Source of the DNA: Flavihumibacter soli
Lineage (GTDB): Bacteria; Bacteroidota; Bacteroidia; Sphingobacteriales; Sphingobacteriaceae
Assembly: GCF_010692725.1 (NCBI RefSeq)
Contig: NZ_JAAFZB010000096.1
Coordinates: forward strand, 1 to 64,000
Length of the DNA stretch: 64,000 nucleotides
Direction of reading: 5' to 3'
The notes under the pieces were generated by a model that had not been told where the DNA came from, did not search any database, and was given only the letters and a program-made list of their open reading frames with translations. Position numbers and translations under genes: made by a program. This document shows positions 1 through 64,000 of this stretch, in pieces (positions within the stretch are counted from its first letter, which is position 1; every line of letters starts with the position of its first letter).

Positions 1-1644
1 GGATCTTATCCTGGAGCCATCACCCTGGCAGGCGGACTGGACAATAACTACTCCTTCAGCTTTGTGGCCGGTAACTTTACTGTCACCAAAGCAGCCATCA
101 CCGTAGTCAACACTAACAGATCTAAAGTCTATGGAGATGTATTAAGCAATACAGACTTTACAGGAAGCATTACAGGCGTGGTAGCAGGTGATAATATCAC
201 CCTAACACGCAGCAGCACCGGACAGGGCGCTACTGCGGTAGCAGGGTCAACCTACCCGATCGTTGCAACTCTGTCTGATCCAGGAAACAGGCTTTCTAAT
301 TACACTGTATCGAATGACAACGGGGCGTTGACTGTTACTAAAGCGCAATTGACTATAACAGCAAATTCATTCAACATTTTTTGCGGACAAACGTTGCCAG
401 TATACACTGGAACATACTCCGGTCAAAAAAATAGTGAGACATTTACGGTCACTTATTCATCGTCGGCTACTGCTGGCAGTGGAGCCGGAAGCTATACAAT
501 AGTCCCAATGGTAACGGGCCTAACACTCGACAATTATAGTGTCATTCCTATAAATGGAACCCTTGTTATAAATGGTGTTACCATCGATGCAAATGCAAGC
601 AGCATCCCGCAATCTATCACTTCACAAATTACATTAAAAGCAATTGTTAGCGCGGCATCAGCTGGTATTCCTGTTCAATTTTATGTGGACGGCATAGCGA
701 AAGGACCAGTTGTCTATACTATTCCAACAGGCGAGGTTACTTTACCGATTGGAATGCTTCCAACCAATGTATACGAAATAAAAGCTATCGCCGGCTCCGG
801 ATGTGCAGAATCTGTAGTCGTCTTTCTGCCCATTTATGATCCGAATGGTGGCTTTGTAACCGGTGGTGGCTGGATTAATTCACCTGCCGGCTCATATGTA
901 GCTAATCCGTCTCTCACAGGAAAAGCAAACTTCGGTTTTGTAGCGAAATACAAGAAAGGTTCAACTGTTCCAGAGGGCAATACAGAGTTTCAATTCCATG
1001 CTGGTAATATGAACTTCAACAGCTCGGCATATGATGATATGCGTCTGGTTATCGCAGGATCTAAAGCCAATTATAAAGGCACGGGTACAATAAACGGATC
1101 CGGTAATTATGGATTCCTGGTGTCGGCCATTGACGGCGAGATAAACGGCAGCGGTAATATCGATAAATTCCGCATCAAGATCTGGAATAAGAGTAACAAT
1201 CAGGTTGTTTATGACAACAACCTGGGCAAGGATGAAAATGATCTTCCGACAACCCTGTTAGGCGGTGGCTCAATCGTTATTCACGAAGTAAAAGGCGGAA
1301 AGCAATCCTCTACCACGCCACTCGCTAACAACTCACACGACGGTCTGGACATGAAACTCGTGGAACCGGTACTTGAACAGAAGATTAAACTCGGTGCCTA
1401 CCCTAACCCGTTTGGTAAGCTGGCCACAATTGCCTTCACTTTGCCGACAGACGAACAGCTAGTTACATTGGACGTTTACGACCTGAAAGGATCCAGAGTA
1501 AAACGCATGTATGAGGGAAAAGCCGCAGCTCAGCAAACCTTAGAGTTTGAGTTCAACGGTTCTAACTTATCGCCGGGCATGTACCTGCTGAGGTTAACAA
1601 CTCCTAAAAAAGTGGAGAATTTCAAAATGATCATGACCGAATAG
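1..1644 (+). CDS. Secreted MBG-repeat protein with T9SS C-terminal sorting domain (5' truncated)
   Basis: The frame is open from base 1, so the N-terminus lies outside the window; the GTG at 64 is internal. The visible part holds two MBG-type beta repeats (about the first 190 residues), each ending in a 'LTVTKA' or 'LVING' type linker. A module starting GGGWINSPAGSY and running to about residue 390 follows; it recurs in Bacteroidota surface proteins. The C-terminus, from KLGAYPNPFG to the stop, is a type A type IX secretion sorting domain (YPNP, then a beta-rich tail with SPGMYLLRL). The protein is therefore probably exported across the outer membrane and attached to the cell surface or released. 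The ligand is unknown; adhesin or matrix protein is a guess. Confidence 0.85.
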   Translation, partial: GSYPGAITLAGGLDNNYSFSFVAGNFTVTKAAITVVNTNRSKVYGDVLSNTDFTGSITGVVAGDNITLTRSSTGQGATAVAGSTYPIVATLSDPGNRLSNYTVSNDNGALTVTKAQLTITANSFNIFCGQTLPVYTGTYSGQKNSETFTVTYSSSATAGSGAGSYTIVPMVTGLTLDNYSVIPINGTLVINGVTIDANASSIPQSITSQITLKAIVSAASAGIPVQFYVDGIAKGPVVYTIPTGEVTLPIGMLPTNVYEIKAIAGSGCAESVVVFLPIYDPNGGFVTGGGWINSPAGSYVANPSLTGKANFGFVAKYKKGSTVPEGNTEFQFHAGNMNFNSSAYDDMRLVIAGSKANYKGTGTINGSGNYGFLVSAIDGEINGSGNIDKFRIKIWNKSNNQVVYDNNLGKDENDLPTTLLGGGSIVIHEVKGGKQSSTTPLANNSHDGLDMKLVEPVLEQKIKLGAYPNPFGKLATIAFTLPTDEQLVTLDVYDLKGSRVKRMYEGKAAAQQTLEFEFNGSNLSPGMYLLRLTTPKKVENFKMIMTE

Positions 1645-1660
1645 AGTCGTTGATAAACAT

Positions 1661-1695
1661 AAACAAGAGCCCCGGTTATCCGGGGTTTCTTGTTT
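1661..1695 (+). terminator. Intrinsic terminator after the MBG/T9SS gene
   Basis: The arms AAACAAGAgCCCCGG and CCGGGGtTTCTTGTTT surround a TTAT loop, 17 bases after the stop. The A-rich and T-rich flanks make it readable in both directions. Confidence 0.8.
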
Positions 1696-1782
1696 ATATA
1701 TCTTTGCATCTGCTTTGTAAGCGCTCTTTCTAATATATTCCGATGGATATTGTCACAGAATTGAGTTAAACTTGCAGTAATT

Positions 1783-2922
1783 ATGAGAGCCTTTTACGGA
1801 GATTTAAAGTTAGGAATCCTTGGTGGCGGCCAGCTAGGCCGCATGCTTATACAGGAGGCCATTAATTACAATGTCACTACCCGTGTGTTAGATCCTGATA
1901 AGGATGCACCCTGTAAAAATCTCTGCGATGAATTCACCGTCGGTTCCTTGACCGATTTCCAGACTGTATACGAATTCGGTAAAGGGCTCGATCTGATCAC
2001 TATTGAAATCGAGAAAGTTAATGTAGACGCGCTCGAGAAGTTGGAGTCGGAAGGAGTTGTTGTTTATCCGCAATCCAGGGTTATTCGACTGATTCAGGAC
2101 AAGGGCCTACAGAAGCAGTTTTTTAAGGAAAATCATATTCCGACATCTCCGTTCAAAATGATCTCCAAGAGAGACGATCTCCAAGCTTCGGGATTTAATT
2201 TCCCCTATTTTCAAAAATTACGGAAAGACGGATACGATGGCCGTGGCGTTTTTAAAATAAACTCCCCTGCCGACTTTAAAAAGGCTTTTCAGGATCCGAG
2301 TATTATTGAGGAGCTCGTTGATTTCGAAAAAGAATTGGCGGTAATCGTTGCCCGCAATGAGAATGGAGAGATCAAAACTTTTCCATGTGTCGAAATGGAG
2401 TTTAATCCACAGGTCAACCTTGTAGAATTTCTGATATCCCCTTCTACCCTAAGCCCAGAAATACTGCATCGAGCCGATCATCTTGCTGTGAAGTTAGCAA
2501 ACGATCTGAAGATTGTGGGTGTACTTGCAGTTGAAATGTTTTTGACTAAATCGGGGGAGATCTTGGTTAATGAACTGGCACCCCGTCCTCACAATAGCGG
2601 GCATCAGAGTATTGAAGGAAATTTTACCTCACAGTACGATCAGCATTTAAGGGCGATTTTCAATCTGCCTTTAGGAGACACAAGCAGTATTGGTAACGCT
2701 GTTATGATCAATCTTTTAGGCGAAAAAGGATATGAAGGGTTGGCGGATTATGAAGGTATCGACGAAGTAATGAAATTGCCGGGAGTATATATTCATTTAT
2801 ATGGCAAGAAAATTACCAAGCCTTTCAGAAAGATGGGACATGTTACCATTATTGATGATAACAGGGAAAAAGCGATTGAGAAAGCCCGTCTGGTTCAGGA
2901 AACCATAAAAGTAAAAGTGTAA
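1783..2922 (+). CDS. purK: N5-carboxyaminoimidazole ribonucleotide synthase PurK
   Basis: PurK carries out ATP-dependent carboxylation of AIR to N5-CAIR in de novo purine synthesis. The 379-residue protein has the ATP-grasp fold: an N-terminal GILGGGQLGR loop (residues 11-20), the ATP-binding region with KLRKDGYDGRG, and the conserved NELAPRPHNSGH segment near residue 263. Length is normal for the family. The usual 'TYEIE' motif reads TIEIE here, a mild variant. purE starts 25 bases downstream, so the two sequential enzymes are probably one operon. The ATG at 1783 places the nucleotide-binding loop at the usual distance from the N-terminus. Confidence 0.97.
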   Translation: MRAFYGDLKLGILGGGQLGRMLIQEAINYNVTTRVLDPDKDAPCKNLCDEFTVGSLTDFQTVYEFGKGLDLITIEIEKVNVDALEKLESEGVVVYPQSRVIRLIQDKGLQKQFFKENHIPTSPFKMISKRDDLQASGFNFPYFQKLRKDGYDGRGVFKINSPADFKKAFQDPSIIEELVDFEKELAVIVARNENGEIKTFPCVEMEFNPQVNLVEFLISPSTLSPEILHRADHLAVKLANDLKIVGVLAVEMFLTKSGEILVNELAPRPHNSGHQSIEGNFTSQYDQHLRAIFNLPLGDTSSIGNAVMINLLGEKGYEGLADYEGIDEVMKLPGVYIHLYGKKITKPFRKMGHVTIIDDNREKAIEKARLVQETIKVKV

Positions 2923-2947
2923 ATACCGAATGCCATTCAAATAACGT

Positions 2948-3436
2948 ATGAACAATAAAGTAGGAATTATTATGGGCAGTAAGTCTGACCTCAACATAAT
3001 GCAGGATGCCGCCGACATCTTGACGGAAATGGGGATCGGATTCGAGATGACGGTCGTATCAGCCCACCGTACCCCGGACCGGATGTTTGAATATGCTAAG
3101 AACGCAGCTTCCCGTGGTTTGAAAGTTATTATTGCGGGAGCCGGCGGGGCAGCTCATTTACCCGGAATGATAGCTTCTATTACTCACTTGCCAGTTATTG
3201 GGGTGCCAGTTCGGTCATCAAATTCAATTGATGGCTGGGATTCCATATTATCAATTCTCCAGATGCCTAATGGAATTCCGGTGGCTACAGTAGCGCTCAA
3301 TGCTGCAAAAAATGCAGGACTATTGGCGGCTCAAATACTTTCAACAGCAGATGAACAAATCGTCGATCGATTGGTGAAATACAAGGAGGAACTAAAGAAT
3401 AAGGTCGAGGAGACAGCGCGGGAAATGGAAAGCTAG
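2948..3436 (+). CDS. purE: N5-carboxyaminoimidazole ribonucleotide mutase PurE
   Basis: PurE converts N5-CAIR to CAIR, the step after PurK. The 162-residue protein shows the class I signatures: [10 protein letters not shown] at the N-terminus, SAHRTP at about residues 38-43 (the catalytic His and substrate phosphate region), and [11 protein letters not shown] at about 64-74. It lies directly after purK on the same strand, the classical purK-purE pairing, though in the reverse order to E. coli. Confidence 0.97.
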
Positions 3437-3473
3437 ATTGAATTGTCATCAATTAAGCCTGCAGCCAAACCCA

Positions 3474-4034
3474 TTAATTCCACATCGGGTTTTCAGGAAA
3501 ATTGGCGATATGTGCATATTTTGGACCCAAGCTTATTACGATTTCCTTCCATAAGTTATCCCCATCTGTAAATAGCGCTTCCGTAGTATAATTATTAGTT
3601 ATTAGCCAGGAATTCTGCTCCAGTTCGGTATCGAGCTGCTCCTCACCCCACCCTGAATAACCAATAAAGAACCGGATCTCCTGAGGATGAATGCTATTAC
3701 TATTGATAAGAATTTTAAGTGTTTCAAAATCGCCACCCCAGTAAACGCCATCTTTAACCTCAATACCGCTAAGTAATTTGTCATAGCAGCGATGTATAAA
3801 ATGAAGTGTATCGTTGCCTACGGGCCCACCTACAAAAATCGGGAAGTTGCCATCCCAACAATCAGGAATTACATCACTTAGTAATAAGTCGCTTCGTTGG
3901 TTTAGAACAAACCCTATACTACCGGAGTCAGAATGTTCTGTTAGCAAAACAACAGATCTCTTAAAGTTCGGATCAAGCATAAAGGGCTCTGATACCAGTA
4001 AACTCCCGCTTTGATGATTATTTTGACTTATCAT
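3474..4034 (-). CDS. YqgE/AlgH family protein (UPF0301)
   Basis: This 186-residue protein has the family hallmarks: SGSLLVSEPFMLDPNFKRSV at the start, GSIGFVLNQ near residue 40, and FVGGPVGNDTLHF near residue 70. The family is widespread and has a solved fold, but no biochemical role is firmly established. It converges with purE and diverges from pdxH, so it is probably its own transcription unit. Confidence 0.9.
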   Translation of the reverse strand: MISQNNHQSGSLLVSEPFMLDPNFKRSVVLLTEHSDSGSIGFVLNQRSDLLLSDVIPDCWDGNFPIFVGGPVGNDTLHFIHRCYDKLLSGIEVKDGVYWGGDFETLKILINSNSIHPQEIRFFIGYSGWGEEQLDTELEQNSWLITNNYTTEALFTDGDNLWKEIVISLGPKYAHIANFPENPMWN

Positions 4035-4112
4035 AGCTACTAAACAAAGATTTTCGGTTTTCTGTTTTGTGAATTAATTCCAGCTATCTAACGACAATCC
4101 ATGCTGCTTTAG

Positions 4113-4120
4113 TAGCTTTG
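4113..4120 (+). promoter_or_regulatory. Probable -7 promoter element for pdxH
   Basis: TAGCTTTG matches the Bacteroidota -7 consensus TAnnTTTG and sits 16 bases before the pdxH ATG. No good -33 TTTG is visible at the expected distance, so support is partial. Confidence 0.4.
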
Positions 4121-4136
4121 CATTAGAAAAATTAAC

Positions 4137-4790
4137 ATGACAATAGAAAAAGAAATATTGGAAAACCTGAGGCAGAATTATCGTTCTGAAAAACTATCAG
4201 AAAAAGATGTAGCTGCCTCCCCCATATCACAATTTAGCAAATGGTTCAAGGAAGCGCTTGCAGCTAACATGCATGAACCGAATGCTATGACTCTTGCAAC
4301 CGCCAGTACAGATAGAAAACCTTCCGCTAGAATTGTATTACTTAAGGGATTTGATGAAAAAGGATTTGTCTTTTTCAGCAATTATTTAAGTGCTAAAGGT
4401 AAGGAGATAGCTAAAAATCCAGTGGTAGCCCTTGTTTTCTATTGGGGAGAACTGGAGCGGCAGGTGCGCATAGAAGGTACGATTGAAAAACTAAGTAAAG
4501 AAGAGTCGGAGCGCTACTTTCAAAGCAGGCCTAAAGAAAGTCAGATTGGCGCACTGGTATCCCAACAGAGCCAGGTTATACCTAACAGGGTCGAATTAGA
4601 AAAGAAGTGGCAAGAAATGGAGACAGTCTATGCTGATAAAAAAGTTCCTAAACCGGCATACTGGGGAGGTTACGTTGTAAAGCCTACTCTGATAGAATTC
4701 TGGCAAGGGCGGGAAAGCAGGCTGCATGACAGAATAGTCTATAAGAAAGCTGATAAACAAAGCTGGAAGATATCACGATTAGCACCGTAA
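4137..4790 (+). CDS. pdxH: Pyridoxamine 5'-phosphate oxidase PdxH
   Basis: PdxH is the FMN enzyme that oxidises pyridoxine or pyridoxamine 5'-phosphate to pyridoxal 5'-phosphate. The 217 residues are the normal length. Visible motifs are the FMN-binding segment ARIVLLKGFDEKGFVFFSNY, the QVRIEG strand, the SRPKESQIGALVSQQS loop, and the C-terminal WGGYVVKP..IEFWQGRESRLHDRI block that contacts PLP and FMN. A single-gene unit: promoter element before it, strong hairpin after it. Confidence 0.96.
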   Translation: MTIEKEILENLRQNYRSEKLSEKDVAASPISQFSKWFKEALAANMHEPNAMTLATASTDRKPSARIVLLKGFDEKGFVFFSNYLSAKGKEIAKNPVVALVFYWGELERQVRIEGTIEKLSKEESERYFQSRPKESQIGALVSQQSQVIPNRVELEKKWQEMETVYADKKVPKPAYWGGYVVKPTLIEFWQGRESRLHDRIVYKKADKQSWKISRLAP

Positions 4791-4811
4791 CGACGCTCAG
4801 GTTTTAAAACA

Positions 4812-4844
4812 AAAAACGCTGTCTAGATTTAGACAGCGTTTTTG
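4812..4844. terminator. Bidirectional terminator between pdxH and the protease gene
   Basis: AAAACGCTGTCTA and TAGACAGCGTTTT form a 13-bp perfect stem with a 4-6 base loop and T-runs on both strands. It serves the two convergent genes. Confidence 0.85.
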
Positions 4845-4866
4845 TTTTATTAAAAAAGAAATTCTA

Positions 4867-5958
4867 TTAATATACTTTAACCATGAAAATATAACTTTCC
4901 ATCTTTTTGATCTGATCAGTCCGGCTAAGTCCAGACATAGAATTCTTTTTATTAATTGTCAGCTTAGTGTCGAGCGAATCCTGAGGGATGGCTCCGATTG
5001 ACTGCAAAATATAGTTCGATTTAATAGCAAATGCAGCACCCTCAGTTTGAGTCTGTTTCGCATTAATGATACCAACGACATTTCCTTTAGTATCGAGCAG
5101 CGGGCCACCGCTATTGCCAGGATTAACTGAAATATCTACCTGATAAGCAATGGTATCCCCTGCATAGCCTGTCAGGGAACTTAGATATCCCCTGTTAACA
5201 ACCCGGTCATCTCTTGGAAAGCCAATTGTATATACATCTTCTCCAAGATCTGATCCGGATTTCTTGAATGTATATGGAAGAGCCGCAAGTGACTTAAATC
5301 TCGAGTCTACGATTTGAAGAACCGCTATATCATACGCCGGGTCGACATAAATTTGCTTAACCTTAAATGATTCGCCATCGGAATTTTGAACATAAACTGA
5401 ATCAGCATCTTTCACCACATGATAATTTGTAATAACATAACCATTTGAAGAAAGAGCGAAACCAGTTCCCCCAAACTCACCCGGATTCACCGGGCCTTTA
5501 TCTGGGATGTCATTTATCCCTTTAATTAATTCATTCTGCGACCGTTTGATATTATTGATGTCGCGTCTTAATGCGCTATAGTTATTAGTTATCGTTTTGC
5601 TGAAGTACCCGGTTGATAAGAGGGTTGCAAAAACTGTAACAAGCGCGACTGTCGCCGCGATAGCTGTATTAAATCTGTACTTCCTGAATAATGTCCTGAT
5701 CTTAACAGATACCGGAAGAACATTTGCTTTTATTTCCTCTATATCCAAGTGCTGGTATGCAGCTTCCATATCGGCAATCAGTTGCTTCCTTTGACCATAC
5801 TCCGTGATTGTATTGATAAAATTTTGATGTTCAACAACTCTATGATCAATCGATGGGTCATCATTTCTAAGCTTCTCAAAAGCAGCATGCTCCTCTGAGG
5901 ATAGCTCACCTTTCAGATATGCTTCTATTAGATTTAATAATTCAATTTCACTTTTCAT
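4867..5958 (-). CDS. Membrane S1C (HtrA-like) serine protease with an anti-sigma-like cytoplasmic N-domain
   Basis: The 363 residues fall into three parts. Residues 1-90 are a helical cytoplasmic region opening IEAYLKGELSSEEHAAFEKL, resembling the N-domains of Bacteroidota anti-sigma factors. Residues about 97-117 are one membrane helix; basic residues just before it (RKYR) predict N-in. A short coiled coil (122-148) leads to a periplasmic trypsin-fold domain with GTGFALSSNGYVITNYH (His180), YDIAVL (Asp210) and NPGNSGGP (Ser283), a complete triad. There is no PDZ domain. It starts 10 bases after the ECF sigma gene, as anti-sigma genes usually do. The protease call is firm. The anti-sigma role is inferred from topology and context; a plain membrane protease is the alternative. 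Confidence 0.88.
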   Translation of the reverse strand: MKSEIELLNLIEAYLKGELSSEEHAAFEKLRNDDPSIDHRVVEHQNFINTITEYGQRKQLIADMEAAYQHLDIEEIKANVLPVSVKIRTLFRKYRFNTAIAATVALVTVFATLLSTGYFSKTITNNYSALRRDINNIKRSQNELIKGINDIPDKGPVNPGEFGGTGFALSSNGYVITNYHVVKDADSVYVQNSDGESFKVKQIYVDPAYDIAVLQIVDSRFKSLAALPYTFKKSGSDLGEDVYTIGFPRDDRVVNRGYLSSLTGYAGDTIAYQVDISVNPGNSGGPLLDTKGNVVGIINAKQTQTEGAAFAIKSNYILQSIGAIPQDSLDTKLTINKKNSMSGLSRTDQIKKMESYIFMVKVY

Positions 5959-5968
5959 TTTCTGAATA

Positions 5969-6538
5969 TTATACCTGAAAAAACAGTTTTTTCAGACGTT
6001 GCAGACACTTATACTTTTGTGTTTTGGCATTATCTGCGTTGGTATAACCAAATTTTTCACTGATATCTTGCATAGACCGATTTTGCATATAATAATCTTC
6101 AATAATCGTCTTACAAGGCTCCCCTAACTGCAATAATGCCTTTTCCATTTGCCGGAACTGGGCGTCCTTTTCTTCATGATAAGCTAAATCCTGCTCTACC
6201 GATTCTAAATTTTCCAGATCAAGCAACTCACCGTGAATATTCCGACTTTTCTGGTTCAAACGCTTGAGCCATAAACGACGGCAAACAGAATAAATAAAAG
6301 TTTTCAGTTTACTATTTAACTCAAATCCACCACTCTTAACCTTGCTATACAATACGATCACAGATTCCTGAAAGATATCTTTCGCATCGTCTTCGTTTCC
6401 ATTATTGTTAAGTACAAATTGCAGCACCATCGGAAAATAAGACTTATATAACTGGTTGAGCGTGGTCTTTGAATCATTCAGGATCCCTACAATCACCTCT
6501 CTATCCGCTGGAACTGAACTTTTTATCTCTTTGCTCAC
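5969..6538 (-). CDS. ECF-type RNA polymerase sigma factor
   Basis: A short sigma-70 family protein with only regions 2 and 4. Region 2 spans LYKSYFPMVLQFVLNNNGNEDDAKDIFQES to FIYSVCRRLWLKRL. Region 4 runs from LGEPCKTIIEDYYMQNRSMQDISEKFGYT to the recognition helix and C-terminus. It heads an operon with the membrane protease. The start is uncertain. The longest frame begins with GTG at 6538, only 3 bases after the -10 box of its own putative promoter, so either the mRNA is nearly leaderless or translation begins at the GTG at 6496 (preceded by AGAGAG). It probably recognises GGGTTAC-N15-GTATTAA, found before its own gene and three lipoprotein genes. Confidence 0.93.
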   Translation of the reverse strand: MSKEIKSSVPADREVIVGILNDSKTTLNQLYKSYFPMVLQFVLNNNGNEDDAKDIFQESVIVLYSKVKSGGFELNSKLKTFIYSVCRRLWLKRLNQKSRNIHGELLDLENLESVEQDLAYHEEKDAQFRQMEKALLQLGEPCKTIIEDYYMQNRSMQDISEKFGYTNADNAKTQKYKCLQRLKKLFFQV

Positions 6539-6540
6539 TA

Positions 6541-6569
6541 TTAATACTTAATATTTGAAATTGTAACCC
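6541..6569 (-). promoter_or_regulatory. Putative ECF-sigma promoter, copy A (own operon)
   Basis: Read on the minus strand: GGGTTAC (6569-6563), 15 bases, GTATTAA (6547-6541). The two boxes and the spacing match copies B, C and D exactly; the spacer sequence does not. Confidence 0.75.
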
Positions 6570-6611
6570 AATAATAGGGAAATATAAATTTGTTTTTCTA
6601 AAAGACCAGTT

Positions 6612-6640
6612 GGGTTACTTAATCCCCTTACAGGTATTAA
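6612..6640 (+). promoter_or_regulatory. Putative ECF-sigma promoter, copy B (lipoprotein 1)
   Basis: GGGTTAC (6612-6618), 15 bases, GTATTAA (6634-6640). Transcription would start near 6644. This rules against the TTG at 6610 and disfavours the ATG at 6643 as the start of the lipoprotein gene. Confidence 0.75.
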
Positions 6641-6669
6641 TTATGACTACCAAACTTAAAAAAACCGTT

Positions 6670-6840
6670 ATGAAAAATTTATTGAAATTCGGCTTTTTAG
6701 CTATTGCAGTTTCCTTATCTGTTGCCGCCTGCAACACAGAGAAAAAGGGCGATAGTAGTTCAGACTCTACAGTCTTGTCTGATACATCAGCAATGGACAC
6801 TACTATGCTAGACACAATGACGACAGATACTACACTGTAA
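6670..6840 (+). CDS. Small lipoprotein 1 (sigma-linked cluster)
   Basis: This 56-residue protein begins MKNLLKFGFLAIAVSLSVAAC, a signal peptide with lipobox VAAC and acylated Cys21. The mature part is about 36 residues of Ser/Thr/Asp with loosely repeated DT or DS steps. I chose the ATG at 6670 because both paralogues downstream start with the same MKNL-KFGFLA and because the promoter boxes end at 6640. No function is known. It is transcribed away from the sigma operon from an identical promoter and ends in its own terminator. Confidence 0.75.
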   Translation: MKNLLKFGFLAIAVSLSVAACNTEKKGDSSSDSTVLSDTSAMDTTMLDTMTTDTTL

Positions 6841-6857
6841 TCAGTCTACTCTAAACA

Positions 6858-6894
6858 TAAAACCGTCCCGAAAATTTTGAGACGGTTTTTTTTA
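6858..6894 (+). terminator. Terminator of lipoprotein gene 1
   Basis: AAAACCGTC and GACGGTTTT form the stem, followed by a T-run, 20 bases after the stop. Confidence 0.8.
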
Positions 6895-6902
6895 TTTTCA
6901 CA

Positions 6903-6931
6903 GGGTTACCTTTCGGAATTTTAAGTATTAA
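6903..6931 (+). promoter_or_regulatory. Putative ECF-sigma promoter, copy C (lipoprotein 2)
   Basis: GGGTTAC (6903-6909), 15 bases, GTATTAA (6925-6931), 35 bases before the ATG. Confidence 0.75.
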
Positions 6932-6965
6932 GGGTAATTATTTAAAATTTAACACTAAAATTAGA

Positions 6966-7175
6966 ATGAAAAACTTATTCAAATTCGGTTTCTTAGCTTT
7001 AGCTATCTCTTTATCAGTTGCAGCTTGTAACACTAACAAAAGCGAAAACGCTGCTTCTGATTCAATTGATTCAACTGCTGAAGTAGCTACTGATTCTATT
7101 GATTCTTCTGCTAACGCATTAACTGATTCAGTTGATTCAACTGCTGATGTAAAAGCTGATTCAGTTCAACACTAA
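6966..7175 (+). CDS. Small lipoprotein 2 with acidic 11-residue repeats
   Basis: This 69-residue protein begins MKNLFKFGFLALAISLSVAAC, with a lipobox at Cys21. The mature chain is a tandem 11-residue repeat: DSIDSTAEVAT, DSIDSSANALT, DSVDSTADVKA, then DSVQH. The 11-mer period suggests a long amphipathic helix, as in other 11-mer repeat proteins; this is inference. It is a near-copy of lipoprotein 3, with which it shares promoter boxes and a downstream hairpin, so the pair arose by a tandem duplication of about 330 bp. Function unknown; a lipid-anchored envelope protein made under stress fits the context. Confidence 0.85.
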   Translation: MKNLFKFGFLALAISLSVAACNTNKSENAASDSIDSTAEVATDSIDSSANALTDSVDSTADVKADSVQH

Positions 7176-7190
7176 TTAACGATTAACCTT

Positions 7191-7228
7191 AAAAAAAACC
7201 GTTGCCGTTATGGTAACGGTTTTTTTTA
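7191..7228 (+). terminator. Terminator of lipoprotein gene 2
   Basis: AAAACCGTTgCC and GGtAACGGTTTT form the stem, followed by a T-run, 15 bases after the stop. Confidence 0.85.
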
Positions 7229-7243
7229 TTTTCTTATAATACA

Positions 7244-7272
7244 GGGTTACCTTTTATTCTTTTCGGTATTAA
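7244..7272 (+). promoter_or_regulatory. Putative ECF-sigma promoter, copy D (lipoprotein 3)
   Basis: GGGTTAC (7244-7250), 15 bases, GTATTAA (7266-7272), 25 bases before the ATG. The spacer differs from copy C although the genes are near-identical duplicates. Confidence 0.75.
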
Positions 7273-7296
7273 CCTTCAAACAACAACTTAAACGAC

Positions 7297-7506
7297 ATGA
7301 AAAATTTATTCAAATTCGGTTTCTTAGCTTTAGCTATCTCTTTATCTGTTGCTGCTTGTAACACTAATAAAAGTGAAAACAACGCTGCTGATTCAATTGA
7401 TTCAACTGCTGAAGTAACTACTGATTCTATCGATTCAACTGCTGAGGCATTAACTGATACAGTTGATTCTGCTGCTGAAGCAAAAACTGATTCAGTTCAA
7501 CACTAA
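7297..7506 (+). CDS. Small lipoprotein 3 with acidic 11-residue repeats
   Basis: This 69-residue paralogue of the preceding gene has an almost identical signal peptide (Cys21 acylated) and repeats DSIDSTAEVTT, DSIDSTAEALT, DTVDSAAEAKT, DSVQH. Substitutions are mostly conservative and keep the 11-residue register, so the repeat is probably under selection. It has its own promoter and terminator like the other two members. Function unknown. Confidence 0.85.
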   Translation: MKNLFKFGFLALAISLSVAACNTNKSENNAADSIDSTAEVTTDSIDSTAEALTDTVDSAAEAKTDSVQH

Positions 7507-7520
7507 TTGAACCAAATCAT

Positions 7521-7558
7521 AAAAAAACCGTCATGATTATCATGACGGTTTTTTTTAT
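7521..7558 (+). terminator. Terminator of lipoprotein gene 3
   Basis: AAAAAACCGTCATGAT and ATCATGACGGTTTTTT form a long perfect stem with a T-run. Confidence 0.88.
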
Positions 7559-7586
7559 GCCTTTAAATTGCTTACCAACTGAGTTA

Positions 7587-7619
7587 AACAGAAATAGCGT
7601 CGTAACGCTATTTCTGTTT
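7587..7619 (-). terminator. Terminator of the RND efflux operon
   Basis: A perfect 15-bp stem (AAACAGAAATAGCGT and its complement) with a CGTA loop, 11 bases past the RND stop. A second stem-loop back to back with that of lipoprotein gene 3 insulates the two units. Confidence 0.8.
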
Positions 7620-7630
7620 AATTAATATGA

Positions 7631-10600
7631 TTAGGCCGCTTTTTTAAACCAGCCTTTAACTTTTCTGGAGTTAATATAAGCCAGCAGGTACATACATGGT
7701 ACCAGGATCAAAGTCAGGAATGTAGCGAAGCCCAGTCCAAAGATCATCGTCCAGGATAACGGGCCCCAGAACGCAACGTTATCACCTCCAAAGAAAATAT
7801 GCGGCTCAAATTCTGTTAAAAGCCGGGCGAAATCAATATTGAATCCGATAGCCAATGGAATTAACCCCAGCATCGTTGCCGTAGCAGTTAACAATACAGG
7901 TGTCATACGAGTACGGCCCGCCTCTATAACCGCTTCTTTCACTTCCATCCCCTGTTCGATCATCAGGTCAGTAAACTCAACCAGCAAGATACCGTTTCGT
8001 ACAACTATACCGGCAAGCGCCACAATACCTATCCCAGACATTACAATTGACATTTCCATCCGGAAAATAGTAATACCCAGCAATACCCCAATAACACTAA
8101 AGACAATTTCACTCAGGATAATCAGGGGCTTGCTAACTGAATTGAATTGCGTCACCAGGATTATAAGGATCAGTCCCAGGGCAACCAGCAGCGCCGTTCC
8201 AAGGAAGGCGGCAGTTTCCATCTGCTCTTCCTGTTCACCAGCCATCTTGATCTGGACTCCGTCTGGAGCCTTAAACTGGTTAATCTCATTTTGAATATTT
8301 GCTACCACTTCGTTAGGGTTCGAATCACCAAGTACATTGGACGAAAGAATGATTATCCTCTTCTCCTGTTTCCGCTTAATTCCACCATAAGTATTTACAT
8401 AATTAATATCCGCAAATGATGAGAGTGGCACCTGCCGAATAATACCGCCCATTCCCATATCACGGTAGGTCACTTTCATATTCCGCAAAGCCTGCAGATC
8501 ATTACGCTGATCTTCGCTTGCGCGGAGGTTGATCTCATAATCTTCATCTGCATCCCGGAACTTGGATACTTCCTTACCATAGATGGCGGTCCGCAGGTCA
8601 GAGCCAATCTGCCCGGTTGAAATTCCCTCCCGGTTTGCACGTTCCCGGTCAATATCAAAAATGATCTCAGGCTTATTATTCTGAAAATCAGATTTCAATT
8701 CTTCAACTCCCGCAATCTGTTTTGATTCAAGGTACTTTTTCAGCTCATCAGAGGCTTTAACAAGAGAATCCAGTTCATCGCCAGTGATCTCAATACTGAT
8801 TGGCTTTGCAGTTGGTGGTCCACCCTGCTCCTGTGCAACAGTGATTTCGGCACCTGGAATACCTTTAACCTCTTTGCGGATCTTATCAAGGTATTCGGCA
8901 GTATTCACACCGTCTCTCAGTCCGTATTGAACAAACGCAACAGTTACCTTTCCCCGGTTAGTATAATTACCCTGATCCTCATCCTGTGGATCCGTAACAC
9001 CAACAGTAACGTTTGAAATAATGGAAGAAACTACAGGATTATTTCTACCTCCCACAACCTGTGTTACTTTGTCTTCCACTTTCCTGATCACCTCATTCGT
9101 GTAAGCCTGGTCAGTACCAATCGGCAAACTAACATATACATATACAAAGTTTGGATCACCAGTGGGGAAAAAGACCACCTTTGGCGGAACTACCCCCATC
9201 AATACAATTGTAAAAATCAGCAAACCCACGGTGCTCCATAACATGGCCCGGGGACGTTCAAGTGTCCAACTTAAAACCCGCACATATTTGTCTTGTATAT
9301 TCGGCCAAACCTCATTTTGAAATTTATGAATAACTCCGGTTAAGAAGAAGTGATTAACCAGGTATAAGAGCGATAGGAATACCACAAGATTGCCAAAGCC
9401 AAAATTGATGAGATACGCCACCACAGCAAATCCTGCGAATATCATTAAGGTCTTTTTTACTCTTTTATCAAATGTGGGCTTCACATTTGAGTGATCTTCA
9501 GGATGCATAAAATCAACTGCAAACACCGGATTTATGATGTAAGCTACCACCAATGAAGCCAGTAAGGTAATGATCAGCGTTATCGGCAGGAAGAACATAA
9601 ATTCACCAATGATCCCGGGCCAGAAAAGCAGCGGAACAAAAGGTGCAAGTGTGGTTAAAGTTCCCGAAAGAACGGGCATAAAGACCTCCCCTGCTGCTAT
9701 CTTCGCCGCCTTAACGATCGGAACCTTTCCGTTATCAAATATCCGGTGGGTATTTTCTATCACAACAATTGCATCATCGACCACGATTCCTAAGCCCAGG
9801 AGGAAGGAAAACAGAACGATCATATTCATCGTAAAGCTGAATCCCATGAGGCTACCAAGCGCCGGCATAGCCATAAAGGCAATGAACATAGACAAGGGAA
9901 CCGACAGTGCTACAAAAAGTGCATTGGTAACTCCCATGAAGAACATCAGGATCAGCGTTACCAGGATAAATCCAATGATGATAGTGTTGATCAGGTCATG
10001 CAGCGTCGTCCGGGTTTGATCCGATTGGTCACCTGTCACGGTTATTTCCAGATTCTTAGGCAATTCATTACCCTTCATATCGGCGATCATTGCATTTATC
10101 TTGTCTGATGCTTCAATCAGGTTCTCACCACTCCGCTTTTTTACGTTTAGGGTAATGACATTCTTTCCATATAGTCTTGCGTAACTCTCCTGCTCTTTAA
10201 ATGAATCCTTTACTTCAGCGATATCTCTTAAATAAACCGATGCCCCGGTCGGAGTCTTAATGATCAGGTTCGCAATTTCATCGGCGCTTTTGAATTCATT
10301 CTTAACATTCAAAGTTCTTCGAACACCATCCATCTTCACGGTTCCACCAGAAATGGTCAGGTTCTCATATCCCACAGCCGACTCGATATCCCGAAAGGAG
10401 ATCTGCGTAGCAGCCATTTTATTCAGGTCAACGTTGATCTGAACTTCCGGATCAAGGGCACCCACAACATCAACACCTGAAATTTCTTTCAACCCCTCGA
10501 TGCGATCTTCCAGGTCGTCGGCATATTCTTTCAGCCGCTTCAGGTCAAAATCGCCGGAAATGTTCACATACATGATGGGAAGATCAGCCAGGTTAATATC

Positions 10601-11005
10601 CTGTATATTAGGATCATCCGGCAGATCGGTCGGCAGGTCTGCCTTATCGACTGCATCCTTTACCCGTTGCTTCGCATCCTTAATATCGACGTTGGTATTA
10701 AATTCTGCCGTGATAATGGAAAAATCCTGGAAGGAATTTGATGTAACCTTCTTCAGCCCTGAAGTCGATTGCAGCTCCTTCTCTATTTGCTTTGTCACCA
10801 GGTTCTCCATGTTCTCAGGAGAGGTACCCGGATATACTGTCGTAACGAAGATCTTGGGAATAATTACTTCCGGAAAATTTTCTTTCGGTAATCCCATATA
10901 AGCGAAATATCCCATCACAGCGATAATTACTGTGAGGACATAAATGGCAGTCTTGTTATCGATCGCCCAACTGGAGGGACCGAATTCTTTATTCACATCT
11001 TTCAT
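7631..11005 (-). CDS. RND-family efflux pump inner-membrane transporter
   Basis: A 1124-residue AcrB/HAE-1-type proton antiporter. The N-terminus is cytoplasmic with a first membrane helix (YVLTVIIAVMGYFAYM), followed by a large periplasmic porter domain. Helix 4 has the proton-relay pair in GIVVDDAIVVIENTHR near residue 406, then a second half with the C-terminal helix bundle (GIVVRNGILLVEF; TMLGLIPLAIGF). An additional hydrophobic stretch of about 60 residues near residues 510-570 lengthens the central loop. It is the last gene of tetR-tolC-MFP-RND. The substrate cannot be told from sequence: drugs, bile-like detergents or fatty acids are all possible. Confidence 0.95.
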   Translation of the reverse strand: MKDVNKEFGPSSWAIDNKTAIYVLTVIIAVMGYFAYMGLPKENFPEVIIPKIFVTTVYPGTSPENMENLVTKQIEKELQSTSGLKKVTSNSFQDFSIITAEFNTNVDIKDAKQRVKDAVDKADLPTDLPDDPNIQDINLADLPIMYVNISGDFDLKRLKEYADDLEDRIEGLKEISGVDVVGALDPEVQINVDLNKMAATQISFRDIESAVGYENLTISGGTVKMDGVRRTLNVKNEFKSADEIANLIIKTPTGASVYLRDIAEVKDSFKEQESYARLYGKNVITLNVKKRSGENLIEASDKINAMIADMKGNELPKNLEITVTGDQSDQTRTTLHDLINTIIIGFILVTLILMFFMGVTNALFVALSVPLSMFIAFMAMPALGSLMGFSFTMNMIVLFSFLLGLGIVVDDAIVVIENTHRIFDNGKVPIVKAAKIAAGEVFMPVLSGTLTTLAPFVPLLFWPGIIGEFMFFLPITLIITLLASLVVAYIINPVFAVDFMHPEDHSNVKPTFDKRVKKTLMIFAGFAVVAYLINFGFGNLVVFLSLLYLVNHFFLTGVIHKFQNEVWPNIQDKYVRVLSWTLERPRAMLWSTVGLLIFTIVLMGVVPPKVVFFPTGDPNFVYVYVSLPIGTDQAYTNEVIRKVEDKVTQVVGGRNNPVVSSIISNVTVGVTDPQDEDQGNYTNRGKVTVAFVQYGLRDGVNTAEYLDKIRKEVKGIPGAEITVAQEQGGPPTAKPISIEITGDELDSLVKASDELKKYLESKQIAGVEELKSDFQNNKPEIIFDIDRERANREGISTGQIGSDLRTAIYGKEVSKFRDADEDYEINLRASEDQRNDLQALRNMKVTYRDMGMGGIIRQVPLSSFADINYVNTYGGIKRKQEKRIIILSSNVLGDSNPNEVVANIQNEINQFKAPDGVQIKMAGEQEEQMETAAFLGTALLVALGLILIILVTQFNSVSKPLIILSEIVFSVIGVLLGITIFRMEMSIVMSGIGIVALAGIVVRNGILLVEFTDLMIEQGMEVKEAVIEAGRTRMTPVLLTATATMLGLIPLAIGFNIDFARLLTEFEPHIFFGGDNVAFWGPLSWTMIFGLGFATFLTLILVPCMYLLAYINSRKVKGWFKKAA

Positions 11006-11061
11006 TTCAAAAAATTTGAGATAGCCCCAGAGTTTTAGTCTGCCGGCTAGTGACCTTTATA

Positions 11062-12153
11062 TTAAAACTTAACAATATCACCCTCATTCAAATCCTGAAT
11101 ACCGGCAGTTATTACTTTATCACCTGATTTTAAACCGGATAGAACCTCTGCCTTACCTTCCGATACTTTTCCCGCCTGAATACTCACTCTTTTTGCTTTG
11201 CCGTTTTCAGCCACAAACACGTAGTCCCCGCTTTCTGCTTTCTGGATAGAATTCACCGGTACGATTAAAGCCTTATCGTTCTTGTAATCAACGATTTTAA
11301 CGACTGCAAGCATATTCGGACGGTAGGTCTTTTTGGATGGCAACTTTACTTCAACATTAAAACTTCTTGAAATCGGATCGATGGTTTTGGATGCGAACGA
11401 AAGCTTCGTTTCAAGCGTGTCCGGAACATCAGGGAAGATAATGCTGACATCATCGCTCTGATTAACCCTTGCCGCATATGACTCGGCCACCTGAGCCTTC
11501 ACTTTTAAATTTGAAGCATTGATAATACGGATGCCCGACGCTCCCGGCGATACTGCCTGACCAACCCGCAGATCCATTTCATCGATAGTACCCGAAATAG
11601 GAGCCTTTATTTTATACATCGCTGCCTGTGAATTCAAGGTTGCAATGCGACGCTCCGCACTTTCCTTTACCGTTTTTGCGTTCAGATACTGCACCTCGGA
11701 ACCTATCTTCTGCTCCCAAAGATTCTTTTGACGTTGATACAGCGTGTTCGCCAACTGCAGCTGTGTTTGCAATTCCGCCATATTTTGCCCTAATACCTTG
11801 TCATCCAGCTGGGCAAGCACCTGGCCTCTGCTAACCCTTTGCCCTATATTGACATAAACGGCGGTTACCACACCCGGTGTTTCAGGCGTTACCTGCACAT
11901 TTTCTTCCGCATCAACCTTTCCCTGCACTTCTACATAATTTCTGAAGGGACTTTCGCTTACTTCAAAAACTGAAACTTCTTTAAAAGAAGATGGTGCAGC
12001 ACTGGTGCCTATCTCTGCCTCGAGCTTAGCGATCCTGCTGTTTAATTCAGTGCGCTCTTTTTTAAGCGTTTCCAATTCTGATTTTTTGTCAGTTGACTTT
12101 CCTGCACATGAAGCCAGAAATACGACAGCTGCAATTGATAATATCCGTTTCAT
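11062..12153 (-). CDS. RND efflux periplasmic adaptor (membrane fusion protein), lipoprotein
   Basis: A 363-residue HlyD/AcrA-family protein. MKRILSIAAVVFLASC gives a lipobox with Cys16 acylated. A coiled coil precedes the first lipoyl half (VTPETPGVVTAVYVNIGQRVSRGQVLAQLDD), then the alpha-hairpin and the second lipoyl half (KIKAPISGTIDEMDLRVGQAVSPG), a beta-barrel, and a membrane-proximal domain with LSGLKSGDKVITAG. It bridges the RND transporter (56 bases downstream) and the TolC-like channel (21 bases upstream). Confidence 0.95.
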   Translation of the reverse strand: MKRILSIAAVVFLASCAGKSTDKKSELETLKKERTELNSRIAKLEAEIGTSAAPSSFKEVSVFEVSESPFRNYVEVQGKVDAEENVQVTPETPGVVTAVYVNIGQRVSRGQVLAQLDDKVLGQNMAELQTQLQLANTLYQRQKNLWEQKIGSEVQYLNAKTVKESAERRIATLNSQAAMYKIKAPISGTIDEMDLRVGQAVSPGASGIRIINASNLKVKAQVAESYAARVNQSDDVSIIFPDVPDTLETKLSFASKTIDPISRSFNVEVKLPSKKTYRPNMLAVVKIVDYKNDKALIVPVNSIQKAESGDYVFVAENGKAKRVSIQAGKVSEGKAEVLSGLKSGDKVITAGIQDLNEGDIVKF

Positions 12154-12174
12154 TTTATATTGATAATAGTTTGA

Positions 12175-13518
12175 TTAGTAAACAATTTTCCCTGTAGCAC
12201 GATCAAGATCGATCTTACTGATAAGCAATTCATACAGGGCGGTTATATAATTATTTTGAGATTCCTGTAAAGAGGTCTCCGCAGTAGTCACTTCAAGACT
12301 TGATCCGACGCCCTGCTCATATTTAATTCTGGATACTCTTAATACTTCATCAGCCAGGCCCATATTTCTTTTTTGATTTTCCAGCGATCTTACCCCATTA
12401 AGATAGTTGGTCTGCGCCTCGGAAACCTCCAGGTTAATTCCATTCTTCAGGTTGACCAGGTCGTTTTGGGTTCGTTCCACCTGCAGCCTGGCATTCCGGA
12501 TCTGATAGAGCTTTTGCCCGCCGGAAATGATCGGTACTGTAAGACGCAGGCCTATGATCGTAACAGGGTAGTTCACATCAAAAATCGGTGAAAAAGTATT
12601 GGACTGATAGTTATTCGAAGCATTTACAAAACCAGACAATGAAGGCAGCAGCAAACTTTTATATCTTTTTAAGTCGTATTCATTTACCCTTTTTTGGGTT
12701 TGAAGCAGCGAATATTCTATACGACTTTGATAGGCAGTGGTATCGGTTACCATCGCAATTTTTGCGAAGCTTTCTAAATCGCTTAATTTATCTTTCAATG
12801 CCAGAGGCGTTTCGATCGGCATGCCCATTTGAAATTTTAACAGATCCACTGTCAGCGACAGTAATTTGATAACATTTTCCCGTTCTGTTTCCAGGTTATT
12901 GTGTAATACCCTTAGGCGGTCTACGTCGATGCTTTCAACAAAACCATTTTTAAACATCGCCTCCGTGTCACTCAGTGACTTCTTCAGCCTGACTATGTTT
13001 GCATCCAGAAGCTCGACGGCCTCTTCTCTAACTAAGGCTGTATAGTATGCCTTGCTTACCGCAACTGCAGTTTCTATCCGGGTACGCCGCAAATTCTTAT
13101 TTGATAACTCTTTATACGTTTTGGAAGCCTGTAGTCCTACCAGGTAGGTCCCGTCGAAAAGCAACTGATTAAGCTCGAGGCCTGCGGTCGACTGGTACTT
13201 CACACCAAACTGCACAGGTACCTGAGTGCCCGGCTGACCAAAAAATTCCCCGGGTAACAAGCTGGTCGGGATTTTTACATAATTAGAGAAACTGGCATTA
13301 CCACTCACCTGTGGCAAGCCCATTCCAATAATCCGTTTAACATCGTTTTTCGCTATTTCTTCATCGATAAGGGCATTCTGCACCGAAGTCTGATGCGTCT
13401 GCGCGTATTCGATCGCTTCCTGCAGACTAACGCTATAGGTCAGCGGGTCGCCTTGCTGGGCCCATCCCGGTAAAATGCCGGCAAGGCATAATAAAAAAGT
13501 AGTAAGTATATATCTCAT
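12175..13518 (-). CDS. TolC-family outer-membrane efflux channel
   Basis: About 447 residues with a signal peptide (MRYILTTFLLCLAGILPGWAQ) and two repeated OEP halves; characteristic stretches are LQEAIEYAQTH at the start and SSLEVTTAETSLQESQNNYITALYELL near the end. I use the ATG at 13518; the longer frame to 13563 would overlap the tetR stop and lacks a signal peptide. It forms the outer-membrane exit duct of the adjacent RND pump. Confidence 0.93.
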   Translation of the reverse strand: MRYILTTFLLCLAGILPGWAQQGDPLTYSVSLQEAIEYAQTHQTSVQNALIDEEIAKNDVKRIIGMGLPQVSGNASFSNYVKIPTSLLPGEFFGQPGTQVPVQFGVKYQSTAGLELNQLLFDGTYLVGLQASKTYKELSNKNLRRTRIETAVAVSKAYYTALVREEAVELLDANIVRLKKSLSDTEAMFKNGFVESIDVDRLRVLHNNLETERENVIKLLSLTVDLLKFQMGMPIETPLALKDKLSDLESFAKIAMVTDTTAYQSRIEYSLLQTQKRVNEYDLKRYKSLLLPSLSGFVNASNNYQSNTFSPIFDVNYPVTIIGLRLTVPIISGGQKLYQIRNARLQVERTQNDLVNLKNGINLEVSEAQTNYLNGVRSLENQKRNMGLADEVLRVSRIKYEQGVGSSLEVTTAETSLQESQNNYITALYELLISKIDLDRATGKIVY

Positions 13519-13528
13519 TGTTTCTGCT

Positions 13529-14143
13529 TTAATCCTGATTAATATTATTCCTGTATTTATCAATTAATTTATAACCCTCCGCTGTACACAAGCCGAAAAG
13601 AAAGTGTTCCGTAATCTCATTCATTAGTGCGATGATATTGAACTGATTGACCGGATAAGTGGTCTGACCAAAGACCGTATCAATCTGCCCGATCCGCATC
13701 CATGTGAGGATATCTGCATTAATCTCACTTCGGTAGTGTCCCTCACTTATTCCCCTTTTTATATTGTTGTATATTACCGCAAATAATTTTTTTTCCCTGA
13801 AAGCTACATACAGCTGCCATGCTTCCGGATGGTATTTCTGAAGATCATAAAATAACATCGGGTTCATGTTAGATAACATATGCTGCATCTGTGTTACAGC
13901 AAAAAAAACTTCATGAACTGCATTCGACGAACTATTAATACAATCCTCCATCACGCAGACCTGATTCTGCATTTTATTTCGCATCAGCTCAACCACCAGT
14001 GCGTTCTTATCACTGAAATGCAGATATATAGTTTTCTTCGAAATTCCGAGATGTTTCGCAATATCATCCATCGTCACGCTCTTTATGCCGTACTGGCAAA
14101 AAAGCATATCCGCCTGCGTTATTATATGTTCCTTTAATTCCAA
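13529..14143 (-). CDS. TetR/AcrR-family transcriptional regulator
   Basis: The N-terminal TetR helix-turn-helix is clear: IITQADMLFCQYGIKSVTMDD then IAKHLGISKKTIYLHFSDKNALV. An all-helical ligand-binding domain follows. No ATG fits. I choose the TTG at 14143 because it gives the usual 'ELKEHII' TetR opening and has AAAGG shortly upstream; a longer version could begin with TTG at 14203. It is the first gene of the efflux operon (tolC begins 10 bases after its stop), so it probably represses its own operon and is released by pump substrates. Confidence 0.88.
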   Translation of the reverse strand: MELKEHIITQADMLFCQYGIKSVTMDDIAKHLGISKKTIYLHFSDKNALVVELMRNKMQNQVCVMEDCINSSSNAVHEVFFAVTQMQHMLSNMNPMLFYDLQKYHPEAWQLYVAFREKKLFAVIYNNIKRGISEGHYRSEINADILTWMRIGQIDTVFGQTTYPVNQFNIIALMNEITEHFLFGLCTAEGYKLIDKYRNNINQD

Positions 14144-14173
14144 AACTGCCTTTGTATTCTGAATCAAAACTAT

Positions 14174-14201
14174 GGAAACTATTTTTAAGTTCAAAGTTTC
14201 C
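14174..14201. promoter_or_regulatory. Inverted repeat, possible TetR operator
   Basis: GGAAACT (14174-14180) and AGTTTCC (14195-14201) are perfect inverted arms separated by 14 bases, just upstream of the chosen tetR start and next to the purB promoter region. Arm length and location suit a TetR-family operator, but this is inference. Confidence 0.4.
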
Positions 14202-14257
14202 AAACATTATATTTTGCTCAAATGGACTGTGTCCACGGGAAGAGTCTTCACCCAAAA

Positions 14258-14287
14258 TTGGGTAGCCTTTATTATTTTATAACTTTG
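14258..14287 (+). promoter_or_regulatory. Bacteroidota-type promoter of purB
   Basis: TTG at 14258-14260, then 19 bases, then TAACTTTG at 14280-14287, a full match to TAnnTTTG. The purB ATG follows 15 bases later. Confidence 0.65.
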
Positions 14288-14302
14288 CGAAAAAATTATA
14301 GC

Positions 14303-15646
14303 ATGGAATTATCTCCTTTAACTGCCATATCCCCTATTGATGGGCGGTACAGAAAAACTACATCTGACTTAGCAGCCTTTTTTTCCGAAGCCGCATTGAT
14401 CAAATACAGAGTATTCGTCGAAATAGAGTATTTCATTGCTTTATGCGAGTTGCCCTTACCGCAGTTAAAGAGTTTCAATCCCGAACACTTTCAGGCACTG
14501 CGGGAGATTTACACCAGTTTTAATGAGGCAGATGCCCAGGCTGTAAAGCAGATTGAGACAATCACAAACCATGATGTGAAAGCAGTCGAATATTTCATTA
14601 AAGAAAAATTCGATTCCCTTTCGCTCGATGAATTTAAGGAATTCATCCATTTCGGATTAACATCCCAGGACATCAACAATACCTCCATACCTTATTCTTT
14701 TAAGGAGGGCTTAGAAAGCTCTTACTATCCTGCCTTAGCAGAATTGCAGGAGCTATTGGAAAAACTGGCGAATGACTGGGAAAAACTCCCGATGCTGGCA
14801 CATACCCATGGACAGCCGGCGTCGCCAACCCGCCTGGGAAAAGAAATAGAAGTATTTGTTGAAAGGCTGAAAACGCAAACCGCACAATTAAAAGCTATTC
14901 CGTATTCCGCAAAGTTTGGCGGCGCTACGGGGAACTTTAACGCGCATTACGTGGCTTACCCTGAAATAAGCTGGAAAGACTTTGCCAATAGTTTCGTAAA
15001 CGGCACACTTGGCCTTAACAGGTCACAGTATACGACCCAAATTGAACACTACGATAATTTTGCGGCGCAGTGTGACGCGATGAAGCGCATCAATAATATA
15101 GTAATTGACCTGGACCGGGATATGTGGACTTACATTTCCATGAATTACTTCAAGCAGCGTATCAAGGCAGGAGAAGTTGGTTCATCTGCAATGCCACATA
15201 AAGTTAACCCGATCGATTTTGAGAACTCAGAAGGTAACCTTGGGATTGCCAATGCTATGTTAGAGCATTTCGCCGCAAAATTACCGGTCTCACGTCTGCA
15301 GCGAGATCTGACTGATTCTACGGTATTGCGGAACATTGGTGTTCCTGTTGGCCACACGCTTATTGCCTTAAAATCTACTGTAAAAGGCCTGAATAAGCTG
15401 CTTTTGAATGAAGAGGCGATCGCAGGGGACCTGGAGGACAACTGGGCAGTCGTTGCCGAAGCGATTCAAACCATTCTTCGACGGGAGAGTTATCCAAATC
15501 CATATGAGGCCTTAAAGGAGCTCACGAGGACCAACCAGCAGATTAACGCTGCATCAATTGCAGAATTCGTTGAAAGCTTAGATATATCGGCCGATGTAAA
15601 AAGTGAGCTGAAAAAGATTACACCAGGCAATTATACAGGCATATAA
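14303..15646 (+). CDS. purB: Adenylosuccinate lyase PurB
   Basis: PurB cleaves SAICAR to AICAR and adenylosuccinate to AMP, two steps of purine synthesis. The protein has 448 residues from the ATG at 14303, giving the typical MELSPLTAISPIDGRY opening; the frame extends further upstream without homology. Motifs: TSQDINNTS near residue 120, AHTHGQPASPTRLGKE near 165, and the superfamily signature GSSAMPHKVNPIDFENSEGN at about 292-311, which carries the mobile catalytic Ser loop. Confidence 0.97.
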   Translation: MELSPLTAISPIDGRYRKTTSDLAAFFSEAALIKYRVFVEIEYFIALCELPLPQLKSFNPEHFQALREIYTSFNEADAQAVKQIETITNHDVKAVEYFIKEKFDSLSLDEFKEFIHFGLTSQDINNTSIPYSFKEGLESSYYPALAELQELLEKLANDWEKLPMLAHTHGQPASPTRLGKEIEVFVERLKTQTAQLKAIPYSAKFGGATGNFNAHYVAYPEISWKDFANSFVNGTLGLNRSQYTTQIEHYDNFAAQCDAMKRINNIVIDLDRDMWTYISMNYFKQRIKAGEVGSSAMPHKVNPIDFENSEGNLGIANAMLEHFAAKLPVSRLQRDLTDSTVLRNIGVPVGHTLIALKSTVKGLNKLLLNEEAIAGDLEDNWAVVAEAIQTILRRESYPNPYEALKELTRTNQQINAASIAEFVESLDISADVKSELKKITPGNYTGI

Positions 15647-15729
15647 GTATCAGTAGTATGTCAAAAACCCGCTTGCAAAAAAACTTGTAGTTAATATTGG
15701 CTAATTTTACAACCATAAATATTTGATAA

Positions 15730-16293
15730 ATGAGCACAGCCACATCCAATATAAACGTCTATACAGAAGGTACGCCTAATCCGGCTACCATGAAGTTCCT
15801 GGTTAATAAACTGTTAACCAATACCAGTATCGATTTTGCTACAAAGGAAAGCGCAGAGAAGTCTCCTTTTGCACGGGAACTCTTCCGCTTCAATTTCGTT
15901 ACAGGCGTCTTCTTTGCAAGTAACTTTGTGACTATCACAAAGGCTGAAGGTTCTGATTGGGCAGATATTGAACCTATTCTGAAGGAGTTTGTTAAGGGAG
16001 CGGTAGAATCAGAGCTGAAGATCCTTGAAGAGGAACAGAAAGTCGTCGATTTTGAAGGTACAGAAACAGAGATCAAAATTCAGCAGATCCTGAACGACTA
16101 TGTACGCCCAGCTGTTGAACAGGATGGTGGTGCAATCAGTTACAGATCATTTAATGAAGGAGTGGTTACCGTTGAACTTCGCGGTTCCTGCAGCGGTTGT
16201 CCTTCATCAACCATTACACTGAAGGCCGGGATTGAAAACCTCCTGAAGCGTATGGTACCTGAAGTTACAGAAGTGGTTTCAGAAGCATTATAA
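15730..16293 (+). CDS. NifU-like Fe-S scaffold/carrier protein (Nfu family)
   Basis: A 187-residue two-domain Nfu protein. The N-terminal Scaffold_Nfu/NifU_N domain is at residues 8-90 (YTEGTPNPATMKFLVN), and the NifU C-terminal domain at about 115-185 has the cluster-binding CSGC pair, Cys154 and Cys157, in RGSCSGCPSS. Two such monomers hold one 4Fe-4S cluster for delivery to apo-proteins. This layout matches mitochondrial NFU1 more than E. coli NfuA. A monocistronic unit with a strong terminator. Confidence 0.93.
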   Translation: MSTATSNINVYTEGTPNPATMKFLVNKLLTNTSIDFATKESAEKSPFARELFRFNFVTGVFFASNFVTITKAEGSDWADIEPILKEFVKGAVESELKILEEEQKVVDFEGTETEIKIQQILNDYVRPAVEQDGGAISYRSFNEGVVTVELRGSCSGCPSSTITLKAGIENLLKRMVPEVTEVVSEAL

Positions 16294-16311
16294 AAATAAC
16301 ATCACAAAAAG

Positions 16312-16346
16312 AAAGCCGTTCAGAATAATCTGAACGGCTTTTTTTA
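16312..16346. terminator. Terminator between nfu and the haem-binding gene
   Basis: AAAGCCGTTCAGA and TCTGAACGGCTTT form a 13-bp stem with a T7 run; the convergent gene ends 16 bases on. Confidence 0.88.
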
Positions 16347-16361
16347 TGGCAAGTTCTTAAG

Positions 16362-16829
16362 CTATTTTATATTCGGTTGAATAACTTTTCTGATTTCAGC
16401 CGCCCAATTCGTCATGGCCACCCGTTGCTCCTGCGTCAACCGGGCATCAGCATGTATCAGGGAGTATGACTTCAGAGGCATTTCATTTTCCTTAACCATT
16501 TCAATTAATTCCTCCATCTTATGGTCAGCTCTTTTTGCCGGATAAGCTGCGAACTCAGAGAAATTTAACTCTTTTTTCCCCTCCTTAATATGATCATTAA
16601 GCCACCAGGCTACCGGCTGAACCTGGGAATACCATGGATAAACAGTATTATTGGAATGACAGTCGTAGCAAGCTGTTTTGATTAAAGCCTTTAAAGAATC
16701 GGGTGCCTGGTAGTGAGCGAAAATATCGCCAGGGGTGGCGGCATTCGATTGGTTCTTTTCCGGCCGGAAGAACTGAATAATAACTAATACTACGAATAGG
16801 CATAACAAAACTTTCTTGGTCTTCGACAT
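16362..16829 (-). CDS. Membrane-anchored haem-binding protein (Haem_bd family)
   Basis: This 155-residue protein has an N-terminal membrane anchor (residues 6-21) and one c-type haem site, TACYDCHSNNTVYPWYS (Cys54, Cys57, His58), followed by the WWLNDHIKEGKKELNFS block. A distal Met in NEMPLKSY could be the sixth haem ligand. This is the Bacteroidota Haem_bd/cytochrome P460-like small domain; its electron partner is unknown. It starts 18 bases after suhB and probably shares the lgt-suhB transcript. Confidence 0.85.
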   Translation of the reverse strand: MSKTKKVLLCLFVVLVIIQFFRPEKNQSNAATPGDIFAHYQAPDSLKALIKTACYDCHSNNTVYPWYSQVQPVAWWLNDHIKEGKKELNFSEFAAYPAKRADHKMEELIEMVKENEMPLKSYSLIHADARLTQEQRVAMTNWAAEIRKVIQPNIK

Positions 16830-16847
16830 ATACTTATGATTAAAAGT

Positions 16848-17651
16848 TCAGTTTTTTGCTTTATTAAAATGCCGGTCAATTATCGCTAATACCTCAGCTG
16901 TGATCTGTCCGTTCGTCGCGATCACTTCCCGCTTACTGATCATCTCGTTACCACTGGAAAAATCAAGGATATGCCCTCCGGCCTCCCTTACCAGGACTAT
17001 TCCCGCAGCCACATCATACGAATTGAGATTATACTCAAAATAACCATCAAAACGGCCTGCGGCCACATAAGCCAGGTCAACGGCGGCAGAACCGATGCGG
17101 CGTAGGCCATGACAGCTGCGCATCAGCTCTCTAAAAACCCCGAGATATGGTTCCTGCTTTTCGAAATCATAATATGGGAAGCCCGTGGCCAGTAATGTAT
17201 CTTCAATTTTCTCAGCCGTCGTCACCCGGATCGCTTTGCCGTTCAAGTAGGCCCCTCCGTCCTTCCAGGCGTAAAAGCACTCATCCCGGTTCACTTCATA
17301 AACAACTCCTAAAACCAGTTCTTCCAGGTGCTGCAATGCCACACTAATGGAGAAGGTGGGAATTCCATGAATAAAATTGGTAGTACCATCCAGAGGATCA
17401 ATGATCCAGGTATAATGTTCGCTTTCTCTATTGACCGTTTTTTCTTCGGTAATAAATCCGGCGTCGGGCAATAACTTTTCAAGGCCTTTAACCAGCATGT
17501 TCTCAGCGGTTTTATCCACGTAAGATACCATGTCATTCAGTCCCTTATACTCGATATTAGCGCGATCAAACACAAGGGCTTCCCGGCGAATAAATTCGCC
17601 GACTTCCCGGCTAAGTTCAACGACACCTGTACTGAGAACTGATAAATCCAT
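16848..17651 (-). CDS. suhB: Inositol monophosphatase family protein
   Basis: A 267-residue Mg-dependent phosphatase. Metal ligands are visible: Glu69/Glu70 in FITEEK, Asp85 and Asp88 in IDPLDGTTNFIHG, and a late Asp in NSYDVAAGIVLVREAGG. It may act on inositol phosphates or similar sugar phosphates, or as SuhB does in rRNA transcription; sequence does not decide. It begins 1 base after the lgt stop, so it is co-transcribed with lgt. Confidence 0.9.
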   Translation of the reverse strand: MDLSVLSTGVVELSREVGEFIRREALVFDRANIEYKGLNDMVSYVDKTAENMLVKGLEKLLPDAGFITEEKTVNRESEHYTWIIDPLDGTTNFIHGIPTFSISVALQHLEELVLGVVYEVNRDECFYAWKDGGAYLNGKAIRVTTAEKIEDTLLATGFPYYDFEKQEPYLGVFRELMRSCHGLRRIGSAAVDLAYVAAGRFDGYFEYNLNSYDVAAGIVLVREAGGHILDFSSGNEMISKREVIATNGQITAEVLAIIDRHFNKAKN

Positions 17652-17652
17652 C

Positions 17653-18825
17653 CTAAACCGCTGGTAATACTTCCGGATGCTTACGGGCGTGATTAACTGA
17701 TAAAATAACGCCGATAATTCCGCTCAACACCAGGATAAATGAAATAAGTTCTGCCTGGGTAAAGCTCAGACCCATTACATGATATTTCGAATTCACCCTG
17801 ATAAGCTCGATAAGGAATCTTTCAAGACCATTCAAGATCAGGTAAATTGAGAACATCAATCCCGGGATCTTTATCCTGTGCCGCAAAGACCATAACACGC
17901 CGAACAGCAGCAGGCAAAAAACAACTTCATAAAAAGGTGTCGGGAAAACGGGTACCGGCAGCTGATTGCAATAGTTGCCCACACAACCGGCAATAGGAAC
18001 ACCTTCATTAACCACGTTATGCGGATATTTAAATGCCCATACCCAATCCGGTGCCCAGCTTAACCAGGAAGGTTTCAGAGCGACATTTTCAATTCCCCAG
18101 TCACCGTCGCCAGACATGTGGCAGCCAATGCGCCCGACCGCATAAGCCAGCATCATACCCGGACCGCCGATATCAAGCATATGAACCAGTTTAATGCCGT
18201 ATTTATTGGCATGATATAAAACTGCCGCACCTCCGCAGATCAGCCCGCCGTAAAATGTCAGGCCGCTGAATGATATTAAACCATCAACGGGATCTTTCAT
18301 AAAATCATCCCAGTATTCCAGGTTGTGAAACAGTTTTGCACCAAGAAAGCCCCACAAGGCGGCCCACATAATCAAAGTACCCATTAACTGGTAAGGATGA
18401 ACGGTTTCTTTTACGATCTTCGGATGCGGAAGCTGTTCTTTCTTTTTCTCGGAATAAGACCAGTAAATAAATATTGCAGCAAGTATGATACCTCCGATAA
18501 AAGAGCCTCTACCCGATAATATAAAGGCCTGCGGGTTTGCTACAAACTCACTGTAGTTGAAAAGGCCGCCCAGCAGTTTGAAACCAACAAGAAAGCCGAA
18601 AACACCGTTCAGGGCCATTTCAGACAGTGTAGCCGGCTCACCTACTTTCACATTCCTTGTAAAGGGATGTACAAGGCCCTGCTTTTCTTTGCGTTTGAAT
18701 TCCTGGGAAAAAGCCCAGTATCCCGCCACAAAAGCGAAGGCAACAAAAAATCCGAATGTTTGAATTGGCAGCGGAACATGAATACCGAAGAGGTATTCTA
18801 TGAGGTAGGTTATTGTTGGAAACAT
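17653..18825 (-). CDS. lgt: Prolipoprotein diacylglyceryl transferase Lgt
   Basis: Lgt is the membrane enzyme that adds diacylglycerol to the lipobox cysteine, the first step in making lipoproteins such as those at 6.7-7.5 kb. At 390 residues it is longer than the roughly 290-residue proteobacterial form, with extra loops between helices ([10 protein letters not shown] and a loop with two cysteines in [14 protein letters not shown]). The signature region reads [18 protein letters not shown], where E. coli has GRIGNFINGE; I believe this variant is usual in Bacteroidota. Several membrane segments are evident. It heads the lgt-suhB-haem-binding operon. Confidence 0.92.
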
Positions 18826-18922
18826 GGTCTAAATATACAATAAAGCTTAAAAGATGAAAGCCTGATGTGCAAATGTAGCACCAGGACATCTCTAAACCCT
18901 AAACCTATCACCTTCTAAACCA

Positions 18923-20242
18923 TCAGTGCGACAGCACTTCGCGATACTCCTCAACTTCCATATCCCCGTCGCTTCCCAAAGCAAGAAGCTTAACCGTTTT
19001 AATATCGTTTACCAGTAAAGGATCATAAGGCGTTTTCACCTTTACATAGTTCCTGCTGAAACCGTGCATAAATCCCTCTTTCTGATCGCCTTCGAAAAGC
19101 ACCTCGGCATCTTTTCCAACCTGGCTTTCATAGAACGCCCGCCGTTTCTTTTCAGACAGGATATGCAGCATCTTACTTCTATCGGCACGTTGTGATCCAG
19201 GAACTACACCGGGCATTTCAGCCGCGGGCGTATTTTCGCGTTCGGAATAGGTGAAAACATGCAGGTATGAGATATTCAGTTCATTGAGATAATTATAGGT
19301 ATCCAAAAAGTCCTCCCTGCTTTCACCCGGGAAACCGACGATCACATCGACTCCAATGCAGCAGTCCGGCATGATCTCTTTAATCTTCGATACCCGCTCC
19401 GTATAAAGTTCACGACGATAGCGTCTGCGCATTAGCCCGAGAATTTTGTCGGACCCGGACTGAAGCGGAATGTGAAAATGAGGAACAAAGCGCTTCGAAG
19501 AAGCCACAAATTCGATCACCTCGTTTGTCAGCAGGTTAGGCTCTATTGATGATATCCTGATCCTGTTTATCCCTTCCACTTCATCCAGTGCTTTAACCAG
19601 GTCCAGGAAGCGGTCTTCCCGCTTTCCATCACGAATCCCGAAATCGCCCAGGTTGACCCCCGTGAGAACAATCTCATTAACGCCTGAAGCAGCAATCTCT
19701 TTCGCCTGGCTGATTACATTTTCGATGGTATCACTGCGACTTGAACCTCTCGCGAGCGGGATCGTACAAAACGTGCAGGAATAATCGCAGCCATCCTGAA
19801 CCTTCAGGAATGTGCGGGTACGGTCGCCAATAGAAAATGCGGGAACAAACTCGTTCGTATGCGCAATTTCCTGGTTATATATAAGTGCCTTGGGCTTCTT
19901 TGTGAGGTCAGCAATATGCTCAGTGAGCTGAAACTTCTCCGCAGCTCCCAGGACTATGTCCACGCCCGGTATGTTTGATATTTCTTCAGGCTTTAACTGC
20001 GCATAGCAGCCTACAATAGCAATGTAGGCATTCGGAGAGTGCTTTAGTGCTTCCCGTACCACCCTGCTGCACTTTTTATCAGCGTTCTCAGTAACAGAAC
20101 AGGTGTTTATCACATATACATCGGCACGATCAGTAAAATTAACAGTATCGAAACCCGCCTGGGCAAACTGCCTGCTGATCGTGGACGTTTCTGAATAATT
20201 CAGCTTACATCCCAATGTATAAAATGCGACTCTTTTGCTCAT
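18923..20242 (-). CDS. mtaB: tRNA (t6A37)-C2 methylthiotransferase MtaB
   Basis: A radical-SAM enzyme that makes ms2t6A at position 37 of ANN-decoding tRNAs. The 439 residues have the UPF0004 N-domain (YTLGCKLNYSET, NTCSVTENADKKC, VGCYAQ), whose three cysteines hold the second 4Fe-4S cluster. The radical-SAM CxxxCxxC in CDYSCTFCTIPLARGSSRS follows, then a C-terminal TRAM domain. The motif pattern fits MtaB better than MiaB or RimO. The upstream space is filled by a heptad repeat array. Confidence 0.94.
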   Translation of the reverse strand: MSKRVAFYTLGCKLNYSETSTISRQFAQAGFDTVNFTDRADVYVINTCSVTENADKKCSRVVREALKHSPNAYIAIVGCYAQLKPEEISNIPGVDIVLGAAEKFQLTEHIADLTKKPKALIYNQEIAHTNEFVPAFSIGDRTRTFLKVQDGCDYSCTFCTIPLARGSSRSDTIENVISQAKEIAASGVNEIVLTGVNLGDFGIRDGKREDRFLDLVKALDEVEGINRIRISSIEPNLLTNEVIEFVASSKRFVPHFHIPLQSGSDKILGLMRRRYRRELYTERVSKIKEIMPDCCIGVDVIVGFPGESREDFLDTYNYLNELNISYLHVFTYSERENTPAAEMPGVVPGSQRADRSKMLHILSEKKRRAFYESQVGKDAEVLFEGDQKEGFMHGFSRNYVKVKTPYDPLLVNDIKTVKLLALGSDGDMEVEEYREVLSH

Positions 20243-20273
20243 AGAAGCCGCAAAGATAAGGATATTGAAGAAG

Positions 20274-20448
20274 TTGTAAGTAATAAGTTGTAAGTGGTAA
20301 GTAATAAGTAGTTAGTACTTAGTAGTTAGTAACTAGTAGTGGGTAATTACTAATGACTTCAAACTCATTACTCCCAACTCACTACTCCAAACTCGTAATT
20401 CTTAATTCTTAATTCTTAATTCTTAATTCTTAATTCTTAATTCCCCCC
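20274..20448. repeat. Heptad array: 24 consecutive in-register 7-mers between ubiX and mtaB
   Basis: From 20274 to 20441 the sequence divides without a gap into 24 heptamers, all starting with T. The first 10 end in G (TTGTAAG, TAATAAG, TAGTTAG, TACTTAG types), the next 7 in C (TAATTAC, TCATTAC, TCACTAC types), the last 7 in T (TCGTAAT and six perfect TCTTAAT). It ends at the ubiX stop codon. The left and right thirds are partly complementary, so the transcript could fold. Function unknown. Confidence 0.85.
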
Positions 20449-21011
20449 TACTCCCCCCATCTAAATGACTCATCCTCCAGCCCTGCCAGGTCGATAACCC
20501 GGTTAATGACTGTTTCGGCGACTTCCTCAACCGTTTTGGGTAAGCTATAGAAAGAAGGTGTTGCCGGGCAGACAATGGCGCCTGCTTCGGTGACGGTCTT
20601 CATATTATTTATCTGGATCAGGTTAAGTGGCGTCTCCCGGAGCACCAGGATCAATTTACGACGTTCCTTCAGCATAACGTCGGCTGCCCGGGTTGTCAGG
20701 TCATTCGAGATTCCGCCGGCGATGCGGCCGAGGGTGCCCGCAGAACAGGGACAGATGATCATCGTATCAAATCGGGCCGAACCTGACGCGATCGGCGCCA
20801 TAAAATCTCCTTTGTCGTAGAACGAGAAATTATATTTCTTGTAATCTTCGTTCCCCAATTCGTATTGCCAGACTAACCTGGCGTTATCCGACATGACTAC
20901 CGCTACCTCGGCAACCTGGTTTTGTAATCGCTGGATCTTGTCAAATAATATTCTGGCATAGATCGCCCCGCTTGCACCGGTTACTGCTATTGCAATTTTT
21001 CGCTTGGTCAT
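20448..21011 (-). CDS. ubiX: UbiX-family flavin prenyltransferase
   Basis: The UbiX/Pad1 family makes prenylated FMN, the cofactor of UbiD decarboxylases. The 187 residues show AVTGASGAIYARILFDK (flavin phosphate loop), PIASGSARFDTMIICPCSAGTLGRIAGGISNDLTTRAADVMLKERR and LILVLRETPLNLIQINNM. Length and motifs are complete. No ubiD is in the window. A probable attenuator or small RNA lies upstream. Confidence 0.93.
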   Translation of the reverse strand: MTKRKIAIAVTGASGAIYARILFDKIQRLQNQVAEVAVVMSDNARLVWQYELGNEDYKKYNFSFYDKGDFMAPIASGSARFDTMIICPCSAGTLGRIAGGISNDLTTRAADVMLKERRKLILVLRETPLNLIQINNMKTVTEAGAIVCPATPSFYSLPKTVEEVAETVINRVIDLAGLEDESFRWGE

Positions 21012-21045
21012 GATGGGTAAAGGTGCCGAATTCTGAGCGATAAAA

Positions 21046-21107
21046 AAAGGGTCGAATACAAGTACTCGACCCTACATCTACCTATGAAAAACATGCCCTT
21101 TGGGAGG
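21046..21107 (-). ncRNA. Candidate small RNA or transcription attenuator upstream of ubiX
   Basis: On the minus strand a well-formed promoter (see next entry) is followed by a short hairpin ATGCCCT-CCCAA-AGGGCAT (21092-21110 region). A strong terminator comes next: AGGGTCGA, 10-base loop, TCGACCCT (21073-21048), then T7. No minus-strand gene precedes it, so the transcript would be about 60 nt, or would read through into ubiX 30 bases on. The terminator hairpin is preceded by GTAG, the foot sequence typical of REP elements, so a REP origin is an alternative. Confidence 0.5.
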
Positions 21108-21113
21108 GCATTA

Positions 21114-21144
21114 CAAATATATACAAAAAGCAATTCCATGCAAA
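21114..21144 (-). promoter_or_regulatory. Bacteroidota-type promoter, minus strand, upstream of ubiX
   Basis: Minus strand: TTTG (21144-21141), exactly 19 bases, TATATTTG (21121-21114), a full match to TTTG-N19-TAnnTTTG. Confidence 0.6.
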
Positions 21145-21425
21145 TTTTATAAAGAAAATTTAACTAAGGCTAAAAGATATTTACCCTGCGAAACAGGAAT
21201 TTTGTTATGTTTAAGCTTCTCTGGCACGGTTTTTACCCCAAAAAATATTTTTCCGAACGGCAAATTTTTCATTGTAAACCTCATGAACGAAAATTTTTAA
21301 ACCCGATTCTCTGCATGTTCCGCCGCTTTGAAACCGTTCCAACCTATTTTAACGATATCAGGCTGAGGCAGTGTTAGATAGAAATATTTTTATGCCGATG
21401 TTTGTACTCACCAAAGCCTTGAAAG
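21145..21425. other. Noncoding AT-rich spacer
   Basis: Together with the candidate RNA this makes a 414-base gene-free stretch. I see a small CCTG/CAGG hairpin near 21184-21197 and nothing else convincing. A TGGCACGG followed by TTTTAC near 21221 weakly resembles a sigma-54 site but lacks the -12 GC. No clear promoter for the HAD gene is visible. Confidence 0.4.
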
Positions 21426-22046
21426 ATGCTCAACCTGATAATCGACCTTGATAATACCATCTATCCTGTAAAATCGATCGGAGATACATTATTTGCTCCC
21501 CTGTTTGACCTGCTTAACTTTCCTGAATACAAGCTGAGCCCTGATACGATTGAAGAGGCTAAAGTTCAGATCATGCGTATCCCGTTCCAGAAAGTAGCAG
21601 CGGAATTTAATTTTCCACCGGAACTGACCAATGATGCGATGAAACTGCTGAGAAGTATGACGTATGTGCAGCCGATGACCTATTTTCCCGGGTATGAATT
21701 GATCCGGGAACTGCATACGCTGAAATTCCTGCTCACCACCGGCTTCGAGGCACTCCAGGAGAGTAAGATTTACTCACTAGGGATCGAACACGATTTCACA
21801 GAGATCTTTATCGTCGATCCTGATAAAAGCAGAATAACGAAGAAGGACGTCATGGAAAACATCATGGAAAAATACGACCTGATACCGGAAAGCCTGCTTG
21901 TCGTTGGTGATGATCCCGAATCGGAAATAAAAGCTGCGAAGGAATTAGGGATCCGGTCATTCCTGCTTGACCCGGACAATGCGTATGCTGATGCAGGGGC
22001 AGATTATAGAGGTCGCAGTTTGAAAGATGTCTTAGATTATGTGTAG
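21426..22046 (+). CDS. HAD-superfamily hydrolase (phosphatase)
   Basis: A 206-residue HAD enzyme. Motif I is IIDLDNTIYP (nucleophile Asp near residue 7), motif II LLTTGFE, motif III a Lys in KSRITKKDV, motif IV VVGDDPESEIKAAKELGI. The small helical cap resembles those of pyrimidine 5'-nucleotidase and phosphoglycolate-phosphatase-like members, so a small phosphometabolite is likely; the substrate is unknown. Its stop abuts the convergent gene. Confidence 0.85.
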   Translation: MLNLIIDLDNTIYPVKSIGDTLFAPLFDLLNFPEYKLSPDTIEEAKVQIMRIPFQKVAAEFNFPPELTNDAMKLLRSMTYVQPMTYFPGYELIRELHTLKFLLTTGFEALQESKIYSLGIEHDFTEIFIVDPDKSRITKKDVMENIMEKYDLIPESLLVVGDDPESEIKAAKELGIRSFLLDPDNAYADAGADYRGRSLKDVLDYV

Positions 22047-22250
22047 TTATTGAGGCTCCAGTAGGTCCTTCAACTGAATCAACCTATCCTGGAATGCCAC
22101 CAATGCCTTCACATGTCCATGAGACTTTATGATATCAAAATGGCTTTGAACGAATTTCGGTACGTTGGTGATTTTCACCGCAACATCCAATTGAATTTCC
22201 TGTGGTAGTTCACAAGTTGCAAAGAATTGTTCCAGTTCTGTAATGGTCAT
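22047..22250 (-). CDS. Small conserved protein (DUF6965-like)
   Basis: This 67-residue protein, MTITELEQFF...LPQEIQLDVAVKITNVPKFVQSHFDIIKSHG, has the look of the small DUF6965 proteins of Bacteroidota: a helix, a KITNV(P)KFV core and a C-terminal DRLIQLKDLL helix. No function is known. It is the first of the AT-rich islet genes and directly abuts the HAD stop codon. Confidence 0.65.
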   Translation of the reverse strand: MTITELEQFFATCELPQEIQLDVAVKITNVPKFVQSHFDIIKSHGHVKALVAFQDRLIQLKDLLEPQ

Positions 22251-22299
22251 TGGGTAAAGGTAGAAAGTATATGGAGATGCCTATTGCCTTTGTACTTAA

Positions 22300-22810
22300 T
22301 TAAAATCGCACTGAACCGAAATCATAGTTAAAAATCTTATGCTCTTTATATGCATTTCCGGTGAATGTTGCACCGAGCGTGAACCTAAGCTGGGCGTCTA
22401 TTTCTGCAAGGTCTGCCAAGGTAATCAACGTATTTTTCTTTACAGCATAAGTTATATCGGATAGTTTGCCTGACCGCTCAAATATTAAATCAACGTGGAC
22501 GTAATCTTCATTTTGCTGAAGTTTTTCCTTTTTGCCCTGCAATACCTTCTGTATGATTGCTTTGGCAGCTGGCATATCAAAATGTATATCTTCACGTTTA
22601 TATTCCAGGGCATTTGGCTTTTCGGGATTTGGCCCCCCTAAGGCATATCTGTTTTTTTAAGTTATAAATTACTATCAAATCATTTTCCGGTCCTGAATTC
22701 GAAATTTTAAATTGTTCGCTTTTGGATATTCCCTGAGGATATTTGTTCTGTGCATAACAGCTGGCACTGATGAGCACGCAGACAATGGATATGATAACTT
22801 GGTTTTTCAT
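22300..22810 (-). pseudogene. Secreted hypothetical protein, split by a frameshift in an A7 run
   Basis: The first part (ATG at 22810) reads MKNQVIISIVCVLISASCYAQ, a signal peptide, then continues to YNLKK. At the minus-strand run TTAAAAAAACAG (near 22655) the frame goes out of phase. Removing one A joins it to NRYALGGPNPEKPNALEYKRED and on through the frame ending at 22300 (KIFNYDFGSVRF), giving a plausible protein of about 170 residues. This is a recent mutation, a homopolymer sequencing error, or slippage-controlled expression. Family not recognised. Confidence 0.6.
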
Positions 22811-22988
22811 TAGTGTAATTATAGTCATTATTGCAATGAGCTTCAGAGTGATTCAAACTACCAGACCAGGTTAGATAGGCGTTTCCACACCCTGAGAATC
22901 CAACAAAAGTCTTTGCGCTCACAAAGAAATCAACGACTTTTGCATAGTTAAGATCAGGGGGGTACATGAAAACCTGCAGCCCTGGTGC

Positions 22989-23837
22989 CTACAGCCCACG
23001 TGTATAGTCCACTCTTTTTGCTATCCCGGAAGGAATATCAATCCAAACACCATCTTTATATTGTTCTGACTCATCTGGCTTTAATCTCCAAACCAATCTG
23101 AATTCTTTTTGATTTTTGTCTCGTGTCGATTTCAAAAAATGATTTCGATTGGGACCGTCTGTATACTGACAATCACCGGTTAAACAGTCCCGACCCAACG
23201 TTTCGCAAATTAATTTTGTTAAGTCGTGAATCTTCATAATCTGAACACAAGTCTCCTTTTTCTTTCCATCGGTTGTCAAACTGTCCGCAACTTCCTGTGA
23301 AAGCTCCGTTGCCATACACAGCACAAGAGCCTCTTCAAAACGTTGATTAAAATCAATTTGGTAAGTTTTACCACCTATTTCAAATATATTACCATTCCCA
23401 ATTATTTGAGTGTATCTATCAAGATCTATGAAGTATTCAAGGACTTCGCTTGGTCCACCCGTAATTAACTTTTGTCTTAGCTCATCTGGAGTCAACTTTC
23501 CGTCTCTTTCGTCACTCCAATATTTTACATTTAAATAAATGGGAATACTCCCTCCATTTACCCAACTTTCAGCCCATTCTTCCTTTTCTAAATAAACATA
23601 AAGCTTCACAAAATGGTTAAAGATTATCTCCCCTAGCCTGGTTAAAAGCTCGTTTCTGTTTGAACTAACTGGTAAATGTGTGTCTGGATGAATTTCATTG
23701 CATTCAAAAAAATGTATACGCCTCATGCAAACAAGTTCTCCATTGGGAAATTCTAGCTGGAATATAAAATTGTAGCTATCAATCGAGTGGATCAAATATG
23801 TTATACCCTCAAATTCTATTTCAAACGATTCTTCCAT
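22989..23837 (-). CDS. Hypothetical protein
   Basis: A 282-residue protein with no signal peptide or membrane segment. It is rich in acidic and aromatic residues; cysteines occur at ETCVQIM, LICETLGRDCLTGDCQY. The N-terminal 90 residues (FEIEFEGITYLIHSID...) and a later stretch (FEIGGKTYQIDFNQRFEEAL) look like two related beta-rich openings, possibly a duplicated domain. Base composition is AT-richer than the flanking genes, consistent with acquired DNA. I do not recognise the family; an immunity-type or toxin-associated role is a possibility without evidence. Confidence 0.6.
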   Translation of the reverse strand: MEESFEIEFEGITYLIHSIDSYNFIFQLEFPNGELVCMRRIHFFECNEIHPDTHLPVSSNRNELLTRLGEIIFNHFVKLYVYLEKEEWAESWVNGGSIPIYLNVKYWSDERDGKLTPDELRQKLITGGPSEVLEYFIDLDRYTQIIGNGNIFEIGGKTYQIDFNQRFEEALVLCMATELSQEVADSLTTDGKKKETCVQIMKIHDLTKLICETLGRDCLTGDCQYTDGPNRNHFLKSTRDKNQKEFRLVWRLKPDESEQYKDGVWIDIPSGIAKRVDYTRGL

Positions 23838-23943
23838 TGGTACTAACTTAGTAAACTTTTGTTCAAGTTAAGATCAAGGTTATTATACGAGTTTAATCAG
23901 TTTAGCTCCAGTATTATTTAGCTTTCCGTGAGGTTATAAAATA

Positions 23944-23977
23944 AAAAAAGCCCTTCTCATTTCCATGAGAAGGGCTT
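23944..23977 (-). terminator. Terminator of tRNA-His
   Basis: AAGCCCTTCTCAT and ATGAGAAGGGCTT with a 4-base loop; on the minus strand it is followed by a T-run, just past the tRNA 3' end. Confidence 0.85.
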
Positions 23978-23984
23978 CATACTG

Positions 23985-24059
23985 GGTGGATGATGGGGCT
24001 CGAACCCACGACCCTCGGTACCACAAACCGATGCTCTAACCAACTGAGCTACAACCACC
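23985..24059 (-). tRNA. tRNA-His (anticodon GTG)
   Basis: Cloverleaf read on the minus strand: acceptor GTGGTTG with CATCCAC (one T-T mismatch), D arm AGCTCAGTTGGTTAGAGCA, anticodon stem TCGGT/ACCGA with loop TTGTGGT (anticodon GTG), five-base variable loop, T arm GTGGG-TTCGAGC-CCCAT. The extra G at -1 opposite C73 is the histidine identity element. CCA is not encoded. Confidence 0.95.
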
Positions 24060-24073
24060 GTTTGTTGTGTCTG

Positions 24074-24104
24074 CAAAAGTAACCAATTTGACAATTTCTA
24101 CAAA
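24074..24104 (-). promoter_or_regulatory. Bacteroidota-type promoter of tRNA-His
   Basis: Minus strand: TTTG (24104-24101), 19 bases, TACTTTTG (24081-24074), a full consensus match. The tRNA begins 15 bases later. Confidence 0.7.
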
Positions 24105-24296
24105 TTTATTTCACCGGAATACCCGAAAACTGTCAATTCTCGCGTATTCATCCCATTTTTATCCTGTTATTCAGGTGATTAGTTTAACGCTCTCGTCGTA
24201 AAAACTGTCGAGGCTTTGTCGGAGAGGCTTTTTTTGTCGGGATGATTGTCCAACAAAGCACAAATTGACTAATATTGCGCTCTCACCAGCAATTAC

Positions 24297-24761
24297 ATGA
24301 TCGAACTATTTACGGATGGCGCCTCGAGCGGAAACCCCGGCCCGGGAGGCTTCGGAACTATCTTACGCGCAGGCAACCATTATAAGGAGATCTCAGAGGG
24401 TTTCAGACTCACAACCAATAACCGGATGGAACTGCTGGCCGTCATCGTGGGCCTTGAAGCCCTGAAAAACCCCGGACAGGACGTCATGATCTTTTCCGAC
24501 TCCAAATATGTGATTGATTCGGTCGAGAAGAAATGGGTATTTGGCTGGCTCAAAAAAGGATTCGCCGGGAAAAAGAATAAGGATCTCTGGTTACGGTTCC
24601 TATCGGTCTACAAACTGCATAACGTAAAATTCACCTGGGTGAAAGGCCACGCAGGTCATCCTGAAAATGAACGCTGCGACGTACTGGCTGTTCAAGCCTC
24701 GAAGCAGAGAGAGCTGAAAATCGACACGGTATTTGAAATGGAAAACAGCACCGCCCGCTAA
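24297..24761 (+). CDS. rnhA: Ribonuclease HI
   Basis: RNase HI cleaves RNA in RNA-DNA hybrids. The 154 residues hold all four metal-binding acids: Asp7 in LFTDGASSGNPGPGG, Glu45 in NNRMELLAV, Asp68 in FSDSKYVIDS and Asp128 in NERCDVLA, with the catalytic His in KGHAGHPENE (about residue 118). The basic KKGFAGKKNKD substrate-handle loop is present, in short form. Confidence 0.96.
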   Translation: MIELFTDGASSGNPGPGGFGTILRAGNHYKEISEGFRLTTNNRMELLAVIVGLEALKNPGQDVMIFSDSKYVIDSVEKKWVFGWLKKGFAGKKNKDLWLRFLSVYKLHNVKFTWVKGHAGHPENERCDVLAVQASKQRELKIDTVFEMENSTAR

Positions 24762-24845
24762 TATTTCCCTCGTAAAAATTTTCATTTCGACGGAACTTTT
24801 TAAAAAAGTCCACCGTAAAATGCCTTATATCAGGAGAACACTATC

Positions 24846-25103
24846 ATGGATAATAAAGGACTTTTAGAGCTTATTTTAACGAAAGAAGGCGCGAACGAAG
24901 CTTTCCAGGAGTTGTCTACTCAATTCAATATAAACGATTCCACTCACCTCCGGCAGAACTGGACGGCAGTCGAAGATCTTCTTCTAAATTTCCGGTTCAA
25001 AAGGTACAGCATCAGTCAGGATTTCCTGCTTTCAGAAACGGTTGTTCAGCCATTCAAATCAGAAGATGAGGTCAGGGAATTGAAAAAATACCTCTTTAAC
25101 TAA
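24846..25103 (+). CDS. Small conserved hypothetical protein
   Basis: This 85-residue protein, MDNKGLLELILTKEGANEAFQELSTQF..., has no signal or membrane segment and appears all-helical. CAGGAGAAC lies just before its ATG, one of the clearer Shine-Dalgarno-like sequences in the window. It follows rnhA by 84 bases and ends at a terminator shared with the convergent methyltransferase. Function unknown. Confidence 0.7.
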   Translation: MDNKGLLELILTKEGANEAFQELSTQFNINDSTHLRQNWTAVEDLLLNFRFKRYSISQDFLLSETVVQPFKSEDEVRELKKYLFN

Positions 25104-25125
25104 GCAAGACATCAGCATAAAAAGC

Positions 25126-25165
25126 AAAAGAGAGAAGACATGACGTTTTCTCTCTTTTTCTTTTT
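25126..25165. terminator. Bidirectional terminator
   Basis: AAAAGAGAGAA and TTCTCTCTTTT form an 11-bp stem with a further T-run; it lies between convergent genes. Confidence 0.75.
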
Positions 25166-25174
25166 TAAGGGTCT

Positions 25175-25996
25175 TCAGGAAGTAAATGCCTTTGCCTGGA
25201 TAAAGGAATAATAGAAGACGGCATTCGGATCTTTGGCAACCAGGTGCATCTCCTTCTTCATATTCTCTGCTAATTCTTCATCCACATATCCAGCTTCGAG
25301 CATTTTTGGTAAACCGCTTAACAGCAGCTCCGTCCAGAACCCGATCATTTCAGTCCGTTTGGCGGGCTCCCTGTTATCTAAATGAATGACCTTAGGCTCG
25401 ATCTCAATCCGTGTAAATCCGAGCGATTGTAGCATGTTCCCTAATTTGGCACCGACGAAGGGATCACCCTTCATGTCATACTGAAGATCATTATACTTCA
25501 TCCAGTATTTCCATACGTTCGGCGAGTAGGGATCAACAAAGAAAGTGGAGTTCAATACTTCCGTAAGAATAACAACGCTCCCCGGTTTTAACACCCGGCG
25601 CACCTCCGACAGTACCCTCTGTGGATTTTGTATATGTTCCAGCACCCAGCATAAAAACGCACCGTCAAACTGCCTGTGCGAATCGAAGGGCATGTCCGTC
25701 GCATCCGCTTGCTGCAGGTGATACCGGTCAGTGGCATACGGGATCGTTGACAAATAAGCAGTGGCCTGACCTATCTGCTCCTCCGAAAAATCAATGCCAG
25801 TCAAATGAAGCTCCGGAAAACGCCTTAAAAGAATCTCCGATTGGGCGCCAACGCCGCAGCCAACTTCCAGCAGGTTATTTACCGACGAAAGATCGATACG
25901 TGAATAGATCTGGGTTTCCAGGAAACGGGCCTGTTTTCTCAGGCGTTCCTGCTCGGTTGATGTGAAACCATGCAAGTATTTTTCTTTATCCGCCAT
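25175..25996 (-). CDS. Class I SAM-dependent methyltransferase
   Basis: The 273 residues have the full SAM fold: motif I LLEVGCGVGAQSEIL (near residue 42), the acidic end of strand 2 in LTGIDFSEEQIGQA, DATDMPF, and FDGAFLCWVLEHIQNPQRVLSEVRRVLKPG as motifs II-III. This resembles the Methyltransf_11/25 group of small-molecule or quinone-type enzymes. The substrate cannot be read. It begins 2 bases after fbp ends, so the two are probably co-transcribed. Confidence 0.88.
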   Translation of the reverse strand: MADKEKYLHGFTSTEQERLRKQARFLETQIYSRIDLSSVNNLLEVGCGVGAQSEILLRRFPELHLTGIDFSEEQIGQATAYLSTIPYATDRYHLQQADATDMPFDSHRQFDGAFLCWVLEHIQNPQRVLSEVRRVLKPGSVVILTEVLNSTFFVDPYSPNVWKYWMKYNDLQYDMKGDPFVGAKLGNMLQSLGFTRIEIEPKVIHLDNREPAKRTEMIGFWTELLLSGLPKMLEAGYVDEELAENMKKEMHLVAKDPNAVFYYSFIQAKAFTS

Positions 25997-25998
25997 CT

Positions 25999-27069
25999 TC
26001 AGTCAATTCCACCGATAACGCCGAGATCCTCAAGCTTTGCCTCTACCTTATCTGCGCCCTGGCGGGGTGAAAATTCCTTCATCAGCTCTTCCACCTTACG
26101 GACCATGTTCTCGGAACCAATAAAGATGCAGGAACGCTGGTGCAGCCCCACAACCTCTTTATCGAGGATACGTTCAAAACCGTCTGTAGCACGGCCACCG
26201 GCCTGCTCAATAATGAAAGACATTGGGTTACACTCGTAAACCAGCCTGAGCTTACCACTTGGAGCGCTGGCTGTGGTGGGATAAAGAAAGATCCCGCCCT
26301 TGATCATGTTCCGATGAATATCTGCAACCATCGAACCGATGTAGCGGGAAGTATATGGCCGTTTTGTATCGACGTCTTCTACCTGGCAGTACTTGAGATA
26401 TTTTTTTACTCCGTCCGGGAAATGAACGTAGTTTCCTTCATTGATTGAATAAATGGTTCCATCAGCTGGTATTTTCATTTCAGGGTGCGAAAGACAAAAC
26501 TCGCCTATTGATGGATCCAGCGTAAATCCGTTCACTCCTTTGCCGGTGGTATAAACCAGCATCGTTGAGGAACCGTAGATGACATAGCCGGCTGCGACCT
26601 GCTCAGTACCCCGCTGAAGCACATCCTCAATGGTCGCCTTTCCCTCGGTGGTTTTCCGGCGGTAGATCGAAAAGATCGTACCTACGGCCACGTTTACATC
26701 AATATTTGACGAACCATCAAGAGGGTCAATAGCCACGATGTATTTCGCGTTTTTGGATACCTCCCCTTCGATATGAATGAACTCATCATTCTCTTCCGAC
26801 GCAACAATACAGCACTCGCCGCCGCTTTGCAATGCCGAGATAAATTGTTCATTAGCATACACATCCAGTTTCTTCTGGCATTCTCCCTGAATGTTCATCG
26901 TACCCGCATCCCCGAGAATGTCCATCAATCCGGCTTTATTTACCTCCCGGTTCACGATTTTCGCCGCAATGCCGATGTCCCTTAATAAACGGGATAATTC
27001 ACCTTTTGCGTAAGGGAAATCGTTTTGTTTTTCGATGATAAATTGTCCGAGTGTTTTAACTACCTGCAT
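25999..27069 (-). CDS. fbp: Fructose-1,6-bisphosphatase, class I
   Basis: The gluconeogenic enzyme, which hydrolyses fructose 1,6-bisphosphate to fructose 6-phosphate. The 356 residues have the metal site [54 protein letters not shown] and a C-terminal [14 protein letters not shown]. Length is normal for the class I bacterial enzyme. It heads a two-gene operon with the methyltransferase and follows a phosphoesterase on the same strand by 21 bases. Confidence 0.96.
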
Positions 27070-27090
27070 ATACTTAGTGTATTTTATACG

Positions 27091-27585
27091 TTATCTGTGA
27101 CCTAACTCTATGGCGTCTAAGGTATGTATTTTTTTATCGGAAATGCAAAAACGGAGCAGTGTGCGCACTTTATGCCAACCTTCCTTTCCGGCAGCCCCGG
27201 GATTTAAGTGTAAACAACTTATTTTTTTATCAAACATTACCTTTAATATATGGGAATGTCCGGATATAAACAAGTCCGGTGGATTTAGGTTTATTTCTGC
27301 TTTAACATTTGCATTATATTTCCCCGGATAACCGCCGATATGCGTCATCCAGACGTTCACTTCTTCGCAGGTAAATTTTGCATGCTCCGGATAGATCTGG
27401 CGGATATCCTTGCCATCAATGTTACCATAAACACCGCGAAGGGGCTTAAAGGCAGCAAGCCGGTCGGCGAGTTCCAGATTCCCAAAGTCACCAGCGTGCC
27501 AGATCTCATCGCAAGTTTCGAAATGCCGGAATACCGCCTCATCGAGGAAGCCATGGGTGTCTGAAATTAAGCCGATTCTAATCAT
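27091..27585 (-). CDS. Metallophosphoesterase (YfcE/MJ0936-like)
   Basis: A compact 164-residue calcineurin-fold enzyme. Metal ligands in order: Asp-x-His in GLISDTHGF, GDFGN in WHAGDFGN, YGNID (Asn ligand), WMTHIGG and SGHSH. This subgroup hydrolyses phosphodiesters of unknown physiological nature. It lies upstream of fbp with a 21-base gap and may be the first gene of that operon. Confidence 0.9.
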   Translation of the reverse strand: MIRIGLISDTHGFLDEAVFRHFETCDEIWHAGDFGNLELADRLAAFKPLRGVYGNIDGKDIRQIYPEHAKFTCEEVNVWMTHIGGYPGKYNANVKAEINLNPPDLFISGHSHILKVMFDKKISCLHLNPGAAGKEGWHKVRTLLRFCISDKKIHTLDAIELGHR

Positions 27586-28033
27586 ATTCTGTTAGGTGTA
27601 TAAAACTGTAAAGCGATTATCGGATCAATTGTTCGCCCTGTTAAATTATGGATAAATGTAAATTTAATACCCCGGTTTGGTTGAGCATTGTTAAAGGTTT
27701 GTCCGGGTTATGTAGTACTCAGGTAAAGGTTATTCCACCAAATTGGTGGCCTAACCACTAGCTGACCTCTACCTGTCCGCACCGAAGTAGCTGCCAGGGA
27801 AGGCTTTGCCGGGCCGGATAAAATAGATAAGAACATGATGGCTTCACAAGGACGAAACGGCTTACACTCAGAGCATTAAATAAAATTTTGATAACTGGCA
27901 AAGTTTTGTAATTTTATTACCGCCGTCTGTTTGTTCGGGAGCTAGGTTCCCTGAAAAAGCCTTTGTACTTGTTGAATTATATAAATCCGGGCGGTCAATT
28001 GAGATTATCCTCACCAATTAAATATAATTCATT
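27586..28033. other. 448-base gene-free region with a short palindrome and a shared 17-mer
   Basis: This divergent space contains TAGTACTCAGGTAAAGG at 27713-27729, repeated with one change at 47221-47237, followed at 27735-27749 by the perfect 15-base palindrome CCACCAAATTGGTGG. No open frame or RNA gene is convincing. It precedes the Tat/cytochrome pair, so the palindrome is a candidate operator. Confidence 0.5.
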
Positions 28034-28729
28034 ATGTCACTCTCAACATCAAAACATGCAACCAGTCGTCGCGGCTTTATAGAAACAGTTGCGGCAGGCG
28101 CAGCAGTTATGGGCTTATCCGGGTTAGTAGCTCCCCTGGAGGGCCATGCTGAGGAACTGGCATCATCTATGAGTTCAGCTGATGCCTGGTTCGAAAAAGT
28201 TAAAGGTAAACACCGGATCGTGTTCGATGCTACCAGGCCTCATGATGTCCTGCCCTTTGCCTGGCCCCGGGTATTCCTGATGACCAATCAGAAGACCGGA
28301 ACCGACGAAAAGGACTGCACTGCCATGGTTATTCTCAGGCACGATGCCATACCATACGCAATGGAAGACAGCCTCTGGAAAAAATACAATTTTGGGCAAG
28401 TCTTTAAAGCGGATGATCCGAAAACAAAGACAGCTTCCGTAAGAAATCCATTCTGGCAACCACAACCGGGTGATTTTAAAGTGCCCGGGCTCGGTCCCGT
28501 AGCAATTGGCATCAATGAACTTCAGGAAAGCGGCGTATTATTTGGTGTTTGCGATGTGGCACTCACTGTTTACAGCGCGGCTGTTGCGGAAGGCATGAAA
28601 CTTAAGCCGGAAGACGTAAAAAAAGAATGGGTAGCAGGCATTTTGCCCGGCATACAGATCTTGCCTTCCGGTGTTTGGGCCATCGATCGTGCGCAGCAAA
28701 AGGGATGCTCCTACTGCTTTGCCGGCTAA
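28034..28729 (+). CDS. Tat-exported DsrE/DsrF-like protein with C-terminal CxxC
   Basis: A 231-residue protein. The N-terminus has a twin-arginine signal (SRRGFIETVAAGAAVMGLSGL), so it is exported folded. The mature part (HRIVFDATRPHDVLPFAWPRVFLM..., VILRHDAIPYAM, ESGVLFGVCDVALTVYS, LPSGVWAIDRAQQKGC) resembles the DsrE/F sulfur-carrier fold in its alternation and in the Cys at the GVCD turn. It ends in CSYCFAG (Cys225, Cys228), a CxxC at the extreme C-terminus. Next to a TsdA-like cytochrome a sulfur role is plausible. The fold call is by resemblance only. Confidence 0.6.
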   Translation: MSLSTSKHATSRRGFIETVAAGAAVMGLSGLVAPLEGHAEELASSMSSADAWFEKVKGKHRIVFDATRPHDVLPFAWPRVFLMTNQKTGTDEKDCTAMVILRHDAIPYAMEDSLWKKYNFGQVFKADDPKTKTASVRNPFWQPQPGDFKVPGLGPVAIGINELQESGVLFGVCDVALTVYSAAVAEGMKLKPEDVKKEWVAGILPGIQILPSGVWAIDRAQQKGCSYCFAG

Positions 28730-28773
28730 TTAAAAAATATTATTAACTTAAATCCCTATACTCAAACCAAAAA

Positions 28774-29787
28774 ATGCGGCCAAAGATCATAACTGGGTTC
28801 CTGATCCTCCTTTTCATCTTTACAGCCGTTTTTTGCACCAGAAGCCCGGATTCCAGCAAGGGAATCAAGCAGGTTGAAGAACAGACTAACCAGGTCTCTC
28901 CGAAGTCGGTAGAGACCTGGTTAGCTCCTGACACCAGCACTATTCCTGACACAAAGGAAGGTGACCTGATACGGTACGGCCGGAAATTAATCACCAATAC
29001 CAGCGAGTACCTGGGTCCGAGAGGAAGCGTTGCGCATACTTCAAACGGCATGAATTGCCAGAATTGTCACCTGAACGCCGGCACTAAGAGTTTCAGTAAT
29101 AACTTTGCGCTTGTAGCTTCGGGCTATCCCAAGTTCAGGCCAAGAAGCGGGCGTGTGGAAACGATCGAGTTCCGGGTAAATGACTGCCTGCAAAGAAGCC
29201 TTAATGGTCATGCCATTGACAGCCTGAGCAAGGAAATGCGGGCCTATGTGGCCTATTTTAAATGGATCGGTAAAGATGTAAAAGAAGGCGATAAAATAAC
29301 TGATGCAGCCGTCGAGAAGCTCCCGTTCCTTGACCGGGCTGCAGATCCGGAAAAGGGCAAAGCGCTGTATATCGCTAAGTGCAAGGTATGTCATGGCAGC
29401 AAGGGCCAGGGGCTATTGCGGCCTGACTCGGTGACTTTTACTTATCCACCAGTTTGGGGTAAAGAAAGCTATAATATCGGCGCCGGAATGCATCGATTGA
29501 GTCACCTGGCAGGCTTCATCAAAAACAATATGCCTTTTGGAAGCACCGTTCAGAATCCGCAGCTTAGCGATGTAGAGGCATGGGATATTGCAGCGTATAT
29601 CAGCTCCCAGCCCAGGCCATTAAAGGATGTGCGCATGGACTGGCCGGACATGGCAAGCAAACCTTTCGATCATCCTTTCGGGCCGTATTCAAACAGGTTT
29701 ACGGAAGAGCAACATAAATATGGCCCGTTTGGTCCCATTAAACAGGCTAACGAAAAGCTTAAAGCAGCAGGTAAACAGGCTAAGTAG
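28774..29787 (+). CDS. Dihaem c-type cytochrome, thiosulfate dehydrogenase (TsdA)-like
   Basis: A 337-residue protein. The N-terminal hydrophobic signal ends in TAVFC, so it may be a lipoprotein (Phe at -1 is unusual) or simply secreted. The first haem domain has CQNCH (Cys95, Cys98, His99) and the SoxA/TsdA-type block RVNDCLQRSLNGHAI, with Cys138 where TsdA has its ligand or catalytic Cys. The second haem domain has CKVCH (Cys203, Cys206, His207) and Met ligand candidates in NNMPFGS. This matches TsdA, which oxidises thiosulfate to tetrathionate or does the reverse. It follows the DsrE-like gene by 44 bases: a likely operon. Confidence 0.82.
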   Translation: MRPKIITGFLILLFIFTAVFCTRSPDSSKGIKQVEEQTNQVSPKSVETWLAPDTSTIPDTKEGDLIRYGRKLITNTSEYLGPRGSVAHTSNGMNCQNCHLNAGTKSFSNNFALVASGYPKFRPRSGRVETIEFRVNDCLQRSLNGHAIDSLSKEMRAYVAYFKWIGKDVKEGDKITDAAVEKLPFLDRAADPEKGKALYIAKCKVCHGSKGQGLLRPDSVTFTYPPVWGKESYNIGAGMHRLSHLAGFIKNNMPFGSTVQNPQLSDVEAWDIAAYISSQPRPLKDVRMDWPDMASKPFDHPFGPYSNRFTEEQHKYGPFGPIKQANEKLKAAGKQAK

Positions 29788-29791
29788 CTTG

Positions 29792-30517
29792 TCAGAAAAT
29801 AGTGAAGAAGTCCTGTAAGGCTGTCCGGTATTCAACAGAATATTCTTTAGGCTTATCGTAGATAATGAACCGGCTTAAGACTGTCTGTGGGGCGTTAAAA
29901 CCCAAAGTCAGGATCTCCCGATGCGGCGCGGAATCGGGAAAGGAGCAGATACCGATACTCTTTTGCAGCCTGAGCCCGAATTGAATGGCTGAGGTCTTTA
30001 GAAATTCTGAAATTCTCACCGGAACGATCAGCACAAGTTTCCCGGCTGCCTCGAGGTGCATAGCTGAATCGCGAAGCAGGTTCTCAAAAAATAGCTGGTC
30101 TGTATGACGTGCAACTCCTTTGAACTGATCATCCGACCGGAGGCAGTCAATAAAAAAGGGCGGGTTAGAAACTATCAAATCAAACTTACCCGGGCTATGG
30201 GTTTCATAATACTTTTCAACCGGGGTGTGAATAAGTTCCAGGCGGGAATCGAAATTCGACCGCTCGAAGTTAGCTCTGGCGGTCATTGCAGCGGCTTTAT
30301 CTATCTCGACAGCCGTTATGTGGGCGGAACTAAAGCGCTGGGCCAATATCAGCGAGACGACACCCGTACCTGTGCCTATATCCAGGATCCTTCGAGGTGC
30401 TTCAGACTCACACAAGACACCCAGTAGAACACCATCGGTATTAACTTTCATCGCACAACCGGTCTGATCGACCGTGAATTGCTTGAACCGAAAAATGTTA
30501 TCTCTCGTAGAGCTCAA
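29792..30517 (-). CDS. tRNA1(Val) (adenine(37)-N6)-methyltransferase TrmN6
   Basis: Motifs: FRFKQFTVDQTGCAMKVNTDGVLLG (the YfiC/TrmN N-terminal signature), ILDIGTGTGVVSLILAQRF (SAM motif I) and LIVSNPPFF, the NPPF typical of N6-adenine methyltransferases. The start is unclear: no ATG is available, and TTG at 30517 gives the usual distance to FKQF while overlapping the VOC gene stop by 20 bases; the frame extends to TTG 30541. It abuts the cytochrome gene's 3' end. Confidence 0.88.
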   Translation of the reverse strand: MSSTRDNIFRFKQFTVDQTGCAMKVNTDGVLLGVLCESEAPRRILDIGTGTGVVSLILAQRFSSAHITAVEIDKAAAMTARANFERSNFDSRLELIHTPVEKYYETHSPGKFDLIVSNPPFFIDCLRSDDQFKGVARHTDQLFFENLLRDSAMHLEAAGKLVLIVPVRISEFLKTSAIQFGLRLQKSIGICSFPDSAPHREILTLGFNAPQTVLSRFIIYDKPKEYSVEYRTALQDFFTIF

Positions 30518-30884
30518 GGGGCAGGTTATCAGGATCCGCAAAAAAGGTAAAACGCTTACCCGTTATTTCATCCACACGAACAGGCTCCGTATGAATGTTG
30601 TTTGATCGCAGGATTGCTACGCTCTTGTCTATATCATCGGTACTAAAGGCCAGGTGCCTCAAACCGCATGCTTCTGGCTGTGAGATGCGTGGCGGAGTTT
30701 CAGGAAAAGAAAACAGTTCTATTTGCGCCGATCCTATTTTCAGATCAAGTTTGAAAGATTGTCGTTCCTCCCGGTAAGATTCTGAAATGATCTCAAGCCC
30801 CAGCAATTCTGTATAGAACCGTTTTGAGACAGCATAATCGGAACAGATTATGGCTACATGATGTATAGCAGTGATGTTGAGCAT
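30498..30884 (-). CDS. VOC-family (glyoxalase-like) protein
   Basis: A 128-residue vicinal-oxygen-chelate domain. Metal-site residues are visible: His in AIHHVAIICSD, Glu in IELFSFP, His in LRHLAFSTDDID and Glu in NLPLELYER. Closest in look to the YaeR/GloA2 group. The enzymatic substrate is unknown. It is translationally coupled to trmN6. Confidence 0.88.
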   Translation of the reverse strand: MLNITAIHHVAIICSDYAVSKRFYTELLGLEIISESYREERQSFKLDLKIGSAQIELFSFPETPPRISQPEACGLRHLAFSTDDIDKSVAILRSNNIHTEPVRVDEITGKRFTFFADPDNLPLELYER

Positions 30885-30894
30885 CAGGGTAATT

Positions 30895-30928
30895 AAAACG
30901 CTGACAGGATAAATTCCTGCCAGCGTTT
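30895..30928 (-). terminator. Terminator of purL
   Basis: AAACGCTG(a)CAGGA and TCCTG(c)CAGCGTTT form the stem; the minus strand ends in TTTT. It lies 17 bases past the purL stop. Confidence 0.75.
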
Positions 30929-30945
30929 CTGTGTATCGTATGTGC

Positions 30946-33168
30946 TTAGGCTCCTAAGATGCCGTGCAGGACATTATTATATATCGCCCAGGATTCCTTT
31001 ACATCGCCGAAGCTTTCTTCATCAACCGATAGCTGACCTGCGGTAACAGAGCCTAAAAGGCTTAACTCCGTATCAGAAGTTGCAAGCAGTTCTATGAAAG
31101 CACCCTGGTTTTCAGGCTTGACTGAAACAACCACTCTCCCCTGCGCTTCGCCGAAAAGGAAAGCATCTTTACGTATATCGTCATCGCTTTCAATACTAAA
31201 GCCCAGGCCGTTCGGCATGGATGATTCTAGCAGGGCGATATATAATCCGCCATCTGAAACATCATGCGCGGAAGATATCAGGTTCTGGGAGATCAATTGT
31301 TTGATCACCTGGTGCATAGCGTATTCCTTTTCGAGGTCGAAATATGGAGCCGGGCAGGCGGTGATATTATGGAAAGATGCCAGGTACTGGGATGATGCGA
31401 TATCATTCACACTTTCACCTACCAGGTAGATCAGGTCACCCTCTGCTTTGAAGTCGGAAGTCATGAAGGTTTTAACATCGTCGAGAACTCCCAGCATACC
31501 AATAGTTGGAGTCGGGAAAACAGGTCCTTCATCAGAAGACTGGTTATAGAAGCTTACGTTACCACCGGTAACGGGCGTTTCAAATTTTGTACAGGCTTCA
31601 CCCATACCTTTGATAGCACCCACAAACTGCCAGTAGACTTCTGGTACGTAAGGGTTTCCAAAATTCAGGCAGTTGGTAATGGCAACCGGTTCACCGCCTG
31701 CGCAGGTAATATTCCTTGCAGCTTCCGCTACCGCGATTGCGCAACCTTTCTGAGGATCGGCATATACATAACGGGAATTACAGTCAACCGTCAGGGCGAT
31801 CGCCTTATCCGTTCCTTTAATATTTACAACCGCAGCGTCACTGGGTTTATTGGTGGTCATCGTCGCTGTCCCAACCATGGAGTCATACTGTTCAGACACC
31901 CATCGCTTGGAAGCAATGTTTGGATGAGAAACCAGGTGTTCGGCTACTGCTACCAGGTTTTCAGGTTCCTTAACATCATCGATACTAAACTTTTGATTTT
32001 CCTTGTAATAAGCAGGCTCACGGAATTCACGCTTGTAAACCGGGGCACCACCACCTAATACGAGGTCGTCGGCCGGCACGTCTGCTACCAGTTCGCCATC
32101 CATGTAATATTCAAGACGTTTTGTGTCCGTTACCTGGCCTATTTCAACACAATTCAGATCCCACTTTTCGAATACGGCTTCGACTTCCTTCTCCCGGCCT
32201 TTTTCCACCACGATCAGCATTCGTTCCTGAGACTCGGACAAGAGGATCTCGAAGGGTTTCATGTTCTCCTGCCGTACAGGTACTTTATCCAGGTCGACAC
32301 GCATACCGTGTTCGCCTTTGGCACTCATTTCTGAATTCGAACAGATAATACCGGCGGCTCCCATATCCTGCATGCCGATCACAGCACCAGTCCGGATCAC
32401 TTCGAGAGTGGCTTCAAGTAATAATTTTTCCTGGAAAGGATCACCAACCTGTACAGAAGGCAGATCGTTTACGGAATCCTCGGTTATATTTTTTGAGGCA
32501 AATGCGGCACCGTGAATACCGTCCTTACCTGTTGATGATCCTACGATATAGACAGGATTTCCCACACCATATGAGGTCGCGGAAACAGTCCCCCCGGACT
32601 CAACAATACCTGCCGACATGGCATTCACCAGTGGGTTTATGGTATAGCAGTCATCAAAGAAGAGTTCACCGCCAACGGTCGGGATGCCAAAAGCATTTCC
32701 GTAATCACCGATACCCTTAACTACGCCTTTCAAAAGCCACTTGTTCCGCTCCGAATCAAGATTCCCAAAGCGAAGAGAATTCAGTTGAGCTATAGGGCGG
32801 GCTCCCATTGTGAAAATATCGCGGTTTATACCACCAACACCTGTCGCTGCGCCCTGGTAAGGCTCCAATGCAGAGGGGTGGTTGTGTGATTCTATTTTAA
32901 AAACGCAAGCAACACCGTCACCAAGATCTACCATTCCGGCATTTTCCTCACCAGCTTTAGCAAGCATCCGAGGCCCGTCTTTAGGGAGGGTCTTTAACCA
33001 GGTAATTGAATTTTTATATGAGCAGTGCTCGCTCCACATTACCGAAAAAATTGAAAGTTCGGTAAAGTTGGGCGTCCGTCCCAGGATTTCCTTAATGCGG
33101 TCAAACTCCTCGGGAAGCAGTCCCAAATCCTTAGCGGTTTCTACGGTTGTTAATTGCAATTTTTCCAA
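30946..33168 (-). CDS. purL: Phosphoribosylformylglycinamidine synthase subunit PurL
   Basis: Synthetase subunit of the FGAM step in purine synthesis. At 740 residues it is the small PurL type, which needs separate PurQ and PurS (neither in the window). Motifs: FSVMWSEHCSYKNS near residue 42, VFKIESHNHPSALEPYQGAATGVGGI near 90, GMQDMGAAGIICSNSEMSAKG near 265, and GGNVSFYN and SAHDVSDGGLYIALLES later. Single-gene unit. Confidence 0.97.
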   Translation of the reverse strand: MEKLQLTTVETAKDLGLLPEEFDRIKEILGRTPNFTELSIFSVMWSEHCSYKNSITWLKTLPKDGPRMLAKAGEENAGMVDLGDGVACVFKIESHNHPSALEPYQGAATGVGGINRDIFTMGARPIAQLNSLRFGNLDSERNKWLLKGVVKGIGDYGNAFGIPTVGGELFFDDCYTINPLVNAMSAGIVESGGTVSATSYGVGNPVYIVGSSTGKDGIHGAAFASKNITEDSVNDLPSVQVGDPFQEKLLLEATLEVIRTGAVIGMQDMGAAGIICSNSEMSAKGEHGMRVDLDKVPVRQENMKPFEILLSESQERMLIVVEKGREKEVEAVFEKWDLNCVEIGQVTDTKRLEYYMDGELVADVPADDLVLGGGAPVYKREFREPAYYKENQKFSIDDVKEPENLVAVAEHLVSHPNIASKRWVSEQYDSMVGTATMTTNKPSDAAVVNIKGTDKAIALTVDCNSRYVYADPQKGCAIAVAEAARNITCAGGEPVAITNCLNFGNPYVPEVYWQFVGAIKGMGEACTKFETPVTGGNVSFYNQSSDEGPVFPTPTIGMLGVLDDVKTFMTSDFKAEGDLIYLVGESVNDIASSQYLASFHNITACPAPYFDLEKEYAMHQVIKQLISQNLISSAHDVSDGGLYIALLESSMPNGLGFSIESDDDIRKDAFLFGEAQGRVVVSVKPENQGAFIELLATSDTELSLLGSVTAGQLSVDEESFGDVKESWAIYNNVLHGILGA

Positions 33169-33194
33169 TGTTAAAGGGTTTTTTGAAAGAAGTC

Positions 33195-33202
33195 CAAAAG
33201 TA
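33195..33202 (-). promoter_or_regulatory. Probable -7 element of purL
   Basis: TACTTTTG on the minus strand, 26 bases before the ATG; it fully matches TAnnTTTG but no -33 TTG is at the right distance. Confidence 0.4.
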
Positions 33203-33281
33203 GGAAAATTTGCTAACTAGGCTACCAGTCAATTTGTCAAAATTCTCTTTCGCTAAGTCTGCAAAGTTTAGAAAGCCTTGA

Positions 33282-33917
33282 TTAAAGGAAAAACATCGGC
33301 ACAATCACCCTTACCTGCAAAATACTGTTGCGGAAATCCGGCTGATTTGAAATAAATCTGTTCAGCCCGCTTTGATACCTTAGTTCGATGCCCATATCAG
33401 CTTTACCCCTTATATTGGTTCCGAAGGCGCCGATCGCATCAAAAGCAGTTTTATTCACGGTGCTTTCGGATAGCGGTATTTTTGTTCCGCCCTTGGTTAT
33501 CACATCGCCATCCACAAGGAATCCGATCTGCGGACCTATCCCGAAATAAAAATTTGAGGTTTTTGAAAGATTGAACCTTAGTACAGCAGGCACATTGATA
33601 TAGCGTGCTTTTACATATTCAGGGCTGGAGTTTCTGCTCACATCACTGTATTTGAACCCCTGTTCTGAGAAGAGCGCTTCAACCGACAGGCTAATGGGCC
33701 GGGGCTGATTCAGCAGGGTCAGAACGCCGATACCTGCATTAAAGGTAGGATAGGAACTAACCTGAGCCCTGTTTTCTACTCCTGAAACGCCGGTCCAGTT
33801 AAGGCCTCCGACCAGGTAAGGCAGAAATGGCGATTTGGAAACGGTGACCTCCTGAGCTTCGGAGTTACTTATAATAAAAAAGAGCAGTATATGAATCAGT
33901 GGCCTTATTATCTTCAT
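33282..33917 (-). CDS. Outer-membrane beta-barrel protein (PorT-like family)
   Basis: A 211-residue protein with a signal peptide (to SNSEAQ) and repeated amphipathic strands such as ISLSVEALFSEQGFKYSD, ARYINVPAVLRFNLSKTSNFYFGIGPQIGFLVDG and GKADMGIELRYQSGLN, the pattern of Bacteroidota 'outer membrane protein beta-barrel' domains. The C-terminus ends in a strand with terminal hydrophobics (VRVIVPMFFL). Role unknown. Confidence 0.8.
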   Translation of the reverse strand: MKIIRPLIHILLFFIISNSEAQEVTVSKSPFLPYLVGGLNWTGVSGVENRAQVSSYPTFNAGIGVLTLLNQPRPISLSVEALFSEQGFKYSDVSRNSSPEYVKARYINVPAVLRFNLSKTSNFYFGIGPQIGFLVDGDVITKGGTKIPLSESTVNKTAFDAIGAFGTNIRGKADMGIELRYQSGLNRFISNQPDFRNSILQVRVIVPMFFL

Positions 33918-33964
33918 TTCCGGGTGCTATATCATTACATACCCTAAAAATCGTACCGTTCCTC

Positions 33965-34049
33965 AATTTGCTAATTCGGCAATTTGCTAATTTGCTAATG
34001 TGAGTGTTGGCCTTCCAGTAAAATCAATTTGCTAATTCGGCAATTTGCT
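33965..34049. repeat. Octamer direct repeats, two blocks
   Basis: AATTTGCT, AATTCGGC, AATTTGCT, AATTTGCT run head to tail from 33965 to 33996. The first three units recur exactly at 34026-34049, extended by two upstream bases (TC). The period is 8, unlike the 7-bp arrays elsewhere. Confidence 0.8.
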
Positions 34050-34077
34050 TATCAGTAGCATTTTAAAAGCCTTTTAG

Positions 34078-34175
34078 GCACGCAAAGCAAAATAAGAAAA
34101 CGCTAAGCTCGCAAAGCCTAGCCCCTGTTACTAAACTTTGCGGCCTCTGCGTCTTAATCTTTGCGACCTACGCGC
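34078..34175. repeat. Inverted CGCAAAG / CTTTGCG repeat cluster
   Basis: CGCAAAG at 34081 and 34110 faces CTTTGCG at 34136 and 34159, so the stretch can fold on itself. With the octamer blocks it fills most of the 344-base space before the tonB gene. I recall similar motifs as dispersed intergenic repeats in Bacteroidota; no open frame is present. Confidence 0.6.
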
Positions 34176-34261
34176 GAAATAAGCTAACTGATTACCTCGG
34201 AAAGGTGACATTGAAAGAGAAGAAACAGCCAGCCAGCTATCGCCGGCCGGCTGCCTGAATT

Positions 34262-35101
34262 CTATTCCGATAACAAAAACGAAAGTGGCATTGTATAGGC
34301 AACTCTTACGCTCTGCCCGTTCTGAATGCCGGGTGCCCAGGCCGGTGAATTCTTTAGAACCCGGATAGCTTCTTCATCACATCCGCCGCCAATACCCCGG
34401 ATCACCTGAATGTTAGAAAGCTCTCCACTCTTTTCTATGATAAAACTCACTATTACCCGGCCACTAATGCCAGTCTCTCTTGCCAGCATCGGATATCTCA
34501 GGTTTCGACCAATATATTTATAGAATGCCTTTTGCCCACCCGGAAAATCAGGGTATTTTTCAAGCATTTCCAGTCTGACGGGCTCATCTCCGACAGTCTC
34601 CACGGCGCTGCCCTGGTTTCCAGTTACCGCAGGTACCTCCAGTGAATTCGAGAAGCCTTTATCAGAAGTTGAATTAACCGTCTCGGGTCCGATAACCTTT
34701 CCTTCTAATTCCTTGATTGATGGAGCTTCTTCAATTACGTCCGAAGCAGGCGCAACCTTCGGAGTAACATACCTGGTTGCCGGTGCCTTCTCAGTTAGCA
34801 GCTTCGGCTTTACAGCGGCTGGCTCCTGCTTCGGAAGATCTCTCGGAATGGTAACGTCAATGATCCTCAAAACCGAGTCGGCAGGGGAAGGGTTTGCGAG
34901 AATTTCCTTCCCGCTAAATTGCGAATAGATAAAAGGTGCCAGTACTCCGGCAATGATGAGTGCTGCACCGGTTATCAAAGCTTTCAATGTTGTGTGATCA
35001 TTGTGCTGCCTGAGTTCGTAAGCACCATAAACCTTGTTACGGCCTGCAAATACAAGTTCGAGCCACTCGTTCCTGTTGAGATCATTTTTGAAGTTCATCA
35101 T
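34262..35101 (-). CDS. TonB-family energy transducer
   Basis: A 279-residue protein: short cytoplasmic N-terminus (RNKVYGAYELRQHNDHTTLKA), one membrane helix near residues 37-57, a Pro/Ala/Lys-rich periplasmic linker (DLPKQEPAAVKPKLLTEKAPATRYVTPKVAP), and the C-terminal TonB domain (YPDFPGGQKAFYKYIGRNLRYPMLARETGISGRVIVSFIIEKSGELSNI...). It couples the proton motive force to TonB-dependent receptors; which receptor it serves is unknown. ExbB/ExbD genes are not adjacent. Confidence 0.9.
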   Translation of the reverse strand: MMNFKNDLNRNEWLELVFAGRNKVYGAYELRQHNDHTTLKALITGAALIIAGVLAPFIYSQFSGKEILANPSPADSVLRIIDVTIPRDLPKQEPAAVKPKLLTEKAPATRYVTPKVAPASDVIEEAPSIKELEGKVIGPETVNSTSDKGFSNSLEVPAVTGNQGSAVETVGDEPVRLEMLEKYPDFPGGQKAFYKYIGRNLRYPMLARETGISGRVIVSFIIEKSGELSNIQVIRGIGGGCDEEAIRVLKNSPAWAPGIQNGQSVRVAYTMPLSFLLSE

Positions 35102-35271
35102 AAAATTAAGGTTTGATTACTGATATGATGCTTGCATAGTAATTATTCCATAAACCCCGGTCGCTTAATCTCTTCAACAACTTTTTATCCGTTTTTTTCA
35201 AAAAACAGTCGTTTTTTCACATTTAGCATAAAATTTTTTCCTTTTTTTAATAAAATTCGATAACTAACGTT

Positions 35272-35279
35272 TATTTTTG
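35272..35279 (+). promoter_or_regulatory. Probable -7 element of glnA
   Basis: TATTTTTG fits TAnnTTTG, 30 bases before the glnA ATG. The upstream 100 bases are very T/A-rich, and no good -33 element is seen. Confidence 0.4.
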
Positions 35280-35309
35280 AACGGTTTCACATAAAAAATC
35301 AATGAAAAT

Positions 35310-37496
35310 ATGTCAATTTTAAGATTTCAGGCTCTAAATGCCGTACTTTCCAGAACAATTCCAGAAGTCAAACCCCCTTCTTCTAAAATTTCTGATTTTT
35401 ATGGAATGAATGTTTTTGATAAAAAGAAGATGAAAGACTTTTTATCAAAAGAAGCTTTTCAAAGTCTGAACGACTCTATAAACTTTAATCAACCACTTCA
35501 CCGCGAAGTTTCAGAGCAGGTTGCATCGGCAATGAAAGCCTGGGCAATGGGAAAAGGTGCGACGCACTATACCCATTGGTTTCAGCCACTGACCGGCACT
35601 ACTGCTGAAAAACACGATTCCTTTTTTGAACCTACACCCGACGGTTCAGCTATTGAACATTTTTCCGGTGACGCGCTGGTTCAGCAGGAGCCTGATGCTT
35701 CCAGTTTCCCAAGCGGCGGCATCCGTAATACATTTGAAGCCCGTGGTTACACTGCATGGGATCCATCCTCACCTGCATTCATTATCGAAAGCGCTTCCGG
35801 TAAAACCTTATGTATTCCAACGGTTTTCGTATCCTATACAGGCGAAGCTCTTGACTATAAAGCACCTTTGTTAAAAGCATTATCAGCGCTTGACAAAGCT
35901 GCCGTAGATGTTTGCCACTATTTTGACAAATCAATTGAAAAAGTAAATGCATCTCTCGGGATTGAGCAGGAGTATTTCCTGGTTGATACGGCTTTGTTTA
36001 ATGCACGTCCCGACCTGTCAACTACAGGACGTACATTATTCGGACACATGTCTGCTAAAGGACAGCAGCTGGAAGATCATTATTTCGGAACTATTCCTGA
36101 ACGTGTGTATGCTTACATGCTGGATTTCGAAACGGAAGCTCTTAAATTAGGTATACCGTTAAAGACCCGTCATAATGAAGTTGCACCGTCTCAGTTTGAG
36201 TGTGCTCCGATCTATGAAGAAATAAACCTCGCAATCGATCACAACCAGTTGCTGATGGACCTGATGGACAAAGTTGCAAAACGCCATCACTTCAAAGTTT
36301 TACTTCATGAAAAACCTTATGCAGGTATCAACGGATCCGGTAAGCACAATAACTGGAGCCTGATTACGAATACGGGCAAGAATCTATTGTCTCCGGGTAA
36401 AACACCGAAGAACAACCTGATGTTCCTGACATTCTTCGTTAATACGGTACGAGCTGTGTACGAACATGCAGATCTTTTACGTGCTTCCATCGCCTCTGTC
36501 AATAATGATCATCGCCTGGGCGCTAATGAAGCTCCGCCAGCGATCATCTCCATATTCCTTGGCAGCCAGCTGAACGAAGTTCTCGATGAAATAGAAACTT
36601 CAAGAGTAACCAAGAAGGTAAAAGAAGATCCGAACTTATGGCATGGTATCCCTAAAGTACCAAGTATCTTACTGGATAATACAGACCGTAACCGTACCTC
36701 TCCATTTGCTTTCACCGGTAACAAGTTTGAGTTCCGCGCAGTAGGTTCATCGGCAAATTCATCTGCGCCGATGACTATCCTGAATACGATCGTTGCAGAT
36801 CAGCTGATCAAGTTCAAGACTGAAGTAGATAAACTGATCAAAAAAGGCGATAAAAAAGATCTTGCTATCCTTACAGTGATTAAAAAGTACATTAAGGAAT
36901 CAAGAAACATTCGTTTTGAAGGTAACGGTTATAGTGAAGAATGGGAGAAAGAAGCTGCTGAACGCGGGCTTTCTAACATCAAAACTACTCCGGTGTCACT
37001 AGACGCATACATTAGTGAGAAGTCACTGGAACTTTTTGAGAAAACAGCAGTTTTCAATAAGCGTGAGATCCATGCCCGCCATGATATTCTTCTTGAGAAT
37101 TTCTACAAGAAATTGCAGATTGAAGCACGTGTAATGGGTGAAATGGTTAACAGCACGATCATCCCGGCAGCAATTGCTTACCAGAGCAAACTCGTGGAAA
37201 ATGTGAGAGGCTTAAAGGAAATTGGTATTAAACCTGAAGCATACAAGGCTCAGATGGAAATCATCAATGAGCTGAGCGAACACATCAACTTCATCAAAAC
37301 GAATGTTGACGAGATGATCGAGCAGCGCAAAAAAGCCAACGTCATCGAGGACACCCGTGAAAAGTCAATTGCCTACGATGAGAACGTGAAGAGCTACTTC
37401 GAGCCTATCCGTTATCACGTGGATAAAATTGAATTACTGGTTGATGACTCGCTATGGCCATTACCTAAATTCAGGGAGTTGTTGTTTATAAAATAG
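35310..37496 (+). CDS. glnA: Glutamine synthetase type III
   Basis: ATP-dependent glutamate + ammonia to glutamine. At 728 residues it is the GSIII (GlnN) class found in Bacteroidota and cyanobacteria, far longer than GSI. Motifs: KGATHYTHWFQPLTGTTAEKHDSF, IEQEYFLVD, LKTRHNEVAPSQFECAPIYEE, HEKPYAGINGSGKHNNWSL (glutamate/metal site), and NRTSPFAFTGNKFEFRAVGSS. The C-terminal helical extension is complete. The ATG at 35310 overlaps an out-of-frame ATG at 35302 that reads only MKICQF. Monocistronic; it ends in a heptad array and a terminator. Confidence 0.97.
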   Translation: MSILRFQALNAVLSRTIPEVKPPSSKISDFYGMNVFDKKKMKDFLSKEAFQSLNDSINFNQPLHREVSEQVASAMKAWAMGKGATHYTHWFQPLTGTTAEKHDSFFEPTPDGSAIEHFSGDALVQQEPDASSFPSGGIRNTFEARGYTAWDPSSPAFIIESASGKTLCIPTVFVSYTGEALDYKAPLLKALSALDKAAVDVCHYFDKSIEKVNASLGIEQEYFLVDTALFNARPDLSTTGRTLFGHMSAKGQQLEDHYFGTIPERVYAYMLDFETEALKLGIPLKTRHNEVAPSQFECAPIYEEINLAIDHNQLLMDLMDKVAKRHHFKVLLHEKPYAGINGSGKHNNWSLITNTGKNLLSPGKTPKNNLMFLTFFVNTVRAVYEHADLLRASIASVNNDHRLGANEAPPAIISIFLGSQLNEVLDEIETSRVTKKVKEDPNLWHGIPKVPSILLDNTDRNRTSPFAFTGNKFEFRAVGSSANSSAPMTILNTIVADQLIKFKTEVDKLIKKGDKKDLAILTVIKKYIKESRNIRFEGNGYSEEWEKEAAERGLSNIKTTPVSLDAYISEKSLELFEKTAVFNKREIHARHDILLENFYKKLQIEARVMGEMVNSTIIPAAIAYQSKLVENVRGLKEIGIKPEAYKAQMEIINELSEHINFIKTNVDEMIEQRKKANVIEDTREKSIAYDENVKSYFEPIRYHVDKIELLVDDSLWPLPKFRELLFIK

Positions 37497-37524
37497 TACT
37501 AAGTACTTAGTACATAGTAGTTAG
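37497..37524. repeat. Heptad array directly after the glnA stop codon
   Basis: Four 7-mers start at the base after TAG: TACTAAG, TACTTAG, TACATAG, TAGTTAG. Two of these units also occur in the ubiX-mtaB array at 20309-20329. Confidence 0.75.
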
Positions 37525-37530
37525 ATATGG

Positions 37531-37562
37531 GAGCCCTGTTTGTTCAGGGCTTCTTTGTTTTT
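37531..37562 (+). terminator. Terminator of glnA
   Basis: GAGCCCTG and CAGGGCTTC enclose TTTGTT, with a T-rich tail. It sits between the two inverted heptad arrays. Confidence 0.75.
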
Positions 37563-37622
37563 TAAGGACGACATACTAAGTACCTGGATTTTAGAGAAGC
37601 CTTGGTTAATACACTCACTTTT

Positions 37623-37664
37623 CTAAGTACTAAATACTAAATACTAAATACTAACTACTAATTT
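37623..37664. repeat. Heptad array upstream of purM, inverted relative to the first
   Basis: CTAAGTA, CTAAATA three times, CTAACTA, CTAATTT: six 7-mers ending 6 bases before the purM ATG. Read on the other strand the units are TATTTAG, TAGTTAG and TACTTAG, the same family as at 37497 and 20309. Confidence 0.8.
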
Positions 37665-37670
37665 TACCCC

Positions 37671-38849
37671 ATGTCTGATCTCAAATACAACCAGCGAGGC
37701 GTTTCTGCCGGTAAAGAAGATGTTCATAACGCAATTAAAAATATCGACAAGGGCATTTTCCCGCAAGCTTTCTGCAAAATAATACCTGACATTCTCGGCG
37801 GGGATGAGGCATGGTGCAATATCATGCATGCAGACGGCGCAGGGACTAAATCCTCTTTAGCCTATGTTTACTGGAAAGAGACCGGTGATATCTCTGTATG
37901 GCGCGGTATTGCCCAGGATGCAATCATTATGAATCTTGACGACCTGCTTTGCGTAGGTGCGACAGATAACATCCTGTTATCCTCCACGATCGGCAGAAAT
38001 AAAAACCTGATTCCCGGTGAAGTGATTGCCGAAATTATTAACGGAACGGAAGATATTCTGGCTGAACTTCGTGAGCAGGGTATCGGCATTTACTCGACCG
38101 GAGGTGAAACAGCCGACGTAGGCGACCTGGTCCGGACAATCATCGTCGACTCGACGGTGACCTGCCGCATGAACAGGCAAGACGTAATTTCCAATCACCG
38201 TATCCAGGCAGGCGATGTCATTGTCGGGCTGTCATCTTACGGACAGGCATCCTACGAAAAAGAATACAATGGCGGTATGGGATCAAATGGATTAACTTCT
38301 GCCCGCCACGATGTTTTTCATAAATATGTAGCGGAGAAATACCCGGAAAGCTATGACCCCTCGGTACCTTATGAACTTGTCTTTGCCGGAAATAAGAAGC
38401 TTACTGATAAGGTTGAAACAGGACAGGGCCAGTCTACAGAAGCCGGCAAATTAGTTCTCTCCCCTACCCGCACCTACGCGCCGGTGGTGAAAAAGATCCT
38501 GGAAAAGTATAGGAGCGAAATTCACGGCATGGTTCACTGCAGCGGGGGCGCACAGACAAAGGTGCTACACTTCGTAGACAACCTGCACATCATTAAAGAT
38601 AACCTTCTTCCAATTCCACCACTTTTCAAACTCATACAGGAACAATCAGATACTTCGTGGGAAGAGATGTATAAGGTATTTAATATGGGTCATCGAATGG
38701 AGTTTTATGTACCGGAAAATATAGCCAAGGAAATTATTGCCATCTCCGGGTCGTTCAATATTGATGCGCAGATCGTCGGTCGTGTGGAAGCTTCAGAGAA
38801 AAAACAAGTAACGATCATTTCAGAAAAGGGGACATTCATTTACGAATAG
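37671..38849 (+). CDS. purM: Phosphoribosylformylglycinamidine cyclo-ligase PurM (AIR synthetase)
   Basis: PurM converts FGAM to AIR, the step after PurL and before PurK/PurE. The 392 residues are longer than the roughly 345 of E. coli but keep the fold: YNQRGVSAGKEDVH, HADGAGTKSSLAY, NLDDLLCVGATD, GGETADVGDLVRT, VGLSSYGQASYE and GMVHCSGGAQTKVLHF, MEFYVP. I recall this longer form as usual in Bacteroidota. Confidence 0.93.
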   Translation: MSDLKYNQRGVSAGKEDVHNAIKNIDKGIFPQAFCKIIPDILGGDEAWCNIMHADGAGTKSSLAYVYWKETGDISVWRGIAQDAIIMNLDDLLCVGATDNILLSSTIGRNKNLIPGEVIAEIINGTEDILAELREQGIGIYSTGGETADVGDLVRTIIVDSTVTCRMNRQDVISNHRIQAGDVIVGLSSYGQASYEKEYNGGMGSNGLTSARHDVFHKYVAEKYPESYDPSVPYELVFAGNKKLTDKVETGQGQSTEAGKLVLSPTRTYAPVVKKILEKYRSEIHGMVHCSGGAQTKVLHFVDNLHIIKDNLLPIPPLFKLIQEQSDTSWEEMYKVFNMGHRMEFYVPENIAKEIIAISGSFNIDAQIVGRVEASEKKQVTIISEKGTFIYE

Positions 38850-38874
38850 TCCCGGCCGTTAACCATCAACTTCA

Positions 38875-38914
38875 TAAGAAATCCCCTGCTGTATTATAAG
38901 CAGGGGATTTCTTA
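38875..38914. terminator. Bidirectional terminator between purM and the S46 peptidase
   Basis: A 17-bp perfect stem (ATAAGAAATCCCCTGCT and its complement) with a 6-7 base loop, 26 bases after purM and 18 bases past the convergent stop. Confidence 0.9.
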
Positions 38915-38932
38915 TTTAATAGATCAGACGGC

Positions 38933-41140
38933 TTATTTTGACTTCATTGTCAGTTTTTCTTTCGCCACCGGGATCTTATCTCTGCGGATATCCAGTTCAT
39001 TGATAATATTTTTAGCTCCGCCAAGAACATCAATACACCATAGAACAAACCGCGCGTCAACTGAAATCGTGCGCTTATACTGTTTGTCAAATGCGATATC
39101 ACCGCTCATAGCCTCCCAGTTTCCGTCGAATGCTAAGCCAATAAGCTCCCCGTTCCCGTTGATCACGGGCGAACCTGAGTTACCGCCGGTTATATCATTA
39201 TTTGATATAAAGGCCACTGGTAGCGTACCGTTCTCGCCATACTCACGGAAATCGCGTTTAGCGTAAGCGTCCAGTAATGACTGCGGCAGATCAAACTCAT
39301 CATCACCTTTCTGGTATTTCGCAACCATACCATCAATGTTGGTGGTTACATTATAAGTGATACCGTCCTTCGGAGAATAATTTTGTACCTGTCCGTAGGA
39401 TATACGCATGGTAGAATTAGCATCAGGATAGATCAGTTTGCCTTTATTCGCGTCAAGCAGCGCTTTCAGATACAAATTATCCAGCTTGCTTTTAGCAGCC
39501 GAGAAGTCGCTTAAAATTGACCCAAAATTATTCTTCACATAATCCTGTGGGTTCAGGTTCTTAGCATATTCATAACCGGGATCCTTTTCAAGCTTACTCA
39601 GATCCGGATTTGCAAGGAAAGCACGCAGTTTTACAGGATCGATCAGGTTACTGTTAGCCCATAAGTAGTCGGTGTAACTTTTAAAGGTCTCCTCAGCCGA
39701 GCCTTTCCAGTACTTCTCCGCAATAAGCGTGATGAATTTAGGATGCTGCGATTTAGGTACATCATTATAAAAAGCCGTCAGTATCTGAGCAAAGATCTTT
39801 TTATCGGCAGTTTCGTTATAGGTCTGCTGATAAGTGCTCACCAGGGTGTTAAGATTCTCCTTCGCACGGGCGATATAGGCAGCGTCATCCTTCTTGTCAC
39901 TCATGGCTTTCAATGCACTACCTAACTGGGCAGCATTACGCGCCCAGGCAGAAGCAAGCAGTCCTTCGTTCACATAAGTAATATGAACCGCGTAGGGCTC
40001 ATATGCCGCATAAGCTTTTTTGTAATTCTCCATCAAACCGGCCGACACAGAATCTTTAGCTGCTGCAGTGAATTTGCTTTCCTCCGTTTGCTTCTGCTCA
40101 TAGATCTTCAGGCGTTTCAACTGTTCGGTCTGCCCAATAAAATACTTCCAATAGTTGGCGATCTGGGCATATTGCGAAGACAGCTTTAAGCGCGTATCAA
40201 CACTCTTATCCATTTCTTCTTTCCATGCCTTCAGCCGGATGTCCCGAAGCTTCACGATGGTTGGATTCGTTTTTTCAGTTGCCAATGCTACTCCATGGGA
40301 AGTCAGGAACCGGTCAGTTTTGCCCGGGTAACCATATACCATGGCGAAATCATTATTCTTCACTCCCTTAATTGATACCGGAAGAAATTTCTTTGGAGTG
40401 TAGGGCTTATTACTGGCACTGTAAGGTGCTGCCTCGTTATTTGCACCGGCGTAAACCCTGAATATCGAGAAATCGCCTGTGTGACGGGGCCATTCCCAAT
40501 TGTCAGTATCACCTCCAAATTTACCGATGGACTGTGGTGGAACTCCTACCAAACGTACGTCGGTAAACCGGTTATAAATAAATAAAAGGAACTGGTTAGC
40601 TTTATAAACATCCTTAACCTCTGCCTCTGTAGTCGTACCGGCTTGCGCATCGGCTGCGATCTGCTTACTTATTTCAGCGACCTTTGCAGCTTTTTCGTTC
40701 TCAGGTACACCGGCAAGGGCAGCGGTCACCTTAGGTGTCACATCCTCTATACGTACTAGAAAACGCACGAACAGCCCGGGAATAGCTTTTTCTTCTGAAT
40801 ATGATTTGGCATAAAACCCGTTATCCAGGATGTTATTTTCAGGGGTCGAATTAGAGGCCGCCGCATTATAGCCACAATGATGATTCGTAAAGATCAGGCC
40901 ATTTTTCGAAACGATCTCCCCGGTACAGAACCCGCCGAAAGAGACAATAGCATCTTTGATGCTGGCTTTATTAACGCTGTAAAGGTCTTCAGGAGTTAGC
41001 TTGAAACCCTGTTTTTTCATTTGTTCATAGTTCTTGCCAATCAGCATTGGCAACCACATGCCTTCATCGGCTTTGGCAACATTGCCGGCAAAAAGGGCAA
41101 TGATCACCAGCCCGAGGGCTGCAAACTTCATTCTTTTCAT
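38933..41140 (-). CDS. S46-family dipeptidyl-peptidase (DPP7/DPP11 type)
   Basis: A 735-residue exported peptidase with a signal peptide (to about residue 24, VAKADEGMW). The split chymotrypsin-like triad is visible: TNHHCGY (catalytic His88), RHTGDFSIFR (Asp) and GGNSGSP (Ser). A large helical regulatory domain lies between. The residue that sets P1 preference falls in AFDGNWEAMSGD; a Gly here, as I remember for DPP7 (Arg in DPP11), suggests hydrophobic rather than acidic P1. It takes dipeptides from imported oligopeptides in the periplasm. Confidence 0.93.
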   Translation of the reverse strand: MKRMKFAALGLVIIALFAGNVAKADEGMWLPMLIGKNYEQMKKQGFKLTPEDLYSVNKASIKDAIVSFGGFCTGEIVSKNGLIFTNHHCGYNAAASNSTPENNILDNGFYAKSYSEEKAIPGLFVRFLVRIEDVTPKVTAALAGVPENEKAAKVAEISKQIAADAQAGTTTEAEVKDVYKANQFLLFIYNRFTDVRLVGVPPQSIGKFGGDTDNWEWPRHTGDFSIFRVYAGANNEAAPYSASNKPYTPKKFLPVSIKGVKNNDFAMVYGYPGKTDRFLTSHGVALATEKTNPTIVKLRDIRLKAWKEEMDKSVDTRLKLSSQYAQIANYWKYFIGQTEQLKRLKIYEQKQTEESKFTAAAKDSVSAGLMENYKKAYAAYEPYAVHITYVNEGLLASAWARNAAQLGSALKAMSDKKDDAAYIARAKENLNTLVSTYQQTYNETADKKIFAQILTAFYNDVPKSQHPKFITLIAEKYWKGSAEETFKSYTDYLWANSNLIDPVKLRAFLANPDLSKLEKDPGYEYAKNLNPQDYVKNNFGSILSDFSAAKSKLDNLYLKALLDANKGKLIYPDANSTMRISYGQVQNYSPKDGITYNVTTNIDGMVAKYQKGDDEFDLPQSLLDAYAKRDFREYGENGTLPVAFISNNDITGGNSGSPVINGNGELIGLAFDGNWEAMSGDIAFDKQYKRTISVDARFVLWCIDVLGGAKNIINELDIRRDKIPVAKEKLTMKSK

Positions 41141-41220
41141 AGTAATTTTTATTTGGTGCTAAATTAGCAAGCCTCAGGAACTCGCTTACTTACTGAATGT
41201 CAATTTTTAAGCCACAAAAA

Positions 41221-41248
41221 AACCCGCCCTTGTGAGGGCGGGTCTTTA
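41221..41248 (-). terminator. Terminator of the TonB-dependent receptor gene
   Basis: ACCCGCCCT-TGTG-AGGGCGGGT; read on the minus strand it ends in T7. It lies 26 bases past the stop. Confidence 0.85.
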
Positions 41249-41273
41249 ATTCAATAAAATAGATTATTGAAAA

Positions 41274-44200
41274 TTATTGAAAGTTATAACGGAAACCGAA
41301 TTGCATGTAATAAGTTGATGCAATGTTTTGTGAAGTTCCAAAAGTGGTTTCAACAGGTTTGTTATTGTATGTACCCATTCTGAATGTTGGCTTGGTAGTA
41401 CCGCCTGCTGTTAAATTAGCGGTGTTTACCGGAACAAGAATCGCAGAATTGTTAACAAAATTAACGTTACTCCACTCGCTGTTCAGCATGTTACCCAGGT
41501 TCATGATATCAACTGTGAACTGGAAAGTGTTCTTAGTTGTACCAATGTTTTTGAAGATATCCTGCGTTAATCTCAGGTCTACCTGGTTTCTCCATGGAAG
41601 TTTGCCACCATTACGTTCTGCGTACTGTCCTTTACGGCCGCTCAGGTAATCATCCTGTGCAACATAAGCAAAGAAAAGATCGCTCTGCTGCTCTGGCGTA
41701 TAAACCGTAGTTGTAACAGTTTTATCAGAATTTGTAGTGCTTATTGATAATGGTACAAATGTGATCTCAGAAGCATCCTTAGGAACATACATTAAATCAT
41801 TGTTCTGACCATCGCGGTTGAAATCTGAAGAATACATGTAAGAGAATCTTCCCTGGTTTGATCCTTCGTAGAATACGGAGAAGCTTGTTGCCAGATTCTT
41901 CAGGAATTCTTTACGGTAAGAGATATTAGCAATCACACGGTGAGGAGCATTAAAGCTTGAATAGCTTAAACCAGGCTCATTACCAGTGTTCGAAGTAGGT
42001 GTTAAAGACCATGTATTTAATAACTGATCACCGTTTCCATCATAAAGGATCTTCTGCTCACTTCTGGTATAAGCGAATGAAGCCTGAAGACCACTGCTGA
42101 AACGCTTATCAAGTTTTGCTGTTACGAACCATGAATGACCATCGGCAGCGTTATCCAACACAACGGGATTGAATGCACCTGTTGCACCGGGAGTTACCAA
42201 TCCTTTAGCATCCAAGTTGTTGATATACTTGTCAGCAGGAAGGTTCGGATAGATAGGACGGTTATCAGGATATCCCGCAACATTTAAAGCAGCAGGATTT
42301 TCCAGATTCACATTAAATCCTTTAGCAATATTCAAATCTTTATTGTAGACACCTTCTAAAGTACCAACGATTCCGAAAGGAAGCTGAGCATCTACAGCTA
42401 AACTGCTTTTCCAGGTTTGCGGGAATTTGAAGTCAGGATCGATCGCACTGACCGAAGCCGGGATAGAAGTTCCTGCTGCCGGTGGAGTAGCTGGCAAATA
42501 AGCGTTAATATCCGGATTGAACGGGCCAGGGGTCTTGTCCTTACCTACCCAGTTTTGTGTGAACTGGATCAAACCGGCATCACCTGATTGAGCAACGATC
42601 CATACGAAAGGAACTTTCGTAGTGAAGATACCGGTACCACCACGGAACTGTAATGAACGGTCACCTTTCACATCATAGTTGAATCCAAATCGTGGAGACC
42701 ACATCAGTCTTTCTGCTGGAAGAACGCCAGTATCGATCTTTCTGCCGTTAGCGAAAGTTAAAGGTGCTACCAATGGATGAGTTTTGATCTCAGGAACATC
42801 CGGGTAAGTTGGCAATTCAACACGCAGACCAGCTGTTAATTTCAATTTTTCGCCTACCGAGAAAGCATCCTGTACATAAGCAGCATATTGCTGGAACTTA
42901 AAGGTTGGGAACGCCTGCTCATAACCAGGAGATAAGGAATAGGTCATTGCGTAGTTGACAGGGTTGGCCTTATTTACAAAATCATCCCATGAAGCAAATA
43001 CATAATTTCCTGTTCCAAAACGCTGGAAACCATTTTTTGTAGTGCTCAGATCCATCTGCGCACCTAACGTTACCTGGTGGTTACCAAGGTTCATCGCAAA
43101 GTTATCAGTAACAGAGTAAGTCGTAACATCACGAAGGTTACCGTAAGTGAAAGGCTCGTAACCAAATGAAGTGAAGGCTGCGCCATCTTTCAGAATATCC
43201 ACTAAAGGAAATGCAGTTGACTCAGTACTTCTGGGGTCGTTCTGGTGCGTGTAACTTCCTCTGATTGTATTTGAAAACTTAGAACCAAAGCTTGAGTTTA
43301 ACTCAGCAGCAAGTGAATACAGGTTTGCATCCTGGAAATAATTGGAATTGCTGAAATGTAAATGATCAATAGTTTGGCGGCCTCTTCCTGTTGGGAAGTT
43401 AAAGCCCGAACCTGAAGTTGAAGTACTTATAAAGGCTGGTGTTTTACTTTCAACCTGGTTGTAACGAACATTGAAACGGTGATTGTTGCTGATGTTCCAG
43501 TCTAAACGCGCAAGTAATTTATCGTTGTTAGACAAGTTGCTGTAACCCTGATAAACTCCCGGATCGTAATTGTAAGTATTAACCAGGTAATTTCTGATCA
43601 TATCCAGTTCGGAAGCAGTTGGACGGGCAACGTTACTGTTGCTACCCCCAAAAGGCATCTGCGGAGTTCCCGCAAGACGGTTTTGGCCTGGTTTCACTTC
43701 CTTATTCAGTTCCGCATTTACGAAGAAGAATAACTTATCCTTAATGATCGGGCCGCCGAAGCTTGCTCCGTAGGTCTTGATGTTTAATGATTGCGGTATA
43801 AAAGTACTGCCGTTGACTTTGTCGCCCTGCTCATCTTCAGATCTGAAGTTATAGAAAGCTGTTCCGAAAAAGTTATTTCTTCCTGAACGGGTTACTGCGT
43901 TAATCGAACTTCCCACAAAACCAGACTGGCTGGCATCATAAGGAGTTACGTTGATGGAGATTTCTTCCAAAGCATCCAGGGAGATCGGAGAACCGTTGGC
44001 CGGAAGGTTACCACCGATACCGAACTGGTTGTTAAAATCTGAACCATCTACCGTGAAGTTGTTCTGACGATAGTTACCACCACCGATAGCAGGACCGTTA
44101 GTAGTACTGTTAGCCTGTGGAGTGAATTTTGTCAAATCGTTAACACTTCTGGTAATAGAAGGAACGTTTGCAATTTCCGCACGGGTGATATTGGTCGTAG

Positions 44201-44603
44201 AACCAGTGCGATCAGCGTTCAATACAGAACGTCCGTCAACACCTGTAATTACAACTTCCTGCAAGGCAGTACCGCTTTCCTGCATCACCAGGTTTGCAAC
44301 ATAGGGCTCACCTAATTTCAGGAAAACATCATTGGTTTTTTTAGCCTCGTAGCCGATGTAGGTTACTTCGACTGAATAAGGTCCGCCTACCCGCATATTC
44401 AGGATAGTGAACTTTCCCTGTACGTTGGCTGCAGTGGAGTAGCGTGTTCCCGAAGGAGTGTGGATCGCTACCACAGATGCACCGGGAAGAGTCTCCCCTT
44501 TTTGATCCGATACCGTACCGGTTAAACTACTTGTTGTCACCTGGGCATACATGCTAAATGCCGTCAGTAACAAAACAAATGTAGACAGTAAAAATTTTTT
44601 CAT
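41274..44603 (-). CDS. TonB-dependent receptor, Oar-like, with N-terminal carboxypeptidase-regulatory-like domain
   Basis: A 1109-residue outer-membrane protein: signal peptide (to AFSMYAQ), a CarbopepD_reg-like beta domain at residues 25-110 (TVSDQKGETLPGASVVAIHTPSGTRY), and a plug (LQEVVITGVDGRSVLNADRTGSTTNITRAEIANVPSITRSVNDLTKFTP...). The long beta-barrel contains FGASFGGPIIKDKLFFFVNAELN-type segments seen in Oar/TonB-receptor-like proteins; the C-terminus ends in aromatic YMQFGFRYNFQ. No SusD partner is adjacent, so it is not a SusCD pair. The ligand may be peptides or proteins; this is a guess. Confidence 0.88.
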   Translation of the reverse strand: MKKFLLSTFVLLLTAFSMYAQVTTSSLTGTVSDQKGETLPGASVVAIHTPSGTRYSTAANVQGKFTILNMRVGGPYSVEVTYIGYEAKKTNDVFLKLGEPYVANLVMQESGTALQEVVITGVDGRSVLNADRTGSTTNITRAEIANVPSITRSVNDLTKFTPQANSTTNGPAIGGGNYRQNNFTVDGSDFNNQFGIGGNLPANGSPISLDALEEISINVTPYDASQSGFVGSSINAVTRSGRNNFFGTAFYNFRSEDEQGDKVNGSTFIPQSLNIKTYGASFGGPIIKDKLFFFVNAELNKEVKPGQNRLAGTPQMPFGGSNSNVARPTASELDMIRNYLVNTYNYDPGVYQGYSNLSNNDKLLARLDWNISNNHRFNVRYNQVESKTPAFISTSTSGSGFNFPTGRGRQTIDHLHFSNSNYFQDANLYSLAAELNSSFGSKFSNTIRGSYTHQNDPRSTESTAFPLVDILKDGAAFTSFGYEPFTYGNLRDVTTYSVTDNFAMNLGNHQVTLGAQMDLSTTKNGFQRFGTGNYVFASWDDFVNKANPVNYAMTYSLSPGYEQAFPTFKFQQYAAYVQDAFSVGEKLKLTAGLRVELPTYPDVPEIKTHPLVAPLTFANGRKIDTGVLPAERLMWSPRFGFNYDVKGDRSLQFRGGTGIFTTKVPFVWIVAQSGDAGLIQFTQNWVGKDKTPGPFNPDINAYLPATPPAAGTSIPASVSAIDPDFKFPQTWKSSLAVDAQLPFGIVGTLEGVYNKDLNIAKGFNVNLENPAALNVAGYPDNRPIYPNLPADKYINNLDAKGLVTPGATGAFNPVVLDNAADGHSWFVTAKLDKRFSSGLQASFAYTRSEQKILYDGNGDQLLNTWSLTPTSNTGNEPGLSYSSFNAPHRVIANISYRKEFLKNLATSFSVFYEGSNQGRFSYMYSSDFNRDGQNNDLMYVPKDASEITFVPLSISTTNSDKTVTTTVYTPEQQSDLFFAYVAQDDYLSGRKGQYAERNGGKLPWRNQVDLRLTQDIFKNIGTTKNTFQFTVDIMNLGNMLNSEWSNVNFVNNSAILVPVNTANLTAGGTTKPTFRMGTYNNKPVETTFGTSQNIASTYYMQFGFRYNFQ

Positions 44604-44659
44604 AAAATGATTATGGCTTTTTTGAGAGGCTGCTTATTCAACCCCCGTTAATTTTGGCG

Positions 44660-44667
44660 CAAATATA
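44660..44667 (-). promoter_or_regulatory. Probable -7 element of the TonB-receptor gene
   Basis: TATATTTG on the minus strand, 56 bases before the ATG; it matches TAnnTTTG but the nearest TTTG is only 12 bases upstream. Confidence 0.4.
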
Positions 44668-44805
44668 GAAGCATTTTTTCAAATTTTATATTAAGTTAAT
44701 GTTAACAATCACCTTAATTCTCAGGCGTTAACATAATGACCGGTCTTAGGACCGTTCTGCAGCAGTCTAACCACCGAAACATTTTTCACAGCCGCGGTAT
44801 TTTCT

Positions 44806-44813
44806 TAGATTTG
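44806..44813 (+). promoter_or_regulatory. Probable -7 element of lpdA
   Basis: TAGATTTG fits TAnnTTTG, 35 bases before the ATG. The -33 region is T-rich without a clear TTTG. Confidence 0.45.
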
Positions 44814-44848
44814 GCGCACTATTAATTCAACCATCACTCATTAATTAT

Positions 44849-46237
44849 ATGAATTACGACATCATTGTTATTGGAAGCGGACCAGGCGGTTATGTTGCTG
44901 CCATTCGTGCAGCCCAGCTGGGACTGAAAACAGCTATTGTAGAACGGGAATCATTAGGCGGTATCTGCTTAAACTGGGGTTGTATTCCAACCAAAGCTTT
45001 ATTAAAAAGCGCCAATGTATTCGAATATATAACCCATGCCGCCGATTATGGGATTACTGTTCAGGGTTCGCAGGCTGACTTCGGGGCGATCGTTAAACGC
45101 AGTCGTAATGTAGCTGACGGAATGAGTAAAGGCGTACAGTTCCTGATGAAGAAGAACAAGATCGACGTCATCATGGGAACCGGGAAAATTAAAAAAGGCG
45201 GCAAGATTGACGTTACCGCTGCTGATGGTTCAGTTAAAGAGTATAGCGCAAAAAATACGATCCTTGCTACCGGCGGTCGCTCACGCGAGTTACCCAGCCT
45301 CAAGCAGGACGGAAAGAAAATAATCGGTTATCGCGAGGCAATGATCTTGCCGGAGCAGCCAAAGACAATGGTGGTTGTTGGTTCGGGTGCCATAGGCGTT
45401 GAGTTTGCTTATTTCTACAGTGCCTTGGGTACTAAAGTTACTATCGTAGAGTACCTTCCGAACATCGTGCCTGTTGAGGATGAAGATATCTCCAAGCAAT
45501 TATTAAGAAGCCTGAAAAAGGCTGGTATTACGATCATGACCGGCTCGAATGTCGAATCTGTTGACACCTCCGGCAACGGCTGCAAAGTGCAGGTGAAGAC
45601 TGCCAACAGCACCGAAACCCTGGAATGCGACATCGTTCTTTCCGCAGTGGGCGTAACAGCTAACCTGGAGAATATCGGACTGGAAGAGGTTGGAGTGAAA
45701 ACAGACAAGGGTCGCGTTCTGGTTGACGATTTCTATAAGACCAATATCGAAGGCGTTTATGCTATCGGCGATATCGTGAAAGGCCAGGCTCTCGCTCACG
45801 TGGCTTCCGCAGAAGGTATCATCTGTGTGGAGAAGATCGCAGGACATCACCCTGAGCCATTGGATTACAATAATATCCCGGGCTGTACTTACTGCTCACC
45901 TGAAATAGCTTCGGTAGGATATACTGAGAAAGCGGCCAAAGAAGCCGGCTATGAGATCAAAGTAGGTAAATTCCCTTTCTCCGCATCAGGCAAGGCAAGC
46001 GCTGCCGGCACCAAGGACGGTTTCGTAAAACTGATCTTCGATGCTAAATACGGCGAATTCTTAGGCGCTCACATGATCGGTAATAACGTAACGGAAATGA
46101 TCGCTGAAGTTGTGGTTGCCCGTAAACTGGAAACTACCGGCATGGACATCGTCAAATCAGTGCACCCACACCCGACCATGAGTGAAGCGATCATGGAAGC
46201 TGCCGCTGATGCGTATGGTGAAGTGATCCATTTGTAA
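44849..46237 (+). CDS. lpdA: Dihydrolipoyl dehydrogenase (E3)
   Basis: FAD-dependent disulfide oxidoreductase that reoxidises dihydrolipoamide in 2-oxoacid dehydrogenase complexes. The 462 residues have FAD loop GSGPGGYVAAIRAAQLG, redox pair Cys40-Cys45 in GGICLNWGCIPTKALL, NAD loop VVVGSGAIGVEFAYFYSALG, second FAD motif GVYAIGDIVKGQALAHVASAEG, and the dimer-interface His-Glu pair in SVHPHPTMSEAIMEAA. All are intact. Monocistronic here; E1 and E2 genes are not in the window. Confidence 0.96.
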   Translation: MNYDIIVIGSGPGGYVAAIRAAQLGLKTAIVERESLGGICLNWGCIPTKALLKSANVFEYITHAADYGITVQGSQADFGAIVKRSRNVADGMSKGVQFLMKKNKIDVIMGTGKIKKGGKIDVTAADGSVKEYSAKNTILATGGRSRELPSLKQDGKKIIGYREAMILPEQPKTMVVVGSGAIGVEFAYFYSALGTKVTIVEYLPNIVPVEDEDISKQLLRSLKKAGITIMTGSNVESVDTSGNGCKVQVKTANSTETLECDIVLSAVGVTANLENIGLEEVGVKTDKGRVLVDDFYKTNIEGVYAIGDIVKGQALAHVASAEGIICVEKIAGHHPEPLDYNNIPGCTYCSPEIASVGYTEKAAKEAGYEIKVGKFPFSASGKASAAGTKDGFVKLIFDAKYGEFLGAHMIGNNVTEMIAEVVVARKLETTGMDIVKSVHPHPTMSEAIMEAAADAYGEVIHL

Positions 46238-46261
46238 TTCGTATTTCGAAATATATTTCGG

Positions 46262-46288
46262 AGGCCCGCTGATTAGCGGGCCTTTTTG
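46262..46288. terminator. Terminator of lpdA, also in position to serve the convergent transposase gene
   Basis: AGGCCCGCT-GATT-AGCGGGCCT followed by T5; 25 bases after lpdA. Confidence 0.88.
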
Positions 46289-46314
46289 TTTTATATGCGA
46301 TGCTATTCCGCTTA

Positions 46315-47037
46315 TTACCTTGTATAAAATTTGTCTTCCTGCCAAAGGGCCGGGTTGTCTGCAATATAGCGCTGTATACGGTCAAACGATTGCGAATCAC
46401 GAATAATATGGTCATAAAACCGGGATTGCCATCCGAATTCGAAACCTAGCCTATGACTATGTTTTGTTACCGCAGATTTGTAGGAACCGATAATCGATGA
46501 AACCGTGTTTTTCCCCTGGTTTTGAAACCGTTGTTGCCCCATGGTTTTAGGGGGATGATTGGATCGGGGGGATGGTGATTGTGATGGTGGTTCGGGCAAT
46601 TGTGGGCCGACAAACCGTAGAGACAAGGCATGCCTTGTCTCTACCATGAAATCCCCGATACCAACAATACCATCCGTACCAACCGTCCCTATTGCGTTCG
46701 CGTTTACAATGTTCCGTTCACCATCGGTATGCCCATTTGATAACATATCCCCATTGCCGCCGACGCCATTCAATATCAAAATACCGTGCACATGATTAGG
46801 CATCACCACAAATTCGCCCAATTCCACATTTCCCGCGTGATTCTTTATTTCGTGCCACAGGATGTCGGCAATAACGCCAACGCGGGATAACCGCATTTCC
46901 CGGTTCACGATCTCACCGAAATAATGTTCCCGTCCCTTGGTACAAATGGTAATAAAATAAGGGGCAGCGCTTCTGTAATCCCAAGTATGGAGACGGGAGG
47001 ATGCTATCCGGTATCTGTTCTGAAACCTTTCCGTCAT
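46315..47037 (-). mobile_element. REP-associated tyrosine transposase (RAYT, IS200/IS605-like) with an embedded palindrome
   Basis: A 240-residue HUH-type enzyme. The N-terminal segment (WDYRSAAPYFITICTKGREHYFGEI) is typical of the 'transposase IS200-like' domain; the metal-binding HVH is in VVMPNHVHGILIL, and the nucleophile candidate Tyr in WQSRFYDHIIRD. Between core and C-terminus is a low-complexity insert (about residues 92-175) that encodes VETRHALSLRF from a 28-bp perfect palindrome at 46617-46644. RAYTs act on REP palindromes and are usually single-copy 'domesticated' transposases. No terminal inverted repeats or target duplication are seen, so it is not a classical IS. Confidence 0.85.
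46617..46644. repeat. 28-bp perfect palindrome inside the RAYT gene (REP-like)
   Basis: It starts GTAGAGACAAGGCA and continues as its own complement. The 5' GTAG is the tetranucleotide that RAYTs recognise beside REP hairpins. It is in frame with the transposase and interrupts nothing. Confidence 0.85.
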
Positions 47038-47387
47038 TTAATTCGATGATCTGTTTGGTTAAGATTTATCCCTGGTCTGATATCTAAAATAAAAATTTAT
47101 CTGAATGATGACATAACCGTATCCGAATTTGTCTATTCAGTAAGGAAGGCAGGATAGTCGGATTTCCAAAACCTGGTATAGCAAATGTCAAAAACAACGG
47201 GAGAATTTGCATAGGTCTTATAGCACTCAGGTAAAGGCAGACCCCTACCATTCCTAATTCAATTTGCCTGTATAATCTAAAAATATGAGGTCTGAACCTG
47301 GAAGAGATATCATCCATTCAGGATGCCTCAGAGTTTTCTCCTTAGATCCATTAAATTTGTTAATCTTGTGGATATTTCAATTAAACC
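47038..47387. other. 350-base gene-free region
   Basis: It contains TAGCACTCAGGTAAAGG (47221-47237), shared with 27713-27729, upstream of the metallo-hydrolase gene. A 77-codon minus-strand frame at 47084-47317 has no coding character. No promoter match is convincing. Confidence 0.45.
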
Positions 47388-48227
47388 ATGACCCTTTACA
47401 CAATTGATACCGGCTTATTCAAACTCGATGGCGGCGCTATGTTCGGCGTTGTCCCTAAAAGTATCTGGCAAAAGCTGAATCCGCCGGATGATAATAATAT
47501 GTGTACCTGGGCTATGCGCTGCCTGCTGGTTGAAGAGGGCGACCGCCTGATCCTGATCGATAACGGGATGGGCGACAAACAGGATGAAAAGTTCTTTGGT
47601 TATTATTACCTGCATGGCGATGACACGCTGGACAGATCCCTGGCCAAACATGGTTTTTCAAAGAATGATATTACGGATGTTTTCCTGACACATCTTCATT
47701 TCGACCATTGCGGCGGTTCTGTTATCCGCGAAGGCGATAAACTCAGACCTGCTTTTGATAACGCCACCTACTGGAGCAATGAGAGGCACTGGGAATGGGC
47801 TGTCAATCCGAACGATCGGGAGAAAGCTTCTTTTTTGAAGGAAAATATACTGCCCATACAGGAAAGCGGACAACTGCAATTCGTTGAGACAGGAGACAGT
47901 GTTGCTTTCTCAGATAATATCAATATCCGCTTTGTTTACGGACATACGGATGCCATGATGCTTCCACAGATCAAATACCGCGATAAAACAATTGTTTACA
48001 TGGCCGACCTGCTTCCTTCGGCAGCTCACATGCCGCTGCCTTATGTCATGGCCTACGATATGTTCCCTTTACAGACCCTGACCGAGAAAAAAGCCTTCCT
48101 CAAAGAAGCCGTGGAGAACGATTACATCCTGTACTTTGAGCACGACGCTCATATCGAGTGCTGCTCTTTACAGCAGACTGAGAAGGGTGTGAGGGTACGG
48201 GAAACTTTTGCCTTATCAGAAATCTGA
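47388..48227 (+). CDS. Metallo-beta-lactamase-fold hydrolase
   Basis: A 279-residue MBL-fold enzyme. The zinc site is FLTHLHFDHCGG (His102, His104, Asp106, His107), then a His in YGHTDAMM, an Asp in VYMADLLPS and a final His near the C-terminus (YFEHDAHIECC). No signal peptide, so cytoplasmic. It is in the broad group that includes lactonases (AHL-lactonase-like), glyoxalase II-like and quinone-related hydrolases; the substrate cannot be assigned. Monocistronic. Confidence 0.88.
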   Translation: MTLYTIDTGLFKLDGGAMFGVVPKSIWQKLNPPDDNNMCTWAMRCLLVEEGDRLILIDNGMGDKQDEKFFGYYYLHGDDTLDRSLAKHGFSKNDITDVFLTHLHFDHCGGSVIREGDKLRPAFDNATYWSNERHWEWAVNPNDREKASFLKENILPIQESGQLQFVETGDSVAFSDNINIRFVYGHTDAMMLPQIKYRDKTIVYMADLLPSAAHMPLPYVMAYDMFPLQTLTEKKAFLKEAVENDYILYFEHDAHIECCSLQQTEKGVRVRETFALSEI

Positions 48228-48371
48228 ATTGGTTGGAGGTTATTCGGTTAGAGCGTTATGGGTGCACGCGATAACCCTGTTAACTATAAACCTTCTACTA
48301 AACTCGTACAGCTAAACAATTATAAACCTATAACCCCTTAAACCCCTAAACCAATCCAAACCAAACCATTT
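48228..48371. other. A/C-rich low-complexity leader
   Basis: From about 48285 to 48365 runs such as TATAAACC, CCTTAAACCCC, CCTAAACC and CCAAACC repeat loosely at 7-9 base intervals, right up to the next ATG. It is less regular than the heptad arrays elsewhere and may be a decayed one. Confidence 0.4.
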
Positions 48372-48830
48372 ATGGAAAACCTTTACCCTGAAACACCTAA
48401 CCCAACAACAGAATTAATTATCGATTTGCCTATCCGGGCTTTCCTTGGCGAAACAGCCCGTTGGGGAAAGTTTATCGCGATCCTTGGATTCGTAGCATCC
48501 GGATTTATGGCCCTGGTCGCCATAATCTTTCTATTAGTTCCGTCGATGAGCCAAAACTCCCAGTTTCCGGTGGCTGGTTTTATTATAGGCCCTATCTATT
48601 TGGTGATGGCAATAATGTATTTCTTCCCGTCAAGATTTCTTTACAAATTCAGTTCGAATATTAAGGCAGCCTTATTTACGAACAACCAGAGCGCATTGTC
48701 TACAGGATTTGAAAACCTGAAATCAAACTTCAAATTCTGGGGTATACTTCTGATCGTGATGCTTGGTTTCTACGCCATCTGCATAATCGGAGCCATTGGC
48801 TTCGGCATTTTGGGTAGCCTATTGTCCTAG
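48372..48830 (+). CDS. Small membrane protein (DUF5362-like)
   Basis: A 152-residue protein with four hydrophobic helices (about residues 33-56, 68-86, 118-134, 136-151). The segment FLGETARWGKFIAILGFVASGFMALVAI and the cytoplasmic loop KFSSNIKAALFTNNQSALSTGFENLKSNFKFWGIL match what I remember of DUF5362 in Bacteroidota. No function is known. Confidence 0.75.
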   Translation: MENLYPETPNPTTELIIDLPIRAFLGETARWGKFIAILGFVASGFMALVAIIFLLVPSMSQNSQFPVAGFIIGPIYLVMAIMYFFPSRFLYKFSSNIKAALFTNNQSALSTGFENLKSNFKFWGILLIVMLGFYAICIIGAIGFGILGSLLS

Positions 48831-48835
48831 ATTTA

Positions 48836-48873
48836 GAAAAGCATCGTCGGAATATAGTCTTCCGGCGATGCTT
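48836..48873. terminator. Terminator between the DUF5362-like and aldo/keto reductase genes
   Basis: AAAGCATCG(t)CGGA and TCCG(g)CGATGCTTT form the stem. T-runs are weak on both sides. Confidence 0.7.
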
Positions 48874-48877
48874 TCTA

Positions 48878-48926
48878 TCCTTTGTTCTATAGTCCTTGTT
48901 CTTTGCTCTTTATTCCTTGCTCCTTA
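48878..48926. repeat. T/C-rich heptad array at the aldo/keto reductase stop codon
   Basis: Seven 7-mers in register: TCCTTTG, TTCTATA, GTCCTTG, TTCTTTG, CTCTTTA, TTCCTTG, CTCCTTA. The last contains the reductase stop codon (TTA on the plus strand). Confidence 0.7.
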
Positions 48927-49910
48927 GACCTCAATAAAAGCTGGCTTATTCCCGAGCAGGTCATCAATTTCGGTCATTACCTTATCATCTATCAAAGGCA
49001 GGATCTCAAGTGTCGTGAGGTTCTCTTTTAACTGGGCTGTCTTTGATGCGCCCAGGATCACTGTGCTGACATTCGGATTCTTAAGACACCAACCAAGCGA
49101 GAGTTTGACCACCGGGATGTTTAACCGGTCGGCAATACCCTTCAGGCTTTTTACTTTTTGAAGATTGGCTGGCTGCAGCCAGCGCTCTTTGAGCCAACCA
49201 ATACTTTCGATCTGTGCAAAGCGGGTATCACTGGGATCAGCTTCATTGTATTTTCCGGATAGTAAACCCGATGCAAGCGGGCTCCAGATAGTTGTACCCA
49301 TCCCAAAGTCGCGGAATAAAAGCAGGTACTCCTTTTCCATTTTTTCACGCCACAGCATATTGTATTGAGGCTGTTCCATCGTCGGCGGTACCAGGTGGTG
49401 CCTTTCGGCGAAATAATGCGCCTGCATAATTTCCGAGGCGCTCCATTCGGAAGTTCCCCAGTAAAGCGCTTTGCCCTGCTGTATAAGCTGGTGCATTGCC
49501 CAGACGGTTTCTTCTATTGGCGTATTTTGATCGGGACGGTGACAATAAAGGAGATCGAGATGATCCAGCTGCAGCCGCTTTAAGGCGTTGTGTGTACCTT
49601 CAAAAAGATGCTTTTTAGAAAGGCCGGTCATATTCGGCTTCTTTTCCTCGGCGCCGAAATAGATCTTACTCGACACAATGTATGAACTTCTGTCCCAGTT
49701 CTTCTTCTTCAGGATATTACCCATCACGGTCTCCGATTTGCCTCCGGCATAGCCTTCCGCATTATCGAAAAAGTTTACGCCACTTTCATATGCGATATCC
49801 ATAAGCTCTTCTGCGACACTGTCCGTTACCTGGTGTCCAAACGTAAGCCAGCTGCCTAAAGACAATGCACTCACCTGTAACCCTGATTTTCCTAAACGAC
49901 GATATTCCAT
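48924..49910 (-). CDS. Aldo/keto reductase (Kv-beta/AKR6-like)
   Basis: A 328-residue NADPH-dependent reductase. From the ATG at 49910 it opens MEYRRLGKSGLQVSALSLGSW, the family start; the open frame extends upstream to 50045 but without homology. The catalytic tetrad is visible: Asp in NFFDNAEGYAGGKSE with Tyr (GY), Lys in YIVSSKIYFG and His in LLYCHRPDQ. The WGTSEWSASEI and STVILGASKTAQLKENL segments bind NADPH as in Kv-channel beta subunits. Substrate unknown (aldehydes). Standalone gene. Confidence 0.92.
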   Translation of the reverse strand: MEYRRLGKSGLQVSALSLGSWLTFGHQVTDSVAEELMDIAYESGVNFFDNAEGYAGGKSETVMGNILKKKNWDRSSYIVSSKIYFGAEEKKPNMTGLSKKHLFEGTHNALKRLQLDHLDLLYCHRPDQNTPIEETVWAMHQLIQQGKALYWGTSEWSASEIMQAHYFAERHHLVPPTMEQPQYNMLWREKMEKEYLLLFRDFGMGTTIWSPLASGLLSGKYNEADPSDTRFAQIESIGWLKERWLQPANLQKVKSLKGIADRLNIPVVKLSLGWCLKNPNVSTVILGASKTAQLKENLTTLEILPLIDDKVMTEIDDLLGNKPAFIEV

Positions 49911-50099
49911 ATGATTTTGCTTAAAAGATTGTGAGATATAACCCGCTTTAAAAATAATGTTTGTTTTCATAAAACGAGCACTTGAAATTCTCCAACAATG
50001 ATTGTATGTATGGCAAATGGAATCCGCGTGCTGGAACATTTTCATAATCGTTCACCCATCCATTCTAAAAATTTATTATTTTTCTGAATAAAAGATCAC

Positions 50100-50564
50100 A
50101 TGAAAACCCTCTTATTATTCTTCTGCCTGTTCAGCCTATCCTTGTCGATCTGTGCCCAGGAATACAAGGTAGTGACCATCGTCGAATCAATTGTTCCTGC
50201 CGGACTTGGCCGGTCACGTATGATTGACAATAAAACGGATGTCAATGTAAAAGACTTTACCACCGAAAGGGTTAACGGAAAAGAGAGCAATCAGGATGAT
50301 GTAAAAAGAAGCAATGTAAAGGTCGATACCTTTTCTGAAACGAAGCTTCTTAACTTCTTCAGCATTGCAGGAATAAATTTTCAGAATATCGCTTCGAATG
50401 ACGCCGTAATCACTTCAAAAATGAATGACCTGGTTAAAGAGGGCTGGAAACTGGCATTCGTGACCAGCGGTGTCGAGAGCGACTCCGGGGTAGATGACGG
50501 CGAAGGCATCTTTATCACCCGCCTGATTTTCACCAGGGCTGGGAAGGGAAACCAGGAACCTTAA
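50100..50564 (+). CDS. Secreted hypothetical protein
   Basis: A 154-residue protein with a signal peptide (MKTLLLFFCLFSLSLSICAQ, cleavage after Ala-Gln). The mature region EYKVVTIVESIVPAGLGRSRMIDNKTDVNVKDF... and LLNFFSIAGINFQNIASNDAVITSKMNDLVKEGWKLAFVTSGVESD is alpha/beta with a long acidic middle. Not recognised. Probably periplasmic. Confidence 0.75.
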   Translation: MKTLLLFFCLFSLSLSICAQEYKVVTIVESIVPAGLGRSRMIDNKTDVNVKDFTTERVNGKESNQDDVKRSNVKVDTFSETKLLNFFSIAGINFQNIASNDAVITSKMNDLVKEGWKLAFVTSGVESDSGVDDGEGIFITRLIFTRAGKGNQEP

Positions 50565-50615
50565 GCAATTGCGTTCCTGATTTCATTACTTGCATCCTCC
50601 CTCTTAAACGAAAAA

Positions 50616-50643
50616 GGTCCGCAAACATCGTTTCCTGCGGACC
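50616..50643 (-). terminator. Orphan terminator-like hairpin (minus strand)
   Basis: GGTCCGCA and TGCGGACC enclose a 12-base loop; the minus strand continues with TTTTT. No convincing minus-strand gene lies upstream, so it may end an unrecognised small transcript. Confidence 0.35.
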
Positions 50644-50831
50644 ATGTTCATGACTGTCATTGCGCCGAACTGTTCTTAGGGTGAATTTCATTTTCATGCT
50701 TCCTTTTATAATCGGGGCCAGGTTACACCAGCAGGCTTCTAAATTGAAAATAAGCATCTCGGACCGCAAATAAAAATGTCGTTGAGCCGTGTTTTATTAG
50801 TTTTTTACCAATTTAAATCGAACTTAGCCAT

Positions 50832-51968
50832 ATGCGATTTCTTTTCCTTTCCCTGTTAATACTTATTTCATCAAACCAGTTTCTCTATTCGCAGTCACCT
50901 AAGCGGCTTAGCGGGTATGATATTAAAATCGGTGTTCTTTCCAAAGGACCTTTAAATGCAATAACCGATGTCGGCGGTATCAGGGTAGGCCATGTGACCC
51001 TGGTCCAGGGCGATTCCATTCGCACAGGCGTTACAGCCATTCTTCCGCACGGCGGCAATTTGTTTCAGCAAAAGGTTCCGGCAGCTATTTATACGGGCAA
51101 TGGATTTGGTAAACTCGCAGGGACTACACAAGTAAAGGAACTTGGTAACCTGGAATCGCCTGTGATCCTCACAAACACCCTGAGTGTGGCGACGGCAATG
51201 AACGCGGTAATAACTCACACGATAGCGCAACCTGGCAATCAAAATATAGCATCAGTAAACGCCCTGGTTGGCGAGACCAATGACGGCTACCTGAATGATA
51301 TCCGTGGAAGACATATATCCGAAGATGATGTGCTAAAAGCTATCTCTGCAGCAAAGGGCGGACCTGTTGCCGAAGGAAACGTAGGAGCCGGCACAGGTAC
51401 CGTTTGTTTTGGTTTCAAAGGTGGGATTGGCACAGCTTCCAGGGTAATCCCCAAAAGCCTGGGCGGATACACGGTTGGCGTACTGGTGCAAAGTAATTTT
51501 GGAGGAAACCTCCAGATTGATGGAGTACCGGTAGGCGAGGAACTGAAGAAGTATTATTTAAGCGATAAACTAAATGATCCCGCCGATGGAAGCTGCATGA
51601 TAGTGATCTGCACGGATGCGCCTTTAGATAGTCGCAATCTTGAACGCATAGCGAAGAGAGCCTTCATGGGACTGGCAAAAACCGGTGGGATTGCCAGTAA
51701 TGGCAGCGGCGATTATGTAATCGCCTTTTCTACAGACAGTTTATTAAGAATCCCGCATAGTTCCGGCAATATGCTTCAAAGACAGACTGTCTTAAGTAAC
51801 GATGCGATGTCTCCCCTGTTCATGGCCGCGATTGAAGCAACCGAAGAGGCCATATTAAACTCGCTTTTCATGGCAGAAACCATGAAGGGAAGAGGTGGAC
51901 ATGTAGTTGAAAGCCTCCCGCTGGATAAAGTATTAGCTCTCCTGAAAAAGCATAAGAGTATTAAGTAA
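50832..51968 (+). CDS. P1-family aminopeptidase (DmpA/BapA-like)
   Basis: A 378-residue Ntn-fold peptidase with a signal peptide (to LYSQ). Family motifs: NAITDVGGIRVGHVTL, GVTAILPHGGN, NTLSVATAMNAV, VNALVGETNDGYLNDIR and EGNVGAGTGTVCFGFKGGIGTASR. These enzymes cleave themselves before a Ser or Thr that becomes the nucleophile; here Gly253-Ser254 in PADGSCMIVICTDAPL is the expected site. Substrates are N-terminal D- or L-amino acids or beta-peptides. It is followed 8 bases later by the HEAT-repeat gene. Confidence 0.9.
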   Translation: MRFLFLSLLILISSNQFLYSQSPKRLSGYDIKIGVLSKGPLNAITDVGGIRVGHVTLVQGDSIRTGVTAILPHGGNLFQQKVPAAIYTGNGFGKLAGTTQVKELGNLESPVILTNTLSVATAMNAVITHTIAQPGNQNIASVNALVGETNDGYLNDIRGRHISEDDVLKAISAAKGGPVAEGNVGAGTGTVCFGFKGGIGTASRVIPKSLGGYTVGVLVQSNFGGNLQIDGVPVGEELKKYYLSDKLNDPADGSCMIVICTDAPLDSRNLERIAKRAFMGLAKTGGIASNGSGDYVIAFSTDSLLRIPHSSGNMLQRQTVLSNDAMSPLFMAAIEATEEAILNSLFMAETMKGRGGHVVESLPLDKVLALLKKHKSIK

Positions 51969-51976
51969 TCAATGGG

Positions 51977-52744
51977 ATGGCATTCTATGATTTATCAAAA
52001 CAGGAAAGAGCCGAGCTTGTAAGTGAGATCGGTAAACGTATTTTTGATGATCTTCAGACATCTCGGTTTAATGCTCTTCACTCCTATTTCGCCGACGACG
52101 ACACCTACATCCGGAAGTCTGCATATCTTTCTGTAGGAAGAATCTACACAACGCACTCCACGCTTCAGATTAAGATCATAGAAACGCTGAAGACATTGTC
52201 TGCCGAAGATAATTTTAAGATCCGTCAGACCGTTATTAATGCAGCCGGCGAGATCGGCAAGCACGAATTTGAAAATGTACAGGAATTTTTCGATAAAGGC
52301 TTATTTGACATTCATCACTCACCTAGAAATGCTGTGATCGGTTCAATAAAAAAGATGGGTGAAGTAAATCCCTTGCCGGTCTTAGCATGGGCAAAAAAAT
52401 ACCTGCACCATCCCGATAAGGAAATAAGAAGAGAAATTTGTCACGGAATAGAACTCAGAGGCAGAAAACATCCTGCCGATATCCTTCCGCTTCTGCGGGA
52501 ATTACAATTCGACAAAACCAGGCGCGTTCGGAGCACATTGGTCCACGTGATCGGTCAAGTAGCTTATAAAAAAGGATGTATTGAAACCGTTGTCAGCCAC
52601 CTCAAGGATTGGGAAAATAAGGAGCTGGTGACCGAAGCGCTGAAGGAAATAATCGATGTCCATCGTCGTTACCGTGACTTTGCAGCAATGAGCCAAAAAC
52701 AAGCGGAGAAGTACCTGCTGGAGAATATACCGGAAGGGCTCTGA
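51977..52744 (+). CDS. HEAT-repeat protein
   Basis: A 255-residue all-helical protein with repeated pairs of helices of the HEAT or Armadillo kind: RFNALHSYFADDDTYIRKSAYLSVGRIY, LSAEDNFKIRQTVINAAGEIGKH, SPRNAVIGSIKKMGEVNPLPVLAWAKKYLHHPDKEIRREICHG, FDKTRRVRSTLVHVIGQVAYKK. It might be a scaffold or a DNA-glycosylase-like AlkD relative; the catalytic pocket of AlkD is not identifiable. It forms a probable operon with the P1 peptidase (8-base gap) and the following VOC gene (21-base gap). Confidence 0.8.
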   Translation: MAFYDLSKQERAELVSEIGKRIFDDLQTSRFNALHSYFADDDTYIRKSAYLSVGRIYTTHSTLQIKIIETLKTLSAEDNFKIRQTVINAAGEIGKHEFENVQEFFDKGLFDIHHSPRNAVIGSIKKMGEVNPLPVLAWAKKYLHHPDKEIRREICHGIELRGRKHPADILPLLRELQFDKTRRVRSTLVHVIGQVAYKKGCIETVVSHLKDWENKELVTEALKEIIDVHRRYRDFAAMSQKQAEKYLLENIPEGL

Positions 52745-52765
52745 CCGAATTAAAAAAAATCTTCC

Positions 52766-53164
52766 ATGAACGACAAGGAGGCTCCGGCGATCGTGCCGAC
52801 ACTATCCGTAAGAAACGGGGCATTAGCCATAGAATATTACAAACAGGCTTTTGACGCGCGAGAATTAATGCGGAATACAAGTCCTGACGGCGAGGTGGTG
52901 GCCGAATTAGCCATCGGATCCTTTAGGTTCCTGGTGGCCGATGAATCACCGGAATATAGCAATTACAGTCCTGAAAGCCTGGGCGGAACGACAGTCAGGA
53001 TGGGATTACAGGTCACGGATCCCGATGCGGTAGCCCGAAAAGCCATCGCCGCCGGAGGAAAGGAGATATATGCCGTGGCTGATCAGGATTATGGATACCG
53101 CCTTGGAAGGGTCGCTGATCCTTTCGGCCACCATTGGGAAATTTTTAAGATTATAAGCAGGTAA
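52766..53164 (+). CDS. VOC-family (PhnB-like) protein
   Basis: A 132-residue glyoxalase/bleomycin-resistance fold. VPTLSVRNGALAIEYYKQAFDARELMR is the typical PhnB-like opening; GRVADPFGHHWEIFKII carries the C-terminal metal-site Glu and the 'DPFGH-W' signature. A single paired domain set; such proteins are usually dimers. Function unspecified. Confidence 0.87.
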   Translation: MNDKEAPAIVPTLSVRNGALAIEYYKQAFDARELMRNTSPDGEVVAELAIGSFRFLVADESPEYSNYSPESLGGTTVRMGLQVTDPDAVARKAIAAGGKEIYAVADQDYGYRLGRVADPFGHHWEIFKIISR

Positions 53165-53278
53165 TTGTTTCTCATTTATCGCTTATGAATTCCGGAACGT
53201 AATAATCTGTGAAAAATCGAACTAACTCTGTAGAATAACACATAAATTGGCGCCGGATTTATAATCCGGAACAAACGA

Positions 53279-56200
53279 ATGCAGCTAACGCAACTGGACA
53301 TAAAAGGCTTTAAAAGCTTTGGCGATAAGATAACCATCAATTTTAACGAAGGGGTTACTGCTATCGTCGGTCCGAACGGCTGTGGCAAATCCAATGTGGT
53401 GGATGCGATCCGATGGGTCCTGGGAGAGCAGAGCACCCGGATGCTGCGCTCGGAGAAAATGGAAAACATCATTTTTAACGGGACAAAGAACCGCAAGCCT
53501 TCTCACCTTGCCGAGGTTTCGCTTACATTCGATAATACCCGGAACATCCTGCCCACGGAATTTTCACAGGTAACACTGACGCGAAAACTTTACCGCACAG
53601 GCGAAAGTGAATATCGCCTTAATGACGTGCAGTGCCGTCTGAAGGACATAACGGACCTTTTTCTCGACACGGGTATCGGGTCAGACTCCTACTCCATTAT
53701 TGAGCTGAAGATGATCGACGAGATCATTGCCAATAAGGAAGGTTCACGCCGGGCCTTATTCGAAGAGGCCTCCGGGATAGCAAAATATAAGCTTCGCAAA
53801 AAGCAAACTTTCAGCAAACTGAAGGATACGGAAGCAGACCTTAGCCGGGTTGAAGATCTGTTGTTCGAAATTGAAAAGAATCTGAAGACGCTGGAAAACC
53901 AGGCAAGGAAAGCTGAACGGTATTACCGCCTTAAGGAACAGTATAAGGCTCTGAGCCTGTCACTCGCTTCTTTCCGGATTGCGGGCTTTCGTGATTCTTT
54001 AAAGAAGCTTGAGGATCAGGAACAACAGCAAGCTCTTGAAAAGTCAGGTATTGCTACGCAACTCGACGTCCTGGAAGCCGCTCTTCAACAGCAGAAGCTC
54101 GACAACCTGACCAAGGAAAAGAACCTCTCAGCACAGCAAAAGGCATCTAACGAATTCGTCGCAAAGATTCGCGCGTATGAAAGCGAGAAGAAACTAAAGA
54201 ATGAGCAGCTGCGATTCCTGGAAGATAAGAAGACACGCATCACGGAAGAACTGGACCGTGATCAGAACCAGCTGAATCATGTCATTTATAACCAGAAGCG
54301 TCTCAATGAAGAACTCCTGCAAGAGAGCTCAATATTGGAAACGCAAAGGCAGGATGTAGAATTCCGGAAAAACGAAGTTGATGAGCTCAGATTAAGTCAG
54401 CAGAATGCGAAAAATCTACTGGACGCAAACAACCGGGAGAATAATGAACTTCAAAACCGTTTGCACCAGCTGGAAAAAGATATTGCTGTTCTGAATATCC
54501 AGAAGGATGCCCTCAGGCAGGAAAGTAAACGCAACGCAGAAGACGCTCACTCGAAAGAAATAGAGCTGACAGACTTTAACCGTCATGTAGCCGATCTGCA
54601 GAACCGCCTTGAAACCCGGCAGCACGAGTTGGAAACAGGGCAGAAACTGGAGGATGAATTGCAGCTGCAAATAGTCCAAACCGCTGAGCTGATTAGCGCC
54701 CAGAAAGAACAACTCAACCAGGAAAGCCGCAAACTGGACTCTAAGCAAAACGAATATAATCTGACCAAGTCGATGGTCGATAACCTGGAAGGCTTTCCTG
54801 AATCAATCCGTTTCCTTAAAAAGAATACCCAGTGGGCTAAACATGCGCCATTATTATCGGATATCCTTTTTTGTAAGGAAGAGTACCGGATAGCGATTGA
54901 AAATTACCTGGAACCGGTAATGAACCACTATGTCGTTGACACGAGAGAGGAATCGGTTCAGGCAATACGTTTGTTAAATGATGCATCTAAAGGCAGGGCA
55001 CACTTCTTTGTTCTTGAGGCATTTGACAATGTGGCGAAACGGCCTTTGATACAATCCGAGAGCAGAAAGCTGGTGTCGGCACTTGATATTATAACCGTAG
55101 ATGATAAATACCGACCGCTCTGCGAAACACTGCTGTACAATGTTTATTTACTGCAAAGCGGCGAGGAAGAAGAATTGAACACGGAACTTCCGGCAGAAGA
55201 TGTGGTTATCTTAAGCGGAAGTGGAAAGTTCTCCAAGACCAGGACCGGAATGTCGGGCGGATCCGTGGGCTTATTTGAAGGTAAACGAATAGGAAGAGCC
55301 AAGAATCTTGAAGTCCTTGCGCGTGTGATGAAGGCCCTGGAAACGGTAATCAACTCGTTGAAAAGCTCGGTCGAACAGGCAACACTGAGGTTAGCCACTT
55401 TAAGATCATCTTCCCAAATCGCTATCCTCCAGCAAATGCAGCAGGATATTAACCGCCTGAATAATGAACATATATCTGTAAAGACCCGGCAGGAGCAATA
55501 TATTGCGTTTATAGAGAACAGCCAGAACCGTGAACAGGATATCGAACTGAAAATTACATCCATTGCGAACGAGCTGTTAAATTCCGAACCCTTGCTCCTT
55601 GAATTAAAAGCTCAAAAGCAAATCCACAACGATCAGCTCATCAGCTTGCAGCAGGAGTTCAATGAGATGACAGAACTCGTCACTGTGAAGTCAGGACACT
55701 ACAACCAGGAAAACATCAGGTTTCACCAGCAGCAGAATAAAGTTTCGGGTATTGAAAAGGATCTTGAGTATCGCGAAAGCCAGTATCGAAACCTTGAAGC
55801 GCGTATCAAATCCAACCAGTCGGAATTGGAAAAGGTGCTTTCCGGCATTAAAGATGCCCTGCAGCATTCCGATCATTCAGATGAAGATCTCATGGGAATG
55901 TACCAGCAGAAGGAGGAATTGGAAAAAGGCGTTCAGGAACTGGAGCAGGAGTACTTTGCTTCACGCGGAAACATAAATGAATCGGAAAATGAGATCGCAC
56001 TTCTGCGACGTAGAAAGGACCAGGCTGACTTACTCGCTAATGAACTTAAAGATCAAAAGAATAATTTACGGCTTGATCTGAATGCATTGAAGGAACGCTT
56101 GTCCGTGGAGTTTGAAGTTGAAATTTCTGACCTCCTTGAAAAGGAGGACGAGGAGCATAATGAGACCGAAGCTGATTTGAAAGAAAGAACAGACCGCTTA

Positions 56201-56824
56201 AAGCGGCAACTTGATGAGTTTGGCGCAATCAACCCGATGGCTATGGAGGCTTACCGTGAGATGAGCGAGCGTTACAATTTTATCCAGGCACAGAAGAAAG
56301 ACCTGGCCGATGCCAAGTCATCACTTATGCAGACCATTAAGGAGATTGATGACACAGCCAGGGTAAAATTCATGGAAGCGTTTGTAAAAGTTAGAGAGAG
56401 CTTCATTGAAGTGTTTCGCTCACTCTTTAATGAGGAAGATAGCTGCGACCTGGTGTTAACTGATCCGGACAGACCGCTTGACTCAGATATTGATATTCTC
56501 GCCCGGCCTAAAGGTAAACGGCCACTATCCATTAACCAGCTCTCCGGCGGCGAGAAAACACTTACAGCCACTGCCCTCCTGTTTTCGCTTTACCTGCTGA
56601 AACCAGCCCCTTTCTGTATTTTTGATGAGGTTGATGCCCCGCTGGATGATACCAATATTGATAAATTCAATAACATCATCCGTACTTTCTCAAATAAGTC
56701 GCAGTTTATTGTAGTCTCTCACAATAAACGGACTATTGCCAGCACAGATATTATTTACGGTGTAACAATGGTAGAACAGGGCGTATCTAAGGTTGTAGCG
56801 GTAGATCTGCGCGAAGTGGCGTAA
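53279..56824 (+). CDS. smc: Chromosome segregation ATPase SMC
   Basis: Core of the condensin-like SMC-ScpAB complex. 1181 residues: Walker A IVGPNGCGKSNVVDAIRW (residues 29-46), a long coiled coil (about 165-500), the hinge (about 500-650; EGFPESIRFLK... to MSGGSVGLFEGKRIGR), a returning coiled coil, ABC signature NQLSGGEKTLTATALLF, and Walker B FCIFDEVDAPLDDTNI. Full length and intact. scpA and scpB are not in the window. M28 peptidase gene follows 54 bases on. Confidence 0.96.
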   Translation: MQLTQLDIKGFKSFGDKITINFNEGVTAIVGPNGCGKSNVVDAIRWVLGEQSTRMLRSEKMENIIFNGTKNRKPSHLAEVSLTFDNTRNILPTEFSQVTLTRKLYRTGESEYRLNDVQCRLKDITDLFLDTGIGSDSYSIIELKMIDEIIANKEGSRRALFEEASGIAKYKLRKKQTFSKLKDTEADLSRVEDLLFEIEKNLKTLENQARKAERYYRLKEQYKALSLSLASFRIAGFRDSLKKLEDQEQQQALEKSGIATQLDVLEAALQQQKLDNLTKEKNLSAQQKASNEFVAKIRAYESEKKLKNEQLRFLEDKKTRITEELDRDQNQLNHVIYNQKRLNEELLQESSILETQRQDVEFRKNEVDELRLSQQNAKNLLDANNRENNELQNRLHQLEKDIAVLNIQKDALRQESKRNAEDAHSKEIELTDFNRHVADLQNRLETRQHELETGQKLEDELQLQIVQTAELISAQKEQLNQESRKLDSKQNEYNLTKSMVDNLEGFPESIRFLKKNTQWAKHAPLLSDILFCKEEYRIAIENYLEPVMNHYVVDTREESVQAIRLLNDASKGRAHFFVLEAFDNVAKRPLIQSESRKLVSALDIITVDDKYRPLCETLLYNVYLLQSGEEEELNTELPAEDVVILSGSGKFSKTRTGMSGGSVGLFEGKRIGRAKNLEVLARVMKALETVINSLKSSVEQATLRLATLRSSSQIAILQQMQQDINRLNNEHISVKTRQEQYIAFIENSQNREQDIELKITSIANELLNSEPLLLELKAQKQIHNDQLISLQQEFNEMTELVTVKSGHYNQENIRFHQQQNKVSGIEKDLEYRESQYRNLEARIKSNQSELEKVLSGIKDALQHSDHSDEDLMGMYQQKEELEKGVQELEQEYFASRGNINESENEIALLRRRKDQADLLANELKDQKNNLRLDLNALKERLSVEFEVEISDLLEKEDEEHNETEADLKERTDRLKRQLDEFGAINPMAMEAYREMSERYNFIQAQKKDLADAKSSLMQTIKEIDDTARVKFMEAFVKVRESFIEVFRSLFNEEDSCDLVLTDPDRPLDSDIDILARPKGKRPLSINQLSGGEKTLTATALLFSLYLLKPAPFCIFDEVDAPLDDTNIDKFNNIIRTFSNKSQFIVVSHNKRTIASTDIIYGVTMVEQGVSKVVAVDLREVA

Positions 56825-56878
56825 AACTTGTTATTCTCCAGTCGTATATTTTAAAACTTACATTCCTATCCAATTTTA

Positions 56879-57829
56879 ATGACAACAAGACTTTTTATGA
56901 TGCTAAGCCTGTTTGCCTCCGCAACAGTATCGGCCCAGAATATTAACCGCAAACAACTGTTAAAGGATGTTGAGATACTTTCATCAGACGTTTACGAAGG
57001 GCGAAAAACCGGAACAGTTGAAAACAGGATGGCAGCAAACTACGTTGTGAGCCGCTTTAAAGAGATCGGTCTCAACTTCTACCAGGATAGTTTCAAACAT
57101 CCCTTTACCTTTCAAACAAGAAATAAAAAGACAATGAACGGGACTAACCTGATCGGTTACATCAAAGGGCGAAGTGACCGGGTAATTATAGTCGGTGCTC
57201 ATTACGATCACGTGGGTATTACGAATTCACTTATCAACAATGGCGCTGACGATAATGCTTCCGGAGTAGCGGGATTGCTGGCCATCGCCACTTACTTTAA
57301 GCAGCACAAACCGGATAATACCCTGATGTTCATAGCCTTTGATGCGGAGGAAATGGGCCTGCAGGGGGCTTTTTCATACCTCAAGAACCCTGTGATCGAT
57401 GTTTCAAGAATAAAAATGATGATCAATATGGATATGATATCCCATAATGATAAGGGCGAATTGTATGCAGCCGGTGCATTTAAAACTCCGGTGCTCAAAA
57501 AAGTAATGGAGGATGCGGATAAGGATACCGGCGCAAAGATCTTATTTGGCCATGATGATCCTAAACTGGGCAATAATGACTGGACTATGCAGAGTGACCA
57601 GGGACCCTTTGCCCAGAATAATATTCCGTTTCTATACTTTGGAGTTGAAGATCATCAGGACTATCACAAGCCGACAGATGAGTATCGCAATATCAACAAA
57701 GACTTCTTTTACGGAGCTTCGCAAGCAATCCTTAATAGCGTCATAAGGGTGGATAAGCAATTAAAGAAAGTGATGAAAAGCATACAGCCTTCTCCAAAAT
57801 CCCTTAAGGACAAAATGATCATGAACTAA
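56879..57829 (+). CDS. Secreted M28-family metallopeptidase
   Basis: A 316-residue zinc aminopeptidase with a signal peptide (to ATVSAQN). Co-catalytic zinc ligands are in order: GAHYDHVG (His near residue 108), NNGADDNASG (bridging Asp), FDAEEMGLQGA (general base Glu and ligand Glu), NMDMISH (Asp) and DHQDYHKPTDE (final His). Likely trims peptides in the periplasm or outside the cell. Confidence 0.93.
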   Translation: MTTRLFMMLSLFASATVSAQNINRKQLLKDVEILSSDVYEGRKTGTVENRMAANYVVSRFKEIGLNFYQDSFKHPFTFQTRNKKTMNGTNLIGYIKGRSDRVIIVGAHYDHVGITNSLINNGADDNASGVAGLLAIATYFKQHKPDNTLMFIAFDAEEMGLQGAFSYLKNPVIDVSRIKMMINMDMISHNDKGELYAAGAFKTPVLKKVMEDADKDTGAKILFGHDDPKLGNNDWTMQSDQGPFAQNNIPFLYFGVEDHQDYHKPTDEYRNINKDFFYGASQAILNSVIRVDKQLKKVMKSIQPSPKSLKDKMIMN

Positions 57830-57844
57830 AATCTGGCAATATCA

Positions 57845-57888
57845 AAAAGAAGCGCCCTTCAGGATGTCCTGGAGGGCGCTTCTTTTTT
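57845..57888. terminator. Bidirectional terminator between M28 and S41 peptidase genes
   Basis: AAAAAGAAGCGCCCT..CAGGA and TCCTG..AGGGCGCTTCTTTTT: a stem of about 20 bp with T-runs on both strands. Confidence 0.9.
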
Positions 57889-57899
57889 GAATAGATTCT

Positions 57900-59414
57900 T
57901 TACTTTTTGAGTTTCAAGGGCCTGGTTTCAACCATTCCCTGAAAATCATTACTATTGATTTGCTGATTGATACGTTCCACGTCCTCTTTCACCAGGGGAC
58001 TGATACTACTGATACGGTCAACACCAGACTTCACTGCCAGAAAGGAACCTTTTTCAGCAAATGATAGTGCATTGGCAAGCAAACGCTCCTGGGGATCACC
58101 AAAGTCTTTGCCGATATCGTCGAAATCGTCTTTGTCTACAGCAATACCGTCAAAGTACCCACCCTGATTTAAAGAATTCTTAGTCTCAAACTGCGGAATA
58201 TACATATCAAGCTTATCTATCGTGATTGCAAAAAAACCAACAGGTTTGCCATAGGTTTTGCGGCCAATCAGTTTCACGTCCATTACCGGCTTCAGGTTAT
58301 TGATAACCAGCTCGCTGGCCGAAGCAGTAGAGTTAGTAACTATAAAGTAAGCACGGGAGATGTTCGCAGATCCCCGTTTAGCGAAACGGGCGAGGTTACC
58401 TGCATCTTCAGTAGGTCGGTAGTCATAGTCAAAAAAGGAATATAGCCTTCTGACACCATCGTTACCATTTGCCCAGAACTTCTGGTTCTTTAAGATTGTA
58501 GCCTGGCCATCCTGCATTGTTTTTGTCCAATAGGTAGTGTACATAACATTGCCTGTTGCGGATGTCGGAGCGATCAGGTTGGTCAGATCCTCTGCAGTTG
58601 AAACCGATCCGCCACCATTATAGCGGAGATCAACTATTACTTCTGAAACACCCTCTGTCGTAAAGTCCGTGAAAACATCATCAAGCCTGGCTGTGGCGTT
58701 GGTAGTAAAGCTGTTAAATACAACATAGCCCACTTTTTTAGAACCAACGGTAAAGACATGGGTATAAAGCACCGGGTTGATACTATATGAACCGCGATTT
58801 ACGGTTACATCAACTGTGCTACCGTCTTTCTTCCTTAAAGTCATCGCTATAGATGCATTATCCCCGAAAATAGCGGCATTCAGGAAATCAACATTTGCAG
58901 GCACAGTTCCATCTAGGTCTGTACGACCGTTAATTTTAATAATCCGGTCACCACGATTTACCTTTTGCGTTCCTGCAGGTGAATTAGGGTATACATAACG
59001 AATCCGCAGGTCACTGCGGTCACCGTTATTGAAGTTTGCCGAAAAACCGTAATCACCGCTAATGCCACCTAGTTCAGAAGACAGCGAGCCATCATCAAGA
59101 AATGAATATTTGTCTATTGGTCTTCCCGTCGACAGATCGACCTTATACGTTTTTATCTTATTTAACTCAGCGTCAAAGCTCGAGAAACCGCGTGCTTTGA
59201 AGACCTCGTAGGTCGGCAAAGCATCATTCCAGTAATAGGTGTCCTTGGCATATAAAAATATCGAATCCTTGGTAAGTTCGTCCCTTGTGGCAGTGGCCGG
59301 ATCGACAGGATCAGGCGTATTTTTGGGATCTTTTTTACACGCCGTTGTAAACAGTAAAGACCCGATCAGGATTGCGGAGAGATTAAAAATTCCGCGGTTT
59401 GATTGATTTGACAT
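57900..59414 (-). CDS. S41-family (tail-specific/CtpA-like) peptidase, lipoprotein
   Basis: A 504-residue protein with a lipobox (LLFTTACKK; Cys near residue 26). An N-terminal helical segment is followed by a PDZ domain (IRYVYPNSPAGTQKVNRGDRIIKINGR) and the S41 core: VGYVVFNSFT, EVIVDLRYNGGGSV, then Ser in VTNSTASASELVI and Lys in GRKTYGKPVG as the Ser-Lys dyad. It probably degrades misfolded or C-terminally tagged envelope proteins. Divergent from asnS. Confidence 0.9.
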   Translation of the reverse strand: MSNQSNRGIFNLSAILIGSLLFTTACKKDPKNTPDPVDPATATRDELTKDSIFLYAKDTYYWNDALPTYEVFKARGFSSFDAELNKIKTYKVDLSTGRPIDKYSFLDDGSLSSELGGISGDYGFSANFNNGDRSDLRIRYVYPNSPAGTQKVNRGDRIIKINGRTDLDGTVPANVDFLNAAIFGDNASIAMTLRKKDGSTVDVTVNRGSYSINPVLYTHVFTVGSKKVGYVVFNSFTTNATARLDDVFTDFTTEGVSEVIVDLRYNGGGSVSTAEDLTNLIAPTSATGNVMYTTYWTKTMQDGQATILKNQKFWANGNDGVRRLYSFFDYDYRPTEDAGNLARFAKRGSANISRAYFIVTNSTASASELVINNLKPVMDVKLIGRKTYGKPVGFFAITIDKLDMYIPQFETKNSLNQGGYFDGIAVDKDDFDDIGKDFGDPQERLLANALSFAEKGSFLAVKSGVDRISSISPLVKEDVERINQQINSNDFQGMVETRPLKLKK

Positions 59415-59574
59415 ATTAAATTTTTAATACGAATGCTAATATACTAATAAATGGACTCTCTATTTACATTACATACGGTGATTTTGTTCGTTAGGATGTC
59501 CCGGTAAACTAATTATTACAAAGGGATTAAGTAGTCGCATTCAAAATCAAAGTTCCATATAACAGAACGATTTG

Positions 59575-59582
59575 TATTTTTG
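59575..59582 (+). promoter_or_regulatory. Probable -7 element of asnS
   Basis: TATTTTTG matches TAnnTTTG, 17 bases before the ATG. No -33 TTG at the right distance. Confidence 0.45.
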
Positions 59583-59599
59583 CGGCTTAAGAAAATAAA

Positions 59600-61048
59600 A
59601 TGGTAAAGCGCACACGGGTAAAAGATCTATTAGCAACTACAGAATTCAACCGGGAGGTTACGGTAATGGGATGGGTTAGAACATTCCGAAATAGCCAGTT
59701 TATTGCCATAAACGATGGTTCATCAATAAACAATATCCAGGCAGTAGTTGACTTTAATAATACCGATGAAGCCTTATTAAAAAGAATAACTACCGGCGCT
59801 TCTGTTTCTGTTACCGGCAACCTCGTGGAATCAGTCGGTAAGGGCCAGCGTGTGGAAATAAAAGTAACAAGGCTTGAGATCCTGGGTGATAGTGACGCCG
59901 AGAAATTTCCCCTGCAACCGAAGAAGCACAGCCTTGAATTTTTGAGGGAAATCGCACACCTTCGTTTTCGCACCAATACCTTCAACGCTGTATTTAAGGT
60001 ACGCCATGCGCTGGCTTTTGCTGTACACCAGTTTTTCAACGACAAGGGATTTGTCTATATGCACACCCCTATCATTACGGCTTCAGACGCTGAAGGCGCA
60101 GGCGAAATGTTCAGGGTTTCTACTTTTGATCCGGACAATATCCCGCGTAATGAGGACGGAACGATCAATTACAAGGAAGATTTCTTCGGCAAAGCTACTA
60201 ACCTGACCGTATCGGGTCAGCTGGAAGGTGAACTTGCAGCGATGGCCTTCGGAGACGTTTACACCTTCGGACCGACCTTCCGTGCAGAAAACTCCAATAC
60301 CACCCGGCATCTCGCCGAATTCTGGATGATAGAGCCTGAAATGGCATTCTATGACCTGGACGGCAATATGGACCTTGCGGAAGAGCTGCTTAAATATGTG
60401 ATCAGCTATGCTCTTGAGCACTGCGCGGACGAACTGGAGTTCCTTAAAAACCGCTTACTGGAAGAAGAGAAATCTAAGCCGCAGACCGATCGGTCTGACC
60501 TTGACCTCTTGGCAAAATTGAACTTCTGCCTGGAAAACAATTTTGAACGCCTCACTTATACTGAAGCTATTCAGATCTTAAAGAATTCTAAACCTAATCA
60601 GAAAAAGCAGTTCAAGTACCTGATCGATAATTGGGGTGCCGATCTTCAATCAGAACATGAGCGTTACCTGGTTGAAAAACATTTTAAGAAACCTGTTATC
60701 CTGACAAATTACCCGGCTGATATAAAAGCCTTCTACATGCGCCAGAATGATCCGGATGAAAATGGTCGCAGAACGGTCAGAGCAATGGACATCCTTTTTC
60801 CGGGAATAGGTGAGATTGTTGGTGGTTCTCAAAGGGAAGAAAGATTAGAGAAGCTCGAGCAGCGTATGAATGAAATGGATATTCCTACTCATGAGATGAG
60901 CTGGTATCTTGATACCCGGCGTTTTGGGTCAGCACCGCACGCCGGCTTTGGTTTAGGCTTCGAACGCCTGGTTTTGTTTGTTACCGGCATGACCAATATC
61001 CGCGATGTGATCCCCTTCCCAAGAACACCAAAGAACGCGGAATTTTAA
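59600..61048 (+). CDS. asnS: Asparaginyl-tRNA synthetase
   Basis: Class IIb aminoacyl-tRNA synthetase, 482 residues. N-terminal OB-fold anticodon-binding domain ([24 protein letters not shown]), then the catalytic core: motif 1 [72 protein letters not shown] (motif 2) and [29 protein letters not shown] (motif 3). EGELAA rather than Asp-specific signatures identifies AsnRS. The insertion with [17 protein letters not shown] is normal. Confidence 0.97.
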
Positions 61049-61077
61049 GATTTTTCTAAAAAGTAAACCTATTATTC

Positions 61078-61115
61078 AAAGGCCGTTTCAGGAATAAAAC
61101 CTGAACGGCCTTTTT
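61078..61115 (+). terminator. Terminator of asnS
   Basis: AAAGGCCGTT(t)CAGG and CCTG(a)ACGGCCTTT, followed by T-run; 30 bases after asnS. Confidence 0.88.
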
Positions 61116-61238
61116 GCTGCCCAAGTAAATTTAAACTTGCTTGGGTTGTTGGTTTTAAGTACGGCCCCCCAATCCTGATGCTCTAATAACTATTTCATGA
61201 CAGGGTAATTACTATATCGAAAGATAGTCAGGATATGA

Positions 61239-61276
61239 TTAGCATATAGTGAGTATATAGTTAGCATATAGTTAGC
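61239..61276. repeat. 11-bp tandem repeat
   Basis: TTAGCATATAG, TGAGTATATAG, TTAGCATATAG, TTAGC, head to tail. The period is close to one DNA helix turn. Confidence 0.75.
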
Positions 61277-61302
61277 TCCCACCTTGTCTCGCCGGCATGT
61301 TG

Positions 61303-61340
61303 CAAAAAAAAGACTGCCCCTTTCAGGAGGCAGTCTCGTT
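61303..61340 (-). terminator. Terminator of the Gly-zipper lipoprotein gene
   Basis: AGACTGCC and GGCAGTCT arms; the minus strand ends in T8. Confidence 0.85.
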
Positions 61341-61363
61341 TTCATGATAAGGCAGGATAAATA

Positions 61364-61822
61364 TTATTGTGCTCTTCCGGTTTTCTTGTCTTTAGAGCGA
61401 CCGATTACATAACCGGTTCCGGCTCCTACAACTCCACCGATCACGGCACCTCGACCGTCTTTCTTGTCAACCAGGATACCGGTAACGGCACCCGCGCCGG
61501 CACCAATGGCGGCACCCTTAGCGGCTGAACTCCAGCCTTTCTTAGCAGTGGTTGCCGGTGTAGCAGCATAAGTGTGGTGAACTACAGTTTGCTTCGAAGC
61601 AGACCTGGCGACAGCTGCAGTCTTTTCACTTTCAGCTAATCTTGCTTCCTCCTCCCGGCGATCGATCTCTGCTGATACTGCTTCGGCTCTCTTGAAGCTG
61701 TCTAATTTAAGACTGTCTTTATATCTCTGGGTGGTTTGGAGGGCTCCTGCGTTCGAATTGGCGTTACTGTTACAGGCCGCTAATCCGGCAGCCAGTGTAA
61801 CCATTATCAATAATCTTTTCAT
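61364..61822 (-). CDS. Glycine-zipper lipoprotein
   Basis: A 152-residue protein. Signal MKRLLIMVTLAAGLAAC has a lipobox with acylated Cys17. An Asp/Lys/Glu-rich helix (KRAEAVSAEIDRREEEARLAESEK) leads to a glycine-zipper segment AAKGAAIGAGAGAVTGILVDKKDGRGAVIGGVVGAGTGYVIG, the YMGG/Rick_17kDa-type motif that can insert in membranes. A basic tail (RSKDKKTGRAQ) follows. Envelope location is likely; role unknown. Confidence 0.85.
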   Translation of the reverse strand: MKRLLIMVTLAAGLAACNSNANSNAGALQTTQRYKDSLKLDSFKRAEAVSAEIDRREEEARLAESEKTAAVARSASKQTVVHHTYAATPATTAKKGWSSAAKGAAIGAGAGAVTGILVDKKDGRGAVIGGVVGAGTGYVIGRSKDKKTGRAQ

Positions 61823-62022
61823 CGTCTCTTATTTAAAAATATTGTCTCTAACAATTATTGCATCTGCTATGACTTTAAGAAAAAACAGTGCCAAAGACGA
61901 ACTTTTTTGTCATACAGATTACAGATTGCAGCCCTTGCCGGGGAGCTTATTGGGTAGCGAAACCTTGCCAGAAACATCATTAATTCGGCAAATAACAGCT
62001 GTTTACATACTCTGAAAGGCGC

Positions 62023-62808
62023 TTACTCACCCGATGTGGCGTGTAAAATAAGCCGGACAGTTTCTTGCGGAGAATCCCACTGCGGAAAATGCCCGCAGTC
62101 TTTAAACCAATGAAGTTGCGCATCTCCGAATAGATCCATAGCCCGCTGGGCCTGACCTGGAAAGCATACATGATCACTCAATCCCCAGCCTATAACCAGT
62201 GGTTTTAGGATTGTACCTTTCGGGCTACCCTGCTGTTCCTCACCATAAACTATTGCGTAAAGCAACTCGTCAAATGAAGGGGATACAGCACAACTGCGCA
62301 TTTCATTAAGTGCTAAATCGGGAGATATTCTTTCCGGGTGTGCTGAAAGCTGTGCAAACAGTACCTGCCGGCCCAGTCTGCTGCGTGTTAGTTCCGCCAT
62401 CCTATCCTGCAGTGCCCTGACAATGATTATTGAAATACTTAGCGAGCCGAATAATACGTGACGTTCCCAGCCCTCCCAGAAGCCACCGGGATCAAGCGAT
62501 ACTACTGCACCAACGATACCCCCGCGGCGTGCTAGTTCAAGAACAAGCCTGCCTCCCATAGAACTACCCACTGCATCAATCCCCAGAAGATCCTGCTCTT
62601 TAAGGAAGCTGGTTAAAGCGTCTGCCAGCGTTCCTATAGTCACGGGGCCTGCTAATGGAGGCGTATCACCAAAGCCAGGAAGATCCACTGCTATAACATC
62701 ACGCTGCGACGCCAGGGCTGCCATCACCGGATCCCATGAACGCCAGCTGCCACCGAGTCCATGTATCAGGAGTAAGGGCTTTCCTTTGCCGGTTCGTTTA
62801 TGATTCAT
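62023..62808 (-). CDS. Alpha/beta-fold hydrolase
   Basis: A 261-residue hydrolase. Oxyanion loop LLIHGLGGSWRSW, nucleophile Ser in AVGSSMGGRLV, acid Asp in GWGLSDHVCFPGQAQ and His in CGHFPQWDSP: complete triad. No signal peptide. Esterase, haloperoxidase or C-C bond hydrolase are all possible. It is divergent from a PaaE-like reductase, which may mean a shared aromatic-compound or lipid pathway; that is inference. Confidence 0.87.
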   Translation of the reverse strand: MNHKRTGKGKPLLLIHGLGGSWRSWDPVMAALASQRDVIAVDLPGFGDTPPLAGPVTIGTLADALTSFLKEQDLLGIDAVGSSMGGRLVLELARRGGIVGAVVSLDPGGFWEGWERHVLFGSLSISIIIVRALQDRMAELTRSRLGRQVLFAQLSAHPERISPDLALNEMRSCAVSPSFDELLYAIVYGEEQQGSPKGTILKPLVIGWGLSDHVCFPGQAQRAMDLFGDAQLHWFKDCGHFPQWDSPQETVRLILHATSGE

Positions 62809-62916
62809 TCGTTTAACATATTATTTAAGGGACAAGCAAAGGGTTTATTTGTTTCCTAAACAAAAGGAACCGGCATTTCTGCTGTACATTTACCTTATAT
62901 CTAATTGAAACCAGGT

Positions 62917-63957
62917 ATGGACGAAAACCTCCTTACTTTCCGGATTATTGCCATTAAGCAGGAAACCCAGATAGCAAAAAGCTACTTCCTGGAAGAGGTT
63001 TCCGGAAAATCAGTAAAGTTCATCCCGGGACAGTTCCTGACATTTATTATAAAGCTTCAGAATCAGGAGGTTCGGCGATCGTATTCTATAACCAGCTTGC
63101 CGGAAGAGCCATTGATAGTTACGGTTCAGAAAGTAGACAACGGCCTGATCTCACGGCATATCCTGAATTCCTGGAAAACCGGTGATACGCTGCTTTCACT
63201 GCCTCCTATGGGACGTTTTACCCTGCCAGCGCAGCATGAAGTGCCAAGAGATATATTTTGTTTTGCTGCGGGAAGCGGCATTGTCCCGGTTCTGCCCCAG
63301 GTGCGAAGACTGCTGATGGAAGAACCTCAAAGCATTATCCACCTGGTATATAGTAATACAAACGAAAAAAGGACATTATTCTTAAATGAAATTGAATCTC
63401 TTTCTAAAGAATTCCCGCAAATGCGTGTTACTTTTCTGTTTTCCAATCCAGACTTCAGGCTGCAGGAACGCGGCCGTTTAAGCAATCTTTACACACAGGA
63501 TCTGGTAAAGCTATACCTGCGATACGAAAAAGAGCATGCGGTTTTTTTAATCTGCGGTCCATTTACCTATATGCGAATGCTTGGAATAACACTCGTTTCT
63601 ATGCACTTCCCGAAAGAAAACATTCGCCGGGAAAATTTCCTGCCGGAGATCATGCGGTCCGGCTATGTTAGTCAGCCTGAATTTCCGCACAGAGATGTTG
63701 TTATCCAGATTCAGGGCCAAAGGCATTTGCTTTCGGTCAAAAGCGGACAGGATATATTAACCGCAGCGCTGGAAAAGGGAATAACTCTTCCGTACAGCTG
63801 CAGAGGCGGAGTTTGCGGTACGTGCGCAGCTATCTGTAAGCAGGGAAAGGTTTACATGAGCATAAATGAGGTGCTGACAGACGAGGATCTTTCTAAAGGC
63901 TGGGTCCTCACCTGCACCGGATTCCCGGCGCAAGATGAAACTATCATATCATTTTAA
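62917..63957 (+). CDS. Flavin reductase with C-terminal 2Fe-2S ferredoxin domain (PaaE/HmpX-like)
   Basis: About 346 residues from the ATG at 62917; the frame also has TTG at 62905. An FAD-binding barrel (VRRSYSITSLP, FAD signature RxYS) comes first, then an NAD(P) domain (FCFAAGSGIVPVLPQVR, and FLICGPFTYM), then a plant-type ferredoxin domain with CRGGVCGTC (Cx4Cx2C) and a fourth Cys in VLTCTGFP. It passes electrons from NAD(P)H via FAD to the 2Fe-2S centre and on to an oxygenase or desaturase partner, not identified here. Confidence 0.93.
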   Translation: MDENLLTFRIIAIKQETQIAKSYFLEEVSGKSVKFIPGQFLTFIIKLQNQEVRRSYSITSLPEEPLIVTVQKVDNGLISRHILNSWKTGDTLLSLPPMGRFTLPAQHEVPRDIFCFAAGSGIVPVLPQVRRLLMEEPQSIIHLVYSNTNEKRTLFLNEIESLSKEFPQMRVTFLFSNPDFRLQERGRLSNLYTQDLVKLYLRYEKEHAVFLICGPFTYMRMLGITLVSMHFPKENIRRENFLPEIMRSGYVSQPEFPHRDVVIQIQGQRHLLSVKSGQDILTAALEKGITLPYSCRGGVCGTCAAICKQGKVYMSINEVLTDEDLSKGWVLTCTGFPAQDETIISF

Positions 63958-63980
63958 AGCCAGGACACAATTATTATAGC

Positions 63981-64000
63981 AAGGAGAAGACCGGAATGGA
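63981..64000 (+). other. Ribosome-binding site and probable start of the next gene
   Basis: AAGGAG at 63981-63986 lies 9 bases before an ATG at 63996 that runs out of the window. It is a good Shine-Dalgarno, and suggests a gene co-transcribed with the reductase. Confidence 0.5.

Follow-up and report, generated by a model that had tools for sequence, protein, structure and literature searches.

A conserved two-box promoter-like motif connects an ECF sigma operon encoding a DegS-like protease fusion with sequon-rich small lipoprotein genes in Flavihumibacter soli and its relatives

The window analyzed here is a stretch of 64,000 nucleotides from the genome of Flavihumibacter soli (contig NZ_JAAFZB010000096.1, positions 1 to 64,000; assembly GCF_010692725.1). 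On its minus strand, it carries an operon that encodes an extracytoplasmic function (ECF) sigma factor followed by a predicted membrane protein, and three genes for small lipoproteins lie on the opposite strand (Table 1). A motif of two short boxes, GGGTTAC-N15-GTATTAA, precedes the operon and each of the lipoprotein genes. An earlier sequence-only reading of this DNA described the motif and proposed that it marks an autoregulated ECF regulon; it overlooked both the fusion nature of the second operon gene and the sequon nature of the lipoproteins, which are described below.

Table 1. Features of the sigma operon and the divergent lipoprotein genes (coordinates in the window)
Feature	Coordinates	Strand	Remarks
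Anti-sigma-like/protease fusion, 363 aa, second operon gene	4867..5958	-	
ECF sigma factor, 189 aa	5969..6538	-	GTG start; TIGR02937, Sigma70_r2
Two-box copy A, promoter-like, before sigma operon	6541..6569	-	3' end 2 nt from sigma GTG
Two-box copy B, before lipoprotein 1	6612..6640	+	
Small lipoprotein 1, 56 aa (65 aa from in-frame ATG 6643)	6670..6840	+	4 sequons, mature part
Two-box copy C, before lipoprotein 2	6903..6931	+	Leader about 34 nt
Small lipoprotein 2, 69 aa	6966..7175	+	6 sequons
Terminator-like hairpin and T tail, 3' of lipoprotein 2	7190..7228	+	Pattern match only
Two-box copy D, before lipoprotein 3	7244..7272	+	Leader about 24 nt
Small lipoprotein 3, 69 aa	7297..7506	+	7 sequons

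The sigma factor is of the ECF type (group 4), scoring 75.8 bits against TIGR02937 (cut-off 42.9) and 30.8 against Sigma70_r2 (cut-off 24), with a weak match to Sigma70_r4 (13.5 against a cut-off of 24.1). It is 80% identical to a protein of Daejeonella lutea, and the nearest solved sigma factor by sequence is SigW (E 1.8e-5). All four exact copies of the motif were found at the positions and on the strands first reported, with no fifth exact copy within the window, and none arose in 100 dinucleotide shuffles. The whole 4.44 Mb genome contains six exact N15 copies, all of which stand before genes: the four in the window, one located 40 nt before a DUF4294 gene (C93:317240), and one before a DUF4349 lipoprotein gene, but 290 nt away from it (C96:895179). 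With other spacer lengths, a single N14 copy (L001) was detected; it lies within a stop-free frame of 755 codons and was dropped as a promoter candidate. When up to two mismatches were allowed, this genome yielded 33 sites as compared with 28 for the reversed motif, so only near-exact copies are informative here, and the relaxed scan was rejected as a source of additional targets. There are 27 inexact sites, of which 24 were inspected and 22 fall within stop-free frames of at least 208 codons, the other three having no assigned locus.

Relatives of the sigma factor were collected by a protein search, and the best 80 of 87 were kept as loci; these derive mostly from Sphingobacteriaceae and also from Chitinophaga, Adhaeribacter and one Cytophagaceae metagenome-assembled genome. 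The motif (≤1 mismatch) precedes the sigma gene in all 80 scorable cases, that is, in 79 of these 80 loci and in the window, with 76 exact N15 copies, one exact N16 copy and three copies with one mismatch; the remaining locus (L085) also has an exact motif, but its sigma ORF is cut and it was hence not scored. An alignment built independently of the motif shows the two boxes as some of its best-conserved columns, with a short conserved tract after the first box. The proposal that fixed boxes stand against a changing spacer thus held for the boxes and only in part for the spacer, whose first 4–5 bases are conserved (approximately AATTT before sigma and CTTTT before the lipoproteins), as is also seen in the alignment that was not anchored on the motif. 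On the opposite strand, 140 copies within one mismatch of the motif were found, 101 of them exact, in 77 of 81 loci (the best 80 of 87 and the window); of the four loci that have no such copy, two (L057 and L062) contain less than 300 nt of upstream sequence. A small lipoprotein ORF follows 135 of the 140 copies, at a median distance of 37 nt to the ATG. Among the other five, two lack a downstream ORF of 40 aa, a further two belong to L075, and the last belongs to L087, where the downstream ORF resembles a lipoprotein that the pattern did not pick up. The number of opposite-strand copies varies from one to five per locus, and in several loci (L023, L046, L069 and others) the lipoprotein genes are tandemly amplified, each with its own motif; the signal peptides of these amplified lipoproteins appear, by eye, more alike than their mature tails.

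GGGTTAC and GTATTAA begin 22 nt apart. The consensus for E. coli sigma-E is GGAACTT-N15-GTC, in which GG and GT are also 22 nt apart. The -35 element of this consensus is given as GGAACTT in PMC8103513. The earlier suggestion of a possible new promoter specificity is only partly supported: the letters differ from the GGAAC/GTC elements, while the layout is that of known ECF promoters. The sigma start codon follows the second box by 0–3 nt in 70 of the 80 scorable cases (79 loci and the window) and by 12–17 nt in the other 10. If the boxes are promoter elements, a +1 at the usual distance would coincide with the start codon or lie just within it, and the sigma mRNA would have to be leaderless or almost leaderless, unless the annotated start is wrong. 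The orthologous sigma genes mostly start with GTG, and a leaderless mRNA, if real, may be conserved across genera. In Flavobacterium psychrophilum, leaderless transcripts account for 5.5% of the mapped mRNAs, as described in PMC9723704.

The motif and the operon also occur together at the level of whole genomes. Among 61 genomes of the family, 49 contain the exact motif (104 sites, as compared with three for the reversed motif), and the N-terminal part of the fusion is found in 51, including all 49 with the exact motif. No exact motif occurs in the 10 family genomes that lack the fusion (G007, G008, G010, G023, G024, G032, G033, G043, G049 and G060), four of which are drafts less than 95% complete. 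Two genomes have the fusion and no exact N15 site (G037 and G045), the former having an exact N16 site. In a phylum sample of 296 genomes, a strong fusion match (E ≤ 2e-15) was found in 20 genomes, the exact motif in 18 and both in 17, with 40 exact sites as compared with seven for the reversed control. A single genome of this sample has the exact motif and no fusion match (G212), and the three with a strong fusion match and no exact motif (G172, G066 and G076) each have a site with one mismatch near the fusion gene.

Of the 104 exact sites in the family, where a 29-mer found identically in more than one genome was assessed at a single locus, 98 were assigned to sigma (43), small lipoprotein (48), DUF4294 (4) or DUF4349 (3) genes, and the remaining six comprise one possible DUF4349 operon and five sites with no recognized target. 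The possible operon (G034) was kept apart from the direct DUF4349 sites; its motif stands before an ORF of 159 aa, and DUF4349 comes next, separated by about 225 nt. The sites in G048 and G051 precede a 100-aa lipoprotein-like ORF and a 109-aa ORF, respectively, neither of which was assigned; the ORF downstream of the G026 site is one that we take, by eye, to be glyA-like, and no gene was found at the G011 site. Only one of the 104 sites is clearly situated inside a gene (G036). For the unlinked targets, the motif (≤2 mismatches) was found upstream of DUF4294 in 20 of 51 fusion-bearing genomes (17 of 30 and 3 of 21) and in none of nine fusion-less ones, DUF4294 being without it in the other 31 fusion-bearing genomes, and it was found upstream of 16 of 19 DUF4349 genes. 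These upstream regions contain no reversed or opposite-strand control site within two mismatches. The same two boxes are thus placed before the sigma gene and before its candidate targets and are kept across species, and both the co-occurrence with the operon in the 61 and 296 genomes and the sites at unlinked orthologous genes support the autoregulated ECF regulon that had been proposed. Two further arrangements were observed. Several DUF4349 genes (L225, L228, L229 and L224) have AGGTTAC with an N16 spacer about 15–25 nt before the ATG, possibly a weaker promoter variant. In four genomes of family f2 (G092, G202, G149 and G179; loci L271, L275, L284 and L285), the exact motif precedes a protein of about 96 aa that resembles AMPK1_CBM/CBM48, a match taken from L284 only, and this protein is a possible lineage-specific target.

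The second operon gene encodes a protein with an anti-sigma-like helical N-terminus (residues ~1–80), a probable transmembrane helix (~97–116, by eye) followed by a helical linker, and a DegS/HtrA-like serine protease domain (~160–325) with the residues H180, D210 and S283. It adjoins the sigma gene in 78 of 80 loci (the best 80 of 87), the other two loci ending at that point, and 78 of 79 copies retain the triad, the remaining one (L055) being cut by the end of its contig. The structural model of the fusion (mean pLDDT 82.5, pTM 0.56) has DegS-deltaPDZ as its best PDB match (E 9e-14), so that the protein combines a DegS/HtrA fold with an intact Ser-His-Asp triad; its partial match to NCBIfam degP_htrA_DO (106.6 bits) is below the cut-off of 416.2. 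No PDZ domain was found with Pfam, and in the model the protease domain is followed only by one helix and one strand. The conserved C-terminal KVY was considered as a PDZ ligand, a reading that was dropped because in relatives it is followed by 0–3 residues. For the N-terminus, the commonest weak Pfam match is zf-HC2 (16 of 31 members at E ≤ 1, below the cut-off), and the five best Foldseek matches of its model in the PDB are to RslA and RsiW (E 2.5–5.1), none having E ≤ 0.001. Residues 1–120 contain no cysteine and therefore no zinc motif, which places the domain outside the zinc-binding anti-sigma (ZAS) type. A profile of the N-terminus also matches frames of about 150–320 aa in the phylum sample (E 1e-10 to 1e-5), which may be related ordinary anti-sigma factors without a protease. 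The fusion is likely to be the anti-sigma factor of the adjoining sigma, an assignment that is weak.

The best family match of all three lipoproteins in the window is PG1828 (NF050142), with 34.0, 34.7 and 38.3 bits; these scores are below the 50-bit cut-off and membership was rejected. Their mature parts are rich in the Bacteroidota O-glycosylation sequon D-S/T-A/I/L/V/M/T (PMC12871550, PMC8550257), and PMC12871550 describes near-complete occupancy of this sequon as the general case in the glycoproteomes that it covers. Sequons were counted in 146 distinct motif-driven lipoproteins with a lipobox found by pattern (80 loci, the best of 87; the window; and 14 chosen further loci). The mature parts contain 776 sequons, as compared with a mean of 143.7 after residue shuffling (maximum 175 of 500 shuffles) and 147 in the reversed tails. 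At least three sequons are present in 139 of the 146 lipoproteins and none in two, and 904 of the 944 aspartates in the tails are followed by S or T. The median density is 11.8 sequons per 100 aa, as compared with 0.19 in six unrelated proteins of the window. As non-cytoplasmic proteins with this sequon, the lipoproteins are candidate Bacteroidota O-glycoproteins, predicted to be mucin-like and glycosylated.

Taken together, these observations are best read as an autoregulated ECF regulon in which the boxes are the promoters of the sigma factor, the fusion is its inhibitor and a coat of O-glycosylated lipoproteins is the output, a reading to which we assign a probability of roughly 0.8. Its promoter component is strongly supported by the sequence comparisons. 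The two boxes would be the -35 and -10 elements used by the sigma factor, which would transcribe its own operon in a positive feedback and, divergently, one to five small lipoprotein genes, together with unlinked DUF4294 and DUF4349 genes in some lineages. The co-transcribed membrane fusion would hold the sigma factor inactive, its cytoplasmic N-terminus binding sigma and its DegS-like protease domain facing the periplasm. The regulon probably senses the envelope: upon an envelope signal, the protease domain would either allow the anti-sigma part to be cleaved or cleave it itself. A site-2 protease of the M50 type would act next and set sigma free. M50 proteases are the usual site-2 enzymes, and the genome encodes one. 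By analogy with release through regulated intramembrane proteolysis (RIP), the fused domain may serve as the site-1 protease. With mature parts that consist of strings of these sequons, the induced lipoproteins would form a glycosylated coat. A more specific version is offered only tentatively: the jobs of RseA and DegS would be united in one polypeptide that cuts itself on envelope stress, in cis or within a trimer, and that is joined to a promoter code of its own and a mucin-like coat as the main output; as its products would be dense glycosylation substrates that share its compartment, such a switch may track the capacity for lipoprotein export or O-glycosylation.

An operator bound by an unlinked dimeric regulator, rather than a sigma promoter, would account for the small inverted repeat TAC-N15-GTA within the motif, in which each triplet is the reverse complement of the other at a distance of two helical turns, and it would ease the awkward position of the second box, which abuts the sigma start codon. 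This explanation is very improbable, as the outer letters GGGT and TTAA are asymmetric, the good sites at DUF4294 and DUF4349 genes lie on the gene strand only and never on the opposite one, the genomes with the exact motif are nested in those with the sigma operon, and the layout is that of ECF promoters. If the boxes are promoters, the fusion might nonetheless be a membrane HtrA protease that is produced together with the sigma factor and acts as an effector and not as an anti-sigma factor; the similarity to anti-sigma factors is weak and the protease domain is clear. Its position directly after the sigma gene (78 of 80 loci) speaks against this, as do zf-HC2 and the anti-sigma structures as leading weak matches of its N-terminus and the shorter frames, perhaps ordinary anti-sigma factors, that the N-terminal profile also finds, and an effector role is accordingly rated as quite unlikely.

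For the protease domain, a role as only a sensor or scaffold, with another protease making the site-1 cut and the triad serving a separate clean-up function, is a possibility of some weight, if not the favored one: no substrate is known, and there is no PDZ domain to read a signal. Against it stand the catalytic residues, kept in every copy that is not cut, and the closest fold, that of DegS, which is known for site-1 cleavage of an anti-sigma factor (PMC8103513). As for the lipoproteins, their tails are of low complexity, and the sequon-like arrays could be an unglycosylated by-product of a D/S/T/A/K composition, a view to which the bias against glycosylation of abundant surface proteins described for the O-glycoproteome of P. 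gingivalis (PMC8729774) lends some weight. It is the order of the residues, however, and not their composition that is enriched, as both the shuffled and the reversed tails and the near-constant S or T after aspartate indicate, and this explanation is judged to be rather unlikely.

A class I anti-sigma domain is reported nearby for only 6% of Bacteroidetes ECF sigma factors (PMC7406223), which leaves the control of most of them open. For one widespread group, the fusion being present in 51 of the 61 family genomes sampled (about five sixths), the present locus offers a compact and testable answer, consisting of a sigma factor, a protease-fused inhibitor-like protein and a sharp promoter. The locus further links an ECF regulon with candidate substrates of O-glycosylation, and the role of O-glycosylation in Bacteroidota is described as still unclear in PMC12871550. 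In the open-access papers searched, which did not include the main ECF classification, no description was found of an anti-sigma/HtrA fusion or of a GGGTTAC motif with an ECF sigma factor.

Several known systems resemble this one in part. The Dma/Das pairs (ECF21) and EcfO of Bacteroidales are likewise ECF pairs with an unusual extracytoplasmic end of the anti-sigma factor, and are linked to envelope and surface changes in PMC13088901 and PMC9308784; Dma proteins end in a tether and an outer-membrane beta-barrel, whereas the fusion ends in a protease without a beta-barrel, and membership in the Dma anti-sigma family was rejected. The SM6 promoter class of Flavobacterium provides a further case of ECF-type promoters before an ECF sigma/anti-sigma pair in Bacteroidota; unlike in the system described here, its -10 box is CGT and its targets belong to type IX secretion (PMC9723704). 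Bacillus subtilis SigW/RsiW is related through SigW as the nearest solved sigma factor and RsiW, which ranks high among the weak fold matches of the N-terminus, but RsiW is a zinc-binding anti-sigma factor (5wuq), whereas the N-terminus of the fusion lacks cysteines, and the core letters of the promoters differ. The SigW -35 region ATTGAAACCTTT (PMC8103513) has ATTG and ACCTTT in common with ATTGGGTTACCTTT-type sites in this system, and the alignment of letters is ambiguous because ACCTTT offers a second register against the SigW -35 element, one that shortens the spacing by 2 nt. The closest parallel in overall design is the sigma-E/RseA/DegS/RseP pathway of E. coli, which shares with the present system an ECF sigma factor, a membrane anti-sigma factor (here a putative one), a DegS-type periplasmic protease domain, an M50 protease and the promoter layout. 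In F. soli and its relatives, however, the anti-sigma-like and DegS-like parts form a single polypeptide in which no PDZ domain was found, no sequence relation to RseA was seen, the boxes have other letters and the main targets are small lipoproteins; for the single polypeptide, the missing PDZ domain and the different targets and boxes, the system is not filed as a member of the sigma-E/RseA/DegS pathway.
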